From assembly GCF_014192715.1 (NCBI RefSeq), contig NZ_JACHYH010000012.1:1-62762 (forward strand): 62,762 nucleotides of DNA, written 5' to 3'. Under the pieces are notes generated by a model that was not told where the DNA came from, searched no databases, and saw nothing but the letters and a program-made list of their open reading frames with translations. Below, piece after piece: positions 1 through 62,762 of this stretch (position 1 is its first letter; each line of letters starts with the position of its first letter). The translations under genes were made by a program, and so were the position numbers. Source of the stretch: Luteibacter sp. Sphag1AF. GTDB taxonomy: Bacteria > Pseudomonadota > Gammaproteobacteria > Xanthomonadales > Rhodanobacteraceae.

Positions 1-32
1 ATCTGTTCTTCGCTGAACTTCGACTTCTTCAT
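1..32 (-). CDS. IS3-family transposase OrfA, N-terminal fragment (runs off window)
   Basis: Read on the minus strand, the first 32 bases give the start of a protein beginning MKKSKFSEEQI, the usual N-terminus of the IS3-family OrfA (helix-turn-helix subunit of the transposase). The ATG lies at 30-32 and is preceded by an AAGGAG ribosome binding site at about 40-45. The rest of the gene lies outside the window. IS3 OrfA binds the element ends and is joined to OrfB by programmed frameshifting. Only 10 codons are visible, so the subgroup cannot be assigned. Confidence 0.75.
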   Translation of the reverse strand, partial: MKKSKFSEEQ

Positions 33-79
33 ATAGAGCTCCTTGGATGGGAAACTCTACTTCCGTCTGGCTCGAACCA
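1..79 (-). mobile_element. End of an IS3-family insertion sequence (partial)
   Basis: Contains the OrfA start and its upstream end. On the minus strand the element plausibly begins TGGTTCGAGCC at 79, with the 5'-TG terminus typical of IS3 elements. Its inner part (CGGAAGT) loosely resembles the terminus seen at the right edge of the window. The exact border is inferred because the other end of this copy is not in view. Confidence 0.5.
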
Positions 80-138
80 ACGAGGACGCTTCAGAAGCTT
101 CAGACGCTCTGTCGGAAGGGTGCGCATTGAATTTCTAG

Positions 139-312
139 CGGACGCAAGCCTCGTTGAGGCGGGAACAGAAAACGCTATCGGTTCCGGGCGACGGGTTTGC
201 ATCAATGGTGTTGTTACTGGGGCAGTACTTCGAGGCTGAGAGCAGGTTGAATGACAACGTTAACCGGGATTACGAGGCGGCAGCAGGGCGGTATTTTCAA
301 CAAGCAAGGTGA
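139..312 (+). pseudogene. C-terminal fragment of an unknown gene beside the IS end
   Basis: An open frame from 139 to the TGA at 310-312 has no credible start with a ribosome binding site. Its last 35 residues (starting MVLLLGQYFEAESRLNDNV, from 205) look like real protein, rich in acidic and aromatic residues. It abuts the IS end and is followed 15 bp later by an intact small gene. One reading is the tail of a larger gene cut by the insertion, possibly a toxin-like gene with its partner downstream. No family is recognised. Confidence 0.35.
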
Positions 313-327
313 CGTAAACATAACGCC

Positions 328-717
328 ATGACCCATTCCACCATTTCACTTCCCCCATTGCACGACGGTTTCCTTAGAGGCTTTCTGGTCAAAGATGACC
401 AAGTCAGGCTGTTTGTAGAAAGTGTGTCCGGCGAAACTTTCACAGTGCTACTTTCGGGCGTGAAGCGCTTTAACGTCGATGGGTTTGCGGAGGGAAACAT
501 CATTCTTGACTGCGAGTTATTGGCAAGTCCCGAGATACCGAATGATCTTCTGGTTGCGCTCAACCATGGCGGAACGAGCAACAAGGAGCTCGAACAGTTG
601 CGTGCGGCTGTGGCCGATGGCACGTATCGGCTCTTCGTTATTTCGCCGAGCTACGGCGCCACGGTGGTTGCACTGATAAAGGGACTGTCCGTGAGGGAAG
701 GTACTTTCATGGACTGA
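328..717 (+). CDS. Small hypothetical protein (129 aa), orphan
   Basis: Starts at ATG 328 and ends at TGA 715-717. The product is a soluble 129-residue protein with no signal peptide or membrane segment. The first half is beta-rich with hydrophobic/charged alternation and the second half has a helical stretch around residues 83-98. I do not recognise the family. It sits 15 bp after a truncated reading frame next to an IS, and its base composition is lower in GC than the core genes further right. This would fit an immunity-type orphan left behind after its partner was lost, but there is no direct evidence for that. No clear ribosome binding site is visible. Confidence 0.6.
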   Translation: MTHSTISLPPLHDGFLRGFLVKDDQVRLFVESVSGETFTVLLSGVKRFNVDGFAEGNIILDCELLASPEIPNDLLVALNHGGTSNKELEQLRAAVADGTYRLFVISPSYGATVVALIKGLSVREGTFMD

Positions 718-826
718 AAAGCGTCATTGGAACTTCGTGGCGAAGATGCCGGGTGCAGGTTATACATTGGGGTATGCGAATACGGATGTTCTGGTCCCGC
801 TCTATGAGAGCATCATCCAGACTTGA
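695..826 (+). pseudogene. Short coding-like fragment, start missing
   Basis: A frame offset from the preceding gene runs from 695 to TGA 824-826 and includes the protein-like stretch MPGAGYTLGYANTDVLVPL (from 746). There is no start codon with a ribosome binding site. It may be the tail of a decayed gene. From 827 to 958 I see nothing coding. Confidence 0.3.
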
Positions 827-958
827 AGCTAAGCCTTGGGGCTGCTTTTGCTGGGTGCATTGCTGAAGGTGCCTTCGATAAGAAAAGAAGGCCATCCGGA
901 TAAACGCCCGCCGTATGATGCATTCACGCCTTGCTGAAAAATCAGGGCTGCACCTAAA

Positions 959-998
959 AGAAGCGTCGATTGCAGCAATCTCTGCAATCGACGCTTCT
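959..998 (-). terminator. Strong intrinsic terminator after the metalloprotease gene
   Basis: Perfect 17-bp inverted repeat: arms at 959-975 and 982-998, loop CAATCT. On the minus strand it is followed by a short U-run (AAAA at 956-959 on the plus strand). It lies 40 bp past the stop of the minus-strand protease gene. The stem is unusually long for a terminator. Confidence 0.75.
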
Positions 999-1038
999 GT
1001 GCGACGAATCATGCCGCCATAGTGCGCAGCCTCGCGGT

Positions 1039-2271
1039 TTAGCGATATCCAGCCACGCGCACTGCGCTGGCGTTCAACACCCTCACATTCTCACTGCTCC
1101 CGGCCACGCCTGCCGGTGCTCCGTTGATGACGTTCGCGGGGCTGGACCACACGTTGTAGCGGGTGCAGCCGCCGCCTGGGCAGTCGTAGGCCATGACGGT
1201 GCGGGCGTGTGCGGCGGGGTTGGTGTGGCCGTGGCCCCATGCGTAGAGGGAGCCGCCCGCGTTGGAGATGTCGTGGTCGGCGCTGAGGTTGTGGCCCAGC
1301 TCGTGGGCTGCGCTGTAGGAACTGGTTGCACAGCTGTTGTGCACGACGGTGAAGGCGTCGCTTTCGCGTCCGCCCAGCCAGCCCATGCCGCAGGCGTCGC
1401 CGCGGCTGACGACCATGCTGACCATGTCGGCCGCTGTGGCGTTGCGGGCGGCATGTATGTCGTCGATGCTGCCGTCGTTCGGGTTGGTCAGGGCGCGAAG
1501 GTCGTCCAGCAACGAGCCGCTGCCGGTGTAGTCGACGAGGCGGGTGCCTGCCAGTTCCAGGCGGTGTTCAATCCCGCTGTTGGCGTAGCCCTGGTTGGTC
1601 TGGGCGACGATCAGGTTGGCTGTCATGCCGGCTTCGGTGTCGTTGTGCGCAGCGTCGCGGTCGAACGCGAATAGCACGCGGATGGTGGTTGCCTGCGTGG
1701 TGGCTTCGCTGGTGGTCGCGGGGGCTCTGCCGATAACTACCGGTGTGCCGCCCGCAGGATGTTCCGGGGGAAGGGCCGAAGTGTCGACGCTGTAGACGAT
1801 GTGGTGGCCGTTTTCCATCGGCTGGATGGCGTAGGGTTTGCCGTCCACGCGCACGCTGCCCATCAGGAGGTTTCCATTGCGAACAAGGATTACCTCATTG
1901 GCTACGTCGTCCAGCGTCAGCGATTGACCGGCTGCGCGGCGCCGGTCGCCGGCGCGGATATGGCCGATCCACACAAGCGTGCCGTCTGCCATGACTTCGC
2001 TGGAGCGATGGTCGGCGACCAGGTGTTGCTGCGGGTCCAGGTTCAGCTGGACCTGCGAGCTTTTCACCGACAGCGCGGCGATGTTGACTTCGACGCGCGT
2101 CATGTTGCGCGTGGACGGCCACGAATCAACCTGCTGTGCTACCGGATCGCTGTCGTTCAACAGCGGAGAGGGCGGTGACGGCGACACGAGAGGCTTGGCC
2201 GCCCACGTAGCAAACGACAGGGAAAGGGTTGCGGCAGCCACGGCTGCCATACAGTGAGCGCGTTTGATCAC
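1039..2271 (-). CDS. Secreted zinc metalloprotease of the metzincin clan (M12-like)
   Basis: Exported endopeptidase. A signal peptide spans roughly residues 1-25 (basic start MIKRAHC, then a hydrophobic stretch ending near FATWAA). The catalytic signature HELGHNLSADHD lies at about 323-334 and fits HExxHxxxxxHD. A Met-turn (TVMAYDC) with the methionine near 360 confirms a metzincin fold. Residues 30-180 probably form a propeptide region. Cysteines near the active site (CGMGW, CATSS, YDC, GGGC) could form disulfides. GTG at 2271 is preferred as start because a GGAGG site lies 7 bp upstream; an ATG at 2307 in frame would place extra residues before the signal peptide. It is monocistronic with a strong downstream terminator. 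Substrate unknown. Confidence 0.85.
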   Translation of the reverse strand: MIKRAHCMAAVAAATLSLSFATWAAKPLVSPSPPSPLLNDSDPVAQQVDSWPSTRNMTRVEVNIAALSVKSSQVQLNLDPQQHLVADHRSSEVMADGTLVWIGHIRAGDRRRAAGQSLTLDDVANEVILVRNGNLLMGSVRVDGKPYAIQPMENGHHIVYSVDTSALPPEHPAGGTPVVIGRAPATTSEATTQATTIRVLFAFDRDAAHNDTEAGMTANLIVAQTNQGYANSGIEHRLELAGTRLVDYTGSGSLLDDLRALTNPNDGSIDDIHAARNATAADMVSMVVSRGDACGMGWLGGRESDAFTVVHNSCATSSYSAAHELGHNLSADHDISNAGGSLYAWGHGHTNPAAHARTVMAYDCPGGGCTRYNVWSSPANVINGAPAGVAGSSENVRVLNASAVRVAGYR

Positions 2272-2471
2272 AAGTGCCTCCAGGGGGCGAATGACGCCTG
2301 CATTCACCGGCGCGCCTATGCGGCCAGTGCAGGCGTGGGGATTCGGTTCTTGGACGGCACCGTATCAAGCTGTTCGGGCTGAAATCGGTAAAAAGTCGCA
2401 GTTGGAAATTTTTCGGCGATTTTTCAGAATTTTCTGAGTGAATCCGGGGCAATGCGGGGCAAATTCGGCAA

Positions 2472-3491
2472 TCAGAACCACTTGTTCCGTTTCAGTGCGA
2501 GGAAAATTCCGCCAACGATGCAGGCGACGACGCACGTAATGGCCGGATATGCCCACGGCTTGTCGAGTTCGGGCATGTGCACGAAGTTCATGCCGTACCA
2601 ACTGGTGATCAATGTCGGTGCGGCCAGCATGGCGGCCCAGCCTGCCAGCTTCTTCATCACTTCGTTCTGGCCGAAGGTCACCAGCGCGAGGTTGACGCTG
2701 ATGGCAGCGCCGAGCATTTCGCGCATGGCACTGATGGATTCGTTGACACGGAACACGTGGTCGTAGATGTCACGGAAGTAGGCGCGCAATTCATCGTGGA
2801 TCAGGTGAGGATGCAGGCGGACCAGCTGCGCCACAATGTCCTGCAGCGGCGCGACGGCCAGGCGCAGCGTCATCAGCTCGCGCTGCATGTCGTAAAGCCG
2901 CTTGATCGTCTGGCGGTTGTAGGTTTCCGCGAAGATGTCGTTTTCCAGCTCGTGCAGTTCCTGCCGGAAGTCGCGCACGATGGGCAGGAAGTTGTCCACG
3001 ATGAAGTCGAGTACGGCGTACAGCGCGTAGCTCGGGCCCATGGCCAGCAGCTCGGGGGTCTGCTCGCAGGTGCGGCGCGCGGGCGCGTACGACAGCGATG
3101 CGCCGTGGCGCACGGTCACGAAGTAGCGATGGCCCACGAAGATCTGCGTTTCGCCGAACGCGATGTTGCCCCCGACCAGCTGAGCCGTTTGCGCCACGAT
3201 GAACAGCGAGTCACCGTAGGCTTCGATCTTGGTGCGCTGGTGTGCGTGCTGCGCGTCTTCAATCGCAAGATCGTGAAGGTCGAACTCTTCCTGCAACTTC
3301 AGCAGCAGGGGTTCGTCCGGTTCGTGAAGGCCGACCCATACAAAGGTGTCGGGCTCTTTCAGCACATCGCTGATGGCATCAAGGCTGATATCACCTATGC
3401 GCCGCCCGTCATTGCGGTAGGCCACGCAGTTGATGACCATGCCGTTGCCGGATGCGGGTGCTGCTTCGGGACGAGGAGAGGGATAGGCCAT
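2472..3491 (-). CDS. corA: CorA-family magnesium/cobalt transporter
   Basis: Inner-membrane divalent cation channel for Mg2+ and Co2+, which acts as a pentamer. The 339-residue length is normal. A large soluble N-terminal domain is followed by two C-terminal membrane helices. The signature YGMNF is at 299-303, directly after the first helix, and the second helix runs to the basic C-terminus KRNKWF. The start codon ATG at 3491 is followed by a proline-rich stretch of about 15 residues before the conserved domain. It lies between two minus-strand genes with spacers, so it probably has its own promoter. Confidence 0.93.
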   Translation of the reverse strand: MAYPSPRPEAAPASGNGMVINCVAYRNDGRRIGDISLDAISDVLKEPDTFVWVGLHEPDEPLLLKLQEEFDLHDLAIEDAQHAHQRTKIEAYGDSLFIVAQTAQLVGGNIAFGETQIFVGHRYFVTVRHGASLSYAPARRTCEQTPELLAMGPSYALYAVLDFIVDNFLPIVRDFRQELHELENDIFAETYNRQTIKRLYDMQRELMTLRLAVAPLQDIVAQLVRLHPHLIHDELRAYFRDIYDHVFRVNESISAMREMLGAAISVNLALVTFGQNEVMKKLAGWAAMLAAPTLITSWYGMNFVHMPELDKPWAYPAITCVVACIVGGIFLALKRNKWF

Positions 3492-3543
3492 TCGCGCATG
3501 ATGACGCTGCCCTTGTGACAGGGCAATCGCAATGTGCGCGTGT

Positions 3544-4743
3544 TCAGTCCGGCTGGCGGCGCATCGCGATGTACAGGGCGATCCAGCCCGGCAACGCGAA
3601 CGCGATCCACGGCATGTTGCGCTGAAGGAAACCGGGTATCAGATGCGCCAGGAGGCCGACGATGGCCGCGCCCACGCACACAATGAGCACGCGGCGGGCG
3701 AACGAGCCCACGTGTCCGTCACCGCGACGCATGCGCCAGATGGCGGGCAGAAGCAGGAGCGCCAGTGGTTGGTACAGCAGCAGGTTGGCGTTGGCCCAGG
3801 CCGAATGGTGCAGGGTGGCCGACCACAGCAGGATCATGATGAGACCCGCCAGGCCAGTGAACACCGTGAACAGCGTGCCTGCGATCACGAAGATCACGCG
3901 GGCAGCACGGGCACGTGTGAAAGCCGGAATCAGCAGAAGTGCCGCGATGACCAGGCCAGCTGCGAGCAGTGGCCAGATCAGGTTGGGCGCCCGCTCGGGC
4001 GGCGCTTCCAGGCGATTGGGCGCAAGCGTGGCTTCATCGCTGACCAGGGGCTGGCCGTTGGGCAGCGTGATCGTGCGGATTTCATTTTCCAGCACCATCG
4101 GCAGGAAGCTTTCTTTCCACGCGTCCATGGGCTGGTCCGCGTAGGGGCCGAGGCCGAGGTCCATTGCCAGCATGAGCGCGGGCGCGTTGCTCATGAGGCG
4201 AGCGGTCTGCTCGCGGTAGGTCATGCCCCCGCTGCGCGCGCGAAGCTGCGTGTCCAGCACGCCGTCGAGCGCATCGTTCAATGCGTCGCGCACGCGGGTC
4301 GTGCAGTTGTCGGCGTAGTAGTCGTAGTTGTAGCGCGCGTTCTCCGGCTGGATGTTCCAGATGAGGAAACGGCGCAGCTTTTCTTTCTGCTCGTTGCTGA
4401 GATTGAGCCGCTGGTGAGTCACCTTGCGACCTTCTCCGCTGTAGAACGACACATCGGATGCCGTGGGCTCGGCGTCCATGCGGTAGCTCATCCGGCCGCG
4501 TGCAAAGTTGAGGATGAAGCCTGACTCGTCGAAGTCGAACACACCGTAATTGAAGGCAACCGCCTCTCCGCTGACGGTGTCCTTCACCTCGATGGCATCG
4601 TGGCCGAAGCGCTCCCAATAGATGGCGCCCGGCCCGTAGGTCAGCAGCGACACTTCCAGGTTGGCGGCGGGGGCATCCACGATGCCGGCGCGGGCTGCTG
4701 GCACAAGGCACAGCAGCAATAGTGCAATCAGGAAGTGACGCAT
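3544..4743 (-). CDS. DUF4105-domain membrane protein
   Basis: The 399-residue protein has a signal peptide (residues 1-19, ending ARAG). A large periplasmic DUF4105 region with GPGAIYWERFGH near residue 37 and NYDYYADNCTTR near residue 140 resembles the lipoprotein N-acyltransferase-like/NlpC-related fold described for this family. Four or so hydrophobic helices fill the last 170 residues. The His and Cys in these two motifs are candidate active-site residues. The biochemical role is not established. It sits 11 bp upstream of the corC start, so it may be transcribed with that gene. Confidence 0.8.
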   Translation of the reverse strand: MRHFLIALLLLCLVPAARAGIVDAPAANLEVSLLTYGPGAIYWERFGHDAIEVKDTVSGEAVAFNYGVFDFDESGFILNFARGRMSYRMDAEPTASDVSFYSGEGRKVTHQRLNLSNEQKEKLRRFLIWNIQPENARYNYDYYADNCTTRVRDALNDALDGVLDTQLRARSGGMTYREQTARLMSNAPALMLAMDLGLGPYADQPMDAWKESFLPMVLENEIRTITLPNGQPLVSDEATLAPNRLEAPPERAPNLIWPLLAAGLVIAALLLIPAFTRARAARVIFVIAGTLFTVFTGLAGLIMILLWSATLHHSAWANANLLLYQPLALLLLPAIWRMRRGDGHVGSFARRVLIVCVGAAIVGLLAHLIPGFLQRNMPWIAFALPGWIALYIAMRRQPD

Positions 4744-4754
4744 GGAGTGGTCGC

Positions 4755-5606
4755 TTACGCCTCGGCGGAGGTGCGGGTTACGAGGAACTGCTGCACGCGA
4801 CGGTCGTCGGCTTCGGTGACGCGGAAGACGAAATCGCCTACGGTGATTTCCTCGCCAGCCTCGGGCAGGTGCCCGAACTCGGAGGTAATCATGCCGCCGA
4901 CGGTGTCGAACTCCTCGTCGGAGAACTGCGCGCCTGCATGTTCGTTGAAGTCTGCGATGGGCGTCAGCGCGCTGACCGAGAAGCCGCCGTCCTCAAGCGT
5001 GTGCACGAGGATCGGGTCTTCTTCGTCATCGTGCTCGTCGTCGATTTCGCCGACGATCTGCTCAAGCACGTCCTCAATGGTGATGAGGCCGGCTACGCCG
5101 CCGTATTCATCGACGACCAGCGCCATGTGGTTGCGGGTGAGCCGGAACTCGGCCAGCAGCACGTTCAGGCGCATGGACTCAGGAATGAGCACGGCCGGAC
5201 GGAGCAGGGCGCGCACGTCGCAACCTTCGCTCTGGCCGAAATAGCGCAGGATGTCCTTGGCGAGCAGGATGCCGAGAATCTCGTCCTTGTCGTCGCCATG
5301 CACCGGGAAGCGCGAATGGCCGGATTCGACAACGATCGAGAGAATGACGGGAAGGGGGGCGTCGGCAGGGAGCATGACGATCTGGGCACGGGGCACCATG
5401 ACATCGTCGACGCTGAGCTCGGTCACCTTGATGGCACCCTCGACCATGGTCAGGGTGTCTTTGGAAAGCAGGCCGTTGGCCTGGGCGGCGCGCAATTCCT
5501 CGATCAATTCATCGCGGTTGCGGGGCTCGCCGGAAAACATGTGGCCCAGTCGATCCCACCAGGAACGGTGAGTCGGGCCGCTGGTACTGCCAGGGTCCTC
5601 GTTCAT
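4755..5606 (-). CDS. corC: CorC/HlyC-family protein with CBS domain pair
   Basis: Cytosolic-type CorC protein of 283 residues. Two CBS domains span about residues 75-190 (VDDVMVPRAQIVMLP marks the first, ALVVDEYGGVAGLIT the second). The C-terminal CorC_HlyC FAD-binding-like domain covers about 205-280. It lacks the DUF21 membrane domain, so it is the soluble CorC form linked to Mg2+/Co2+ efflux and membrane integrity. In many gammaproteobacteria it neighbours ybeY and phoH, as here. The start ATG at 5606 is in good context; the stop leaves 11 bp before the DUF4105 gene. Confidence 0.92.
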   Translation of the reverse strand: MNEDPGSTSGPTHRSWWDRLGHMFSGEPRNRDELIEELRAAQANGLLSKDTLTMVEGAIKVTELSVDDVMVPRAQIVMLPADAPLPVILSIVVESGHSRFPVHGDDKDEILGILLAKDILRYFGQSEGCDVRALLRPAVLIPESMRLNVLLAEFRLTRNHMALVVDEYGGVAGLITIEDVLEQIVGEIDDEHDDEEDPILVHTLEDGGFSVSALTPIADFNEHAGAQFSDEEFDTVGGMITSEFGHLPEAGEEITVGDFVFRVTEADDRRVQQFLVTRTSAEA

Positions 5607-5681
5607 TACTCTTAGATGCGCTGCCCGAAACCGGGCGGGGGACCAGTCTAGCGGAATTTGGATGACGGTTCAGGGGCGGGT

Positions 5682-6143
5682 TCAGGCCTCGTAAGGGTTC
5701 GAGATGCCCAGGCCTGCCAGGATTTTCGTCTCCAGTGCCTCCATGGCGTCTGCTTCCGCCTCCACTTCGTGGTCGTAGCCCAGCAGGTGCAGGACGCCGT
5801 GCACCGTCAGGTGGGCCCAGTGATGGGCCTCGGGCTTGCCCTGTTCGCCAGCTTCCCGGCTGACTACAGGCGCGCAGATCACCAGATCGCCGATCAGCGG
5901 CAGGTTGAGGCCGGGCGGGAGGTCTGCCGGGAAGGAGAGGACGTTGGTGGCGTAGTCGCGGCCCCGGTATTGCAGGTTCAGCGACTGGCCTTCTTCGGCG
6001 TCCACGATCCGGATGGCCAGTTCTGCCGGCTTGCGCCGACGTGCGCCGGCCAGCGCGGCCGCTACCCAGCGGCGGAAGCTGGCGGCGGCCGGCAGGCCCT
6101 TGCGAGGTACGGCATAACCTACCGAAACGAACGACTCGCTCAC
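5682..6143 (-). CDS. ybeY: YbeY endoribonuclease / rRNA maturation factor
   Basis: Single-strand-specific, zinc-dependent endoribonuclease needed for 16S rRNA 3'-end maturation and 70S quality control. The 153-residue product carries the metal-binding signature [11 protein letters not shown] at about 115-125 (three histidines). The catalytic core is preceded by [11 protein letters not shown], a conserved family stretch. Its start overlaps the phoH stop by 4 bp, giving translational coupling, and it is followed by corC. The order phoH-ybeY-corC is a classic conserved cluster. Confidence 0.95.
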
Positions 6144-7123
6144 TTATGCGCCTCGGTGCTCTGCTCGAACGCCTCGTATGCGCGCACGATCTTGGCAACC
6201 AGCGGGTGGCGGACTACGTCGCGGGAGGTGAAGAAGGTAAAGCTGATGCCGTCCACGCCGCGCAACACCTCGATGGCGTGGCGCAGTCCCGAACGGATGT
6301 GGCGCGGCAGATCCACCTGCGAGACGTCACCCGTGATGACAGCCACCGAGCCGAAGCCGATGCGCGTCAGGAACATCTTCATCTGTTCCACGGTGGTGTT
6401 CTGGGCTTCGTCCAGAATCACGTAGGAATCGTTGAGGGTGCGCCCGCGCATATAGGCCAGCGGGGCGATTTCGATGACGTTGCGCTCGATCAGCTTGGCT
6501 ACCTTCTCGAAGCCGATCATCTCGTACAGGGCGTCGTACAGCGGACGCAGGTACGGGTCGATCTTCTGGCTGAGGTCGCCCGGCAGGAAGCCGAGCTTCT
6601 CGCCCGCTTCGACGGCGGGGCGCACCAGCAGCACACGCTGCACGCGGTTGTTTTCCAGTGCTTCGACGGCGCTGGCCACGGCAAGGTACGTTTTGCCCGT
6701 GCCGGCCGGGCCCACACCAAAGTTGATGTCGTGGGTGGTGATGGCGTGCAGGTAGCGGGCCTGATTGGGGCCACGTCCCTTGATGACGCCGCGTTTCACC
6801 TTGATGGTGACTTCCTGCGCGGACTCTGCCGCCTGTTCCACCAGTGCGTCGATGCCCGACTCGGCCAGGTGCAGATTGACCATGGCGCCCGTCAGGACTT
6901 CGTGTTCCGTGGCGTCATACAGGCTGCGGATCACGCGCTCGCCCGCCCGTGCGGCATCGTCGCTGGCGATGACGCGGAACAGGTTGCCGCGGTGGTCGAT
7001 TTCCAGGCCGAGGCGCAGCTCGATCTGCCGGATGTGTTCATCGAAGGGGCCGCAGAGGTTCGCCAGGCGGGCGTTGTCTTCGGGTTCGAGGGTGAAATCG
7101 CGTTGCGAAAGACCGTTGGTCAT
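6140..7123 (-). CDS. ybeZ: PhoH-family ATPase (YbeZ)
   Basis: Cytosolic NTPase of 327 residues that partners YbeY in RNA processing. The Walker A motif GPAGTGKT is at 138-145 and a Walker B-like YVILDEAQN lies about 90 residues later. The N-terminal 110 residues correspond to the KH-like/PhoH leader domain common in this family. Its stop overlaps the ybeY start by 4 bp. ATG at 7123 is the start. About 65 bp separate it from miaB, so the genes may share a transcript. Confidence 0.93.
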
Positions 7124-7189
7124 AGGTATCTATGCATCACATGGATGTCGGTGGGGTCGGAGCGTGCATGGCGAAGCAGGCGTACTGCG

Positions 7190-8542
7190 TCATGACGCCT
7201 GGGCCAGCACCTCATTGTCCAGGCGCACGCGCCCACGCAGCGAGTTGGACATCGCCTCGGTGATGACCACGTCCACGAACTGGCCGATCATCCGCGGGTG
7301 GCCCGGGAAGTTGACGTAGCGCATGTTCTCGGTGCGGCCGGTCATTTCGTTGGGGTCTTTGCGGCTGGGCTTTTCGACAAGCACGCGCTGCACGGAGCCG
7401 ACCATCGCTTCGTTGATCTTGCGCGCGTTTTCGTTGATGGCCGCCTGCAGCCGCGTGAGGCGCGCGTGCTTGACCTCGGCCGGCGTGTCATCGGGCAGGT
7501 TGGCAGCCGGCGTGCCGGGACGCGAGGAGAAGATGAAGGAGAAGCTCTGATCAAAGCCGACGTCGGCGATCAGCTTCATGGTCTTCTCGAAATCGTCGTC
7601 GCTTTCGCCGGGGAAGCCCACGATGAAGTCGGACGAGATGCAGATGTCCGGACGCACGGCGCGCAGCTTGCGGATGCGCTGCTTGAACTCGAACGCCGTG
7701 TAGCCACGCTTCATTGCGGAGAGGATGCGATCAGAGCCGGCCTGCACGGGCAGGTGCAGGTAGTTGGCAAGCTGCGGCACGTTGGCGTACGCCTCGATCA
7801 GCGAGTCGGAAAACTCCAGCGGGTGCGACGTCGTGAAGCGGATGCGGCCGATGCCGTCAATTTGGGCAATGGCGTGGATCAGCACGGCGAGGTCGGCGAT
7901 GCTGCCATCGTGCATCGGGCCACGATACGCATTGACGTTCTGGCCCAGCAGATTGACCTCGCGCACGCCCTGTTCGGCGAGCTGGGCGATCTCGACGATC
8001 ACGTCGTCGAACGGCCGGCTGATCTCCTCGCCACGGGTGTACGGCACCACGCAATAGGAGCAGTACTTCGAGCAGCCTTCCATGATGGAGACAAAGGCGG
8101 TGGGGCCTTCGGCGCGCGGCTCCGGCAGGCGGTCGAACTTCTCGATTTCCGGGAAGCTGATGTCCACCTGTGCCTTGCCACTGGCCCGGCTGGCTTCGAT
8201 CATCTGGGGCAGGCGGTGCAAGGTCTGCGGGCCGAACACCAGGTCCACGTGCGGGGCGCGCTTCAGGATCGAGTCGCCCTCCTGCGACGCGACGCAGCCG
8301 CCCACGCCGATGAGCACGGGCTTGCCGTCGCGCTTGTGCTGCTTCCAGCGCCCCAACTGACTGAAGACCTTTTCCTGGGCCTTCTCGCGGATGGAGCAGG
8401 TGTTGATCAGGATGACATCGGCTTCCGCCTCGTCCTGGGTGAGTTCCAGGCCGTGCGATGCCTTGAGCACGTCGGCCATCTTGGCCGAGTCGTACTCGTT
8501 CATCTGGCAACCGTGGGTCTTGATGAAAAGCTTGCCGCTCAT
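7190..8542 (-). CDS. miaB: tRNA-2-methylthio-N6-dimethylallyladenosine synthase
   Basis: Radical-SAM methylthiotransferase that adds the 2-methylthio group to i6A37 of tRNAs reading UNN codons. The length of 450 aa is normal. The N-terminal UPF0004 domain has its cluster cysteines at C12, C49 and C83. The radical-SAM motif CSKYCSYC places C157, C161 and C164. A TRAM domain ends the protein (FVDVVITEA...LRGRV). It is first in the minus-strand run leading to phoH-ybeY-corC, all functions that touch RNA maturation or sit next to it by conserved order. Confidence 0.96.
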
Positions 8543-8773
8543 GGCGAGATACCGGAATGCGTGGGATGCGTCGAACCGCGCAGTTTACGCTGGCCGGGCC
8601 TTTGCCGCCACCGGTGGCCCGGTCAATCAATGACTTGGGCTCGTTTTTGCGACCTGGAACACTTGGCAGCGGGGTAGGGCTGGGGCACACTCGCGCCCAT
8701 GGTCCACGCCGCACGTTCAGGGGAAAGCGCCGGCCACAACGCCTGTTGTTTCCCGCGATCACGCCCGGCCCTC

Positions 8774-9811
8774 ATGAGGGCTGCGCTGGGCTGCGCGCTG
8801 CTGTTCGGGGCGTTGGCCGGCCCTGTGTCGGCTGAGGCTCTATATAAGTGTGAGGGGGCCAGCGGTGAGACGGTGTTCACCGGTCACACCGACGGCTACA
8901 AGGACTGCAAGCGGATCGGCGGCACGGTATCGGCGCGGCCGGCAAAGAAAACGCCAGCCCCCAAAGCGCCGGAGCTTTCGCCCGCCCAGGTCTTTGCAAG
9001 TGTCAGTGCATCGGCGGAGACCTCGGCGGTGGCGCCAGCCTCGCCAGCCTCGCCATCGTCGCTACCGGCAGCGCCTGCGGAATCCCGTACTCCGAAGGGA
9101 CAGTGGGAATACAGGGAAACCTCCGGTTCCGCAGCACCCATCCCGGAGGTCGCCGACGGCACGACGCCAGTGGCCAAAGGCTCACGGGTGTTGCGCGGCG
9201 CGGTGTATCGCGTGGACCGTGCCGATGGCGGGGTGGAATACACCAATGTCCCGCCCGGTGGCTCGAAGGGGCGTGCAGTCACGATGCTCTTCAGCTACAT
9301 CGCCACGTGCGCTGCGTGCGATCTGCATTCGCCCATCAACTGGAACAGTGTGGCGTTGAACCTCACCGCCTATGGTGACGTCATCCATTCGGCCAGCGGC
9401 GAGTTTGGTGTGGACGAGGCACTGTTGCGCGCCATCATCCACGCCGAGAGCGCGTTCAATCCGCGAGCCATGTCGGTGAAGGGTGCGCAAGGTCTGATGC
9501 AGTTGATTCCCAGCACGGCGCGTGACATGGGCGTGCTGGATGCGTTCGATGCCAATCAGAACATCCGTGGCGGTGCACGCTATCTCGCCATGTTGCTGAA
9601 GAATTTCAACGGCGACGAGCGACTGGCGGCTGCCGCTTACAACGCAGGGCCCGGCGCCGTGCTGAAGTACAACGGCGTGCCTCCCTACGACGAGACGCGT
9701 GTTTACGTCGAGCGCGTGGGGCAACTGCGCAAGCGTTATGGCGACTCGATCAAGGCTGCGCGGCCTTCGGGAGTCGGTGTGCCGTTGGCGTTGCGCAGCG
9801 GGGGCGCTTAA
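8774..9811 (+). CDS. Lytic transglycosylase with N-terminal DUF4124 domain
   Basis: Exported murein lyase. From the chosen ATG (8774) the protein is 345 aa with a signal peptide MRAALGCALLFGALAGPVSA. A DUF4124-like region (ALYKCEGASGETVFTG) follows, then a Pro/Ala-rich linker (about 55-110), a second short DUF4124-like stretch (YRVDRADGGVEYTN) and the SLT domain. The catalytic Glu is at about 225 in HAESAFNPRA, followed by GAQGLMQLIPSTA and AAYNAGPGAV. An ATG at 8699 would add 25 residues; neither start has a good ribosome binding site, and the signal peptide favours 8774. Divergent from miaB. Confidence 0.88.
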   Translation: MRAALGCALLFGALAGPVSAEALYKCEGASGETVFTGHTDGYKDCKRIGGTVSARPAKKTPAPKAPELSPAQVFASVSASAETSAVAPASPASPSSLPAAPAESRTPKGQWEYRETSGSAAPIPEVADGTTPVAKGSRVLRGAVYRVDRADGGVEYTNVPPGGSKGRAVTMLFSYIATCAACDLHSPINWNSVALNLTAYGDVIHSASGEFGVDEALLRAIIHAESAFNPRAMSVKGAQGLMQLIPSTARDMGVLDAFDANQNIRGGARYLAMLLKNFNGDERLAAAAYNAGPGAVLKYNGVPPYDETRVYVERVGQLRKRYGDSIKAARPSGVGVPLALRSGGA

Positions 9812-9872
9812 TCGTTGACCGCGGTGGGGCGGCTTGCTCATCGCGAGCAGGCACCCGCTCCTTCGTGATGGG

Positions 9873-9918
9873 TTATCCACAGGGCGTGTGGACAGTCACT
9901 GGATAAGCATGTGGATAA
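9873..9918. promoter_or_regulatory. Pair of perfect DnaA-box sequences
   Basis: TTATCCACA at 9873-9881 and its reverse complement TGTGGATAA at 9910-9918, with a partial copy (CTGGATAA, 9898-9905) between them. They lie in the 220-bp spacer between two convergent genes. Perfect matches to the consensus DnaA box are seen directly; any role in binding DnaA is inference. Confidence 0.5.
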
Positions 9919-10030
9919 CTTCAATACAGCCTGTCGCGGCGGGTACTTGCGTTGTGCTGGTCAGAAAGCAGCCACTCGTGATCTTTGCGAGTCGCGAGTG
10001 CAGGCGGGCGCTCCTTTCGACGGCGCGGGT

Positions 10031-11209
10031 CTAGCGAAGCTTTTGCAGTGGCTGCATCGGCGTGGACGGACGCTGTGCCGGCGTGATCTTCTCTGAGAAC
10101 GGCGCGCCGTTGCGAAGGCCCGATACCGTGATCTCGGTGCCGGGCTTCAACGCAGCCTCATGTCGGCGCAGGTCCGATGCGTCAAGGATGTCTTCGTTCC
10201 CCAGCTTCAGCAGGACGTCGCGCGGCTGGATGCCCGCCCGCGCCGCCGGGCCGCCCGGTGATACCTCATTGACGACGACGCCGCGCGCGGCCGAGGGCAG
10301 GCCGCTGTCGGCTGAAATGCTGATGGCGCCGTAGTCGGCACCGATCCAGCCGCGCACGACGTGACCGGTCTGGACGATCTGGTCCAGCACTTCGCGTGCG
10401 CTGCTGACCGGGATGGCGAAGCCAATGCCTTCTGCGCCTACAGCCTGTCCGATCAGCGATGTATTGATGCCGACCAGTTCGCCGTTGGCATTGACCAGGG
10501 CGCCGCCGGAGTTGCCGAAATTGATGGCGGCGTCGGTCTGGATGAAGTTTTCAAGGCTGGACAGGTTGAGCTGGCGCCCGATGGCACTGACGATGCCCAT
10601 GGTCACTGTCTGGCCAATGCCGAAGGGATTGCCGATGGCCAGCACCACATCACCTACGCGCGGCTTGACGCCTTCTTCGGACATGGGAATGGCGGGCAGG
10701 TTGCCCGCGTCGACCCGCAGCACGGCAAGGTCGGTTTCTTCGTCCGAGCCCACGATGGTGGCCTTGGCGACGCGGCCATCGTAGAGCAGCACCTGGATGT
10801 CGTCGGCGTTGGCGATGACGTGGTTGTTGGTCAGCACGTAGCCATCTTCATTGACGATGACGCCCGAGCCGAGGTTTTGCTGGCGGCGCGTGCGCGCCGG
10901 TCCCGTGGGTACGCTGAAAATGCGTTGCAGCACGGGGTCGGAGTAGAGCTCGCGCGGTTGCTCGGTGACCAGCTTGTTGGCGTAGATGTTGACGACCGAG
11001 GGCGCGGCCTTGGCCACGGCCTCGGCATAGGACGCAGGCGCGGGGAGCGCGACCTTCGCTGTGGAGGCCGCGCCCGGATGCGGGAACGACAGCCGGGCAC
11101 GCAGCATCGAGCCAATGCCGGGCCAGAAGAGACCGACGATGAAGGCGACGGCCAGTCCAAGGACGACAAAGCGGGCAACGAAGGCTAGCGTGCGGGCGGC
11201 GTATTTCAT
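10031..11209 (-). CDS. degS: DegS-like membrane-anchored serine endoprotease (trypsin + one PDZ)
   Basis: Periplasmic HtrA-family protease anchored by one N-terminal membrane helix (about residues 5-30). The catalytic triad is visible: His at about 130 (LTNNHVI), Asp about 160 (EETDLAVL) and Ser about 234 (FGNSGGAL). A single PDZ domain (about 285-370) makes it DegS/AlgW-like rather than DegP-like. That subgroup senses misfolded outer-membrane proteins and cleaves the anti-sigma factor RseA, but the target here is not shown. ATG at 11209 is chosen because the membrane anchor begins there; an upstream TTG at 11239 is possible. Confidence 0.88.
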   Translation of the reverse strand: MKYAARTLAFVARFVVLGLAVAFIVGLFWPGIGSMLRARLSFPHPGAASTAKVALPAPASYAEAVAKAAPSVVNIYANKLVTEQPRELYSDPVLQRIFSVPTGPARTRRQQNLGSGVIVNEDGYVLTNNHVIANADDIQVLLYDGRVAKATIVGSDEETDLAVLRVDAGNLPAIPMSEEGVKPRVGDVVLAIGNPFGIGQTVTMGIVSAIGRQLNLSSLENFIQTDAAINFGNSGGALVNANGELVGINTSLIGQAVGAEGIGFAIPVSSAREVLDQIVQTGHVVRGWIGADYGAISISADSGLPSAARGVVVNEVSPGGPAARAGIQPRDVLLKLGNEDILDASDLRRHEAALKPGTEITVSGLRNGAPFSEKITPAQRPSTPMQPLQKLR

Positions 11210-11406
11210 CGGGAAAGCCAGGAAATCCTCAGGTCGCAAGTCGCTGCACCAGCACGGGTCGAGGTCGATTTGGGTCGACGTGGCGTTTTATTGTACGGTG
11301 CAGGGGCTGACGCTACACTAACGCGATTTTGCGGTAGCCGATTTCGCAAAGCGGTAGCGAAGGGGAGTGCTTCCGTACCTCAATGGCATAAGTTCCGGAG
11401 AGCCTG

Positions 11407-12006
11407 ATGGCGAATGAAGTCGTCGATCAAGGCCGCCGCCGCTTCCTTACCGCGACCACAGCAGTGGTTGGCGGGGTTGGAGTGGTTGCAGCCGTCGTAC
11501 CGTTTATCAAGTCGTGGGAACCCAGTGCGCGAGCCAAGGCCGCCGGAGCCCCCGTCACCGTCGACATCAGCGCTATCGAAGCCGGCCAAAAAGTCACTTT
11601 CGCCTGGCGAAGCCTGCCCGTTTTCGTAGTCAACCGCACCAAAGAACAGCTGGCCCAGCTGCAAGGGCTGGAACCTCGGCTTCTCGATCCGAAGTCGACC
11701 GATCCCGACCAGCAACCGAAGTACGCGCAAAATGAAGCCCGTTCCATCAAGCCCGAATGGCTGGTGGTGATTGGCCTTTGCACTCATCTGGGTTGCGTGC
11801 CGGACTTCGTTCCTGACATCAAGCCCGAGCCGTTCGACGCGAACTGGAAGGGCGGCTTCTATTGCCCTTGCCACAAGTCGCGTTATGACATCGCCGGCCG
11901 CGTCTTCAGTGGCGTGCCTGCACCGAAGAATCTTCCGGTGCCGCCTTACCACTTCGTTGACGACACCCATATCCAGATTGGCGTCGACCCGCAGGAGGCA
12001 GGCTGA
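11407..12006 (+). CDS. petA: Ubiquinol-cytochrome c reductase iron-sulfur (Rieske) subunit
   Basis: Rieske subunit of the cytochrome bc1 complex, carrying electrons from ubiquinol to cytochrome c1. The 199-residue protein has an N-terminal twin-arginine-like sequence ([13 protein letters not shown]) followed by a membrane helix. The [2Fe-2S] ligands are in CTHLGC (125-130) and CPCHKS (153-158). A GGAG site precedes ATG 11407. Its TGA overlaps the cytochrome b ATG by 1 bp (12006), so the operon is tightly coupled. Confidence 0.97.
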
Positions 12007-13307
12007 TGGCCAAGGCAATGGAGCGTCTGGGTAACTGGTTCACCGAACGTGCGCCGGGGCTCATGCCCCTGTACCGCGCGCACATGACCGAATACTACGC
12101 GCCGAAGAACTTCAACCTCTGGTACTACTTCGGCTCGCTGGCGATCCTGGTTCTGGTCAACCAGATCGTGACCGGCATCTTCCTCACGATGAACTACAAG
12201 ACGAGTGCGCTGGAAGCGTTCAACTCGGTCGAGTACATCATGCGTGATGTGGAGTGGGGCTGGCTCATCCGTTACATGCACTCCACGGGTGCTTCGCTGT
12301 TCTTCGTGGTGGTGTTCCTGCACATGTTCCGCGGCATCATGTACGGGTCGTTCAAGCGTCCACGCGAGCTGGTGTGGATTCTGGGCATGCTGATCTTCCT
12401 CGTGCTGATGGCCGAGGCCTTCATGGGCTACGTGCTGCCGTGGGGCAACATGTCCTTCTGGGGCGCGAAGGTCATCATTTCGCTGTTCGGCACCATTCCT
12501 TATATCGGCCACTCGCTGGTGGAATGGATCATGGGCGACTTCCTGCCCGCCGATGCCACGCTCAACCGCTTCTTTGCATTGCACGTGATCGCGCTGCCGA
12601 TCGTGCTTCTCCTTCTTGTGGTGCTGCACATCGCCGCGCTGCATGAGGTGGGCTCGAACAACCCGGACGGCGTGGACGTGAAGCACGGCCCGAAGGGCAA
12701 TCGCTGGGACGCCAATGCGCCGGCCGATGGCATTCCGTTCCACCCGTACTACACGGTGAAGGATCTGGTGGGTGTCGGCTTCTTCCTGATCATCGCCGCG
12801 TTCATCATCTTCTTTGCACCGACGTTTGGCGGCTGGTTCCTGGAGCATGACAACTTCACGCCGGCCAACAACCTGGTCACGCCCAGCCACATCAAGCCTT
12901 CGTGGTACTTCACGCCGTTCTACGCGATCCTGCGCATGATTCCGTCGTTCTTCGGTACCGCCATCTGGGGTGTGCTGGGGATGTTCGGCGCCATCCTGCT
13001 GCTGGCATTGCTGCCGTGGATTGATCGCGGTGAAGTACGTTCGGTGCGCTATCGCGGCCTTGGTTTCCGCATCGCCCTGGCGGTGCTGGTCATCTCGTTC
13101 CTTGCGCTGGGTCTGGTGGGTGCCGGTGTCACCGCCGAGGTCATCCCCGAGTGGTTCCCTCATGCCGACGTGACCACCTGGGAAAATGCCTTCGGTCGCG
13201 TGATGGTGCTGGGTTACTTCGGGTTCTTTATCTTCCTGTGGGTGTACACACACTTCGGTTTTGAGAAGACCAAGCCGGTTCCGGAACGGGTGACGACGCA
13301 TGACTAA
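12006..13307 (+). CDS. petB: Cytochrome b of the bc1 complex
   Basis: Multi-spanning inner-membrane subunit holding hemes bL and bH and the quinol and quinone sites. The 433-residue length fits the full-length fused cytochrome b (N- and C-terminal parts). Heme-ligand regions are visible (RYMHSTGASLFF, HVIALPIVLLLLVVLH), as is the family's PEWF-type motif (IPEWFPH near 385). The C-terminal extension with extra helices is typical of proteobacteria. It overlaps petC by 8 bp and petA by 1 bp. Confidence 0.97.
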   Translation: MAKAMERLGNWFTERAPGLMPLYRAHMTEYYAPKNFNLWYYFGSLAILVLVNQIVTGIFLTMNYKTSALEAFNSVEYIMRDVEWGWLIRYMHSTGASLFFVVVFLHMFRGIMYGSFKRPRELVWILGMLIFLVLMAEAFMGYVLPWGNMSFWGAKVIISLFGTIPYIGHSLVEWIMGDFLPADATLNRFFALHVIALPIVLLLLVVLHIAALHEVGSNNPDGVDVKHGPKGNRWDANAPADGIPFHPYYTVKDLVGVGFFLIIAAFIIFFAPTFGGWFLEHDNFTPANNLVTPSHIKPSWYFTPFYAILRMIPSFFGTAIWGVLGMFGAILLLALLPWIDRGEVRSVRYRGLGFRIALAVLVISFLALGLVGAGVTAEVIPEWFPHADVTTWENAFGRVMVLGYFGFFIFLWVYTHFGFEKTKPVPERVTTHD

Positions 13308-14046
13308 GCGGTATTTTTCCCTTATCGCCCTCGCGTTCGGCCTCCTGGTCGGCTCCCTGTCGGCGTGGGCCAGTGAAGGTGGTGAAGAGCTGGCTCCGGC
13401 CGGCACCAATGTCAGCGACAAGGCATCGCTTCAGCGCGGCGCCAAGCTGTTCTTCAACTACTGCGTTGGCTGCCACTCGCTGAAGTACGTGCGTTATTCG
13501 CGCATGGCCAGCGACCTTGGCCTCAGCGAAGACGAGGTCATGAACAACCTCAACTTCACGGGGGCGAAGTTCGGCGAGCCGGTGATCTCGCACATGCCCG
13601 CTGAAGGCGCAAAGACCTGGTTCGGCAAGGAGCCGCCGGATCTTTCTCTTGAAGCGCGTGCCAAGGGCGTGGACTGGATCTACAACTACCTCAACTCGTT
13701 CTACCTGGACCCGACCCGTCCGGTGGGCTGGAACAACACGGTGTTCCCGAACGCCTCCATGCCCAACCCATTGTGGGAATTGCAGGGCTTGCAGACGGCG
13801 GTGCATTCGGAGGCCTCGCCCGGTCACGATGCCACCATCGAGAAGCTGGAGCTTTCGCAGCCGGGTCGGCTTACTCCGGAAGAATTCCGAGGCGCCACGC
13901 GCGACCTCACGGCCTTTCTGGAATACGCGGCCGAGCCTGCGGCGCTTGAGCGTCAATCCGTAGGTGTGTGGGTGCTGCTGTTTCTGGCGGGCTTCACTTT
14001 CCTCGCGTATCTGCTGAAGCACGAGTACTGGAAAGACGTACATTGA
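13300..14046 (+). CDS. petC: Cytochrome c1
   Basis: Heme c-bearing subunit that passes electrons from the Rieske protein to soluble cytochrome c. The 248-residue protein has a cleavable signal peptide (about residues 1-24), heme-binding CVGCH at 55-59 and a C-terminal membrane anchor (VWVLLFLAGFTFLAYLLKH). A methionine in the HMPAEG/ASMPNP regions may be the sixth heme ligand. It is last in the bc1 operon and is followed by a hairpin at 14053-14079, then sspA. Confidence 0.96.
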   Translation: MTKRYFSLIALAFGLLVGSLSAWASEGGEELAPAGTNVSDKASLQRGAKLFFNYCVGCHSLKYVRYSRMASDLGLSEDEVMNNLNFTGAKFGEPVISHMPAEGAKTWFGKEPPDLSLEARAKGVDWIYNYLNSFYLDPTRPVGWNNTVFPNASMPNPLWELQGLQTAVHSEASPGHDATIEKLELSQPGRLTPEEFRGATRDLTAFLEYAAEPAALERQSVGVWVLLFLAGFTFLAYLLKHEYWKDVH

Positions 14047-14052
14047 CAGACG

Positions 14053-14079
14053 ACGGGGCGGCCCATAGCCGCCCCGTTT
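14053..14079 (+). terminator. Probable intrinsic terminator after petC
   Basis: GC-rich perfect stem: arms at 14054-14062 and 14068-14076 with loop CCATA, followed by TTT only. The short U-run suggests a partial terminator, so some read-through into sspA is likely. Confidence 0.55.
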
Positions 14080-14113
14080 CGTATGTGACCGGTTGGGGAG
14101 GGATATCTGCACC

Positions 14114-14749
14114 ATGGTCCAGAATGCACGCTCACGTACGGCGCTTGCGCTGTACACCAATGCTGACGATGTACAAAGCCATCGCACGAGGATGGTGCTG
14201 GCCGCGAAGGGCGTCACGTATGACCGCATCCTGGTGGCCGGCGACGACTTGCCTGCTGATCTGCTGGACCTCAATCCCTACGGCACGCGGCCCACGCTGG
14301 TGGATCGCGATCTCACGCTGTACGACGCATCGGTCATTTGCGAATACCTCGATGAGCGCTATCCGCACCCCCCGCTGATGCCGATTGATCCGCTGTCGCG
14401 CGCAAGGCTTCGCCTGGGCTCCTGGCGCATCGAGCACGACTGGCTGCCGGAGATCGACGTGATCCGCGCGGGCGGCAAGCCTGCCGACGCGGCACGCAAG
14501 CGGCTGCGCGAACATCTGCTGATGTCGGTGCCGCTGTTCAAGGCATCCCGTTTCTTCCTCAATCCGGAAATGAGCCTGATCGACTGCCTGGTGGCACCGG
14601 TGATCTGGCGGCTGAACTGGCTGGGTGTGGACCTGGGCAAAGAGGGCAAGCCCGTGATCGACTACGGCGAGCGCCTGTTTCACAGCCAGGGGTTTGCACG
14701 CAGCCTGACCGCCGATGAGCGGGCCATGCGGGATATTGCGCTGCCTTGA
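14114..14749 (+). CDS. sspA: Stringent starvation protein A (GST-fold RNA polymerase-associated)
   Basis: GST-fold protein that binds RNA polymerase and helps acid and starvation survival. The 211-residue product has the N-terminal thioredoxin-like part (ALALYTNADDVQSHRTRMV) and a helical C-terminal part. The family's active-site cysteine is absent, as in other SspA proteins. ATG 14114 is chosen with GGGAGG about 10 bp upstream; an upstream in-frame start at 14093 is less likely. It precedes sspB in the conserved petABC-sspAB order. Confidence 0.92.
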   Translation: MVQNARSRTALALYTNADDVQSHRTRMVLAAKGVTYDRILVAGDDLPADLLDLNPYGTRPTLVDRDLTLYDASVICEYLDERYPHPPLMPIDPLSRARLRLGSWRIEHDWLPEIDVIRAGGKPADAARKRLREHLLMSVPLFKASRFFLNPEMSLIDCLVAPVIWRLNWLGVDLGKEGKPVIDYGERLFHSQGFARSLTADERAMRDIALP

Positions 14750-14863
14750 GCGCTGTCACATAGCTCCCATACCGCCTCTTCGCATACACTCTCCTCTTAG
14801 GCCTTGCCCTGCCGGGGCACGGGTGCACCCGACCAACCGGCGGGAAAGACGAGGACAGGTAGC

Positions 14864-15331
14864 ATGGATATGAACGACACTGCGGGTATGACCTCCAACC
14901 GCCCCTACCTGTTGCGGGCCATTTACGACTGGATCAGCGATAACGGCCTCACGCCGTACGTGCTGGTGGATGCCTCGCAGCCGGGCGTTCGCGTGCCTGC
15001 GCATGTGGTCAAGAACGGCCAGGTCGTGCTGAATCTGGCCATGCGCGCCGTGGGCAACCTTGATCTGGGCAACGAGCGCATCACGTTTCAGGCCCGCTTT
15101 TCGGGTGTGAGCCAGTCGATCCACATTCCCATTACCGCCGTGCTCGCGCTTTATGCGCAGGAGAACGGGCAGGGCATGATGTTTCCCGCAGACGAGAACG
15201 ATCCCATGCCGGCTGGCGCGATGGAGTCTACCGAAGAGGCGGATGAATCGCAGTCGCCCGACACGCCAGAGACGGGCGGCGATGACGACCGTCCGAAGCG
15301 CGGTGCACCGCATCTGCGGGTTGTGAAGTAA
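14864..15331 (+). CDS. sspB: ClpXP protease specificity-enhancing factor SspB
   Basis: Adaptor that delivers ssrA-tagged proteins to ClpXP. The 155-residue protein begins MDMNDTAGM, then the conserved core (SNRPYLLRAIYDWISDNG). An acidic flexible linker (about 105-140) and a short basic tail (APHLRVVK) ending in the ClpX-binding XB motif follow, matching the family layout. ATG 14864 has an AGGA site at 14853. An in-frame start at 14804 would add 20 residues not seen in the family. Confidence 0.93.
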   Translation: MDMNDTAGMTSNRPYLLRAIYDWISDNGLTPYVLVDASQPGVRVPAHVVKNGQVVLNLAMRAVGNLDLGNERITFQARFSGVSQSIHIPITAVLALYAQENGQGMMFPADENDPMPAGAMESTEEADESQSPDTPETGGDDDRPKRGAPHLRVVK

Positions 15332-15354
15332 CGGCTGTCTGCCTGTGCTTGCTT

Positions 15355-15466
15355 GAGGCTGCTGGCGAGCATCCGTCGCTCGCTCGCAGGCTCACTTCCA
15401 CAATCCGCTGCCTGCTTCTTGTGGGCGCGGGATTGCCCGCGATTCTCGCGAAGCGAAACCTCGCAA
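15355..15466. repeat. REP-like intergenic repeat sequence
   Basis: The spacer after sspB holds GC-rich palindromic pieces, for example CGCGGGATTGCCCGCG at 15426-15441, and a segment (GCTGGCGAGCATCCG...CGCAGGCTCACT) that resembles 21249-21297. This style is common in intergenic DNA of these bacteria. The match is by eye and imperfect. Confidence 0.4.
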
Positions 15467-15874
15467 TCAGTGGCGAGACTGCCGTCGCTCTGCCAGTGAA
15501 ATCACATTGTTTTCGTTGTGTCCCGGCAGGTTGGTCTGCGTGGCGACCACGGACGCCAGTTCGCGCGTGTCATGCGTTGGCAGGCTGAAGCCGGTCATGA
15601 CGTTTTCGGCCATCCACAGGCGGGCGGGCTCGCGGGTTTGCCCATCGACGCTTACTTCAAAGCCGTAGCAGCGCTCCAGTCGACGCGATTCGCCGAAACG
15701 GCGCAGCCGGATGCCGCGCAATCCCACGCTCTGATCCAGTAATTGCAGGCCATGTCGCTGGCATAGGGCCTGCGCCTCACGTGCGGCGACCTCGCGGGCG
15801 CGTGTCAGCTTCAGCCAGGCGCCAATGACGCCCCCGAGAAGCAGCAGCCAGAACAGATCGGGAAAGGTAACCAT
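15467..15874 (-). CDS. DUF3301-domain protein
   Basis: Small 135-residue protein with one N-terminal membrane helix (FPDLFWLLLLGGVIGAWL) followed by a cytosolic or periplasmic region containing the family's conserved RLRRFGESRRLERCYGFEVS stretch. The family has no known function. The start is taken at the ATG at 15874 because the helix begins there; a further in-frame ATG at 15904 would add 10 residues. Downstream of nadC on the same strand. Confidence 0.82.
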   Translation of the reverse strand: MVTFPDLFWLLLLGGVIGAWLKLTRAREVAAREAQALCQRHGLQLLDQSVGLRGIRLRRFGESRRLERCYGFEVSVDGQTREPARLWMAENVMTGFSLPTHDTRELASVVATQTNLPGHNENNVISLAERRQSRH

Positions 15875-15943
15875 TAACTGAGTGTGTGGCCGCCCACCCG
15901 GCACCGCAAGGGGAAGGTTTCTTAGATGCCGCCCTGGATGCGA

Positions 15944-16819
15944 TCAGTTCGCATCCATCTGCAAACGCAGCGACAGATCAATGGCGCGCACGTGCTTGGT
16001 CAATGCCCCGCTGGAGATGTAATCCACGCCCGTTTCCGCGATGGCGCGAATGGTGTCGATCTCCACGTTGCCGGAGACTTCCAGCGAAACACGGCCATCC
16101 ACGAAGCGGACGGCCTCGGCCAATTGCTCGGGCGTGTAGTTGTCGAGCATGACCCGGTCGACCCCTGCGGCGAGAGCCTGTTCCAGCTCCGACTGGTTTT
16201 CGACTTCCACTTCCAGCAGCAGGCCGGGGTGCTTCTCGCGGCCGGCGCGTACAGCGGCTGCGATGCCGCCTGCGGCCGCGATATGGTTTTCCTTGACCAG
16301 CAGGGCGTCGAACAGACCCACGCGATGATTCACGCCACCGCCGCAGAGCACAGCGTACTTCTGTGCCATGCGCAGGCCGGGGATCGTCTTGCGGGTGTCC
16401 AGAAGCCTGGTGCGCGTGCCGGCGATGGCATCCACGTAGCGACCGGTGACCGTCGCCGTGGCTGAAAGCAACTGGAGGAAGTTGAGCGCCGAACGTTCCG
16501 CCGTCACCAGCGCGCGGGCTTGCCCGCGTATTTCAGCCAGGCGGATGCCGGCAGGAATGCGGTCCCCGTCGGCGGCGGTCCAGGTGATGCTGACATTTGG
16601 GTCGAGCTGACGGAAGCACGCGTCAAACCACGCAGTGCCGCACAGGACGGCGTCTTCGCGGCAGGTGAGCGTCGCTGTGGCGCGACCCTCGGCAGGCAGG
16701 AGATCGGCGGTAGCGTCGCCCGTGCCGATATCCTCGGCCAGGGCGCGTTCGACGTCAGCACGGATCTGCGCGGCGGAGGGCAGGGCCTTCGCCAGCGCGG
16801 CAACATGACTTGCAGTCAT
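15944..16819 (-). CDS. nadC: Nicotinate-nucleotide diphosphorylase (carboxylating)
   Basis: Converts quinolinate and PRPP into nicotinate mononucleotide in de novo NAD synthesis. The 291 residues fit the family. Visible family features: ALAEDIGTGDATADLL at the N-terminus, TRKTIPGLRMAQKYAVLCGG in the middle, EVEVENQSELEQAL, and the C-terminal SLEVSGNVEIDTIRAIAETG. The start overlaps the DUF1631 stop by 4 bp, so the two are probably cotranscribed. No nadA or nadB lies nearby. Confidence 0.96.
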   Translation of the reverse strand: MTASHVAALAKALPSAAQIRADVERALAEDIGTGDATADLLPAEGRATATLTCREDAVLCGTAWFDACFRQLDPNVSITWTAADGDRIPAGIRLAEIRGQARALVTAERSALNFLQLLSATATVTGRYVDAIAGTRTRLLDTRKTIPGLRMAQKYAVLCGGGVNHRVGLFDALLVKENHIAAAGGIAAAVRAGREKHPGLLLEVEVENQSELEQALAAGVDRVMLDNYTPEQLAEAVRFVDGRVSLEVSGNVEIDTIRAIAETGVDYISSGALTKHVRAIDLSLRLQMDAN

Positions 16820-19107
16820 TCGGCAGTGTGTTCCGGATCGGTTTCAGGCTGGCGCAGGCGCTCCACGATGGCGTCCATCGCGCGGTCAAACAGCAGCGAG
16901 GAATCGAGGATGCGGGCCGCGCCCGAGGCGAAGGCAGCCGCGAGGCCTGCCAGGCTGTGATCCGCGACCTTCAGGCCACGGCGGTTGACGAACAGGTAGC
17001 GTCCGCTGATCGGGCTGACCCAGGAGAGTTTGGCGCGCTCGGAGGTGCCGTCTTCTTCCACGAACTCCAGCCACTGACCCACTTTCAGCTCGCGTGCCTG
17101 GGTAAGGAAGCGCTCGTCGAAGGCGTCGTCGGACAATGTCTGGACTTCATCTTCTTCCATCGGCTCAACCACCGGTTCCTCGATGGCCGCAATGGCCTCG
17201 GGCAGCGGCATGACGCTGGCGATGATGGATTCGGAGTCGGCCTCGGCCGCGGTCTCGCCCAGCTGCTGACGATAAAACGCGTGCAACTGGCCAAGCAGTT
17301 GTTCGGTGTCGGCGTCCTGGAAGGCGACAGCGCTCAGGCCCTTGCGCAGTGCGCGCTCCACACCGGGAAGCATGAGGCGCAGTTCGCGCCGCTCGGCCAC
17401 GTCATGGACGGGGCGTGCGCTGGCGATGAAGTCGGTGATGAAGCGAAGTGACTCGCGGAATTCCGGTGATTCTTCACCCTGGCGCAGCAGGGTAAGCACG
17501 ATGTAGTTGGCCCACGCGCGGGTCAGCACGCCGTAAATCAGCGGCGGCAGTGACTGCTCGCCAATGCGGCCCACGATTTCCTGGGCGGCGCGACGACGCG
17601 CCTGTTCCAGCTTTTCGCGACCACGGGTCGATTCGGCAACGCGCTGCTCGGCCAGTTCGGCGCGGCGGCGGCTGACATCGAGGAATTCCTGAAGCTCGGT
17701 GGCGAGGCGGTTGAAGATGTCCACGTCGTCATCGAAATCGTGCAGAAGCTGCTCGACGATGGACTTCATCTTGTCGAACAGGCGTCCATCGCGATCCGAT
17801 TCCGCAGACCAGGCTTTCGCCGCGTCAGCCAGCGCATCCAGCAACTGACGCGCGGGATGCGACTTGTGAGCAAACATGCGCCGGTCGAGCAGGGCAACTT
17901 TCAGATACGGAATTTGCAGGCGTGCCAGAAGCACCTGCATTTCGGCCGGCAGATTGTGATCTTCGAGGATGAACTCGAAGAGCATGCCCACCAGGTCGAT
18001 GGTGTCCTCGTCCATGCCCGACACCTGCGCCGAGCTCTGGCCGCGAAGCTGGCCGATCTGCGTGAGCAGCTGTTCCTTGAGCTGGGCAACGTCGCGCGAC
18101 ACATCGGCCTGCGTGGCGACCGGGCCGGCGGCCATCGGAAGGCTCGCAATCTGGCTTTGCAGCAGGGTCAGTGCGCCGAGTAGCTCGGTGGGGCTGGGCA
18201 TCGGGCCTGAAGGCACGGGCGCACCGACGCCGAGGGCCGCGCCCTCAGGGCCACGACGCGCGATGAACAGCGCGTGCAACTGCTGCATGAATTCGGTGGC
18301 GGCAGCGTCCGTGACCGGAGAGGCTTCCGCATGAACCGGACTGCGTACTTCGCCCGTGGCGGTCACGGTGCTGGAGGTGGGCGCGTCCGTGCGGCGGCCA
18401 GCAACTTCGTGGCGAAGCTGTGGCAGCACGCCGGCATTGGCCAGCTCGTTGTTGATTTCTTCGTACAACTCGTCGATACCGGCAAGCACATAGCGGTCGA
18501 AGAGCTTGTAAATGATGAGGCGGACGCGGACTTCCACCGTCAGCTCGCGCATAGCCTGCTTGAACGCATTGGCCAGCGACGCGGGGCCCACCGGATTGGT
18601 GGCGTCGTCCATGCGGTTGCCACCGCAGATGACGGAAAGGCGCTGGTTGACCGCGAACAGGGCGCGCGCCAGGCGCGACTCGTTCTTGCTGATCATGCTG
18701 GTGATGGCCAGCGTCTCTTCCAGTTCGCTTTCACCGACCAGGCTGAGCTCGACGGTGGCGGCTCGCGAGGACGTTTCCCCTTCGGCGGGGCGTACGCGTC
18801 CCGTGGAAAAGTCGGCCAGATCACGGGCCACCTGACCCAGGAACGTGCGCTCGACAATGGCGCGCTTCTTGCGAACTTCGCGCATACCATCGAAGAACTG
18901 CGTCTGGGCCGCGTTGTTCTCGGCTTTTTCCGCCAGGTCGAAGAGGGCGTCGTCGATGTTCTCGAACATGTTGCTGGCCAGCGCATGCAGGCGCTTGGTC
19001 GCAATGCCCCGTACGGTAACCAGGAGTGCGCCCACGCGGTCACTGCGCGGATCAATGCGCTGACTGAGGTCGACGACGTTGGACGACGGCTCGCTGGCGT
19101 TACTCAT
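16816..19107 (-). CDS. DUF1631-domain protein (763 aa)
   Basis: Large cytosolic protein matching the DUF1631 family of gammaproteobacteria by its length and helical, charged composition. No signal peptide or membrane segment is seen. The region around residue 660 (SDDAFDERFLTQARELKVGQ) and the C-terminal part (SWVSPISGRYLFVNRRG) resemble a PilZ-like beta domain, which would suggest c-di-GMP binding, although the RxxxR/DxSxxG motifs are not obvious. Function unknown. Coupled to nadC by a 4-bp overlap. Confidence 0.8.
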   Translation of the reverse strand: MSNASEPSSNVVDLSQRIDPRSDRVGALLVTVRGIATKRLHALASNMFENIDDALFDLAEKAENNAAQTQFFDGMREVRKKRAIVERTFLGQVARDLADFSTGRVRPAEGETSSRAATVELSLVGESELEETLAITSMISKNESRLARALFAVNQRLSVICGGNRMDDATNPVGPASLANAFKQAMRELTVEVRVRLIIYKLFDRYVLAGIDELYEEINNELANAGVLPQLRHEVAGRRTDAPTSSTVTATGEVRSPVHAEASPVTDAAATEFMQQLHALFIARRGPEGAALGVGAPVPSGPMPSPTELLGALTLLQSQIASLPMAAGPVATQADVSRDVAQLKEQLLTQIGQLRGQSSAQVSGMDEDTIDLVGMLFEFILEDHNLPAEMQVLLARLQIPYLKVALLDRRMFAHKSHPARQLLDALADAAKAWSAESDRDGRLFDKMKSIVEQLLHDFDDDVDIFNRLATELQEFLDVSRRRAELAEQRVAESTRGREKLEQARRRAAQEIVGRIGEQSLPPLIYGVLTRAWANYIVLTLLRQGEESPEFRESLRFITDFIASARPVHDVAERRELRLMLPGVERALRKGLSAVAFQDADTEQLLGQLHAFYRQQLGETAAEADSESIIASVMPLPEAIAAIEEPVVEPMEEDEVQTLSDDAFDERFLTQARELKVGQWLEFVEEDGTSERAKLSWVSPISGRYLFVNRRGLKVADHSLAGLAAAFASGAARILDSSLLFDRAMDAIVERLRQPETDPEHTAE

Positions 19108-19181
19108 CGGTCACCCTGTTTCCCTGGCCCCCGCCCGGAACGTCATTGTCCGGACGGGTCAATCTGGAGTTGTGACACAGG

Positions 19182-19472
19182 TCACGGATTCTGCGGGACA
19201 CCCGCCGGCGAAGGGAAGCCCGGGAACTGGGTGGTCCCGATACCTTGCTCGGGGAGCATGACAGGAATGCCATCATCCACACGGTAGATGACTTTTTCGT
19301 CAGTGGTAATCAGGCCTTCGCCGAAGGCTTCGCTGACGCGCTCACCGGCCACGGTATCGACCGAGCCCGCGCCAATGGCAGCGTTCAGGGTGTTCAGTTC
19401 GGTGCTGGTCAGGGGGCGCAGAGGGCGCTTGCTGACGGGGCAGCAGAGGATGTCTAGGAGACGCTTGTCCAT
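19182..19472 (-). CDS. Trm112-family protein
   Basis: A 96-residue product beginning MDKRLLDILCCPVSKRPLR, the signature start of bacterial Trm112/YcaR proteins, which in eukaryotes activate methyltransferases. The core ends with YRVDDGIPVMLPEQGI, and an extra 20-residue Pro/Gly tail follows. The second cysteine pair of zinc-binding members is absent. ATG 19472 is chosen because the conserved domain begins exactly there. Divergent from purE, with 71 bp between the starts. Confidence 0.88.
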   Translation of the reverse strand: MDKRLLDILCCPVSKRPLRPLTSTELNTLNAAIGAGSVDTVAGERVSEAFGEGLITTDEKVIYRVDDGIPVMLPEQGIGTTQFPGFPSPAGVPQNP

Positions 19473-19543
19473 ATGGTGGGCTATCAAGCCCATGCCTGTA
19501 GCTGGGAATGTCCTTACAATAGCGATTTTTGGGTGCTCCGGCC

Positions 19544-20059
19544 ATGACTTCCAATGCAACTGACGAGGCGACCGCACCGCGCGTCGGCGTGGTAATGGGC
19601 TCGCGCTCTGACTGGGAAACGATGGAAAACGCCTCGGCTACCCTGTCCAGGCTGGGCATCGTCCACGAAGTCCGCGTGGTCTCGGCTCACCGCACGCCGG
19701 ATTTGCTCTTCGATTACGCTGATACGGCCGTGGGGCGCGGGCTCCAGGTCATCATCGCGGGTGCGGGCGGTGCCGCCCATCTGCCGGGCATGATCGCCGC
19801 GAAGACCCGCCTGCCGGTGTTTGGCGTGCCGGTGCAGTCCAAGGCCCTGAATGGTATGGATTCGTTGCTTTCCATTGCGCAGATGCCGGCGGGTATCCCG
19901 GTCGGCACGCTGGCCATTGGCCGTGCGGGCGCGGTCAACGCCGCCCTGATGGCCGCTTCCGTGCTGGCTCTGCATGACCCGGCCATCGCGACTGCTCTGG
20001 ATGCCTTCCGCGACGAGCAGACCCGCACTGTTCTGGACAACCCGGACCCGCGCACGTGA
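19544..20059 (+). CDS. purE: N5-carboxyaminoimidazole ribonucleotide mutase
   Basis: Class I PurE, which converts N5-CAIR to CAIR in purine biosynthesis. The 171-residue protein has [13 protein letters not shown] near the N-terminus, [12 protein letters not shown], and the [16 protein letters not shown] loop with the catalytic histidine. ATG 19544 is used; a TTG at 19529 is also in frame. The stop overlaps the purK start by 4 bp. The substrate for PurE is made by PurK downstream. Confidence 0.97.
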
Positions 20060-21228
20060 GCCGCCACCTTCCCGTTGTCGGCATCCTCGGCGGAGGGCAA
20101 CTCGCCCGCATGCTGAGCCTGGCCGCCGCGCCGCTGGGTATCCGCACACGGGTGGTCGACAGCGTGGCCGACGCCTGCGCCGCACAGGTCACCGAGCTGA
20201 TGGTGGCCGACTGGAGTGAGGGCCGCGGCGAACGCGACGAGGCGGCTCTGGCCGACTTCGCCAGCCGCGTTGACGTCGTGACCTTCGATTTCGAGAACGT
20301 GCCCGCTGCTACCGCCCAGTGGCTGGCGTCACGGGTTAAGGTGTTTCCTGCGCCTGCCGCGCTGGCAGTAGCTCAGGACCGGCTGGCCGAAAAGAAGCTC
20401 TTTCGCGAATGCGGTCTGAACACGCCTGATTTCATGGCGGTCGACACCCGCGACGATCTGGAGCGCGCCGTCGCCACCATTGGTCTTCCGGCCATTCTGA
20501 AGACGCGTCGCCTGGGGTATGACGGCAAGGGGCAGTTCCGTCTCCGTTCTGCCGCCGACATCGGCCCGGCGTGGGAAGCTTTGGGCGGGGCCGCTGCCGC
20601 CCATGGCCTGATCCTGGAAGCGTTCGTGCCCTTCGAGCGTGAGCTTTCCGTGGTAGCCGTGCGTGGCCGCGACGGCGAGTTCCGGATGTGGCCGCTGACG
20701 CGCAACTGGCACGTCGACGGCGTGCTTTCGCTCAGCCTCGCCCCTGCGCCAGACACGTCGGACGCTCTGGTCGAAACGGCTGCCGCCCACGCGCGGACGC
20801 TGGCAGAGCGGCTGGATTACGTCGGCGTGTTCGCGCTTGAGCTGTTCGTCCGCAACGGCGAGTTGCTGGGCAACGAGATGGCTCCGCGCGTGCATAACTC
20901 CGGGCACTGGACCATCGAGGGGGCGCATACGAGCCAGTTCGAGAATCACATCCGCGCCGTGCTGGGCTTGCCGCTGGGCGATACCGGGGCGCGTGGCTGT
21001 TCGGCCATGTTCAACTGGATCGGTGAGATGCCTGATCCGGCGCCCGTGCTGAGCGTGGTCGATGGCCATTGGCACGACTACGGTAAAGAGGCGCGCGCCG
21101 GCCGCAAGGTCGGCCACGCCACTATTTGTGCGCCGGATTCGGGCTCGCTGCGCGAACGCCTGGTGCAGGTTGCCAGTGAGTTGGGACGTGACGGGCAGGC
21201 GGAGCCTGCGGTGGCGTTGCTGGGGTAG
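20056..21228 (+). CDS. purK: N5-carboxyaminoimidazole ribonucleotide synthase
   Basis: ATP-grasp enzyme making N5-CAIR from AIR, bicarbonate and ATP. The 390 residues are normal. It has the N-terminal [12 protein letters not shown], the ATP-grasp region [13 protein letters not shown], and [25 protein letters not shown] with metal-binding acidic residues. Start GTG at 20056 overlaps the purE stop by 4 bp (GTGA). Followed by a bidirectional terminator at 21326-21355. Confidence 0.96.
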
Positions 21229-21310
21229 GTGGGTGGTCCTGGAGCGGGCCTGCTGGCGAGGATGCTTCGTCCTTGCGCCTCGCAGGATCACTCGCTTTGC
21301 GTGACCCTCA
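21229..21310. repeat. REP-like segment related to 15355-15466
   Basis: The text at 21249-21297 (GCTGGCGAGGATGC...CGCAGGATCACTCGCT) is similar by eye to the block after sspB. Two copies in one window, both directly 3' of an operon, suggest a dispersed intergenic repeat. Confidence 0.35.
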
Positions 21311-21325
21311 CCGGCCACAGACAGC

Positions 21326-21355
21326 AAAAAGGGCGGCCATGAGGCCGCCCTTTTT
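21326..21355. terminator. Bidirectional intrinsic terminator between purK and sodB
   Basis: Stem GGGCGGCC (21331-21338)/GGCCGCCC (21343-21350), loop ATGA, flanked by AAAAA and TTTTT. The symmetry serves purK on the plus strand and sodB on the minus strand. Confidence 0.9.
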
Positions 21356-21373
21356 GTTTTGTTTCGTGGTGAC

Positions 21374-21952
21374 TTACGCCAGGTTCTTGCCAGCAAAGTC
21401 CCAGTTGACCAGATTCCAGAACGCCTCGACGTACTTCGGGCGGGCGTTGCGGTAGTCGATGTAGTAAGCGTGTTCCCACACGTCGGCGGTGAACAGCGGC
21501 GTGTCGCTGCCGGTGATCGGCGTGGCGGCGTTGGACGTGTTGACGATGCCCAGCGAGCCATCCGGACGCTGCACCAGCCAGGTCCAGCCGGAACCGAAGT
21601 TGCCGATGGCCGACTTGGTGAACTCTTCCTTGAACTTGTCGAACGAGCCGAATGCCTTGTCGATGGCGTCGGCCAGCTTGCCGGACGGGGCGCCGCCGCG
21701 GTTCGGACCCATCGAATTCCAGTAGAACGTGTGGTTCCAGATCTGGGCTGCATTGTTGAAAATGCCGCCGGAGGACTTCTTGACGATGTCCACCAGGTCG
21801 GCGTTCTCGAACTCGGTCCCCTTGATGAGGTTGTTGAGGTTGGTCACATACGCCTGATGATGCTTGCCGTAGTGGAATTCGAGCGTCTCGGCCGAGATAT
21901 GCGGCTCGAGAGCATTCTTTTCATAGGGAAGCGGGGGAAGCTCGATCGCCAT
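21374..21952 (-). CDS. sodB: Superoxide dismutase, Fe/Mn type
   Basis: Cytosolic superoxide dismutase, 192 aa, converting superoxide to hydrogen peroxide and oxygen. Metal ligands are in place: H27, H74 (IWNHTFYW), D157 and H161 (DVWEHAYY). The context [11 protein letters not shown] and [11 protein letters not shown] is typical of the iron form, though Mn use cannot be excluded from sequence. No signal peptide. Transcribed alone, divergent from grxD, and ended by the shared terminator. Confidence 0.96.
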
Positions 21953-22060
21953 CAGGGGACTCCTTAGCGTTGGCTGGGGTGGTTAAAAGGCGAAGCAGGG
22001 CGCTGTCGCGCTCACTGCTACACTACGGAACTATCCGCATTCTAATGATGAAACTGAGCT

Positions 22061-22384
22061 ATGGACGTTGTTGAGCGAATCAAGGCCATCGTGACGGGCC
22101 ATCCGATCGTTCTTTTCATGAAGGGCACGCCGGAATATCCGATGTGTGGCTTCTCCGCGCGCGCCGTGCAGGCGCTGCAGGTGGCGGGCGCCTCCTTCCA
22201 TGCGATCAACGTTCTGGAAGAGCCGCAGATCCGCGCCAGCCTTCCGCAGTACTCCAACTGGCCCACGTTCCCGCAGTTGTTCATCCAGGGCGAGCTGATG
22301 GGTGGCTGCGACATCATCGAAGATCTGCACAAGGCAGGCGAACTGAAGCGCATGGCTGAGGACGTGTCGGGGAATGCTCCGTGA
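22061..22384 (+). CDS. grxD: Monothiol glutaredoxin Grx4
   Basis: CGFS-type monothiol glutaredoxin (107 aa), which carries a [2Fe-2S] cluster for iron-sulfur assembly and iron sensing. The motif CGFS is at 29-32 within KGTPEYPMCGFS. The glutathione-binding region WPTFPQLFIQGELMGG and the C-terminal CDIIEDLHKAGEL are conserved. Its TGA overlaps the GTG of the SDR gene by 4 bp. Next to sodB, divergent, consistent with a stress/iron setting. Confidence 0.95.
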   Translation: MDVVERIKAIVTGHPIVLFMKGTPEYPMCGFSARAVQALQVAGASFHAINVLEEPQIRASLPQYSNWPTFPQLFIQGELMGGCDIIEDLHKAGELKRMAEDVSGNAP

Positions 22385-23154
22385 GTGCTCTGGCCAGTGC
22401 CCGCTTGCCGGACACGCGTGACGAGTCCGCCACATCACTGGCCGGTCGCGTCATTCTGGTCACCGGCGCCACAGGCGGACTGGGTGGCGAAGTAGCGCGC
22501 CACGTCGCCCTTGCTGGCGCGACGGTCGTCATCTCCGGTCGCAAGGTCAGGGCGCTGGAAAAGCTGTACGACGAGCTCGTGGCGCTGGGTGCGCCGCAGC
22601 CCGTCATTCACCCGCTGGATCTTGAAAGCGCCACGCCGGCCGACTACGCAGCGCTTGCCGATGGCATCGCGGCAGACCTTGGCCGTCTTGATGGTGTGGT
22701 ACATGCCGCCGCGCACTTCAATGAGCTGACACCGATGTCGATGCACAAGCCGGACGACTGGCTCCGTGCGTTGCAGGTGAATGTGTCCGCGCCGTTCGCA
22801 CTGACCCAGGCCTGCATGCCGTTGCTGACGGCGGCGCCAGACAGTGCCGTGGTCTTTGTGCTGGACGACGCCCAGCTCGTGTCGCGTGCGCACTGGGGAG
22901 CCTATGGCGTGTCAAAGGCGGGCGTTGAGCGCATGACGGCCATCCTGCACGCGGAAAACAGCAGGGACGTGCTGCGTGTGCATGCAGTGCTGCCCGCGCC
23001 CATGCGTACGTCGCTGCGCCGCAGTGCGTACTACGGCGAAGACACATCGCGCAGGCCGCTGCCCACCGAAGCCGCGAAAGCGGTCACGTGGCTGCTCTCG
23101 CCCGACGCCGGAACGCTTCGTGGCCACGTGCTGGATCTTCGCGACAACCACTAA
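22381..23154 (+). CDS. SDR-family oxidoreductase (YciK-like)
   Basis: A 257-residue short-chain dehydrogenase. NAD(P)-binding TGATGGLG is at 28-35 and the active-site pair Y175/K179 lies in WGAYGVSKAG. The usual catalytic serine, about 13 residues before the tyrosine, is replaced by acidic residues (VLDDAQLVS). The start GTG at 22381 overlaps the grxD stop by 4 bp, so translation is coupled. It resembles the YciK group, but the substrate is unknown. Activity may be altered by the missing serine. Confidence 0.85.
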   Translation: MSALASARLPDTRDESATSLAGRVILVTGATGGLGGEVARHVALAGATVVISGRKVRALEKLYDELVALGAPQPVIHPLDLESATPADYAALADGIAADLGRLDGVVHAAAHFNELTPMSMHKPDDWLRALQVNVSAPFALTQACMPLLTAAPDSAVVFVLDDAQLVSRAHWGAYGVSKAGVERMTAILHAENSRDVLRVHAVLPAPMRTSLRRSAYYGEDTSRRPLPTEAAKAVTWLLSPDAGTLRGHVLDLRDNH

Positions 23155-23198
23155 CTATGAGCCGCGCGCAGGTGCGCGCTGGCCGGAGGTAACGCTTC

Positions 23199-23807
23199 AT
23201 GGAAGCGCAGATGACGACGTTGTCCGCGGGTATCCTGCTGTTCCTGATCATGGACCCGCTGGGCAATATCCCGCTGTTTCTGGCCCTGCTGAAAGACGTG
23301 CCGCCGCAGCGGCGCCGCAAGGTCATGATTCGGGAGCTGCTGATTGCGCTTTTCGTGCTGGTGGGTTTCCTGCTTGGCGGTCAGTACATTCTTAAAGTGC
23401 TGCAGCTACGCCAGGAGTCGGTGAGCATCGCTGGCGGCATCGTGCTGTTCCTGATCGGTATCCGCATGGTGTTTCCGCCGGTCGATGGCGGCGTGTTCGG
23501 TAAACCGGGTGAGGGCGAGCCCTTCATCGTGCCGATGGCCATTCCCGGCGTGGCAGGGCCTTCGGCCATGGCCGCGTTGCTTCTGCTGACCAATTCGCAG
23601 CCGGGTCGCACGGCCGAGTGGGGCATGGCCTTGTTTCTCGCCTGGCTGGCCACGGCCATCATCCTTTTGAGTTCTACTTATCTGTTCAAGTGGCTGGGCG
23701 AAAGCGTGCTGACGGCGCTGGAACGATTGATGGGTATGTTGTTGATTGCGCTGTCGGTACAGATGTTCCTGGCCGGGCTTTCCGCCTACCTGCACATTGC
23801 AGTCTGA
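23199..23807 (+). CDS. MarC-family integral membrane protein
   Basis: A 202-residue inner-membrane protein with about six hydrophobic helices, typical of the MarC/YhgN family. Motifs: FLIMDPLGNIPLFLALLKDV near the N-terminus and PFIVPMAIPGVAGPSAMAA in the middle, a conserved repeat-like pair. Function is not established; an early link to multiple antibiotic resistance was not supported for the E. coli relative. ATG 23199 has a GGAGG site about 10 bp upstream. It stands apart from its neighbours. Confidence 0.9.
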   Translation: MEAQMTTLSAGILLFLIMDPLGNIPLFLALLKDVPPQRRRKVMIRELLIALFVLVGFLLGGQYILKVLQLRQESVSIAGGIVLFLIGIRMVFPPVDGGVFGKPGEGEPFIVPMAIPGVAGPSAMAALLLLTNSQPGRTAEWGMALFLAWLATAIILLSSTYLFKWLGESVLTALERLMGMLLIALSVQMFLAGLSAYLHIAV

Positions 23808-23924
23808 CGCGCTCCGTCGACGATCGGGCCCCTTTCCATCACCTTGCTGTCATAATTGGGCAGCAGCATGCCCAGGAGCCGGTCTGACCGCTTCCGGCGG
23901 CCGTTCACACTCAAGGAGCACGTC

Positions 23925-25637
23925 ATGTTGAGCATCGAACAGGCCCTCACTGATCGCATTCCGTGGTTGGCGCAGCATCCGCGCATCCGCAAGCCGGTAG
24001 CTGGCATGCTGGAAAAGCTCGCCCACGAAACGCGTTTCAACGCGACACTGGATCACGCAGGGCACGCTCAGGGCTTCGATTTCTGCGAGCGCACGCTGGA
24101 TTACCTCGGCGTCAGCTGCCGCGTCACGGAGCGTGAGCGCGAGAACATTCCGGTCGAAGGACCGTTGATCGTCGTGGCCAACCATCCGTTGGGCATGGTG
24201 GACGCGATTGCGTTGTTGCAGCTCATTGGTTCGGTGCGCCGCGACGTGCGCATCCTTGGCAACGACGTGCTTGCGGCCGTACCGCAGCTCGGCCCGTTGC
24301 TGTTGCCGGTTGATGTTTTCGGCAAGGGTGCCGCCTCGAAGATGCGCGGCATTTTCCGCGCGCTGGAAGCGGGCGAGGTCCTGGTGATTTTCCCGGCTGG
24401 CGAAGTGTCCCGCATGCGCCCGGGTGGCGTGCGCGATGGCCAGTGGTCCGATGGCTTTGCACGCATCGCCATGCGCATGGGCGTGCCTGTGCTGCCCGTA
24501 CATATTGCTGCGCGCAATTCGGCGATGTTCTATGGCCTGTCCATGCTGGCAAAGCCGTTGGGCACCGCCATGCTGCCGCGCGAAGCCACCGCGCAGCGCC
24601 GTCAGCGTGTCGGGTTCCGTATTGGCGCCCTCATTGGCGCTGACGAGTTGAAACAGCGCAGCGGTGGTTCGGCCGAGCAGGCTGCGAAGCTGATGCGTCG
24701 CCACGTGTATCGCGTGGGCCGTCACCGTGGGCTGATCTTTGGCGGTCAGACGCCGCTGGCGCACCCGGAACCCATGGAGCGTGTGGTGGCCGATCTGGCC
24801 CGTGCCGAAGTGCTGGCTGATCTGGCCGACGGCAAACAGATTCTGTTGATGCAGGGTTCGGCTGAGAGTCCTGCACTGCGGGAGATCGGGCGTCTGCGCG
24901 AGCTGACGTTTCGCCGGGTGGGCGAGGGTACCGGCATGCGCCGTGACCTGGACGCCTATGACCCGCACTACGAGCATCTGGTGCTATGGGATGCAAAAGC
25001 CCTGCGCATCGTGGGCGCTTACCGTTTCGGCCATGGCGGCAAGCTGATTGCCGAGCGTGGCATGACCTCGCTGTACACCTCCAGCCTGTTCGACTACTCG
25101 CCGGCGCTGGAGTCGCGTCTGGCCCAGGGGCTGGAGCTTGGCCGCAGTTTCATCGCTCCGGCCTACTGGCGCTCGCGGGCGCTGGATCAGCTGTGGCAGG
25201 GCATTGGCCTGTATTTGCAGCGTCATCGTGAGCTGCGTTACCTGTTTGGCCCCGTGAGCATGTCGGTCAGCATGCCGCGCGAGGCACGCGAGTGGATTGC
25301 CGCAGCACACCAGCATTACTTTGGTGTGACAGGCCTTGCTGCCGCCCGGCAGCCGTTCGTAATTTCTCCCGCCGTTATTGATGTCGTGCGGGCGGAATTG
25401 GCTGGTCTTGACCCCGCAACGGGGCTTGGCCGACTCAAGAACCGGTTGGACGCCCTCGGCGTTACCCTCCCGGTCCTCTATCGTCAGTACGTGGATCTGG
25501 TCGATCCTGAAGGCGTTCAATTCCTCGATTTTGGCGAAGATCCGGGCTTTTCAGGCTGTGTTGACGGCCTGGTGATGCTGGACCTGGCTTCTCTCAAGCC
25601 GGCGAAGCGCGCCCGGTATTTAGGCAAAAACGCTTAA
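23925..25637 (+). CDS. Two-domain acyltransferase, OlsF-like (PlsC-type plus GNAT-type)
   Basis: 570-residue membrane-associated protein. The N-terminal lysophospholipid acyltransferase domain has NHPLGMVD (86-93, catalytic His and Asp) and FPAGEVSR (156-163). The C-terminal GNAT-type OlsB-like domain begins after about residue 300, with YEHLVLWD and an RSFIAPAYWRSRALDQLW acyl-carrier region. This order (O-acyl domain first, N-acyl second) matches the known bifunctional ornithine-lipid synthase OlsF. Whether it makes ornithine lipid here is not shown. ATG 23925 is preceded by AAGGAG. A longer in-frame start (23856) lacks a ribosome site. Confidence 0.85.
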   Translation: MLSIEQALTDRIPWLAQHPRIRKPVAGMLEKLAHETRFNATLDHAGHAQGFDFCERTLDYLGVSCRVTERERENIPVEGPLIVVANHPLGMVDAIALLQLIGSVRRDVRILGNDVLAAVPQLGPLLLPVDVFGKGAASKMRGIFRALEAGEVLVIFPAGEVSRMRPGGVRDGQWSDGFARIAMRMGVPVLPVHIAARNSAMFYGLSMLAKPLGTAMLPREATAQRRQRVGFRIGALIGADELKQRSGGSAEQAAKLMRRHVYRVGRHRGLIFGGQTPLAHPEPMERVVADLARAEVLADLADGKQILLMQGSAESPALREIGRLRELTFRRVGEGTGMRRDLDAYDPHYEHLVLWDAKALRIVGAYRFGHGGKLIAERGMTSLYTSSLFDYSPALESRLAQGLELGRSFIAPAYWRSRALDQLWQGIGLYLQRHRELRYLFGPVSMSVSMPREAREWIAAAHQHYFGVTGLAAARQPFVISPAVIDVVRAELAGLDPATGLGRLKNRLDALGVTLPVLYRQYVDLVDPEGVQFLDFGEDPGFSGCVDGLVMLDLASLKPAKRARYLGKNA

Positions 25638-25772
25638 ATATCAGGTTTCTGCGAATTCTCCCCGATTCCGCAGAAAAAAGTGGTATTTCGTAATTTTGGC
25701 GTGAATTGGTTACAAATCTGTCATACAATGCCGTTAAAGTCGGCTTAACAACTTGCGCGTCATCCACTGGAA

Positions 25773-25860
25773 CGTGATCGGCATCACGGGCGCGTTGTAA
25801 GTCTGAGAGTTGGGGAACAGCCCGATAAAACCGAAAGCCTGGCAACCGCCGGGCCGCGGC
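25773..25860 (+). promoter_or_regulatory. Structured 5' leader upstream of the Oar-type receptor
   Basis: Two stable hairpins lie in the 277-bp spacer before the receptor gene: CGTGAT(CGGC)ATCACG at 25773-25788 and GCCTGGC(AACC)GCCGGGC at 25837-25854. Between them is GGGGAACAGCCC. The layout is leader-like, and no known riboswitch consensus could be assigned with confidence. No clear Shine-Dalgarno is visible before ATG 25915. Confidence 0.35.
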
Positions 25861-25914
25861 TTTGTCTTGCCAAAAAAATCTCGTTCGTTAAGAAGCCACA
25901 GGGTCGACCATTAA

Positions 25915-28900
25915 ATGAATAGCCGAATCCGCGCCAAACTCTTGCCGCTTGCCATCGCATCGCTGCTGGCCGGCGCTCCCGCCTTCGCACAGGACACTTC
26001 GTCGGCCATCAGCGGCCGCGTCGTGGACGCTTCCGGCAAGCCGGTTGCGAACGCCACCGTCAAGGTGGTGCATGAGCCGTCCGGTACCACGAAGATCGTG
26101 ACCACCGATGCCGACGGTCGTTACGCCGCACAGGGTCTGCGCGTCGGTGGCCCGTTCGATGTGGTCGCTACGAGCGCTGGCGGTCAGCAGGTTGCTGAAC
26201 AGCACGACGTGTACCTCGCTTTGTCGCAGAACACGGCTATCAATCTCAGCCCGGCTGCTGCGCAGGGCGCACAGTCGCTGGAAGGCGTCACGGTCTCGGC
26301 GAGCTCGCTGGCCAGCACCTTCTCGCCGGACAACAAGGGTCTGACGACCAACCTGTCCCGTCGCGAACTCGAAGCCGTGCCGACCCCGAACCGCTCGATC
26401 CAGGACATTGCCCGTCTTGATCCGCGCGTGCAGATTTCGGATCGTGACCGCGGCCAGATCTCGGCTCTGGGCCAGAACTTCCGTTACAACTCGATCACCA
26501 TTGACTCGGTCAGCGCGGGCGACCCGTTCGGCCTGGAAGACAACGGCCTGGCCAGCGTCGGTTCGCCGATCTCGCAGGACACGATCGAGGAATACAACAT
26601 CTCCACCGCCAACTACGACGTGGCTGCCCGCCGCGGCGTCGGTGCCAGCATCAATGCTGTGACCAAGAGCGGTACCAACGAATTCCACGGCTCGGTCTAC
26701 TATGCGTTCCAGAACACGAACGACATGGTTGGCGAACTGCGCAACTCGTCGGGTCAGTCGTCCAAGTACAACGGCTTTGACAAGAACTGGACGGCCGGCG
26801 CCACCGTTGGCGGCCCGATCATCAAGGACAAGCTGTTCTTCTTCGCAGGTTATGAAGAAGCCAAGAAGACTGGCGTAGGCACCAGCTACGGCCCGCGTGA
26901 CTCCAGCGCCGCCAACCCGGTGCAGGGTCTGACCAACGCTCAGGTTCAGCAGATCACCAACCTGGCGACCCAGCTCGGTCTGAAGCCGGGTAACTACACC
27001 GACAAGTTCGACATGGTCGACAAGCGGTCGCTGATCAAGTTCGACTGGAACATCACCGACAGCCATCGCGCCACGTTCCGTTACAACCGCACGAAGGAAA
27101 ACCAGCCGATCGCCACGGCCGGCGGTACCACGTACCTCAACCTGAGCAGCGACTGGTACTACAAGAACCGCGACAACAAGAGCTACACCCTCAACTTCTA
27201 CGACGACTGGAACGAAACGTTCTCGACCGAAGCCGCCATTTCGTACTCCACGTACGACCAGGGCCGTTCGTCGCTGGTGGGTGGCGCTCAGCCGTACATC
27301 CAGGTGTATCCGGGTAACGACGCTGCCACCGGCGGTGTCAACGTTGCCATCGGCACCGAGCCGAGCAGCCAGGTCAATGCGCTGAAGGTGAAGACCTGGA
27401 ACGCGTTCCTTGCTGCCACCGTGTACCTGGACGACCACACCCTGAAGGGCGGCGTCGACTTTGAGCAGGACGACTACTACAACGCGTTCCTGCAGCGCGC
27501 TTATGGTTCGTACCAGTTCAACCTGAACCAGTTCGCGAATGGCGGTTGGTACAACTACCAGCTGAAGACTCCGGTCAATGGCTACAGCCTCGACGACGTG
27601 GCTGCCCGCTACAAGCTCAACCAGTACGGCCTGTTCCTGCAGGACACCTGGCAGGTCACCCCGGCGCTGTCGCTGCAGTACGGCGTGCGTCTTGATATTC
27701 CGCTAACCAACGACAAGCCGCTTGAGAATCCGTGCTTCGCCGCTGCTCCGGGCAAGTCGTTCACGGCTTACAACGCAAACGGTTCGGTTGCATGCGTCGC
27801 TGCGAAGGGCGGCTTCGGCTACTCCAACAGCACCACGATCAACGGCAACCGCGTTGTTCAGCCGCGTCTCTCGTTCAACTACGCTTTCGACACCGAGCGC
27901 ATGACCCAGCTGCGCGGTGGCGCTGGCCTGTTCATCGCCAACGGCCCGAGCGTGTGGCTGTCCAACTCGTACGCCAACAACGGTTTCAACGTTGGTACGT
28001 ACAACGTGACCGACAATGCCAGCGGCCTGCCGGGTTCCAACCTTGCTGGCGTCGGCGCGAAGCCGGCTCCGAGCTACGACCCGAACAACCCGATCACCCC
28101 GGGCACCTCGCGCGTCCTCGGTTCGTCTTCCGCGAAGATGGCTGTCGACACCGTCGACCGCGACTTCAAGCAGCCGACCGTGTGGAAGATGAGCCTGGCC
28201 GTCGATCACGAACTGCCGTGGATGGGCATCGTCGCGTCGCTTGAGTGGATCCACCTCAAGGTCCGTGACGGCATCCTGTACCAGAACATCAACCTTGGCG
28301 CGCCGACCGGCACGACCCAGGATGGTCGCAACATCTATTGGGGCCCGACGCTGCTCAACGGCGCACTGTCGAACTCCTCGACCAACGAGCGTTACAACTC
28401 GAACCAGGCCTTTGACCGTTCGGTCACGCGTCTGACCAACACCAGCAAGGGCAAGTCGGACAACGTCACGCTGTCGTTCAAGAAGGCGTTCTCGGACAGC
28501 TGGTTCGGCGCCGTTGGTTTCAGCTGGAACCGCGCAACGGACGTCAACCCGGGTACCTCGAGCGTTGCCTCGTCGAACTACCAGGGCAACGTCTGGACGA
28601 ACCCGAACGAAGACAAGGCGACCACCTCGCTGTACTCGATCCCGAAGCGCGTCCTGGCTTCGCTGAGCTGGCAGCATCGCTTCTTCGGCGACTACGCCAC
28701 GACGATCAGTGCGACCTACGACGGTCACTCCGGTTCGCCGTATAGCTGGGTGTTCGGTAGCGACGTCAACGGTGACGGCTACGCCCGCGACCTGGCGTAC
28801 ATCCCGTCCTCGGTCAACGACGTGAAGTGGGCCGCCAAGGTCACCGACACCATGAAGCAGCAGTTCATGGACTACGTGAACAGCGACGGCTACCTCAGCT

Positions 28901-29274
28901 CGCACAAGGGTGGTGTCGCCGGCCGCAACGCCACGCGCGCTCCCTGGCTGAACCAGCTGGACCTGTCGTTCCGTCAGGAAATCCCGGGCCTGTTCGATGG
29001 CAACAAGGGTGTGGTGTCGCTCGACATCTACAACTTCACGAACATGGTCAACAAGAAGTGGGGCGTGGAGCGTCGCGCCACCTTCCCGGGCATCCGTTCG
29101 CTGGCTGACGCCGTCGTCGATGCCAATGGCAAGTACGTGTATGACATCTCGGCTTCCAAGTACAAGGATGCCGCCGGCAACTACATCCCGAACAGCACGC
29201 CGCTGCCGGTCAATGAGTCGCTGAGCCCGTCGCAGCGCTGGTCCGCCATGCTGACCGTCAAGTACACGTTCTAA
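25915..29274 (+). CDS. Oar-like TonB-dependent receptor
   Basis: A 1119-residue outer-membrane protein with a signal peptide (residues 1-25, ending PAFAQ). An N-terminal carboxypeptidase regulatory-like domain (about 29-110, SGRVVDASGKPVANATVKVV) is followed by the plug region (RRELEAVPTPNRSIQDIARLD) and a long beta-barrel ending in aromatic VKYTF, the normal outer-membrane C-terminus. Such Oar-like receptors are abundant in Xanthomonadales and Myxococcus; ligands are mostly unknown. The codon bias is strong, suggesting high expression. Ends in an efficient terminator at 29306-29336. The TonB box was not identified. Confidence 0.93.
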   Translation: MNSRIRAKLLPLAIASLLAGAPAFAQDTSSAISGRVVDASGKPVANATVKVVHEPSGTTKIVTTDADGRYAAQGLRVGGPFDVVATSAGGQQVAEQHDVYLALSQNTAINLSPAAAQGAQSLEGVTVSASSLASTFSPDNKGLTTNLSRRELEAVPTPNRSIQDIARLDPRVQISDRDRGQISALGQNFRYNSITIDSVSAGDPFGLEDNGLASVGSPISQDTIEEYNISTANYDVAARRGVGASINAVTKSGTNEFHGSVYYAFQNTNDMVGELRNSSGQSSKYNGFDKNWTAGATVGGPIIKDKLFFFAGYEEAKKTGVGTSYGPRDSSAANPVQGLTNAQVQQITNLATQLGLKPGNYTDKFDMVDKRSLIKFDWNITDSHRATFRYNRTKENQPIATAGGTTYLNLSSDWYYKNRDNKSYTLNFYDDWNETFSTEAAISYSTYDQGRSSLVGGAQPYIQVYPGNDAATGGVNVAIGTEPSSQVNALKVKTWNAFLAATVYLDDHTLKGGVDFEQDDYYNAFLQRAYGSYQFNLNQFANGGWYNYQLKTPVNGYSLDDVAARYKLNQYGLFLQDTWQVTPALSLQYGVRLDIPLTNDKPLENPCFAAAPGKSFTAYNANGSVACVAAKGGFGYSNSTTINGNRVVQPRLSFNYAFDTERMTQLRGGAGLFIANGPSVWLSNSYANNGFNVGTYNVTDNASGLPGSNLAGVGAKPAPSYDPNNPITPGTSRVLGSSSAKMAVDTVDRDFKQPTVWKMSLAVDHELPWMGIVASLEWIHLKVRDGILYQNINLGAPTGTTQDGRNIYWGPTLLNGALSNSSTNERYNSNQAFDRSVTRLTNTSKGKSDNVTLSFKKAFSDSWFGAVGFSWNRATDVNPGTSSVASSNYQGNVWTNPNEDKATTSLYSIPKRVLASLSWQHRFFGDYATTISATYDGHSGSPYSWVFGSDVNGDGYARDLAYIPSSVNDVKWAAKVTDTMKQQFMDYVNSDGYLSSHKGGVAGRNATRAPWLNQLDLSFRQEIPGLFDGNKGVVSLDIYNFTNMVNKKWGVERRATFPGIRSLADAVVDANGKYVYDISASKYKDAAGNYIPNSTPLPVNESLSPSQRWSAMLTVKYTF

Positions 29275-29305
29275 GGTTCACCCCTTAAGAACTTGCGACA
29301 TGAAA

Positions 29306-29336
29306 GCCGGCGCCCTTGTGGCGCCGGTTTTTTTTG
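29306..29336 (+). terminator. Intrinsic terminator of the Oar-like receptor gene
   Basis: Stem GCCGGCGCC (29306-29314)/GGCGCCGGT (29320-29328) with loop CTTGT and a run of eight T. Strong. Confidence 0.93.
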
Positions 29337-29470
29337 GCCCGGAAATGGCCAGTCTGGCGGCAGCCTGAATAGGCTGCTTGACCCCGTGCCGGGCGCGCGT
29401 GATCCTAAGCGGTCGGCTCCCGTACCGGAGCCGGGTTCACCGCTAAGACGCGGTCAGGAGAAGTAATTCA

Positions 29471-30871
29471 ATGAGTGCAAATCAAGCCACGGCAACTGTC
29501 CCGGGTAAAACGGTAAGTGCCCGTATCTCGCCGGCCGGTGGCCTGGACATCCTTTCCCGCAACGAAGTCGCGCGTCTGCGCGATGCAAGCGGGTCGGGTC
29601 TGCATGCGCTGCTGCGCCGCTGTGCGCTGGCCGTGCTGACGTCGGGCAACCTCAGTGATGACCCGGGTACGCTCTTCGAGCAGTACCCCGATTTCGACAT
29701 CCAGGTGCTGCAGGAAGATCGCGGCATCAAGATCGAACTCAAGAACGCCCCCGATCAGGCTTTCGTCGACGGCCGCATCATCCGCGGCATCAACGAGCTT
29801 CTGGTGGCTGTCGTTCGCGACATCGTTTATGTCGCCACGCAGCTGGAAGCGGGCAATTTTGATCTGGACGACACCGTCGGCATCACCCATGCCGTGTTCG
29901 AAATCCTGCGCAACGCACGCATGATGCGTCCGCAGGTCGATCCCAATCTTGTGGTTTGCTGGGGTGGTCACTCCATCAACCGCGATGAGTACGAATACAC
30001 CAAGCGTGTGGGCTATCAGCTTGGCCTGCGCAGCATGGACATCTGCACGGGTTGCGGCCCGGGTGCGATGAAGGGCCCGATGAAGGGCGCCACCATCGCG
30101 CACGCGAAGCAGCGTCGTCGCGGCAACCGTTATATCGGTATTACCGAGCCGGGCATCATTGCGGCCGAATCGCCGAACCCGATCGTGAACAATCTGGTCA
30201 TCATGCCGGATATCGAAAAGCGCCTTGAGGCGTTCGTTCGTCTGGGTCACGGCATCATCGTGTTCCCCGGTGGCGTCGGCACGGCGGAAGAAATCCTCTA
30301 CATGCTGGGCATCCTGCTGCATCCGGATAACCAGGGCCGACCGTTCCCGCTGATCTTCACGGGTCCGAAGGCGTCGTCGGCGTATTTCGAGCAGATTGAC
30401 CGCTTCCTTCGCCTGGCGCTGGGTGATGACGTGGCGAAGCACTACCAGATCATCGTCGACGACCCGGAAGCTGTGGCGCACGCCATGGTGTCGGGTATCG
30501 ACAAGGTCCGGAATCATCGCCTCGACAACAAGGACGCCTTCTTCTTCAACTGGGCACTGAACATTCCGCTGGCCTTCCAGCGTCCGTTCCGTCCCACTCA
30601 TGAAGCGATGGCTGGCCTCGTGCTTCACCGCGGCCGTCCGCGCCACGAACTGGCGGCCGATCTGCGTCGCGCGTTCTCCGGCATCGTGGCGGGCAACGTG
30701 AAGGAAGAGGGCGTTCGCGCCATCGAGCAGAACGGCCCGTTCGTGATCGACGGCGAGGCAGACATCATGGTGGCACTGGACGACCTGCTCAAGGCATTCG
30801 TCGTGCAGCACCGCATGAAGCTGCCCGGTGGCACGGCCTACGAGCCGTGCTACGTCGTGCGCACTGCCTGA
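29471..30871 (+). CDS. ppnN: Nucleotide 5'-monophosphate nucleosidase PpnN (LOG family)
   Basis: A 466-residue cytosolic protein of the YgdH/PpnN type, which hydrolyses purine and pyrimidine nucleoside monophosphates to base and ribose 5-phosphate and is regulated by (p)ppGpp. The LOG-family signature PGGVGTAEE is at 266-274, and CTGCGPGAMKGPMKGA (192-207) is the nucleotide-binding loop. The N-terminal 120 residues and C-terminal 100 match the longer PpnN form, not the short plant LOG type. ATG 29471 has AGGAG about 9 bp upstream. Confidence 0.94.
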   Translation: MSANQATATVPGKTVSARISPAGGLDILSRNEVARLRDASGSGLHALLRRCALAVLTSGNLSDDPGTLFEQYPDFDIQVLQEDRGIKIELKNAPDQAFVDGRIIRGINELLVAVVRDIVYVATQLEAGNFDLDDTVGITHAVFEILRNARMMRPQVDPNLVVCWGGHSINRDEYEYTKRVGYQLGLRSMDICTGCGPGAMKGPMKGATIAHAKQRRRGNRYIGITEPGIIAAESPNPIVNNLVIMPDIEKRLEAFVRLGHGIIVFPGGVGTAEEILYMLGILLHPDNQGRPFPLIFTGPKASSAYFEQIDRFLRLALGDDVAKHYQIIVDDPEAVAHAMVSGIDKVRNHRLDNKDAFFFNWALNIPLAFQRPFRPTHEAMAGLVLHRGRPRHELAADLRRAFSGIVAGNVKEEGVRAIEQNGPFVIDGEADIMVALDDLLKAFVVQHRMKLPGGTAYEPCYVVRTA

Positions 30872-30882
30872 TATGTAACAAA

Positions 30883-30907
30883 GACGCGGCCCGTTCGGCG
30901 CCGCGTC
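30883..30907. terminator. Hairpin between convergent ppnN and the small gene
   Basis: GACGCGGC (30883-30890)/GCCGCGTC (30900-30907). The right arm overlaps the last two bases of the following minus-strand gene. There is no clear U-run on the plus strand, and only TTTGTT on the minus. Weak to moderate terminator. Confidence 0.5.
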
Positions 30908-31115
30908 AGTTGGCCCACTCCAGGCGATCGACGATCGCCTGGACGTCCGAGGCTACCGCTGGCGCACTGCTGCCTCGCGCCCTGAAAGACCGTCCCGCCA
31001 CTTCGATAGCTGCAAAATACTCATCGCGTTCTGCGTCGTAGCGGATATCGGCCCGGTATCCCTTGTAGATGAAAACGTGGTCATTCACAGGCTTTCCCGC
31101 TTGCTCCTCAGGCAT
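30906..31115 (-). CDS. Hypothetical small protein, HicB-like fold possible
   Basis: 69-residue soluble protein. The stretch FIYKGYRADIRYDAERDEYFAA resembles the start of HicB antitoxin-like domains, but the rest is too short and no HicA toxin lies beside it. An in-frame GTG at 31085 is another possible start, shortening the protein by 10 residues. The AAGG near 31121 is close to ATG 31115. Transcribed convergently with ppnN. Function unknown. Confidence 0.6.
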   Translation of the reverse strand: MPEEQAGKPVNDHVFIYKGYRADIRYDAERDEYFAAIEVAGRSFRARGSSAPAVASDVQAIVDRLEWAN

Positions 31116-31263
31116 TTACCTTGCTGAGGTGAGTGTGGGCGCCAGGTGACGGATGGCCGTCTGTTTGCTGAACGTATGCGCGGCAGCCGGGTTGTGCGTC
31201 ACACGCTCTAGACGCGTGCAAGGGCGACGATGCAGTTACCCAACATGCATCGGAGTCACGCAC

Positions 31264-31419
31264 ATGATCGTCACCATTCTTCTCGTGATTCTGGTTCTCG
31301 CCCTGGTCGGCGGCTTGCCCACATGGGGCTATTCGCGTTCGTGGGGTTACGGCCCTTCGGGCGGTATCGGCGTGATTCTCGCCATTCTTCTTGTGTGCTG
31401 GCTGCTTGGCGTCATCTGA
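31264..31419 (+). CDS. DUF3309-family small membrane protein
   Basis: A 51-residue hydrophobic protein with two membrane helices flanking a central Gly/Trp/Tyr segment (GGLPTWGYSRSWGYGPSG), the recognisable DUF3309 pattern. Family members are frequent in proteobacteria and possibly stress-linked, but without a known role. ATG 31264 is chosen because the helix begins there; an in-frame start at 31153 would add residues of no family match. Confidence 0.8.
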   Translation: MIVTILLVILVLALVGGLPTWGYSRSWGYGPSGGIGVILAILLVCWLLGVI

Positions 31420-31423
31420 CCCC

Positions 31424-31555
31424 GTGCCGCACGAACATCGTAAAGTCCGCGAGACCGACAAGGGATTGCCAGGTGAGCCGCCGGGCGACCTCCCGGAGGA
31501 TCCTGTAGAGCGCCCGGGCCCTGATCCGGACACGGACGGCGTGCCGCCCCAGTAA
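31424..31555 (+). CDS. Proline-rich 43-residue hypothetical protein
   Basis: Frame from GTG 31424 to TAA 31553-31555, 4 bp after the DUF3309 stop. The product is Pro/Asp/Glu-rich (starts VPHEHRKVRETDKGLPGEP), hydrophilic, with no signal sequence. Composition and close spacing to DUF3309 suggest it is real, but the start codon is uncertain and no family is recognised. Confidence 0.4.
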   Translation: MPHEHRKVRETDKGLPGEPPGDLPEDPVERPGPDPDTDGVPPQ

Positions 31556-31561
31556 GGCGCT

Positions 31562-32536
31562 TCATGCCTTTTCAGAGGCCGCTGGCGAGTGGTGGGGAAT
31601 ATCAGGGGCCTGGGGCCGGATCGGAAATGCCCCAGGTGCTGCAATAGGCGCGTTGAGTTCCACGAGGTTGCGGATCAAGCGCGCTCCTTCAACGATTTCT
31701 GGAAAATCCATGCAAATGACGCCGTAGCGTCCGGGAGGTGCGTGGGTTACGAAGTTCAGCAGTCGCGGATTGATCGTGGATGCCACCTGCGCCGGCGTAA
31801 ATGGCGACATGCCATTGCAGAAGTTCAGGTACAGCGTGCGCAGGTTGGAATCCTCCGACGCCTTGCGCAAAACGGGCTCCACCAGACTGGTGAACTTCGG
31901 GAAAATCTGGCCGCCGAAAGCCCCCATGTTCCATTTGTCCTGCACCACGAACGTGATGCCTGCCTTGTTGGTATGGCGAAACGCGGTGTCGTCGGGCCAG
32001 TGCGTGGCGTCAATGCCGAGGGGTGGCGCGTCGAAGCGGCGCAGCAGGATCAGTCGCCCGCGCACATCGCTCAGGCGGGGGAGGTCGTCTGCCGGATGAA
32101 GCAGGCTGGGGATCGCACCGAGGTTGGCTGCTGCTGCCTGGGCAAAGGCGCCCATGGTTTGCGCGGCCGGCTTCTTTTCCTCGTTTTTCAGCGACAAAAC
32201 GATGCATTCGCTGGGATGTGAGGTCAGCCAGTTAGCGCAGTCCGTCACTATCTCGCTGAATGTAATGGGGAACATGATGGTCCCGTGGCACCCGGTGAGG
32301 GTGTTGGGTCCGGTGAGGCGGCAGCGGATATCAAGAAAGCGGATGCCGCGATCCAACTGCTCGAAGAGCGTGAGTGACTGCGTCTGCGCCCACTCCTCGC
32401 CGGTCTGGCGCTTACGCTTGGATATCCAGTACGACAGGCTGTCGTGCGTGCCCGGTAGTGTGAGTTCCGAGAGCAGATGAGAATCCTCAATGCTGCTCAT
32501 CCACGTTGTTGCGGGCCATCCACTCGAACCGGGCAT
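31562..32536 (-). CDS. Phosphatidylinositol-specific phospholipase C-like protein
   Basis: 324-residue protein with the PI-PLC X-domain layout. A first catalytic His is at 31 (LPGTHDSLSYW), the D/R pair is in FLDIRCRL (69, 71), and a second His at 84 (GCHGTIMFP). Bacterial members cleave phosphatidylinositol or related lipids. The N-terminus lacks an evident signal peptide, so the site of action is unclear. ATG 32536 has a purine-rich AAGGGGAAGG site. It ends just past the small proline-rich gene on the other strand. Confidence 0.82.
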   Translation of the reverse strand: MPGSSGWPATTWMSSIEDSHLLSELTLPGTHDSLSYWISKRKRQTGEEWAQTQSLTLFEQLDRGIRFLDIRCRLTGPNTLTGCHGTIMFPITFSEIVTDCANWLTSHPSECIVLSLKNEEKKPAAQTMGAFAQAAAANLGAIPSLLHPADDLPRLSDVRGRLILLRRFDAPPLGIDATHWPDDTAFRHTNKAGITFVVQDKWNMGAFGGQIFPKFTSLVEPVLRKASEDSNLRTLYLNFCNGMSPFTPAQVASTINPRLLNFVTHAPPGRYGVICMDFPEIVEGARLIRNLVELNAPIAAPGAFPIRPQAPDIPHHSPAASEKA

Positions 32537-32701
32537 GCTGCCTTCCCCTTATGGGTCGCGCGTCCCAACGGACGTCGCAGTTCAAGGCTATAGCGGGAAA
32601 AAGCCGGCGAATCCGCGTTTTTGGCCGAAAACGAAGCGTTCACATACGACCGATCCTGCGCGCGAAACGCCAGAGGCGCATCGCGCACAGGGAGGGCCCG
32701 A

Positions 32702-33553
32702 TTACTTCGAGGCCGGGAGATTCAGGAAGGGGGTGCTGCCTGCCAGCTGATAAACCGGCAGTTTGCCGTCCCACTTCTCGATGGCGTTGAGTTCCGCGAC
32801 GCCCGGGTTGTTGCGCAACGCTTCACCACGCAGGCTGATTGCCTTGGCTTCTGCTTCGGCAAGCGCGAGGCGCGCGTTGGCCTGTCCCTGTGCTTCAGCT
32901 TCCACCTTCTGCGCTTCTGCCTGGGCCTGTGCAACTTCGTTCTTGCGCTGCTCGGCCATCTGCGTGGCCTGGATCTTCGCGTTGATCGAATTGACCACGT
33001 TTTCCGGAAGGTTGAGCTTGCCGACCCAATAGACCTTCTCGACAACCAGGCCAATGCCGGCCACTTCTTTGCGGACTTCTTCTTCGACCGACTGGATCAG
33101 CTGCGCCTTGCCTTTGCCGTATACCGATTCCACACCCATGTTCGACGCCTGCCGCACCAGTGCATCGCGCACCATGTTGCGCAGATACAGATCGGTGATT
33201 TCGTCTACGCCCTTGCGGTAAGTCTGGAAAAGTTTGGTCACCTTGGACGGATCGACGTGATAGGTGATGCCGACATCGGCATTCACCGTCAGGCCCTCGA
33301 TCGTGCCGAAAGTCAGCGACTCGTCTTCACGCTGTTCGCGCGACCAGACTTTCGTCTGCGTGTAAGTTGGGAACGTGTACAGCTCTTCGTTCCAGCCGAT
33401 CCAGTAACGGCCCGGTGGAAGCTCCTGCAACTGCACGCCCTTGTCGCTGCCATACAGATTGAACTTGATACCGACGTTGCCAGCGGGAACCTTGGAGCAG
33501 GCTGCCAGCATCATGATCGCCAGCAGGCCGATCCATTGCGTAATGCGCTTCAT
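32702..33553 (-). CDS. SPFH/band-7 (prohibitin-like) lipoprotein
   Basis: 283-residue membrane-anchored protein. A lipoprotein signal peptide ends in LAAC, cysteine 19. The SPFH/band-7 domain (about 30-190) is followed by an alanine/glutamate-rich coiled coil (AQAQAEAQKVEAEAQGQANAR region) and a short tail. Relatives scaffold membrane microdomains and may control proteases. Its ATG overlaps the TGA of the upstream small membrane gene (33550) by 4 bp, so the two are coupled. Confidence 0.88.
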   Translation of the reverse strand: MKRITQWIGLLAIMMLAACSKVPAGNVGIKFNLYGSDKGVQLQELPPGRYWIGWNEELYTFPTYTQTKVWSREQREDESLTFGTIEGLTVNADVGITYHVDPSKVTKLFQTYRKGVDEITDLYLRNMVRDALVRQASNMGVESVYGKGKAQLIQSVEEEVRKEVAGIGLVVEKVYWVGKLNLPENVVNSINAKIQATQMAEQRKNEVAQAQAEAQKVEAEAQGQANARLALAEAEAKAISLRGEALRNNPGVAELNAIEKWDGKLPVYQLAGSTPFLNLPASK

Positions 33554-33780
33554 TTATTGCTTTCCTTGATGGTAGCCGGCCGGGCAAGCCGGAAATACGT
33601 CACCGCGCAGAGCGCCAGGCCGGCAGCGACGCCGACCAGCACAGACACGGTGGATCGATCCGAAATCAGCCAGGGGCCGACGAATCCCAGATAGATGGCC
33701 CATGCTGCAACCAGCAGCACGATGGTGAGGCGGCGTCCGCGCGCCTTGATGGTGGTTTTGCTCGCTAAATCATCATTCAT
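33550..33780 (-). CDS. Small two-helix membrane protein (76 aa)
   Basis: Hypothetical inner-membrane protein with two hydrophobic segments (LTIVLLVAAWAIYLGFVGPW and VSVLVGVAAGLALCAVTYF). ATG 33780 lies at the natural start of the domain, and longer in-frame starts further upstream are not supported. It overlaps the SPFH lipoprotein gene by 4 bp (ATGA). Likely partner of that protein, by analogy with coupled small membrane genes; this is inference. Confidence 0.75.
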   Translation of the reverse strand: MNDDLASKTTIKARGRRLTIVLLVAAWAIYLGFVGPWLISDRSTVSVLVGVAAGLALCAVTYFRLARPATIKESNK

Positions 33781-34174
33781 GACTTGTCCCTTCCATGCAG
33801 AATGAAGCGGAGTGTCCATGGATTGCGGCGCGAATCCTGGCGACCCTGAGTGCGGGACGCGGCTAATGGAGCACCGCTCATCCCGCGGTACGCCTGCGCG
33901 ATGGCATTGCTTCAAATACCCGTGGTACCCCTTTGCTTTACCCCGTGGTGTGCGAGATCGCCTTTGCCGGCGCACATTTTGACCGACGCCGAAAATCAAG
34001 CGGCGTGTGTCGCTACAAATACCGCACACCAGGTCATCAACTTTATTATTCCCGGTTGCTTTGCGTCCAGTGGCGGCAGGGTGCGGGTGAGCGGATCGGT
34101 ATCCTCGCTCTGAGGCAGACAATCCCCTTATTGAATCTGCACTAGACTCACCCGACTACGCAGGGGGGGAGAGT
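33781..34174. other. Spacer of 394 bp with no gene found
   Basis: No open frame with a start and protein-like composition is seen on either strand. It holds the divergent promoter area between the small membrane protein and the first gene of the tandem array. I saw no terminator or repeat. Confidence 0.4.
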
Positions 34175-34705
34175 ATGGGGAATTGGTATTGGCTCAAGCG
34201 AGCGAGGCTTGGCTTCCTGTTTTTGTTGCCGTCCAGCCATGCGGCAAGCACGGAAGTTGTGACTTACTTGAAAAAGATGGCAGTTGCGTTTTTATCGGTC
34301 TCGATCTTTTTGTCTGGGGTGGCGTTGGCTCAGCCTCAGCCCTCAGGTGCTGATGAAGCAATCAGGGCGGATAACGAGGGGGGATATCCGCAGCTTCCGG
34401 CCTTGAGGGCTGACGAAGTAGTCGAAAAGGGGCGGGATTTCGCGTTTTGCTCCGAATCGGACTGCTATCTGACGGCAGAGCAGTTCCGGGCGCTTAGCAA
34501 TGCAGCGAAGCTCTATAAGAAAGATATGCCGCAGGGCACACCCGCCAGTATGGTGGTGAGCATTGAGAGTGGACTGATCAGCGCAACCGCTTTCCCAAAA
34601 AGCGCGAGACCGACCGACTTCGGCTCCGCAGGGGATGTCATGGCTATCACGTATCTGTTTGATGCCACGGGTGAGCATGTGGTCAAGCAATTCTACAATC
34701 GCTAG
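34175..34705 (+). CDS. Tandem paralogue 1: small exported protein of unknown function
   Basis: First of four related genes. The mature part starts near AQPQPSGADEAIRADNEGG and contains FCSESDCYLTAEQFRALSNA, with two Cys spaced by four residues, and ends in ATGEHVVKQFYNR. Copies 2-4 have the same layout. The N-terminus is uncertain: ATG 34175 gives a long leader with two hydrophobic stretches, whereas GTG 34259 gives a clean signal peptide aligned with the starts of the other copies. GGAAG lies only 2 bp before that GTG. It is the most diverged at the 5' end, which lacks the conserved leader unit. No family recognised. Confidence 0.7.
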   Translation: MGNWYWLKRARLGFLFLLPSSHAASTEVVTYLKKMAVAFLSVSIFLSGVALAQPQPSGADEAIRADNEGGYPQLPALRADEVVEKGRDFAFCSESDCYLTAEQFRALSNAAKLYKKDMPQGTPASMVVSIESGLISATAFPKSARPTDFGSAGDVMAITYLFDATGEHVVKQFYNR

Positions 34706-34902
34706 GCGGGCCATCCCCGGCTGGTTGCTCTCCAGCGATCCGCTTCCGGCGCTTTATGTCGCCGTGAGCATTGATGGTTGGCGAGGCCATTGAGTGGATG
34801 GATGAAGTGGAAGGGCCGGGCAAGCTGGAGTCAAAGGCGGCGACGGCGAAATATTCGCGGACGGCTTTCCATGATGCGCGCGGCCATATTGCAAGGAGTT
34901 AT

Positions 34903-35352
34903 ATGCTCAATTTTCAGAAGCAGGTGGTGTTTGCGTTTTCCTTGATCTCGATCTTTTCGTCTGCGATGGTGTTTGCTCAGCCTCCGCCCTCAGGTGCTGA
35001 TGAAGCAATCAGGGCGGATAACGAGGGGGGGGATCCTCAGCTTCCGGCCTTGAGGGCTGACGAAGTAGTCGAAAAGGGGCGGGGTTCCGCGTATTGCTCC
35101 GAATCGGACTGCTATCTGACGGCAGAGCAGTTCCGGGCGCTTAGCAATGCAGTGAAGCTCTATAAGAAAGATATGCCGCAGGTCACACCCGCCAGTATGG
35201 TGGTGACCATTGAGAATGGACTGATCAGCGCAACCCCTTTCCCAAAAAGAGCGAGACCGTCCGACTTCGGCTACGCAGGGGGTGTCATGGCTATCACGTA
35301 TCTGTTTGATGCCACGGGTGAGCATGTGGTCAAGCAATTCTACAATCGCTAG
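34903..35352 (+). CDS. Tandem paralogue 2: small exported protein of unknown function
   Basis: 149-residue protein with a signal peptide (MLNFQKQVVFAFSLISIF, cleavage near FAQ), then PPPSGADEAIRADNEGG and the YCSESDCYLTAEQF core. It ends in FYNR like copy 1, and the downstream 60 bp also match copy 1 closely. ATG 34903 has an AAGGAG site 6 bp upstream. An in-frame start at 34771 would run through the leader and is rejected. Function unknown; it is probably secreted or periplasmic. Confidence 0.8.
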   Translation: MLNFQKQVVFAFSLISIFSSAMVFAQPPPSGADEAIRADNEGGDPQLPALRADEVVEKGRGSAYCSESDCYLTAEQFRALSNAVKLYKKDMPQVTPASMVVTIENGLISATPFPKRARPSDFGYAGGVMAITYLFDATGEHVVKQFYNR

Positions 35353-35549
35353 GCGGGCCATCCCCGGCTGGTTGCTCTCCAGCGATCCGCTTCCGGCGCT
35401 TTATGTCGCCGTGAGCATTGATGGTTGGCGAGGCCATTGAGTGGATGGATGAAGCGGAAGGGCCGGGCAAGCTGGAGTCAAAGGCGGCGACGGCGAAATA
35501 TTCGCGGACGGCTTTCCATGATGCGCGCGGCCATATTGCAAGGAGTTAT

Positions 35550-36086
35550 ATGCTCAATTTTCAGAAGCAGGTGGTGTTTGCGTTTTCCTTGATCTTGATC
35601 TTTTCGTCTGCGATGGTGTTTGCTCAGCCTCCGCCCTCAGGTGGCGGCGGAGCGGTCAAGGCGCTGGCGTCTCCTCAGCTTCCGCCCTGGAGCGCGGACC
35701 AAGTAATTGAGAAGAAAGATTACGTGTTCTGCTCCGAATCGGACTGCTATCTGACGGCGGAGCAGTTCCGGGCGCTTGGCAATGCGTTGAAGCTCTATAA
35801 GAAGGATATGCCGCAAGTAACACCCACTTGCCTGCTGGTGCGCATTCAGGATGGGCTGATCAGCACCACTCTTTTTTCAGCAAGAGCGAGACCGTCCGAC
35901 TTTGGCTATGCAGATGGTGCCATGGATATCACATATCTGTTTGATGCCACAGGCGTGCATATGGTCAAGCGAATCTACAATCGCCTGGCCGGCCATCACC
36001 GGCAGGCTGGTGTCCAGCGATCCGCTTCCGGCGTCATGGGTGGCCGTGAACTCAATGGTTCGCGGGCTTGCGGAACCGATGGCTGA
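35550..36086 (+). CDS. Tandem paralogue 3: small exported protein with C-terminal extension
   Basis: 178-residue protein: signal peptide as in copy 2, then a distinct linker (GGGGAVKALASPQLP), the FCSESDCYLT core and a tail that continues 33 residues past the YNR end of copies 1 and 2 (LAGHHRQAGVQ... to GTDG). The extension arises where copies 1 and 2 have TAG and this copy has CTG. ATG 35550 has AAGGAG upstream. The extension is translated former spacer sequence, so its importance is uncertain. Confidence 0.78.
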   Translation: MLNFQKQVVFAFSLILIFSSAMVFAQPPPSGGGGAVKALASPQLPPWSADQVIEKKDYVFCSESDCYLTAEQFRALGNALKLYKKDMPQVTPTCLLVRIQDGLISTTLFSARARPSDFGYADGAMDITYLFDATGVHMVKRIYNRLAGHHRQAGVQRSASGVMGGRELNGSRACGTDG

Positions 36087-36182
36087 AGGGAGGGGCCGGG
36101 CGCGCTGGAGTCAAAGGCGGCGACGGCGAAATATTCGCGGACGGCTTTCCATGATGCGCGCGGCCATATTGCAAGGAGTTAT

Positions 36183-36728
36183 ATGCTCAATTTTCAGAAG
36201 CAGGTGGTGTTTGCGTTTTCCTTGATCTCGATCTTTTCGTCTGCGATGGTGTTTGCTCAGCCTCCGCCCTCAGGTGCTGATGAAGCAATCAGGGCGGATA
36301 ACGAGGGGGGATATCCTCAGCTTCCGCCCTGGAGCGCGAACGAAGTAATTGAGAAGAAAGATTACGCGTTCTGCTCCGAATCGAGATGCTATCTGACGGC
36401 GGAGCAGTTCCGGGCGCTTGGCAATGCGTTGAAGCTCTATAAGAAGGATATGCCGCAGGTAACACCCACTTGCCTGCTGGTGCGCATTCAGGGTGGGCTG
36501 ATCAGCACCACTCTTTTTTCAGCAAGAGCGAGACCGTCCGACTTCGGCTATGCAGATGGTGCCATGGATATCACATATCTGTTTGATGCCACAGGCGTGC
36601 ATATGGTCAAGCGAATCTACAATCGCCTGGCCGGCCATCACCGGCAGGCTGGTGTCCAGCAATCCGCTTCCGGCGTCATGGGGGGCCGTGAACTCAATGG
36701 TTCGCGGGCTTGCGGAACCGATGGCTAA
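36183..36728 (+). CDS. Tandem paralogue 4: mosaic of copies 2 and 3
   Basis: 181-residue protein. After the shared signal peptide it carries GADEAIRADNEGG as in copies 1 and 2, then switches to the copy-3 type sequence (PWSANEVIEKKDYAFCSES, TCLLVRIQ, ATGVHMVKRIYNR) and the same 33-residue extension. One Cys-motif residue differs (CSESRC, not CSESDC). ATG 36183 has the same AAGGAG site. The mosaic pattern points to recombination between copies. Confidence 0.78.
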   Translation: MLNFQKQVVFAFSLISIFSSAMVFAQPPPSGADEAIRADNEGGYPQLPPWSANEVIEKKDYAFCSESRCYLTAEQFRALGNALKLYKKDMPQVTPTCLLVRIQGGLISTTLFSARARPSDFGYADGAMDITYLFDATGVHMVKRIYNRLAGHHRQAGVQQSASGVMGGRELNGSRACGTDG

Positions 36729-36845
36729 AGGGAGGGGCAGGGCGCGCTGGAGTCAAAGGCGGCGACGGCGAAATATTCGCGGACGGCTTTCCATGATGCG
36801 CAACCCGGTAAAGCGCGCGCCTGATGTCTGTGCGCACGCACAAAG

Positions 36846-36875
36846 AAAAAGGCCTTGCATCGCTGCAAGGCCTTT
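36846..36875 (-). terminator. Intrinsic terminator of tRNA-Asn
   Basis: Perfect stem AAAGGCCTTGCA (36848-36859)/TGCAAGGCCTTT (36864-36875) with loop TCGC and a run of A on the plus strand, i.e. U-run on the minus. It directly follows the tRNA 3' end. Confidence 0.9.
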
Positions 36876-36881
36876 CAAATA

Positions 36882-36958
36882 TGGCGCCCGAAGTTGGACT
36901 CGAACCAACGACCCCCTGATTAACAGTCAAGTGCTCTAACCGGCTGAGCTATTCGGGC
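36882..36958 (-). tRNA. tRNA-Asn (anticodon GTT)
   Basis: Minus-strand cloverleaf of 77 nt. The acceptor stem GCCCGAA/TTCGGGC with discriminator G and encoded CCA, D-arm AGCTCAGCCGGTTAGAGC, anticodon loop CTGTTAA (anticodon GTT) and T-loop GGTTCGA are all visible. It reads asparagine codons AAC/AAU. Its 3' end faces the tandem array, a common position for integrated DNA. Confidence 0.97.
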
Positions 36959-36995
36959 AGCGAGTCGCGTATTTTGTGGAAGTGATCGGGAGGTG

Positions 36996-37535
36996 TCAAG
37001 CGTTTGGTTGATCGAAAGGTGCAACTTTTTTCATGCAGGCCTGTGCATCGCCATCTGATGCGACTTCCGAGCGTATGCGACCCGAGGGGGCGATGACGAT
37101 TTTTTTCGCATAAGGGCGGCCGCGCGTCGTGCAAATGGCGATGGAGAGATTCTCATTGCGGGACGTGCCGTCCGGATCGAAGCGGGGATGGTGCTGGCCG
37201 CGACCATGGGTGATTGCGCGGACGTGCGGGGGCAGGGGCGGGTCTACACGGGTCGTGGTCCACTGGCCGTCTTTGAGCGCTTGCCTGTGCCAGCCCCCGG
37301 TCCAGTTTCGGGGGGTGTCGCATAGCGCCGTGGGACAGAGCCGCGTACGCGTCTGGCCGAACAGGGCCGAGGACCTGGCTTCCTGAGCCGCCGCGAGCAG
37401 GGCGTCATGGCTCATGCGAACGCGCCAGCGGTCTGTGGTTGCCGACAGGGTGGGGGCCGCCAGGGCGGCGAGCAGTGCGGCCACGGCGAGGGTCGTGGCC
37501 AGCTCGATCCAGGTGAAGCCGGGACAGGCGCGCAT
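36996..37535 (-). CDS. GspH/FimT-type minor pseudopilin
   Basis: 179-residue type IV pilin-like protein. The prepilin motif is [25 protein letters not shown]: Gly at cleavage, Phe at +1 and Glu at +5 (usual GFTLIEL). After the hydrophobic helix the C-terminal domain carries two Cys (LCPTALCDT). Minor pilins of this group prime pilus or pseudopilus assembly. It stands alone next to uvrB, far from any other pilus genes. ATG 37535 has a GGGAGG site. A longer in-frame start is possible but less likely. Confidence 0.82.
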
Positions 37536-37653
37536 GAGGCCTCCCAAATCGACATTGCCGGCTGCGGGCCTCCGTGAATGCTGTGACGGGCCCTCGACAT
37601 CGTGTGGGCGGAGCCGATTTAAACTGGTCATCCGAGCCCCCATCTCTGCCGCC

Positions 37654-39681
37654 ATGACCGACCGATTCCAGCTCGTTTCTCCCTACAAGCCGGCGGGTGA
37701 CCAGCCCGACGCCATTCGTCGACTCACTGAGGGCTTCGAGGCAGGCCTCGCGGCGCAGACGCTGCTGGGTGTTACCGGTTCCGGCAAGACATTCACCATC
37801 GCCAACGTGGTGGAGAAGATCCAGAAGCCGACGCTGGTACTCGCACCCAACAAGACGCTGGCGGCTCAGTTGTATGGCGAGTTCAAGGAATTCTTCCCGC
37901 ACAACGCGGTGGAATACTTCGTCAGCTACTACGACTACTACCAGCCCGAAGCCTATGTGGTGGCGTCCGACACCTTCATTGAGAAGGACGCCAGCATCAA
38001 CGACCACATTGAACAGATGCGGTTGTCGGCGACAAAGGCTCTGTTGTCGCGCAATGATTCGCTGATCGTGGCGACGGTGTCGGCCATTTACGGTCTGGGT
38101 GACCCGGAAGACTATCTCAGCCTGCGTCTCATCCTGGCGCGGGGCGAGCGCATCGAGCAACGGGCGCTGATCCGTCAGCTGACCGAACTTCAGTACACGC
38201 GCAACGAAACCGAACTGCGTCGCGGCACCTACCGCGTGCGCGGCGAGGTGGTGGATGTGTTCCCGGCGGAGTCGGAAACCGAAGCACTGCGCATCGAGCT
38301 CTTCGATGGTGAGGTGGAGAACCTTGCCCTGTTCGATCCGCTGACGGGCGAAGTATTGCGCAAGGTGCCGCGTTACACGGTGTATCCGAAAACCCATTAC
38401 GCAAGCACGCGCGAAAGCGTGCTCAATGCGATGGAGACCATCAAGGTGGAGCTTTCCGAGCGCCTTGAACAGCTTTATCGCGACAACAAGCTGGTGGAAG
38501 CGCAGCGGCTGGAGCAGCGTACGCGTTTCGATCTGGAGATGATGCTGGAAGTGGGTTATTGCCAGGGCATCGAGAACTACTCCCGACACCTCACGCGCCG
38601 CGAGTCGGGCGAGCCGCCGCCGACGCTGTTCGATTATCTGCCGCCGGATGCGCTGATGGTGGTCGACGAATCGCATGTGACCGTGGCGCAGCTGGGCGCC
38701 ATGTACAAGGGTGACCGCTCGCGCAAGGAGACGCTGGTCGAATTCGGCTTCCGCCTCCCGTCCGCGATGGACAATCGCCCGCTGAAATTCGAGGAGTGGG
38801 AGCGTCGCGCGCCACGCGCCATCTACGTGTCGGCGACACCGCGCGCTTACGAGCTGGATCGCTCGGACGACAACGTTGTGGAGCTGGTCGTGCGTCCCAC
38901 CGGTCTTGTCGACCCGGAAGTGGAAGTGCGTCCGGTGCGCACCCAGGTCGATGATCTGCTCGGCGAAATCCGCAAACGCGTGGCCATGGGTGATCGTGTG
39001 CTGGTTACCACGCTGACCAAGCGCATGTCGGAGAATCTGACGGACTACCTCTCCGAGCACGACGTGCGCGTGCGCTATCTGCATTCGGACATCGAGACGG
39101 TAGAGCGCACTGAAATCATCCGCGACCTCCGCCTCGGCGAATTCGATGTGCTGGTGGGAATCAACCTGCTTCGCGAGGGTCTGGACATGCCCGAGGTATC
39201 GCTGGTGGCGATTCTCGATGCGGACAAGGAAGGCTTCCTTCGTTCAACCGGCTCACTGATCCAGACGATTGGTCGAGCGGCACGCAACGTGCGCGGCAAG
39301 GCCATCCTGTATGCCGACGAGATCACCGGCTCGATGAAGGCCGCTATGGATGAAACCGCGCGCCGTCGCGAAAAGCAGGTCGAGTACAACCAGAAGCACG
39401 GCATCGTTCCGACTACAGTCGTTCGCCGCATCGCCGACATCATGGAGGGTGCGCGTGCAGACGTTGGCTCGCGCGGCGGGCGGGGCGGCAAGCAGGCGAA
39501 GGAAAAGCGGAAGATCGCCGAGGAAGCTGCTGACTACGCCTCTCTCACCCCCGAGCAGATATCCGCCACCATCAAGAAGCTGGAGACGCGCATGTACAAG
39601 CACGCGCAGAATCTGGAGTTCGAGGACGCGGGCAAGCTGCGTGACGAAATTCACCGCTTGCGGGAGCGGGCACTCCGCTGA
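37654..39681 (+). CDS. uvrB: Excinuclease ABC subunit B
   Basis: Damage-recognition helicase of nucleotide excision repair, 675 aa (normal size). The Walker A motif GVTGSGKT is at 39-46 and the DNA-probing beta-hairpin region [11 protein letters not shown] follows at about 95. Helicase motifs run to the UVR domain, which closes the protein ([29 protein letters not shown]). ATG 37654 is the conserved start; an in-frame ATG 240 bp upstream belongs to the pseudopilin region. Divergent from the pseudopilin gene. Confidence 0.97.
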
Positions 39682-39787
39682 GGCCGCCCCGCCAAGTCCG
39701 GAAGGCAGGGGTGCGCTGGATTTTGAAAAAAATCCGGGCAGGGTATTGCGAAGGTGAGCAGCGGCCGGTAAACTGCGCAGCTCTTCC

Positions 39788-39862
39788 GGGCGGTTAGCTC
39801 AGCGGTAGAGCACTACCTTGACATGGTAGGGGTCACAAGTTCGATCCTTGTACCGCCCACCA
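39788..39862 (+). tRNA. tRNA-Val (anticodon GAC)
   Basis: 75-nt cloverleaf with acceptor GGGCGGT/ACCGCCC, discriminator A and encoded CCA. D-arm TAGCTCAGCGGTAGAGC, anticodon stem-loop ACCTTGACATGGT gives GAC, and T-loop GTTCGAT. Reads GUC and GUU. Followed by the intrinsic terminator at 39902-39926. Confidence 0.96.
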
Positions 39863-39901
39863 CTTTTCCAGAATGCGAAAAGTGGCATGAAGACAAAGAC
39901 T

Positions 39902-39926
39902 AAGGAGCCCTCAAGGCTCCTTTTTT
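39902..39926 (+). terminator. Intrinsic terminator after tRNA-Val
   Basis: AAGGAGCC (39902-39909)/GGCTCCTT (39915-39922) with a run of T. Confidence 0.85.
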
Positions 39927-39994
39927 CTTGCCTGGGATTTGGCGCCCTTCTGGCAGCAGAACTGCCATTACCCATCGGTTTGGGGTGGGCAAAT

Positions 39995-40023
39995 AAAAAA
40001 AGGAGCCCTCGGGCTCCTTTTTC
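39995..40023. terminator. Second terminator of near-identical stem, bidirectional
   Basis: AAGGAGCC (40001-40008)/GGCTCCTT (40013-40020), with runs of A on the left and T on the right. It repeats the same stem as the one at 39902 and sits just 3' of the minus-strand gene, so it can serve both strands. Confidence 0.85.
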
Positions 40024-40058
40024 GTAAAGCGTCCTGCTGACTTTTGTCCCGAGAGGGA

Positions 40059-40556
40059 TTAATTGTCGAACAGCATCGAAATGACGGCCGCTGATGGATA
40101 AACGGTTTTCACCGATACATCCGTTGCCTGGGACGAGTTCGATTCGTTGTCGCCGCCGTACCGTGCACCAAACTGCAGCGAGGTAGCGCCTGCAGGTACG
40201 GTGTAGGGATAGCGAATGACGGTCGGTTCCCCGAAAAGGATTGCGTAGCACGATCCATCGACGTAAATGCCGCAATCCACCACTTTGGTAACCGGGGTGT
40301 TGGGGGTAGCAGACATGATGTGGGCGATCAGCTGGCCCTGTGCATAGATGTCGATGTATCCGCCAAAGACCGTGCCGCGATCACCGTAGACGAGGTGCCT
40401 GCCATCCACTCGCGCGACGAGCGTAATGGTTGCGCCGGGTGTCGGTGTACCTTCCACGCTGAGCGAAGTCCACGTCGTGCCTTTGGCTGCCACGCCGCCG
40501 GAACATGCAAGTGCGGCAACCGCCACGAGGGACATGATATGGAATTTCTTGATCAT
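40059..40556 (-). CDS. Hypothetical exported beta-rich protein
   Basis: 165-residue protein with a signal peptide (MIKKFHIMSLVAVAALACSGGVAA). The mature part reads like a small beta-sandwich (SLSVEGTPTPGATITLVARVDG, then IDIYAQGQLIAH), similar in style to bacterial Ig-like repeats. Two Cys in VVDCGIYVDGSCY may form a disulfide. No family assigned. Its neighbour at 40619-40954, also minus strand and exported, lies 64 bp upstream, so they may share a transcript. Confidence 0.7.
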   Translation of the reverse strand: MIKKFHIMSLVAVAALACSGGVAAKGTTWTSLSVEGTPTPGATITLVARVDGRHLVYGDRGTVFGGYIDIYAQGQLIAHIMSATPNTPVTKVVDCGIYVDGSCYAILFGEPTVIRYPYTVPAGATSLQFGARYGGDNESNSSQATDVSVKTVYPSAAVISMLFDN

Positions 40557-40618
40557 GAGTTTCGCCTGAGGTTATCCGTTGGTACGAAGGGGGGTTCCCC
40601 CTGCACGCGCGGATCGAC

Positions 40619-40954
40619 TCAAGGGCCGTCGACGCCGAAAGTGCGCACGATGCACTTGCTGTTGATGATGTCGTACTCGACAAACACCTTCAGGTTGGCT
40701 GCCTTGGCGGCGACCACTGCAGCGAAAAACTGGCGGCTGCGTTCCGGCGTGTCGCTCGGGTCCATTTCCAGCGAGCCGCTCGGGCAGGGTGACGGCGTGA
40801 GAAAGGCCACGGTGCCAGCCGGGTACGACTGGATGCGCCAGGCGGCAGGGCTGCCCACCAGGCTAACGGTGGCAGCAGCGTTGAGGCTGAAGAAGCTGCC
40901 GGCGACAAAAGCGAGGCCGAGCAGGAGCGAGCGCCTGGATGCGAAACGAAGCAT
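40619..40954 (-). CDS. Hypothetical exported protein (111 aa)
   Basis: Signal peptide at residues 1-28 (basic start MLRFASRRSLLLGLAF, cleavage near AAA). The mature part has a TVSLVGSPAAWRIQSYP stretch and two Cys (SPCPSG, NSKCIV), and ends TFGVDGP. No family recognised. ATG 40954 is chosen with AGGGGAA upstream, although a start at 40999 is in frame. Transcribed toward the gene at 40059. Confidence 0.65.
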   Translation of the reverse strand: MLRFASRRSLLLGLAFVAGSFFSLNAAATVSLVGSPAAWRIQSYPAGTVAFLTPSPCPSGSLEMDPSDTPERSRQFFAAVVAAKAANLKVFVEYDIINSKCIVRTFGVDGP

Positions 40955-41095
40955 GGTATTCCCCTGATTGAATGTCGTTGCGAACTGCCTTTGAGACAAT
41001 TCGCAAGAAATTGTAGAGGGGGCTAACTGCAGCCGTATGTAAGTGCTTGGCTGTTTTTGTGTAGGGGATTCCCTACATGAAGGAGCGGCTATCCA

Positions 41096-41488
41096 TCAGC
41101 CCTGTTGTGGCGACTGGGTGGCGAGGCCTGCGCGGATACGCTGACGCCCATTCATCTGGGCGAGCACGCTGACCATCAGCGCGCGACATTCATTCCAGCC
41201 ACGACGCTCTTCGATGCTTACGAAGTCCGCTTCGGTGGCCACCGGCGGAACGCTGTGAATATCCTGCGAGCGATAAATGCAGTTGTTCCAGCCCAGCTCA
41301 TACGATTGCACGGTGAAGCGCTCGGTGCCCAGGGGCTCCGGCCACGCGTAGTGCTGCTCGCGGTGCGCCGAATCAAGCGACTCCAGCTCGCGCATGAGGT
41401 CGTTGAAGGCCGAGATCGCGGTCGGGTCGCCCAGGCGGGCCAGGGCGTTGCGGACGGCGTCGATACTGGGCTGGCGGCTCATGGACAT
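41096..41488 (-). CDS. Hypothetical protein, acidic/charged (130 aa)
   Basis: Soluble protein with no signal peptide. Visible stretches: SRQPSIDAVRNALARLGDP, FNDLMRELESLDS and WNNCIYRSQDIHS. The pattern of conserved Trp and charged helices suggests a real gene but no family is recognised. ATG 41488 and 41482 are both possible starts, since the region begins MSMSRQ. The spacer 41000-41095 has no gene. Confidence 0.6.
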   Translation of the reverse strand: MSMSRQPSIDAVRNALARLGDPTAISAFNDLMRELESLDSAHREQHYAWPEPLGTERFTVQSYELGWNNCIYRSQDIHSVPPVATEADFVSIEERRGWNECRALMVSVLAQMNGRQRIRAGLATQSPQQG

Positions 41489-41652
41489 CTCATTGCGGTG
41501 GGGGCGGACTTGGCGCCGGGGCGCTGCCCCGACTGTTGCATGATACCCCCCACGGCCGGGCAGGCAAAACGCCCACAACCCCGTGAGTCATCGACCTTTT
41601 TCGACCTGGCCGTTAATCTTCGCGCCCCCTTTCACATCACGGAGCACCGGCC

Positions 41653-41862
41653 ATGGCCGTACGCGACAGCAACGGAAACGAACTGGTCGAGGGTGATTCG
41701 GTCACGGTCATCAAGGATCTGAAGGTCAAGGGCGCCTCGCTGACGCTCAAGCGCGGCAAGCTTTTCAAGGGCATCCATCTCACGGATGACGACGCTGCCG
41801 TGGAAGTGCGCGAAGGCAAGAGCGTGCTGGTGCTGAAGACCGAATTCCTGAAAAAGGCGTGA
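41653..41862 (+). CDS. PhnA-type C-terminal domain protein (short YjdM-like)
   Basis: 69-residue protein consisting of the C-terminal PhnA/YjdM domain alone: VRDSNGNELVEGDSVTVIKD and LKVKGASLTLKRGKLFKGI. The N-terminal zinc ribbon of full-length YjdM is missing, a common short form. Despite the name, no proven role in phosphonate use exists. ATG 41653, plus strand, 77 bp before hemJ. Confidence 0.85.
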   Translation: MAVRDSNGNELVEGDSVTVIKDLKVKGASLTLKRGKLFKGIHLTDDDAAVEVREGKSVLVLKTEFLKKA

Positions 41863-41939
41863 TGCCGCAGGTCGTTGGGTGGGAGGCCTGAAACGCGGTT
41901 GCCCCACGTACACTTGGGTTTTTCTGCCGGAGCCTGGCC

Positions 41940-42362
41940 GTGGCCTATCAATGGATCAAGACGCTGCACCTTCTTTTCGTGATGGCGTGGATGGCGGCGG
42001 TCTTCTACCTCCCTCGCGTGCTGGTGAATCTGGCGGAGGCTGGCGATGAGCCCGCTGTGCGTTCGCGTCTGGACCTGATGGGGCGCCGGCTCTATCGCTT
42101 TGGCCATGTGATGTTCGGTCTTGCGATCATCTTCGGCATCACGCTGTGGGCGATGTACTTCCCGTCGGCCGGTGGCTGGCTGCATGCGAAGATCGCCCTG
42201 GTCGTGCTCCTGTTCGCCTATTACATCTGGACCGGGCGCGCCCTGAAGCGCTACGCCGCAGGCCGTGGGTTGCCGGCGGCGCGCACGCTGCGCATCCTTA
42301 ACGAACTTCCTGTGTTCGTGCTCGTGGCCGTCATCTATCTGGTGGTTGCCAAGCCGTTCTGA
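41940..42362 (+). CDS. hemJ: Protoporphyrinogen IX oxidase HemJ
   Basis: 140-residue inner-membrane protein of the HemJ/CopD-like family, which oxidises protoporphyrinogen IX in heme synthesis. Four hydrophobic helices are visible, with the conserved histidine in WIKTLHLLFVMAWMAAVF near the N-terminus and RLYRFGHVMFG in helix two. The start is GTG 41940; no upstream ATG in frame fits the family. The recC start is 67 bp beyond the stop. Confidence 0.88.
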   Translation: MAYQWIKTLHLLFVMAWMAAVFYLPRVLVNLAEAGDEPAVRSRLDLMGRRLYRFGHVMFGLAIIFGITLWAMYFPSAGGWLHAKIALVVLLFAYYIWTGRALKRYAAGRGLPAARTLRILNELPVFVLVAVIYLVVAKPF

Positions 42363-42429
42363 CCGTCGCGATTTCTGCGACGGCAGCGTGGCAGCATGCA
42401 CGCCTACGATACGACGGAGCATTGACGGC

Positions 42430-45400
42430 TTGAGCGAGCGCAACGCGGTAACGCCCGGTTTCATGGTTCTCCACGGCAATCGCCTGGAAGAACTGCGCGA
42501 TGTGCTTGCCGCGTGGCTTCAGCGTGAGCCGCTGGCGCCGCTGGAAAACGAAGTGGTGCTGGTGCAAAGCAATGGCATTGCCCAGTGGTTCAAGCTGGCG
42601 CTGGCGCGTGACCGGCAGGCGGGCGGCCTGGGTATCAGTGCTGCGATCGACGTGCAGCTGCCCGGCCGGTTCCTCTGGGTGGCCTATCGCGCGGTGCTGG
42701 GCCGCGAGGCGGTTCCGCCGGAGTCCCCCTTCGACAAGGCGCGGCTTGTGTGGCGCCTGATGCGTGTATTGCCCCGCCACCTGGATCAGCCGGTGTTTGA
42801 TCCGCTCAGGGGTTTCCTTGGTGCGGACGACGATGCAGGCAAGCGATACCAGCTGGCAGAGCGTCTGGCCGATCTTTACGACCAATATCAGGTCTACCGT
42901 GCCGACTGGCTGGAAGACTGGGCCAACGGTCACGACGTCCTTCGCGACGATCTGCGCGGCACGCGTCTTCCCATGCCCGCAACGGACCTCTGGCAAGCCG
43001 CGCTCTGGCGCCTGCTGCTGGACGATGTGGGGCCGCTGGCTGCCGTAGGCCATCGCGCGGCGGTGCATGCCGCGTTTCTGTCGAAGCTGGATAACGCCGC
43101 GTCGCGACCGGCCGCGTTGCCCCGGCGCATCGTGGTCTTTGGCATGTCGTCGTTGCCACGACAGACGCTTGAAGCGTTGTCCGCGCTGTCGCGATGGTGT
43201 CAGGTGCTGATGGTGGTGATGAACCCGTGCCGCCATTACTGGGCCGATGTGGTGGAAGATCGCGAGCTGCTGCGCGCCGAGCGCCGCCGACAGGCCGGCA
43301 AGCCCGGCATGCCCGTGTTGCCCTCGGACGAAGAGCTGCACCTGCATGCCAATCCGCTTCTGGCTGCGTGGGGAAAGCAGGGGCGCGACTACGTGCGTCT
43401 GCTGGACGAGTTTGATCACGCTGAAGGTTACCGGGACCGCTTCACCGCCTGGGAGCAGCGCATCGACCTGTTCGATGAGCCCGAAGGTAGTCATCTGCTG
43501 GCACAGGTGCAGCGGGCAGTGCTTGATCTTGAACCGTTGCCCGCATCGGATGCCGAACGCGCCGTCGTGGATGCCGATGATCGCTCCATTGCGTTCCATG
43601 TGGCTCACGGCCCGCAGCGGGAAGTGGAGATCCTGCACGACCAGCTGCTGGCGCGTTTCTCGGCTTCCGCGCGCGCGGGCGATCCGATCCTGCCCCGCGA
43701 CGTCATGGTCATGGTGCCGGACATCGAGACCTACGGGCCGCATGTCGAGGCCGTGTTTGGTCGCGTGGATCGTGACGATCCCCGCTACATTCCCTTCAGT
43801 GTGTCCGACCGTACCGCGCGCGGCACGGTCCCGCAGATCATGGCGCTGGACATGCTGCTTGGCATGCCCGATTCACGCTTCGCCGTAAGCGACGTGGTCG
43901 ACCTGATCGACGTTGCCTCCGTGCGCGAACGTTTCGGCATTGCCGAGTCAGCACTGCCCATCGTGCAGCGCTGGATTGAAGGCGCGGGCATTCGCTGGGG
44001 CCTGGATGCGCAACAGCGCGCATCCTTGGGGCTTCCCGCGCTGGAACAGAACAGCTGGTTGTTCGGCTTGCGCCGCATGCTCCTGGGATATGCGGTGGGC
44101 GCGGGCAGCGCGTGGGGCGATATTGAGCCGTATGACGAAGTGGGTGGTCTGGACGCTGCGGTCGTGGGGCCGCTCGCTGATCTTCTGGAGCGCCTGCTGA
44201 CGCACTGGGCCGTGCTGGCTACGCCGGCTACGCCCCGCGAATGGGGCGAGCGTCTGCGAGCGCTGCTTGAAGACTTTTTCACCGGTAGCGATCCTGCTGA
44301 TGCGACGCGGCTGGTGAAGTTGGAAGAGTCGCTGGAACAATGGCAGCGTGCCTGCGCCGACGGTGGCCTTGATGAGCCGTTGCCGCTCGCGGTGGTACGC
44401 GAAGCGTGGCTGGCGATATTCGAGCAGGGCTCGCTGTCGCAGCGTTTTCTGGCTGGTGCCGTCAGTTTCGGCACGTTGATGCCGATGCGTGCCATCCCGT
44501 TCCGCGTAGTTTGCCTGCTTGGAATGAACGACGGCGATTACCCTCGTGCGCGCCCGCCGATGGATTTCGACCTCATGTCGCGGGCTGGCGCATGGCGCCC
44601 CGGCGATCGCTCGCGACGCGAAGATGACCGTTACCTGTTTCTTGAAGCGTTGCTTTCTGCGCGTGATGCGCTGCACATTGGCTGGGTCGGGCGCAGTGCC
44701 CGCGACAACTCCGAACGCGCGCCGTCCGTGTTGCTGGGGCAGTTGCGGGACTATCTGGCCGCAGGCTGGGTGGCCTCCGATGGTGGCGACGTGCTTTCGG
44801 CGCTTACGGTGGTTCACCCGTTGCAGCCTTTCAGCCTCAACTATTTCGGTGGCGCGGACGAGCGGCTTTTCACCTACGCCAGTGAATGGCGTCAGGCACA
44901 CGATCCCGCAGCGCTCGTCGCTTCGGATGCCTTGCCTGTCGCCCCGGTGGACGGGCCGATTTCACTTGGCACATTGCGGCGCTTCCTGCGTCATCCCGTG
45001 CGCGAATTTTTCAATCACCGCCTGGGTGTCCGTTTCGATCTGGACGATGTGGGCACGGATGATCGCGAGCCGTTCGCGGCCAGCGGGCTGGATCGGCATG
45101 TGATGGCCGATACGCTGCTGCGCGCGGCGTTGCGCGAGCCGGAAGAGTCAGCGGAAACCGCCATCGCGGACGGCGCCCGGTCGCTGCGCCGCCAGGGCCT
45201 CTTGCCCATGGCGGGATTCGCGTTGCCCGTGTTGCGTGATCTGGTATCTGCCGCTGAAGCGTCGTACCACCGCTACGGCGATGCATGTCGCGCGTGGCCG
45301 GCTCAGGCGGGCAAGCGCGAGCTTCGCGTAACGGTGGGCGAGGTGGTGATTGAAGACTGGCTGGCTGACTTGCGCGCGAATGCTGCGGGTGATCTCGCCC

Positions 45401-45882
45401 TCTTCATTGCGTCACCGTCGTCTCTGGTGGACAAGGAAGGGCGGCCAAAGGCGCATCGGCTGCTGGCGCCATGGGTGGATCATCTGGTGGCGCAGGCGGC
45501 GGGTCTGTCACTGCGCACGCTGTTCATCGGCCCGGACGTCACGGTGGTGCTTGATCCACTGGACGCGTCCGAGGCGCGCGCCATGCTGGCGTCGCTGTTG
45601 AGCGCGTGGCGCGAAGGCATGCGTGCACCGCTTCCCGTCGCTGCACGCGCGGCACTTGCCTGGGTGGGCGCCGAGTTGCCCGACGATGACTTCCCCGGGA
45701 AGGAAGCGGCACGTGCGGCCTATGAATCTACCAGTGACTGGCGCCATGGCGAGGTCGATGGCGATCCATACCTGGCGCGTGCGTGGCCCACCTTTGAATC
45801 CATGGAGCGTGCAGGCATGAAGGGCTGGCTGGCGCCATACCGCGATGCATTGCGGGCCGCACGCGTGGAGGGAGGCGCATGA
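42430..45882 (+). CDS. recC: Exodeoxyribonuclease V gamma subunit (RecC)
   Basis: RecBCD complex subunit that splits the duplex and reads Chi. The 1150-residue protein is slightly longer than E. coli RecC. The N-terminus MVLHGNRLEELRDVLAAWL and VQSNGIAQWFKLALARD are family hallmarks. The protein is helicase-like but carries no intact ATPase motifs, as expected. TTG at 42430 is the preferred start with a GGAG site about 10 bp upstream; the ATG at 42463 lacks a ribosome site. The stop overlaps the recB start by 4 bp. Confidence 0.95.
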   Translation: MSERNAVTPGFMVLHGNRLEELRDVLAAWLQREPLAPLENEVVLVQSNGIAQWFKLALARDRQAGGLGISAAIDVQLPGRFLWVAYRAVLGREAVPPESPFDKARLVWRLMRVLPRHLDQPVFDPLRGFLGADDDAGKRYQLAERLADLYDQYQVYRADWLEDWANGHDVLRDDLRGTRLPMPATDLWQAALWRLLLDDVGPLAAVGHRAAVHAAFLSKLDNAASRPAALPRRIVVFGMSSLPRQTLEALSALSRWCQVLMVVMNPCRHYWADVVEDRELLRAERRRQAGKPGMPVLPSDEELHLHANPLLAAWGKQGRDYVRLLDEFDHAEGYRDRFTAWEQRIDLFDEPEGSHLLAQVQRAVLDLEPLPASDAERAVVDADDRSIAFHVAHGPQREVEILHDQLLARFSASARAGDPILPRDVMVMVPDIETYGPHVEAVFGRVDRDDPRYIPFSVSDRTARGTVPQIMALDMLLGMPDSRFAVSDVVDLIDVASVRERFGIAESALPIVQRWIEGAGIRWGLDAQQRASLGLPALEQNSWLFGLRRMLLGYAVGAGSAWGDIEPYDEVGGLDAAVVGPLADLLERLLTHWAVLATPATPREWGERLRALLEDFFTGSDPADATRLVKLEESLEQWQRACADGGLDEPLPLAVVREAWLAIFEQGSLSQRFLAGAVSFGTLMPMRAIPFRVVCLLGMNDGDYPRARPPMDFDLMSRAGAWRPGDRSRREDDRYLFLEALLSARDALHIGWVGRSARDNSERAPSVLLGQLRDYLAAGWVASDGGDVLSALTVVHPLQPFSLNYFGGADERLFTYASEWRQAHDPAALVASDALPVAPVDGPISLGTLRRFLRHPVREFFNHRLGVRFDLDDVGTDDREPFAASGLDRHVMADTLLRAALREPEESAETAIADGARSLRRQGLLPMAGFALPVLRDLVSAAEASYHRYGDACRAWPAQAGKRELRVTVGEVVIEDWLADLRANAAGDLALFIASPSSLVDKEGRPKAHRLLAPWVDHLVAQAAGLSLRTLFIGPDVTVVLDPLDASEARAMLASLLSAWREGMRAPLPVAARAALAWVGAELPDDDFPGKEAARAAYESTSDWRHGEVDGDPYLARAWPTFESMERAGMKGWLAPYRDALRAARVEGGA

Positions 45883-48800
45883 CCACTCAGGTGCTTCGCC
45901 CCCTCGAACTCCCGCTCTCGGGCGTTCGCCTGATTGAAGCCAGTGCGGGCACCGGCAAGACCTGGACCATTGCCGCGTTGTACGTGCGCGCCGTGCTGGG
46001 GCACGGCCTTTCCGAGCCACTGCTGCCGCCGCGCATTCTTGTGGTGACCTTTACTGAGGCAGCCACGCAGGAACTTCGCGAGCGCATCCGCGCACGTCTG
46101 GTGGACGCCGCCCAGGCCTTTCGTGGCCGCGCGGTCCCGGACGATTTCCTCACCGGCTTGATGGGCCAGTACCCCGCAGAAAATCACGCAGGATGCGCGC
46201 GGCAACTTGAGTTGGCGGCACAGTGGATGGACGAGGCTGCCATCTTCACCATCCATGGCTGGTCGCAGCGCATGCTGACCCAGCATGCGTTCGGTAGCGG
46301 CCATCCGTTTGCGCAGACGCTGGAGCCGGAGGACGGCGAACTGCTGGCCGAATGCGTGCGCGACTACTGGCGCGCCACGTTCTATCCGTTGCCCGATGCC
46401 GATGTAGAAGCGGTGCTCGCGGAATGGTCGTCGCCGGATGCGTTGTTGCGGTCGCTGCGTCCGTTGTTGTCGCGCGGTGAAGCAGTGCTGCTGGTCGATG
46501 GCGTGCCATTGCCCGCGGCGGACGATCTGCCGGCACGCTTTGCGCAGTACGCCACCTGGCGTCGTGAAGATGAGGCACGCATGGCGCAGGCGCGCCAAAG
46601 CTGGCTGGCCGATGCGCCACGCATCGAGGCGATGCTGATTGATGCCGTGCGTGACAAGGTGCTGCATAACGGATGGTACAAGCCGGATCGCGTGCCGGCG
46701 GAATTGGCGGCGATGCGCCATTGGGCCGCCACCGGCGACCTGGCTGGCGTCGATCCCGCGCGCTTTTCCGTGACGCGGCTGACCAAGGCGACGGGCAAGA
46801 ACAAGTCCCGTCCTGAACACCCCGCTTTTGCTGACATCGAGCACTGGGTGGAGGGGCGGGGCGCGCAGCCCGAAATCCGGCACGCGGTGCTCGCCGATGC
46901 ACTGGAGCGCGTGCTGGTGCGCTTCGAGGAACAGAAGCGGCGACGTGCGCAGATGGGATTCGACGATTTGCTGACGCGCCTGGATCGCGCGCTGGCAGGC
47001 GCGGCAGGCCCGGATCTGGCAGCAACCATCCGCACGCAATATCCGCTGGCGTTGATTGACGAATTTCAGGACACCGATCCGTTGCAGTACCGCATTTTCC
47101 GGGCGGTCTATGCGGCAACGGGTGATGCTCCGAGCGGCCTGTTGTTGATCGGTGATCCGAAGCAGGCGATCTACGCGTTCCGTGGTGCGGATATCCATAC
47201 CTATCTTGGTGCGCGCGAGGAAGCAATGGCGCCGCACTACGGGCTGGATACCAACCACCGTTCGACCAGCGCGATGGTCTCTGCCGTCAACCGGCTGTTC
47301 GGCCATGGCGAGAAACATCCCACGGGGGCGTTCCACTTCGATGATCGCGGATTGCCGTTTCTTCCGGTAAAAGCCAGTGGCCGTCGCGAGCGGTTTGTGG
47401 TCGCAGGTGATGAACCTGCCGCGCTTACCCTGTGGCTTCTGGACGATGAAATGCCTGTCGGGGTGCGCGACTATCGCGCGCAGATGGCTGATGCGTGCGC
47501 GAGCGAAATTGTCCGCCTGCTGTCGGCGGGAGATCGCGGCGAAGCGGGCTTTGCGTCCGCCGATGGTGTGCTGGCGCCGCTGCTTCCGCGCGATATCGCG
47601 GTACTGGTGCGCAGTCACGCTGAAGCGGCGGAAATTCGCGATGCCCTGACCGCTCGCCGCGTTCGCAGTGTGTTTCTCTCTGATCGGGATTCGGTCTTTG
47701 AAAGCCAGGAAGCGCAGGACGTCCTCTTCTGGCTGCGCGCGTGCGCCGAGCCTGCGTCGGATCGCCATATGCGCGCGGCCCTCGCTACACGGACGCTCGG
47801 GCTGGGGCTGATGGAGCTTGAGCGCCTGAGCACAGACGAGCGCCACTGGGAGCGTCGCGGTCAGCAGTTCATCGAGCTGCGCGACTTCTGGCGGCAGCGT
47901 GGCGTGCTGGCCATGCTGCACCGGATGCTGCACGTGTTCGATCTTCCTGCCCGCCTTCTGTCAACCGACGGCGGTGAGCGCGCACTGACCAACCTGCTTC
48001 ATCTGGCGGAGTTGCTGCAGCAGGCAGCCGCCAGCCTGGATGGTGAACTCGCACTCATCCGCTACCTTGGCGAAACACTTTCCGACGCGCGCCAGTCCAG
48101 CAGCGACGAACACATCGTCCGCCTGGAAAGCGATGCTGACCTGGTCAAGGTCGTGACCGTGCACAAGTCGAAGGGGTTGGAATACCCGCTGGTTTTCCTG
48201 CCGTTCGTCTGCGCATTCGGCCGTTCGTCATCGGGGGGTTATCGTTTTCACGATGCGCAGGAGGGCACCCGCATCGAGCTTCTCAGCGCTTCGGGCACGG
48301 GCGTTGGCGATAACGTCACTCGCGCAAAGGCGCAGGCCGAGCGCGCCGCGTTGCAGGAAGATCTGCGCCTTCTGTACGTCGCCGTGACCCGGGCGCGCCA
48401 CGCGTGCTGGCTCGGCGTGGCGCCCGTGTGTGCGCAGCGTGCCAACAAGCCGCAGCTGCACAAGAGTGCGCTGGGCCATCTGCTCACCGGTGGCGTGGAG
48501 ATCGACAACGGCCAGATCGCCGGACTGTTGAGTGCGCTGGCGGCAAATGAGCCCTCTATTGCCGTGACCTACATGCCTGCGCCGGACGACATGGCATTCC
48601 AGCCGCGCACCCCTCTTCCTCGCCCCGGGCCGGCGCGGCACAGCGACGTGACGCCGCCCCGCTGGTGGATTGCCAGCTACAGTGCACTTCGCCACAGCCA
48701 TGACATGCCCGTTGAGCTTCCGGCGCCGGATACGGCCGTGGAAGACGTGGTTGCCGAGTACGTGGGAGAAGTGTCGCAGCCGGTACCCGAGGGCATCGGC

Positions 48801-49538
48801 ATGCATGCGTTTCCTCGCGGCGCGGAGCCGGGCACGTTCCTGCACGACATACTTGAATGGGTGGCTGACGAAGGCTTCGCTGCCGTGGCGGCAGACCCCT
48901 CGGGCCTGCGTGACGCGGTGGCGCGCCATTGTGAAAGGCGCCATTGGGAAGCCTTCATCGAGCCGCTGTTTGCCTGGATGCAGGTATTGCTGGGCGCCAC
49001 GCTGGCGCTGCCTGATGGCGGCCACTTCGCGCTGGCAGACCTTCAGGGCCCGGAGAGTTATCGCGCGGAACTTGAATTCTGGTTCGAGGCCCAGGCGGTC
49101 GATACCCGTCGTCTGGATGCCATCGTGGTGCGGCACACCTTGAACGGTGCCGCGCGTCCCGCGCTGGAACCTGATCAGCTCAATGGCATGCTCAAGGGCT
49201 TCATCGACCTGATCGTGCAGCACGAGGGTCGCTATTACATCGTTGACTACAAGTCGAACTGGCTGGGTCCTGACGCATCGGCGTATACGCCGGAGGCCAT
49301 GCGCACGTCCATTCTGTCGTCGCGCTATGAATTGCAGTACGCCATCTACCTGCTTGCGCTGCATCGCCAGCTTCGCGCGCGGCTGGGTGATGACTACGAC
49401 TACGACCGGCATGTGGGTGGTGCCGTTTACCTCTATCTGCGCGGCATTGATGGAACCGGCATGGGCGTCCACACCGAGCGTCCGTCGCGCCAGATGGTCG
49501 AAGCACTGGATGCGCTGTTTGCCGGAGCATTCGCATGA
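45879..49538 (+). CDS. recB: Exodeoxyribonuclease V beta subunit (RecB)
   Basis: Helicase/nuclease subunit, 1219 aa, of the RecBCD double-strand-break repair enzyme. Walker A EASAGTGKT is at 20-28 and UvrD-type helicase motifs follow (IDEFQDTDPLQYRIF for the Walker B region). The C-terminal nuclease has a GTFLHDILEW motif and the catalytic YIVDYKSNWLG near residue 1125. Its stop overlaps recD by 4 bp. All three genes are read as one operon. Confidence 0.96.
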   Translation: MTTQVLRPLELPLSGVRLIEASAGTGKTWTIAALYVRAVLGHGLSEPLLPPRILVVTFTEAATQELRERIRARLVDAAQAFRGRAVPDDFLTGLMGQYPAENHAGCARQLELAAQWMDEAAIFTIHGWSQRMLTQHAFGSGHPFAQTLEPEDGELLAECVRDYWRATFYPLPDADVEAVLAEWSSPDALLRSLRPLLSRGEAVLLVDGVPLPAADDLPARFAQYATWRREDEARMAQARQSWLADAPRIEAMLIDAVRDKVLHNGWYKPDRVPAELAAMRHWAATGDLAGVDPARFSVTRLTKATGKNKSRPEHPAFADIEHWVEGRGAQPEIRHAVLADALERVLVRFEEQKRRRAQMGFDDLLTRLDRALAGAAGPDLAATIRTQYPLALIDEFQDTDPLQYRIFRAVYAATGDAPSGLLLIGDPKQAIYAFRGADIHTYLGAREEAMAPHYGLDTNHRSTSAMVSAVNRLFGHGEKHPTGAFHFDDRGLPFLPVKASGRRERFVVAGDEPAALTLWLLDDEMPVGVRDYRAQMADACASEIVRLLSAGDRGEAGFASADGVLAPLLPRDIAVLVRSHAEAAEIRDALTARRVRSVFLSDRDSVFESQEAQDVLFWLRACAEPASDRHMRAALATRTLGLGLMELERLSTDERHWERRGQQFIELRDFWRQRGVLAMLHRMLHVFDLPARLLSTDGGERALTNLLHLAELLQQAAASLDGELALIRYLGETLSDARQSSSDEHIVRLESDADLVKVVTVHKSKGLEYPLVFLPFVCAFGRSSSGGYRFHDAQEGTRIELLSASGTGVGDNVTRAKAQAERAALQEDLRLLYVAVTRARHACWLGVAPVCAQRANKPQLHKSALGHLLTGGVEIDNGQIAGLLSALAANEPSIAVTYMPAPDDMAFQPRTPLPRPGPARHSDVTPPRWWIASYSALRHSHDMPVELPAPDTAVEDVVAEYVGEVSQPVPEGIGMHAFPRGAEPGTFLHDILEWVADEGFAAVAADPSGLRDAVARHCERRHWEAFIEPLFAWMQVLLGATLALPDGGHFALADLQGPESYRAELEFWFEAQAVDTRRLDAIVVRHTLNGAARPALEPDQLNGMLKGFIDLIVQHEGRYYIVDYKSNWLGPDASAYTPEAMRTSILSSRYELQYAIYLLALHRQLRARLGDDYDYDRHVGGAVYLYLRGIDGTGMGVHTERPSRQMVEALDALFAGAFA

Positions 49539-51415
49539 GCACACCGCTGAATCTCTGGCTGGACGACGGCGTGGCGACCAAGCGGCTGCGTTCGGTTGAC
49601 CGTGCCTTCGCCCGATTCCTGCTCACGCTGGATGCGTCGGCCGATATGCGCGTGCTGATGGTGGCGGCGCTGACCAGTCGCCAACTGGGCGATGGTCATA
49701 TCTGCGTCGACATGCACGATCTCGCACGTGAGGAGGGCGAGTTGCTGTCGGGCTGGGGAAACTGGCTGTCCTCATCGCCGCTGGTGGGTGAGGGTGTGGA
49801 AGGCGCTTCGCCGCTGGTGCGGGATGGCTCGTATGTTTATCTGCGCCGTTACTGGCGCTACGAAGGTCATGTGGCTGAAGTGATCCGCGGGCGGCTGGGA
49901 CAGTTCGAGGCGGTGGATGGCCTGTCCGGCTGGCTGGAGCGCTTCTTCCCGAATGCGCAGGGCACGCAGGACTGGCAGAAGATCGCCTGCGCCGTGGCGA
50001 CCCGCAGTGCCTTCTCGGTCATCACGGGCGGCCCCGGCACGGGCAAGACCACCACGGTGCTGCGTCTTCTTGGTCTGTTGCAGGCCATGCGGCTGGCCCA
50101 GGGCGCCCCCCGCCTTCGCATCCGCCTTGCGGCGCCCACGGGCAAGGCGGCAGCGCGTCTCAATCAGTCCATTTCCGGCCAGATTCAACGGCTGGATGTG
50201 GGCGATGACATCAAGGCGGCCATTCCTGCCGAGGTCACCACGTTGCATCGGCTGCTGGGCAGTCGCCCGGATACGCGGCACTTCCAGTTCAATCGCGACC
50301 ATCCGCTGCATCTGGACGTGCTGGTTGTCGACGAAGCATCAATGATCGACCTGGAAATGATGGCGGCGCTGCTTGACGCTCTGCCGGACAGCGCGCGCCT
50401 GATCCTCATTGGCGACAAGGATCAGCTGTCGTCTGTGGAAGCGGGCGCGGTGCTGGGTGATCTGTGCTCGCGTGCGGATGCGGGGCACTACGCCCCATCG
50501 ACGGCGGAGTGGATCAATGCGGTCGGGGCAGGCGACATAACCTCCTGGGTCGACGCCGAAGGCGCACGCGCGCTGGACCAGCACGTGGTCATGCTGAGGC
50601 AGAGCCATCGCTTCGGCGCGGACAGTGGCATTGGCGCCCTGGCCACCGCAATCAACGCAGGCGATGTGCAGCGCGTGCAGCAGGTGCTGGATGAAAGTCG
50701 CGACGACCTGCGCACGTCCGTCGCAGGTTCCGCTTCGGTTACCGCGTCGCTGGCTATCGACGGGGAAGGTTCTGTACCTGGCTATCGCGCGTATCTGGAG
50801 CGCATGCGTGCGTACCCGCTTCCGGCGGAGCCGTCGCCGGATGAGGTGGATGCGTGGGCCAGCGATGTGCTGAATGCCTTCGGGCAGTTCCAGCTGCTGT
50901 GCGCGGTGCGGCATGGCGAGCAGGGGCTGGCGTCATTGAACGAGGCCGTAGCCATAGGCCTGCGCGAGCGCGGCCTGATTTCCGCCGATGGCGGCTGGTA
51001 CGCCGGACGCCCCGTTCTGGTCACGCGCAACGATTACAGCCTGGGCCTGATGAACGGTGACGTGGGCATGACGTTGGCGGTGCCGGACGGGCAGGGCGGC
51101 CGCACGCTGCGCGTGGTGTTCCGTGTGGCGGCGGAGGGTGGAGAGCGCTTGCGTTACGTGGTGCCCAGCCGGCTGTCGGATGTCGAAACGGTGTTTGCCA
51201 TGACCGTGCACAAATCGCAGGGCTCGGAGTTCGATCACGTGGCGCTGGTGCTGCCTGCCGAGCCCGGCCCCATTCTCACCCGCGAGCTGCTGTATACCGG
51301 CGTGACCCGTGCGCGCCGTCACTTCACGCTGTTGTCCACGCGCGAGGCACTGTCCGTGGCCGTGGTGCGCAAAACGCGCCGCTCGTCGGGTTTGTTGGCG
51401 CGCATTGCGATGTGA
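49535..51415 (+). CDS. recD: Exodeoxyribonuclease V alpha subunit (RecD)
   Basis: 5'-3' helicase subunit of RecBCD, 626 aa. Walker A GGPGTGKTTT is at 165-174, with the following APTGKAAARL and VVDEASMIDLEMM (Walker B). The C-terminal motif VHKSQGSEFDHV is the SF1B helicase motif. The protein overlaps recB by 4 bp and closes the operon. Confidence 0.96.
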   Translation: MSTPLNLWLDDGVATKRLRSVDRAFARFLLTLDASADMRVLMVAALTSRQLGDGHICVDMHDLAREEGELLSGWGNWLSSSPLVGEGVEGASPLVRDGSYVYLRRYWRYEGHVAEVIRGRLGQFEAVDGLSGWLERFFPNAQGTQDWQKIACAVATRSAFSVITGGPGTGKTTTVLRLLGLLQAMRLAQGAPRLRIRLAAPTGKAAARLNQSISGQIQRLDVGDDIKAAIPAEVTTLHRLLGSRPDTRHFQFNRDHPLHLDVLVVDEASMIDLEMMAALLDALPDSARLILIGDKDQLSSVEAGAVLGDLCSRADAGHYAPSTAEWINAVGAGDITSWVDAEGARALDQHVVMLRQSHRFGADSGIGALATAINAGDVQRVQQVLDESRDDLRTSVAGSASVTASLAIDGEGSVPGYRAYLERMRAYPLPAEPSPDEVDAWASDVLNAFGQFQLLCAVRHGEQGLASLNEAVAIGLRERGLISADGGWYAGRPVLVTRNDYSLGLMNGDVGMTLAVPDGQGGRTLRVVFRVAAEGGERLRYVVPSRLSDVETVFAMTVHKSQGSEFDHVALVLPAEPGPILTRELLYTGVTRARRHFTLLSTREALSVAVVRKTRRSSGLLARIAM

Positions 51416-51424
51416 CCGGGCGTT

Positions 51425-52435
51425 TTACGGCACGCCGTAAAACGCCTTGTACCACTGCGCAAAACGCTCCACGCCGGTTTCAATCGGCGTGGACGGGGCA
51501 TATCCCACATCCCGTCGCAATGCGGATACGTCTGCCCAGGTATCTGGCACGTCGCCCGGTTGCATGGGCAGCAGGCGCTTCTCCACCTGGCGACCAAGGT
51601 GCTTTTCCAGCAGGTCGATGAAGTGCAGCAGTTCCACCGGCTGATCGTTGCCGATGTTGTAAACGCGATACGGCGCGGACGACGTGCCAGGGTTGGGCGC
51701 CACGGGGTCGTAATGCGGGTCGGGTTCAGCCGGGTGGTCCAGCGCGTGGATCACGCCCTGGACGATGTCGTCGATATAGGTGAAATCGCGGCTGTGCTGG
51801 CCGTGGTTGAACACGTCAATCGGTTCGCCCGCCAGGATGCGTCTGGCGAACACGAACGGCGACATGTCGGGGCGACCCCAGGGGCCGTACACGGTGAAGA
51901 AGCGCAGGCCGGTGGTCGGCAGGCCGAACAGGTGGCTATAGGTATGCGCCATCAGTTCGTTCGACTTCTTGGTGGCCGCATACAGGCTCACCGGATGGTC
52001 GACCGAATCCTCCACCGCAAAGGGCAGCTTGCGATTGGCGCCGTAAACCGAACTGGAAGAGGCGTAGACCAGGTGCCCGACCGCGTTCTGGCGGCAGGCC
52101 TCCAGAATATTGACGAAGCCCACCAGGTTGCTTTGCACATACGCGTGCGGGTTGGTCAGGGAGTAACGCACCCCCGCCTGCGCGGCCAGGTTCACCACGC
52201 GCTCTGGCCGGAAGTCCGCAAATGCGGCGTCGACCGCCGTACCGTCTGCCAGGTCGGCCCGGCGGTGGGTATAGGCCGGATGTTGCGCAAACCGCGCCAG
52301 GCGGGCTTCTTTCAGGGCCGGATCGTAGTAATCGTTGTGATTGTCGAAACCCAGCACCTCGTCGCCACGGGCGAGCAGGCGCTCGGTCAGTGCGGCGCCG
52401 ACGAACCCGGCACTGCCGGTGACCAGAATGCGCAT
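51425..52435 (-). CDS. NAD-dependent sugar epimerase (UDP-glucuronate 4-epimerase type)
   Basis: 336-residue extended SDR protein. The Rossmann motif GSAGFVG is at 7-13, with the catalytic Ser/Tyr/Lys in ASSSSVYG and SLYAATKKSNELM (YxxxK). The HGQHSRDFTYIDDI and RFFTVYGPWGRPD stretches match UDP-glucuronate 4-epimerases, which supply UDP-galacturonate for polysaccharides. Substrate assigned by similarity of motifs only. ATG 52435 (MRILVTG) is preferred over 52444. Transcribed toward recD, with the stops 9 bp apart. Confidence 0.88.
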   Translation of the reverse strand: MRILVTGSAGFVGAALTERLLARGDEVLGFDNHNDYYDPALKEARLARFAQHPAYTHRRADLADGTAVDAAFADFRPERVVNLAAQAGVRYSLTNPHAYVQSNLVGFVNILEACRQNAVGHLVYASSSSVYGANRKLPFAVEDSVDHPVSLYAATKKSNELMAHTYSHLFGLPTTGLRFFTVYGPWGRPDMSPFVFARRILAGEPIDVFNHGQHSRDFTYIDDIVQGVIHALDHPAEPDPHYDPVAPNPGTSSAPYRVYNIGNDQPVELLHFIDLLEKHLGRQVEKRLLPMQPGDVPDTWADVSALRRDVGYAPSTPIETGVERFAQWYKAFYGVP

Positions 52436-52503
52436 TGGTTCCATCCATCAATGGGGCAGGCACTCATTGTAGCGGAGGGAAGGGGGCTCGCTCTGCGAAA
52501 GAA

Positions 52504-52532
52504 TTGACAGTCCGGCTGCGCTGGACTAGCTT
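52504..52532 (+). promoter_or_regulatory. Strong sigma70-like promoter of the thrS transcript
   Basis: -35 TTGACA (52504-52509), 17-bp spacer, -10 TAGCTT (52527-52532). A transcript from about 52540 would have a leader of roughly 150 nt before thrS. Confidence 0.65.
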
Positions 52533-52589
52533 TCGCACAGATACCCATCTTGAGAGGTGGCCCGCGGCAACGCCGGCCGAGTGTGCGAC

Positions 52590-52616
52590 ATGCGGACTAC
52601 ACGCTTCCCAATCTGA
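52590..52616 (+). CDS. Possible thrS leader peptide (MRTTRFPI)
   Basis: Eight-codon frame ATG-CGG-ACT-ACA-CGC-TTC-CCA-ATC-TGA within the thrS leader. It has two adjacent Thr codons, placed 33 bp before the intrinsic terminator, like leader peptides used in attenuation. The ribosome binding site is weak. Assignment is an inference from context. Confidence 0.35.
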   Translation: MRTTRFPI

Positions 52617-52649
52617 CGTCCCCGCCACGCCTTGTGTGTATCCACCAAA

Positions 52650-52669
52650 GGGCGCACGGCGCCCTTTTT
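52650..52669 (+). terminator. Terminator just upstream of thrS (putative attenuator)
   Basis: Stem GGGCGC (52650-52655)/GCGCCC (52659-52664), loop ACG, then TTTTT. It lies 22 bp before the thrS start, in the leader of that gene. Since the nearest plus-strand gene upstream is more than 1 kb away, it most likely acts on the thrS leader itself. Confidence 0.7.
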
Positions 52670-52691
52670 GTTTGTCCGAGATAAAGCCCCG

Positions 52692-54593
52692 ATGATTCAG
52701 ATCACGCTACCCGACGGCAGCCAGCGCCCGTTTGAACACCCCGTTTCCGTGCAGGATGTGGCCGCCTCCATTGGCGCCGGTCTTGCCAAGGCCACCCTTG
52801 CCGGCAAGGTTGACGGCAAACTGGTCGATACCGACTACACGATTGATCACGACGCGCGCCTCGAAATCGTGACGGAAAAGAGCCCCGAAGCGCTCGACAT
52901 CCTCCGTCATTCCACGGCCCATCTTCTGGCCCAGGCCGTGCAGCGCCTGTTCCCCGGCGCGCAGGTCACCATCGGCCCGGTGATCGACAACGGTTTCTAT
53001 TACGACTTTGCGTATGAGCGTCCCTTCACGCCCGATGACCTCGCGGCCATCGAGGCGGAGATGACCAACATCGTGAAGGAAGCGCTGCCTGTATCGCGCT
53101 CGGTGAAGTCGCGCGACGAGGCCGTGGCGTTCTTCCGTGGCATCGGCGAGGAGTACAAGGCCGAAATCATCGAAGGCATTCCCGCCGATCAGGAACTGTC
53201 GCTTTACACGCAGGGCGAATTCACCGATCTGTGCCGCGGTCCCCATGTGCCGAACACGGGCAAGCTGCGCGCGTTCAAGCTGATGAAGGTGGCAGGCGCC
53301 TACTGGCGCGGCGATTCCAATAACGCGATGCTGACGCGCATCTACGGCACGTCCTGGTTGAACGACAAGGACCTCAAAGCGCACCTCTTCCAGCTGGAAG
53401 AAGCAGAGAAGCGCGATCATCGTCGCATCGGCAAGCAGCTGGACTTCTTCCACATGCAGGAAGAAGCCCCGGGCATGATTTTCTGGCATCCGAAAGGCTG
53501 GGCTATCTGGCAGGCCGTGGAGCAGTACGTCCGCGGCGTGTATCGCGACAGTGGCTACAAGGAAGTGCGTGGTCCGCAGATCATGGACGTCAGCCTCTGG
53601 AAGAAGTCCGGTCACTGGGACAACTACCAGGAGAACATGTTCTTCACGGAGTCGGAGAAGCGCACGTATGCGCTGAAGCCGATGAACTGCCCCGGCCACA
53701 TCCAGATTTTCAACACCAGCCTGCACAGCTACCGCGACCTGCCCATCCGCTACGGCGAATTCGGCGGCTGCCACCGCAACGAGCCGTCTGGCGCGCTGCA
53801 CGGCATCATGCGCGTGCGCGCATTCACCCAGGACGACGGCCACATCTTCTGCACGCCGCAGCAGATCGAAGCCGAAGTTGCCGCGTTCCATGCGCAGGCC
53901 ATGAAGGTCTATAGTGATTTCGGTTTCAACGACATCGCCATGAAGATCGCGCTGCGCCCGGAAAAGCGCATCGGTGCTGACGACGTGTGGGATCGCGCGG
54001 AAAATGCGCTGCGCACGGCGCTGTCAGCTGCCAACGTGGAATGGGAAGAGCTGCCGGGTGAGGGCGCTTTCTATGGTCCGAAGATCGAATACCACATGAA
54101 GGACTCCATCGGCCGCGCCTGGCAGGTGGGTACGATGCAGGTCGATTTCATGATGCCCGAGCGTCTGGGCGCGGAATATGTGGACGAAAACTCCCAGCGC
54201 CAGCATCCTGTCATGCTGCACCGGGCGATCGTGGGTTCGATGGAGCGCTTTATCGGCATCCTGATCGAGCATCATGCGGGCTTGTTGCCGCCCTGGCTCG
54301 CCCCCATTCAGGCGTCAGTGTTCAGCATTACCGATGCGCAGGCCGACTACGTGCGTGAAATCACGCAAACCCTTGTCGGAAAAGGCTTCAGGGTTGAGGC
54401 CGATTTGCGCAACGAAAAGGTCGGATATAAAATCCGCGAACATACGTTGCAGAAGGTTCCCTATCTCATCGTGGTCGGCGACCGTGAGAAAGAGACGGGG
54501 TCCGTTTCCGTACGTACCCGTGGTGGCGAAGACCTCGGCAGCATGCCGCTGGCCCAGTTCGTCGAACGGCTGGAAGCCGAAACGAGGCGCTAA
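52692..54593 (+). CDS. thrS: Threonyl-tRNA synthetase
   Basis: Class II aminoacyl-tRNA synthetase charging tRNA-Thr, 633 aa (normal). An N-terminal TGS domain (residues 1-60), an editing domain with [17 protein letters not shown], then the zinc/catalytic core ([31 protein letters not shown] region) and the C-terminal anticodon-binding domain. The core starts [21 protein letters not shown] 52692 is the family start; a longer frame upstream overlaps the terminator and is rejected. First gene of the thrS-infC-rpmI-rplT-pheS-pheT-ihfA block. Confidence 0.97.
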
Positions 54594-54637
54594 GCCCATG
54601 TTTCGACACAATTTAAATTCTTCTGGAGGATAGCGGT

Positions 54638-55165
54638 ATCGCTACGACCGATAACAAGGGCAATCGCAAGAACAGTGAGATTCGCGTGCCGAAGGTACGC
54701 CTGCTGGGCGCCGAAGGTGAGCAGCTCGGTGTCATGGACACCCGGGACGCTCAGGCCATGGCGACTGAAGCAGGTCTGGATCTCGTAGAAATCCAGCCGA
54801 ACGGCGATCCGCCGGTCTGCCGTCTGATGGATTTCGGCAAGTTCAAGTTTGAGGCCCAGAAGAAGGCTCAGGCTGCCAAGAAGAAGCAGAAGCAGGTTGA
54901 AATCAAGGAAGTCAAGTTCCGTCCGGTTACGGATGTGGGTGACTACCAGATCAAGCTTCGCAACATGCTTCGCTTCCTTGAGGAAGGCGACAAGGTCAAG
55001 GTCACGATTCGCTTCCGCGGTCGCGAAATGTCCCATCAGGATCTCGGCCAGAACCTGGCCCGCAAGATCCAGGACGATGTCGGCGAGAATGGCGTGGTGG
55101 AGTCCTTCCCGCGTCTTGAAGGCCGACAGATGGTCATGATGATCGGCCCGAAGAAGAAGATCTGA
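54638..55165 (+). CDS. infC: Translation initiation factor IF-3 (ATC start)
   Basis: IF-3, 175 aa, discriminates the initiator tRNA and prevents subunit joining. The domain begins [20 protein letters not shown] right after ATC 54638-54640, with a perfect GGAGG (54625-54629) at 8 bp spacing. No ATG or GTG lies near that site; the GTG at 54686 cuts into the conserved N-domain. Non-AUG starts are typical for infC, where they allow autoregulation by IF-3 itself. The C-domain ends [12 protein letters not shown]. Followed by a hairpin terminator. Confidence 0.93.
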
Positions 55166-55170
55166 TGAAA

Positions 55171-55194
55171 ACGGCGCCCTCGGGCGCCGTTTTT
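55171..55194 (+). terminator. Hairpin between infC and rpmI
   Basis: ACGGCGCC (55171-55178)/GGCGCCGT (55183-55190), loop CTCG, then TTTT. Reduces but need not end transcription into rpmI. Confidence 0.8.
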
Positions 55195-55350
55195 CTATGC
55201 TCCGGCGAGTGGCAACCGGCCTTCACCTCGTGTAAACTCGCCGGCTCACCCCGTCTGGAAGGGGTTGAACACCGTACCCGGCAGGAAGGAAAGCGTGGCC
55301 CCTCGTGGTCCACCGCCGGATCAGTCAGTAACCGAATACGGAGCATTCCC
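55195..55350 (+). promoter_or_regulatory. rpmI-rplT leader region (possible L20 control site)
   Basis: 156-bp spacer between the infC terminator and rpmI. It contains CCCCGTCTGGAAGGGG, a small hairpin, and an unusually purine-rich GGCAGGAAGGAAAG. In E. coli, L20 represses this operon by binding a folded leader that mimics rRNA. A promoter and L20 site are plausible here but not proven. Confidence 0.35.
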
Positions 55351-55548
55351 ATGCCCAAGATCAAGACCAACCGGGCGGCGGCGAAGCGTTTTCGCAAGAC
55401 CGCTTCCGGTAAGTTCAAAGCCGGTCACGCCTTCAAGTCGCACATCCTGACCAAGAAGTCGACCAAGCGTAAGCGCGGCCTGCGTGCTCCGAACCACGTC
55501 AAAGCGTGCGACACCAAGAGTGTAGCCCGCATGTTGCCGTATCTCTGA
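55351..55548 (+). CDS. rpmI: Ribosomal protein L35
   Basis: 65-residue basic 50S subunit protein: [22 protein letters not shown] and a conserved C-terminus [12 protein letters not shown] 55351 is the family start and has a GGAG site 8 bp upstream. Followed by rplT after 16 bp. Confidence 0.97.
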
Positions 55549-55564
55549 GCCGGAGGAATAGACC

Positions 55565-55924
55565 ATGGCACGTGTTAAGCGCGGCGTAACTGCCCGTCGT
55601 CGTCACAAGAAGATCATCGGCCGTGCGAAGGGCTACTACAACGCCCGTCGCAAGGTATTCCGCGTAGCAAACCAGGCCGTCATCAAGGCTGGCCAGTACG
55701 CCTACATCGGCCGCAAGCAGCGTAAGCGTCAGTTCCGCGCTCTGTGGATCGTGCGTATCAACGCCGCTGCGCGTCAGTTCGGTCTGTCGTACAGCCGCCT
55801 GATCAACGGTCTGGCCAAGGCTCAGATCGCTGTTGACCGCAAGGTCCTCGCTGACCTGGCCGTGCACGACATCAAGGCGTTCGGTGCTATCGCAGAGAAG
55901 GCCAAGGCCCATCTGGCTGCGTAA
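55565..55924 (+). CDS. rplT: Ribosomal protein L20
   Basis: 119-residue 23S rRNA-binding protein, needed early in 50S assembly. N-terminal basic tail [25 protein letters not shown] and helical body ([20 protein letters not shown]). L20 is also the usual repressor of this operon. GGAGG precedes ATG 55565. Confidence 0.97.
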
Positions 55925-55962
55925 TCCGAATCCACGCGCTTCTTTCTGAGATGGCGCGATGA

Positions 55963-57039
<1,077 letters not shown>

Positions 57040-57105
57040 TCGCCTGTGGCCCGTCGGGGGTCTGGCCATCCATGCCGGCCCCGCGAATAGAGTGAGCATG
57101 CTTCC

Positions 57106-59487
57106 ATGAAATTCTCAGAAAACTGGCTGCGCGAACTGGTCGATGTATCGGCGGATCGCGCGGCGCTGGTCCACGCGCTGACCATGTCCGGCCTTGAGGT
57201 TGAAGAGGTCACACCGTTGGGTGAAAGCCTGGCCGGTGTTGTCGTCGCCCAGATCGTCGCGGCTGAAAAGCACCCCGAGGCGGATCGTCTCCAGGTCTGC
57301 CGCGTCGACGCGGGGCAGGGCGAGCCCGTGCAGATTGTCTGCGGTGCGCCCAATGCGCGTGTCGGCATCAAGATTCCGCTGGCAACTGTCGGCACCACGT
57401 TGCCGGGCGGTATCTCCATTGGCGCGGCGAAGCTGCGCGGCGTCGAGTCGGCGGGCATGTTGTGTTCCGCGAAGGAACTGGGCATCGACGCCGACGCATC
57501 CGGTTTGCTTGAGCTTCCGCTCGACGCGCCCGTCGGCCAGCCGCTGGCCGATTATCTCGGTCTGCCCGATGCCAGCATCGAACTGAAGATCACGCCGAAT
57601 CGTCCGGACTGCCTGGGTCTGTTTGGCCTTGCCCACGACGTTGCCGCGCTGTTCGGCAGCCGGGTCAAGGGCGAAGAGATTGCCGAAGCTCCCGTGACCG
57701 CCACCGCCACGCGTGGCGTACGACTGGAGGCGGGTGCAGATGCGCCGCGTTATCTCGGTCGCGTGATCGAAGGTCTGGACGCCACGGCGCCCACCCCGTT
57801 CTGGATGGCCGAACGCCTCCGCCGCTCCGGGCTGCGCCCGATCAGCGCCGTGGTCGACGTCACCAATTACGTGATGATGGAACTCGGTCAGCCGTTGCAC
57901 GCGTTCGACAACGACACGCTGTCCGGCGACATCGTGGTCCGTCACGCTACGGCGGGTGAGCCGCTCGTGCTGCTGGATGGCAATGAGGCGAAGCTCGACG
58001 CGTCGTTCGTCGTGATCGCTGACGTCGCGCGCCCGCTCGCCGTTGCTGGCGTCATGGGCGGCAACGACTCGCGCGTGACCGACGCTACCAGAAACGTATT
58101 TCTGGAAGCCGCGCATTTCGCGCCGTCGGCCATCATGGGCCGTGCGCGCAAGCTTGGCCTGCACACCGACGCCTCGCATCGTTTCGAGCGTGGTGTGGAC
58201 CCCAACCTGCCAAGGCGCGCCATCGAGCGTGCAACGACGCTGCTTTTGCAGATTGCCGGTGGCAACGCGGGCCCGATCACTACGGCCGAGCGCGCGGAAG
58301 ACCTGCGTGCCCATCAGCCGGTGGTGCTGCGTCGTACCCGTCTGGCGCGCGTCCTCGGCATCGTGGTGGATGATGCCGAAGTCAGCCGCATCTTCGCTGC
58401 GCTGGGCATGGCCGTCACGGCAACGGCCGATGGCTGGCAGGTCGTTCCGCCGAGCAGCCGTTTCGATATCGAGCGCGAAGAAGACCTGATCGAGGAAGTG
58501 GCCCGCATCCACGGATACGAGCGCATTCCGACCCATCTGCCGGCGGGTGAAATTGCCCTGGCGGCCGATCCGGAAGGTCGCCTGCACGAGATGGCGCTGC
58601 GCGATCAGCTCGCCGCTCGCGGTTACTTCGAGGCTGTGACCCTGTCCTTTGTCAGCGCAGATCTCCTGCGCAGCTGGGGCATGGACCAGGCATGGGTGCC
58701 GCTGGCCAATCCGCTGTCGGCCGACCTGGCCGTCATGCGCACGTCGCTGTTGCCGGGCCTGATCGAGGCGCTGCGTCATAACCGTGCCCGCCAGCAGGAT
58801 CGCATCCGCCTGTTTGAAGTCGCCCGCAGCTTCCATGCGACCGGCGAAGCGCCTGATGAAGTAGGCCGCGTGGCCATGGTCGCCTGTGGTTCTGCTCTGC
58901 CCGAACAGTGGGCCGAGCCGACGCGCACGTTCGACTTTTACGACCTGAAGGGCGACGTTGATGCGCTGATCGCGCACACGGGCGAAGCCGGTCGCTGGAC
59001 GGTCGATGCCGAGGGGCTGCCCTCGTGGCTGCATCCGGGCCGTGCCGCGCGCGTGCTGCGTGACGGACAGCCGGTCGGCTTCCTGGGTGCGCTGCATCCG
59101 GCACTGGCCAAGGCGCTGGATCTGGCCGCCGACGTTCACGTGGCGGAGCTGGCCCTGGAGCCGGTTCTGGCCCGCCGTCTGCCTCAGGCATCCCGTGTGG
59201 CGCGGTTCCCGGCTGTCCGTCGCGACATCGCCGTGGAATTGCCGGAAGAGATTTCGTGGGCAAGCGTGGAAGCCACTGTCCGTCAGGCTCTGGGTGAGGT
59301 ACTTAAGGATGTTCGTCTCTTCGACCGGTACGCCGGGAAGGGGATCGACGAAGGTCGAAAGAGTCTCGCTATGGGCTTGATTTTACAGGACGCTTCACGC
59401 ACCCTTACCGACGACGACGCGGACAATTGCGTAGCAAACGCTGTGGCTGCGTTGGAGAAGACATGCAAGGCAAAGTTGCGAGGATGA
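57106..59487 (+). CDS. pheT: Phenylalanyl-tRNA synthetase beta subunit
   Basis: 793-residue beta subunit, with the N-terminal tRNA-binding domain (about 40-150, OB fold), B3/4 editing domain, B5 domain ([19 protein letters not shown]) and the C-terminal ferredoxin-like anticodon domain (about 700-793, [16 protein letters not shown]). Works with PheS to charge tRNA-Phe and to edit Tyr-tRNA-Phe. The stop is 1 bp before ihfA ATG. Confidence 0.97.
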
Positions 59488-59488
59488 G

Positions 59489-59788
59489 ATGGCGCTGACC
59501 AAGGCGGAAATGGCCGAGCGGCTTTTCCTCGACGTGGGCCTCAACAAACGCGAGGCCAAGGAATTCGTGGACGCGTATTTCGAGGTCGTGCGCGAGGCAC
59601 TGGAGCGCGGGGAACAGGTGAAGTTGTCAGGTTTTGGCAATTTCGACCTTCGGCAAAAGAATCAGCGGCCCGGTCGCAATCCCAAGACCGGTGAAGAAAT
59701 TCCTATCTCTGCCCGACGGGTTGTCACCTTCCGTCCGGGTCAGAAACTGAAGGTACGGGTCGAGGGCTATGCTGGACCAAGGGAATAA
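59489..59788 (+). CDS. ihfA: Integration host factor alpha subunit
   Basis: 99-residue DNA-bending protein of the HU/IHF family. The N-terminus [20 protein letters not shown] and the beta-arm [20 protein letters not shown] are typical. The order pheST-ihfA is conserved across gammaproteobacteria. Its 3' end overlaps the start of the MerR-type gene (59769) by 20 bp. Confidence 0.97.
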
Positions 59789-60125
59789 CACCGAACTACC
59801 GGCGATCCCGGCGAAGCGCTACTTCACCATCGGCGAAGTCAGCGAACTTTGCGGGGTAAAGCCGCATGTACTTCGGTACTGGGAACAGGAGTTTCCCGCC
59901 CTTAAGCCCGTCAAGCGACGTGGCAACCGGCGGTATTACCAGCGTCACGATGTGCTGATGATCCGCCAGATCCGCTCGCTGCTGTACGACGAAGGCTTCA
60001 CCATCACCGGTGCGCGCGCTCGTCTGGAAGGTCCGCAGGCGCGGATGGAAGCGAGCATGTCTCACCAGATTGTTCGTCAGGTTCGTCTGGAACTGGAAGA
60101 AGTTCTGACTTTGCTTCGGCGGTGA
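59769..60125 (+). CDS. MerR-family transcriptional regulator
   Basis: 118-residue one-domain regulator. The winged helix HTH starts [21 protein letters not shown], then [19 protein letters not shown], followed by a helical dimer arm. No ligand domain is seen; the C-terminal tail is short. It sits directly after ihfA and overlaps it by 20 bp. Such a MerR gene is common in this position; its targets are unknown. ATG 59769 gives a 17-residue lead before the domain. Confidence 0.9.
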
Positions 60126-60181
60126 TTTAAGGCTTTCGCCTTGCCCGTTGAAACTGTTAGAATGGTCGCTTGCCGTATCGT

Positions 60182-60258
60182 CGGGGTGTAGCGCAGCCTG
60201 GTAGCGCACTACGCTGGGGGTGTAGTGGTCGCGAGTTCGAATCTCGCCACCCCGACCA
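60182..60258 (+). tRNA. tRNA-Pro (anticodon GGG)
   Basis: 77-nt cloverleaf: acceptor CGGGGTG/CACCCCG with discriminator A and encoded CCA, D-arm AGCGCAGCCTGGTAGCGC, anticodon loop CTGGGGG (GGG), T-loop GTTCGAA. Reads CCC and CCU. Ended by the terminator at 60275-60303. Confidence 0.96.
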
Positions 60259-60274
60259 ATTCGGCAACATATTC

Positions 60275-60303
60275 AAAAAGACGCCCCTGGGCGTCTTTTT
60301 TTT
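60275..60303 (+). terminator. Intrinsic terminator of tRNA-Pro
   Basis: GACGCC (60280-60285)/GGCGTC (60290-60295) with loop CCTG, preceded by AAAAA and followed by eight T. Confidence 0.9.
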
Positions 60304-60386
60304 GGTTCATCGCGGATTACCGGGGAGGACGTCAGCGATGAGCGGTAGTCATCATGCCGCTGGTGCATCCATTTTGATGCGCCAAA

Positions 60387-60953
60387 CTAATTTGGCTCGC
60401 TGTCGAATGCGTCTTTGTCACCTTGTCCAGCCAAGACAGTGGGACCGCCCTGTGCCGAAGAGAAGATAAAGGTGTAGTCGAGGCTGAACGCTTTGAGCGA
60501 CCTGGACTGATTGACATTGCCGTGCCCGTCATCAGTCTCGGTTACAACAACCAACGGGCTGAATGACCAATGCATTATCGCGTTCTTGCATGCCTCCACG
60601 AACATGGAGCGTTGCTCGTCGGAAGCAGGGTCCAGGTCCCGGACCTCGATAACGGCGCCATCCGTGTTGATGATAGCTTTCACGCGAATCGTGACATCGG
60701 CGAGGTGCTTGCCTGCAAGTGATGCCGGATAGATTGGATTTACCCGAAACGTGGGTTGAGCACCGAAGGCGTGTTCTGCTTTAGCCAGTTGGTATTGGCC
60801 AGAAGCCAGGCTCGGAATCAATTTGTAGCTCACGTTCCCGCCGCGCGTGGTGGTCGATGACGGGGCGCCTGATGGTCGAGGATGGCAGGCTGTTATCAGC
60901 ACCACGCAAAAAAACAGCATTACGCTATGAATCGGATTTTGTTTTCTGGTCAA
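60387..60953 (-). CDS. Lipoprotein with TonB-C-like domain
   Basis: 188-residue protein. A lipoprotein signal peptide ends in LITAC (Cys 23). The mature part has FRVNPIYPASLAGKHLADVTI and IINTDGAVIEVRDLDPASDE, a pattern reminiscent of the TonB C-terminal fold: a proline-Tyr-Pro start, then a V-x-I-x-V-x strand and acid-rich helix. The ATG overlaps the upstream gene's stop by 4 bp. It is the third gene of the operon from the ATP-grasp remnant. Function unknown; it may be a periplasmic peptide-binding part. Confidence 0.6.
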   Translation of the reverse strand: MTRKQNPIHSVMLFFCVVLITACHPRPSGAPSSTTTRGGNVSYKLIPSLASGQYQLAKAEHAFGAQPTFRVNPIYPASLAGKHLADVTIRVKAIINTDGAVIEVRDLDPASDEQRSMFVEACKNAIMHWSFSPLVVVTETDDGHGNVNQSRSLKAFSLDYTFIFSSAQGGPTVLAGQGDKDAFDSEPN

Positions 60954-62239
60954 GAATCGCGGCTCTCTTGAAATTGGCCATCAGTGCCGACTACGCCTCG
61001 CACAACAACTCGGCCGCCGACCCAGCGAACGGTCAAGACGTAGGGGCCTGGGACGAGATACAAAGTGTCGGTTTCTTTGGCGGCAAAACGAACCCATCGA
61101 TCAGAAGGCACGGAGTCGGGTTCGCCGACCCTGCGAGCTTCGATGAGGCAGGGAAGATGTCCGGAACACCAATCCTTTCTCAATCGCACCGGTTCACGTA
61201 ATCCTCCCAGTGTTAACCACGTCTTTGGCGCGCCACGTGCGCCAGAGCCCCTGACAGTCGCGGTGACATCCACGCGATCGGGATGCGCTGACCAAGGGCG
61301 GTCATTTGGATCAAACCAGAGGTTTGTTGCGACCTCGCTCACGGTGCTTGCGCCGCAGTGTTCCAGAGTCTCCACCTGATCTAAGGACACCGAGCTAGCG
61401 TCTGATATGGAGTCGAGCCGCTCTGCCATCCATCCATCGGCCTTCCAGATATGTGAATATCCTCCAATTACCAAGAGTCGCTCTTTAGGATGCGCTCTCA
61501 GCCATGTTGCTAAGTGGTTGGCTTGTTCTTCTTCTCGCGGATCTCGGCCCGTAGCGTTGCTTTCGTAGGTTATAAGCTCAAATCCTTGCGCGATCGCCAT
61601 GCGGACCAGTTCGGCGTAGACCGGCTCCTGCAGATAAAACCCGGCATCGTTCGTATCGCGGACATATCCTCGCGTTGAGAGCTCATCGTCATGAAGGCTA
61701 TTGGGGCCATCACCTGGCGTCAGCGCTTCCAAAGCAAGGTAACGGAATCCAGCGTGTTTGAGTGACGGCAGCATGGCCAAAATAGAGGAACGGGTCACGG
61801 CATTGGAGTGGGACTCGTTGATCATCAAAACACGGGCATTTCCCGCGGCGAGCGCTATCGACGAACCTGCCGGCTTCGGACGGAACGATGAGGTGGGACA
61901 AGCGGTCTGCGTTCCGACGACAGGAAAGGAGGCCGCATAATGCGATGTGGCGTCCTGGTAGCGACCGAACATCGCATCAATCATAGATAAGACCTGGCCT
62001 GCCTGCCGCCGGTCGTCATGAGCGAGCTTGCCGTAAGCCCCATGGAGCTCGACGTAATGCTCGAATGCATCCCCCTTGCCTCGGAACACGTCGTTTGCCT
62101 TTGCCATAAATGCATTTAGCGGCGCGGACGGTGCCGGGGACGGCTTCGCCACGATGGGAAGGGCGAGGCATGTGGCAAGCGCTGCACGCGCCCATGTTGC
62201 TGGTTTATGCAGGAGGATTTGAAGTTTCCATTGCTTCAT
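60950..62239 (-). CDS. Exported EreA/ChaN-superfamily-like protein (429 aa)
   Basis: A basic N-terminus and hydrophobic stretch (about 15-31) suggest a signal peptide or anchor. The core resembles the EreA/ChaN/TIKI fold: INESHS (140-145) with E142/H144, LALEAL (168-173), a conserved EEEQANHLATWLRAHP (237-251), and IGGYSHIW (258-265). Family members include erythromycin esterases and heme-binding ChaN; the actual substrate is unknown. Its start lies 35 bp inside the 3' end of the ATP-grasp gene and its stop overlaps the lipoprotein by 4 bp, so all three are coupled. Confidence 0.6.
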   Translation of the reverse strand: MKQWKLQILLHKPATWARAALATCLALPIVAKPSPAPSAPLNAFMAKANDVFRGKGDAFEHYVELHGAYGKLAHDDRRQAGQVLSMIDAMFGRYQDATSHYAASFPVVGTQTACPTSSFRPKPAGSSIALAAGNARVLMINESHSNAVTRSSILAMLPSLKHAGFRYLALEALTPGDGPNSLHDDELSTRGYVRDTNDAGFYLQEPVYAELVRMAIAQGFELITYESNATGRDPREEEQANHLATWLRAHPKERLLVIGGYSHIWKADGWMAERLDSISDASSVSLDQVETLEHCGASTVSEVATNLWFDPNDRPWSAHPDRVDVTATVRGSGARGAPKTWLTLGGLREPVRLRKDWCSGHLPCLIEARRVGEPDSVPSDRWVRFAAKETDTLYLVPGPYVLTVRWVGGRVVVRGVVGTDGQFQESRDS

Positions 62240-62668
62240 AGGCGGTCTCGTGACGAGGCGCTGGGGTTTCGCCGAGATTGGTCAGGGCTAGAGATCGCTT
62301 TATGAAAGCGCGAGCGAATGCACGTGTAACGCGACCGTCGTCCAGGTCATCCAGCCAACCCCACGCACCCTCCTGGTTACATTCAAGGAAATAGATTTCA
62401 CCGCAGTCCTTAACGATCAGATCAAGGCTACCAGCAAACAGACCCAGACTCTTCATGAAGTCATTGATCTTATTCGCAACTGCATTGGGAAGGGTTGTCG
62501 GAACGAAGTCAACGATGTCCAGTCCCTTTCGCCAGTCGAGTGTTGACAGTCGATATTTTTGCGAGTCGATCTTGAACGCCAAGCTCTCACCGTCAACGTA
62601 GACCACGCGCAATTCGTGCTTTTTATCAATATAGTTTTGGAAAAAGTGCGGGCAACACGCAACTTCCT
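62205..62668 (-). pseudogene. ATP-grasp ligase, C-terminal fragment cut by an IS3-family element
   Basis: The minus-strand frame is open from 62205 up to the IS border, with protein-like sequence throughout: FFQNYIDKKHELRVVYVDGE, a KIDSQ stretch, GLDLIVKDCGEIYFLECNQE-type region, and GAWGWLDDLDDGRVTRAFAR. It matches the C-terminal half of ATP-grasp ligases of the MvdD/graspetide peptide-maturase kind. The N-terminal half (ATP-binding lobe) is missing. An internal TTG at 62612 is the first codon after which a short protein could be made. The frame continues 14 bp into the element, to a stop at 62682-62684. Confidence 0.7.
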
Positions 62669-62762
62669 TGTCGACCCCCCGTTAGTTAGTGCCAACCATA
62701 ACCCGAGGTTGCCGGGTCGTTTTGCTGCCTGAACTCGGCGGGTGTCAGCCCGCCGAGGCTGT
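62669..62762 (-). mobile_element. End of an IS3-family insertion sequence (partial)
   Basis: The terminus TGTCGACCCCCCGTTAG begins at 62669, where the ATP-grasp coding sequence is lost. Within the element, minus strand, lies the end of OrfB. The element continues off the right edge. Confidence 0.75.
62686..62762 (-). CDS. IS3-family transposase OrfB, C-terminal fragment (runs off window)
   Basis: Read on the minus strand, the end of the protein is SLGGLTPAEFRQQNDPATS and then GYGWH before TAA (62686-62688). The SLGGLTPAEF motif is the typical C-terminus of IS3-family integrase-type OrfB, close to the last catalytic region. The main part, including DDE, lies outside the window. Confidence 0.85.
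   Translation of the reverse strand, partial: SLGGLTPAEFRQQNDPATSGYGWH

Follow-up and report, generated by a model that had tools for sequence, protein, structure and literature searches.

Why does a gene for an erythromycin esterase-like protein, predicted to be exported, overlap the remains of a graspetide-type ligase gene in Luteibacter sp. Sphag1AF, and what could its product do there? The window analysed (62,762 nucleotides) is the whole of contig C12; the genome, 4.18 Mb in all, is assembled into 18 contigs. Near the end of the window lie three genes on the minus strand. The first encodes the C-terminal part of an ATP-grasp ligase (62205..62668, 5′ part missing), which matches graspetide-type profiles and whose frame is open up to 62668. 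The second, ERE (60950..62239), encodes a predicted exported protein of 429 aa in an intact frame, with an erythromycin esterase / ChaN fold. The third, TON (60387..60953, predicted TTG start), encodes a lipoprotein of 188 aa whose fold is that of the TonB C-terminal domain. The ATP-grasp stop codon (62205-62207) and the ERE ATG at 62239 give an overlap of 35 bp, and the ERE stop codon (60950-60952) and the predicted TON start at 60953 one of 4 bp; both overlaps and the coordinates in a preliminary description of this DNA proved correct on recheck. All three look like real genes, judging by the profile matches of the ligase, the homologues of ERE and the recurrence of TON.

A broken cluster beside tRNA-Pro

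The ligase gene is truncated by the end of an IS element (62669..62762, no strand assigned), inside which the contig stops. We take the element to be of IS3 type, with the C-terminus of OrfB in this stretch. Its boundary is at 62669, and an identical end (TGTCGACCCCCC...) occurs at contig ends C1, C3 and C9 with differing flanks. As the window is a complete contig, the sequence past the IS is unreadable there.

The fragment was searched with a query extended to 62678, which includes about 10 bases of the IS. It matched TIGR04187 (7.3e-30), MvdC (4.4e-29), MvdD (4.3e-23) and grasp-with-spasm (6e-19), whereas RimK gave 0.19; on these scores a RimK or glutathione-type ligase was rejected (the preliminary description had named a lysine-biosynthesis or glutathione-like ligase as examples that would refute it), and its graspetide-type assignment is borne out (matches of 7e-30 to 6e-19). 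The fragment is 73% identical to a database sequence (P0042) and 47% to the ligase of L039/G187; of four intact ligases compared, the closest reaches 53%. Similarity to the microviridin ligases MvdC and MvdD is clear, but the fragment falls below the curated cut-offs (104 against 350 bits for the curated NCBI model), as do the intact relatives L102 (157 bits) and L103 (159 bits); L102, L103 and L104 show a similar graspetide-over-RimK pattern. Because these scores lie under the TIGR04187, MvdC and MvdD cut-offs even for intact relatives, we file the fragment as a putative graspetide ATP-grasp ligase in the broad sense, outside the named subfamilies.

Is the rest of the cluster elsewhere in the genome? 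The N-terminal half of the ligase was not found in the assembly by the family profile (two weak matches on C3, E 0.25 and 0.27) or with the N-terminal 206 residues of a relative (best E 0.26, on C1), and we take these matches to be chance or other ATP-grasp enzymes. A precursor profile had no match in the assembly at E <= 0.01. Only one C39 match, on C3, passed the cut-off; its ORF encodes a stand-alone protein of 227 aa, for which reason it was rejected as the missing exporter, and no C39 transporter was found. The cluster is therefore broken in this genome, unless its missing part is unassembled. The preliminary description had likewise seen no precursor in the window, and the place beyond the IS where it thought one might lie cannot be read. 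With the ligase truncated and neither precursor nor C39 exporter found, ERE and TON are the only whole genes of the cluster and so the only ones still able to act.

The segment appears to have arrived beside a tRNA gene. A tRNA-Pro(ggg) gene (60182..60258, plus strand, by ARAGORN) marks its left edge. The ihfA-merR-tRNA stretch is matched in 23/23 genomes of the genus, and at the same site in the 22 other genomes, within flanks of about 1.5 kb, there is no match to ERE, TON or the ligase; for these reasons we read the ligase fragment-ERE-TON segment as acquired. GC content lies at 0.61-0.67 in the first 59.5 kb, then at 0.58 across ihfA-merR and at 0.54-0.58 from 60 kb on, so that part of the drop falls in conserved genes. 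The best explanation is that the three genes are the surviving downstream end of a graspetide cluster beside tRNA-Pro, cut by the IS. The region downstream of this tRNA (60182-60386 in the window) is variable in the genus: the next ORFs differ in 15/22 other genomes, 15 being those in which the script could place the tRNA, with one gene common to four genomes and another to two.

Related loci and their precursors

Which genes travel with this ligase? Ten loci (L147-L156) were reached through an alignment of ligases of the close type; a scan of genome contigs with ERE alone had found no relative. In two Lysobacter MAGs (L148, L149) and a Lysobacterales MAG (L150) an ERE adjoins the ligase on the opposite strand. 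In a Pseudomonadales MAG (L153) and Stenotrophomonas rhizophila GN_RF2.1 (L154) it lies 3′ of the ligase and is read in the same direction, which is the arrangement of the window, and in Alkalimonas amylolytica (L155) it is upstream of the precursor. The flanks read gave no ERE match in Lysobacter psychrotolerans (L147), Oleiagrimonas citrea (L151), a further Lysobacterales MAG (L152, genome G187) or an alphaproteobacterial partial match (L156). ERE thus stands beside the ligase at 6/10 loci, a C39 ABC transporter at 6/10, HlyD at 5/10 and TON at 1/10, in a set where L148-L150 seem to represent a single lineage, two loci (L149, L153) come from short contigs, and three are apparently on the same contigs as genomes G445, G067 and G187. 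In the wider ligase family, 30 of the places found (L010-L039, about 1.5 kb each side; G085, below, and others lie outside these 30) gave ERE at 0/30, TON at 2/30 and a ChaN-like protein at 1/30. The ERE-ligase linkage goes with certain ligase types.

Two further genomes show the ligase within longer rows of genes. In G085, HlyD, a C39 ABC transporter, a 42-aa double-glycine peptide, the ligase, a 73-aa ORF and ERE follow in a row, and after ERE come a 295-aa protein and a weak match to a SPASM partner (TIGR04193, 7e-7, far below cut-off); this compact cluster (L104, 5560-13434) is perhaps a grasp-with-spasm relative. In G137 the order is precursor, a weakly ChaN-like protein (E 0.03), ligase, TON, HlyD and C39 ABC transporter. 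The ChaN-like protein has 315 aa and the precursor is of a different kind (L041, 3673-10050); here, in parallel to the window, TON is paired with a protein of ChaN/Ere-like type. Ligase is followed by TON in both G137 and G187. In the G187 cluster (L040, 9218-11808) TON is immediately followed by two MacB/FtsX-like permeases, named by eye, and in one Lysobacter MAG (L148, 13487-17461) a 1324-aa ORF 3′ of the precursor resembles, by eye, a peptide-synthetase condensation domain.

The pairing of ligase and Ere-like accessory that had been proposed from the window thus recurs in 6/10 close-type loci and G085, and that of ligase and TonB-like lipoprotein in G187 and G137. For the full trio no recurrence was seen: ligase, ERE family and TON were found together only in the window.

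Might ERE and TON instead be general envelope proteins that adjoin the ligase by chance in this genome? Both families are widespread, with ERE in 116 and TON-like sequences in 113 of 398 genomes of the order (own included), and mostly lack a ligase nearby: 28/30 ERE loci sampled from the order search have none within about 1.5 kb, and among 30 TON loci sampled only the window's own has one. Same-genus ERE homologues (L008, L009) were set aside as linked relatives, there being no ligase within 17 kb. The absence of ERE from the 30 wider-family loci, and the two cases of TON there, also favour such a general role. Against this, the genes overlap in the window, and random placement would give 6/10 linked loci with a probability of about 8e-10, or 4/8 lineages with 1.6e-6, on an assumed rate of 5 EREs per 4 Mb, a span of 10 kb and an assumed lineage count. 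The recurrent linkage largely disfavours chance adjacency, and we regard this explanation as very improbable. Since ERE is widespread and mostly without a ligase nearby, the family has further roles beyond graspetide clusters, and any specificity for the peptide rests on the linkage. Some EREs away from ligases (L106, 6513-9979; L090; L092) occur as adjacent pairs.

Small ORFs with a double-glycine leader lie beside the ligase at 8/10 close-type loci, as had been anticipated, and in G085; a frame in L153 (507-671) was too unsure and is left out of this count. These precursors have 42-67 aa, with a Thr-rich core and a Gly- and Asp-rich tail, and L147 carries four copies; in L151 and L154 the genes for precursor and ligase are both whole. 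The core pattern is approximately T-x-T-x-x-P-x-G-...-(D/E/S)-D-G-x-(D/E), in which the x of (D/E/S)-D-G-x-(D/E) is Cys in L148-L150, L154, L155, G085 and one L147 copy. A leader of the form MxPF...HExD...V(S/T)GG is common to L147-L152 and L154, while those of L155 and G085 differ. The precursor profile also gave weak matches in G157 (E 0.002) and G391 (E 0.009). In graspetides, Thr hydroxyls are joined to Asp/Glu carboxyls, and by analogy the relatives' peptides presumably contain Thr-to-Asp/Glu ester links. These precursors combine a GG leader with a core unlike that of microviridin, and the earlier label 'microviridin-like' does not hold for the core.

A graspetide locus with an Ere-like gene has been reported before. 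PMC8939145 remarks that two gammaproteobacterial species carry a GG-motif precursor, an ATP-grasp ligase, a double-glycine peptidase and an Ere-like gene, the same gene set as in the linkage found here. Its remark is a single one, on two nearly identical loci, and its cluster 575 may be of the ERE family; where it speaks of TonB, it deals with outer membrane proteins linked to TonB and not with a TonB-like lipoprotein. Among searchable full texts, which take in few subscription papers, it was the sole relevant report for graspetide or ATP-grasp together with erythromycin esterase, EreA or TonB; the word 'esterase' is absent from the main text of PMC13097080, and graspetide and TonB terms both occur in PMC13352647. 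Beyond that remark, we find the linkage across several lineages and separate ERE branches, and add a core pattern, a fold comparison and a TonB-like lipoprotein.

Fold, residues and location of ERE and TON

The predicted structure places ERE in the erythromycin esterase / ChaN fold group, its best VIA matches being 3b55/2qgm/2rad, EreC, HopBA1 and ChaN. Plain Foldseek put HopBA1, toxin domains and ChaN at the top; rows for MeaB and FtsY passed 1e-3 as well, and EreC was missing from the best 50 rows. For TON no Foldseek row passed 1e-3, and both folds are therefore assigned from VIA. The earlier assignment of an exported EreA/ChaN-like protein agrees with this fold group and the predicted export. 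By sequence ERE has no Pfam Ere match at E <= 1 and matched no PDB chain, and it scores 14.0 bits against a gathering cut-off of 27.7 for the haem-binding ChaN family (PF04187, 2g5g). Of 7994 candidates scored, 39 other than ERE itself are homologues at E <= 1e-3, and the best of them shares 61% identity with it.

ERE seems to keep catalytic-type residues. E142/H144, E171, R235 and H263 are invariant in 72/72 alignment rows, of which 35 database rows (P0002-P0036) were unfiltered, and 27 (from L074-L101) were picked on the basis of an N-[E/D] pair and ORF overlap. The pattern [NE]E[SD]H served to choose most linked EREs (L153 and L008 fail it and were added from ORF lists), so that selection accounts in part for the invariance at N141, E142 and H144. 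The residues are spaced like those of EreC (E47/H50, E78, R261, H289; PMC7979712), at 27 against 28 from H to E and 28 against 28 from R to H, in sequence spacing rather than superposition. Unlike EreA and EreC as described there (6xcq, 6xcs), ERE has E-x-H in place of E-x-x-H and is predicted to be exported.

On the ERE tree the eight linked EREs fail to group as a single clade: the linked label needs 5 changes, at least 4 of them forced by supported branches, and is clustered (0/500 shuffles as low), with database rows labelled unlinked by default, L074-L101 judged over about 1.5 kb, and L153, L154 and L155 long-branched.

ERE might instead be a tailoring enzyme, working on the precursor or an ester during maturation (for example by opening one ring, or by transacylation) and needed for the product. 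The recurrent ERE-ligase linkage (6/10 loci and G085) would fit this, as would G137, where the gene that separates precursor from ligase is weakly ChaN-like, and modification is one of two options offered for the esterase-like gene in PMC8939145, a 2022 survey, the other being host resistance. However, judged by eye, the linked EREs read start with signal-like segments and the ligase does not, and at L147, L151 and L152, each with ligase and precursor, the flanks read gave no ERE match. We consider a tailoring role fairly unlikely.

TON residues ~61-169 adopt the TonB C-terminal domain fold by VIA, in keeping with the earlier call of a TonB-C-like lipoprotein. It shares this fold with TonB (PF03544) but lacks a Pfam TonB_C match, and has a lipobox instead of a membrane-spanning anchor and no long Pro-rich linker by eye; the lipobox Cys, also judged by eye, is present in 23/23 TON rows. 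Could the peptide be a metal carrier with an acidic tail, whose esters ERE would cut in the periplasm to free the metal while TON serves receptor-driven uptake? IroE cleaves enterobactin esters in this way, releasing metal. The precursor cores are acid-rich, the best VIA match of TON is the TonB domain of a siderophore transporter complex (6i97), and ChaN, of the same fold group as ERE, binds haem (title of 2g5g); against this, TON has a lipobox and no membrane-spanning anchor, and we consider this reading quite improbable.

A possible role in self-protection

What, then, might ERE do? The reading we prefer, to which we give an even chance, is that exported ERE beside graspetide clusters may protect the producer by opening the peptide rings, the cluster itself being broken here. 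From family and gene content in the relatives, the ATP-grasp ligase would cross-link the precursor core into rings, presumably through Thr-to-Asp/Glu esters, and in several of them a C39-peptidase ABC transporter and HlyD adaptor would trim and export the peptide. Outside the cytoplasm, we infer, ERE would open its side-chain lactones as Ere enzymes open macrolide lactones, leading to self-protection or turnover, and lipid-anchored TON may engage a receptor through which the peptide would re-enter. Against the opening of lactones by ERE stand the 4/10 close-type loci, one a partial match, with no ERE in the flanks read.

A more specific proposal is that ERE and TON form a two-part immunity against ring-ester peptides, which outlived the producing genes and now guards against other producers. 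The exported lactone hydrolase would open the peptide in the envelope, and TON, without an energy anchor, would occupy the TonB box of the receptor as a decoy. We think this version distinctly unlikely.

Graspetides are held by side-chain esters and amides, and in searchable papers there seems to be little work on how a producer survives or recycles its own peptide. An Ere-fold protein that repeatedly joins graspetide clusters is a direct, assayable candidate for self-protection by lactone opening. If ERE does open graspetide lactones, a fold known from macrolide resistance would be tied to a class of ribosomal peptides.
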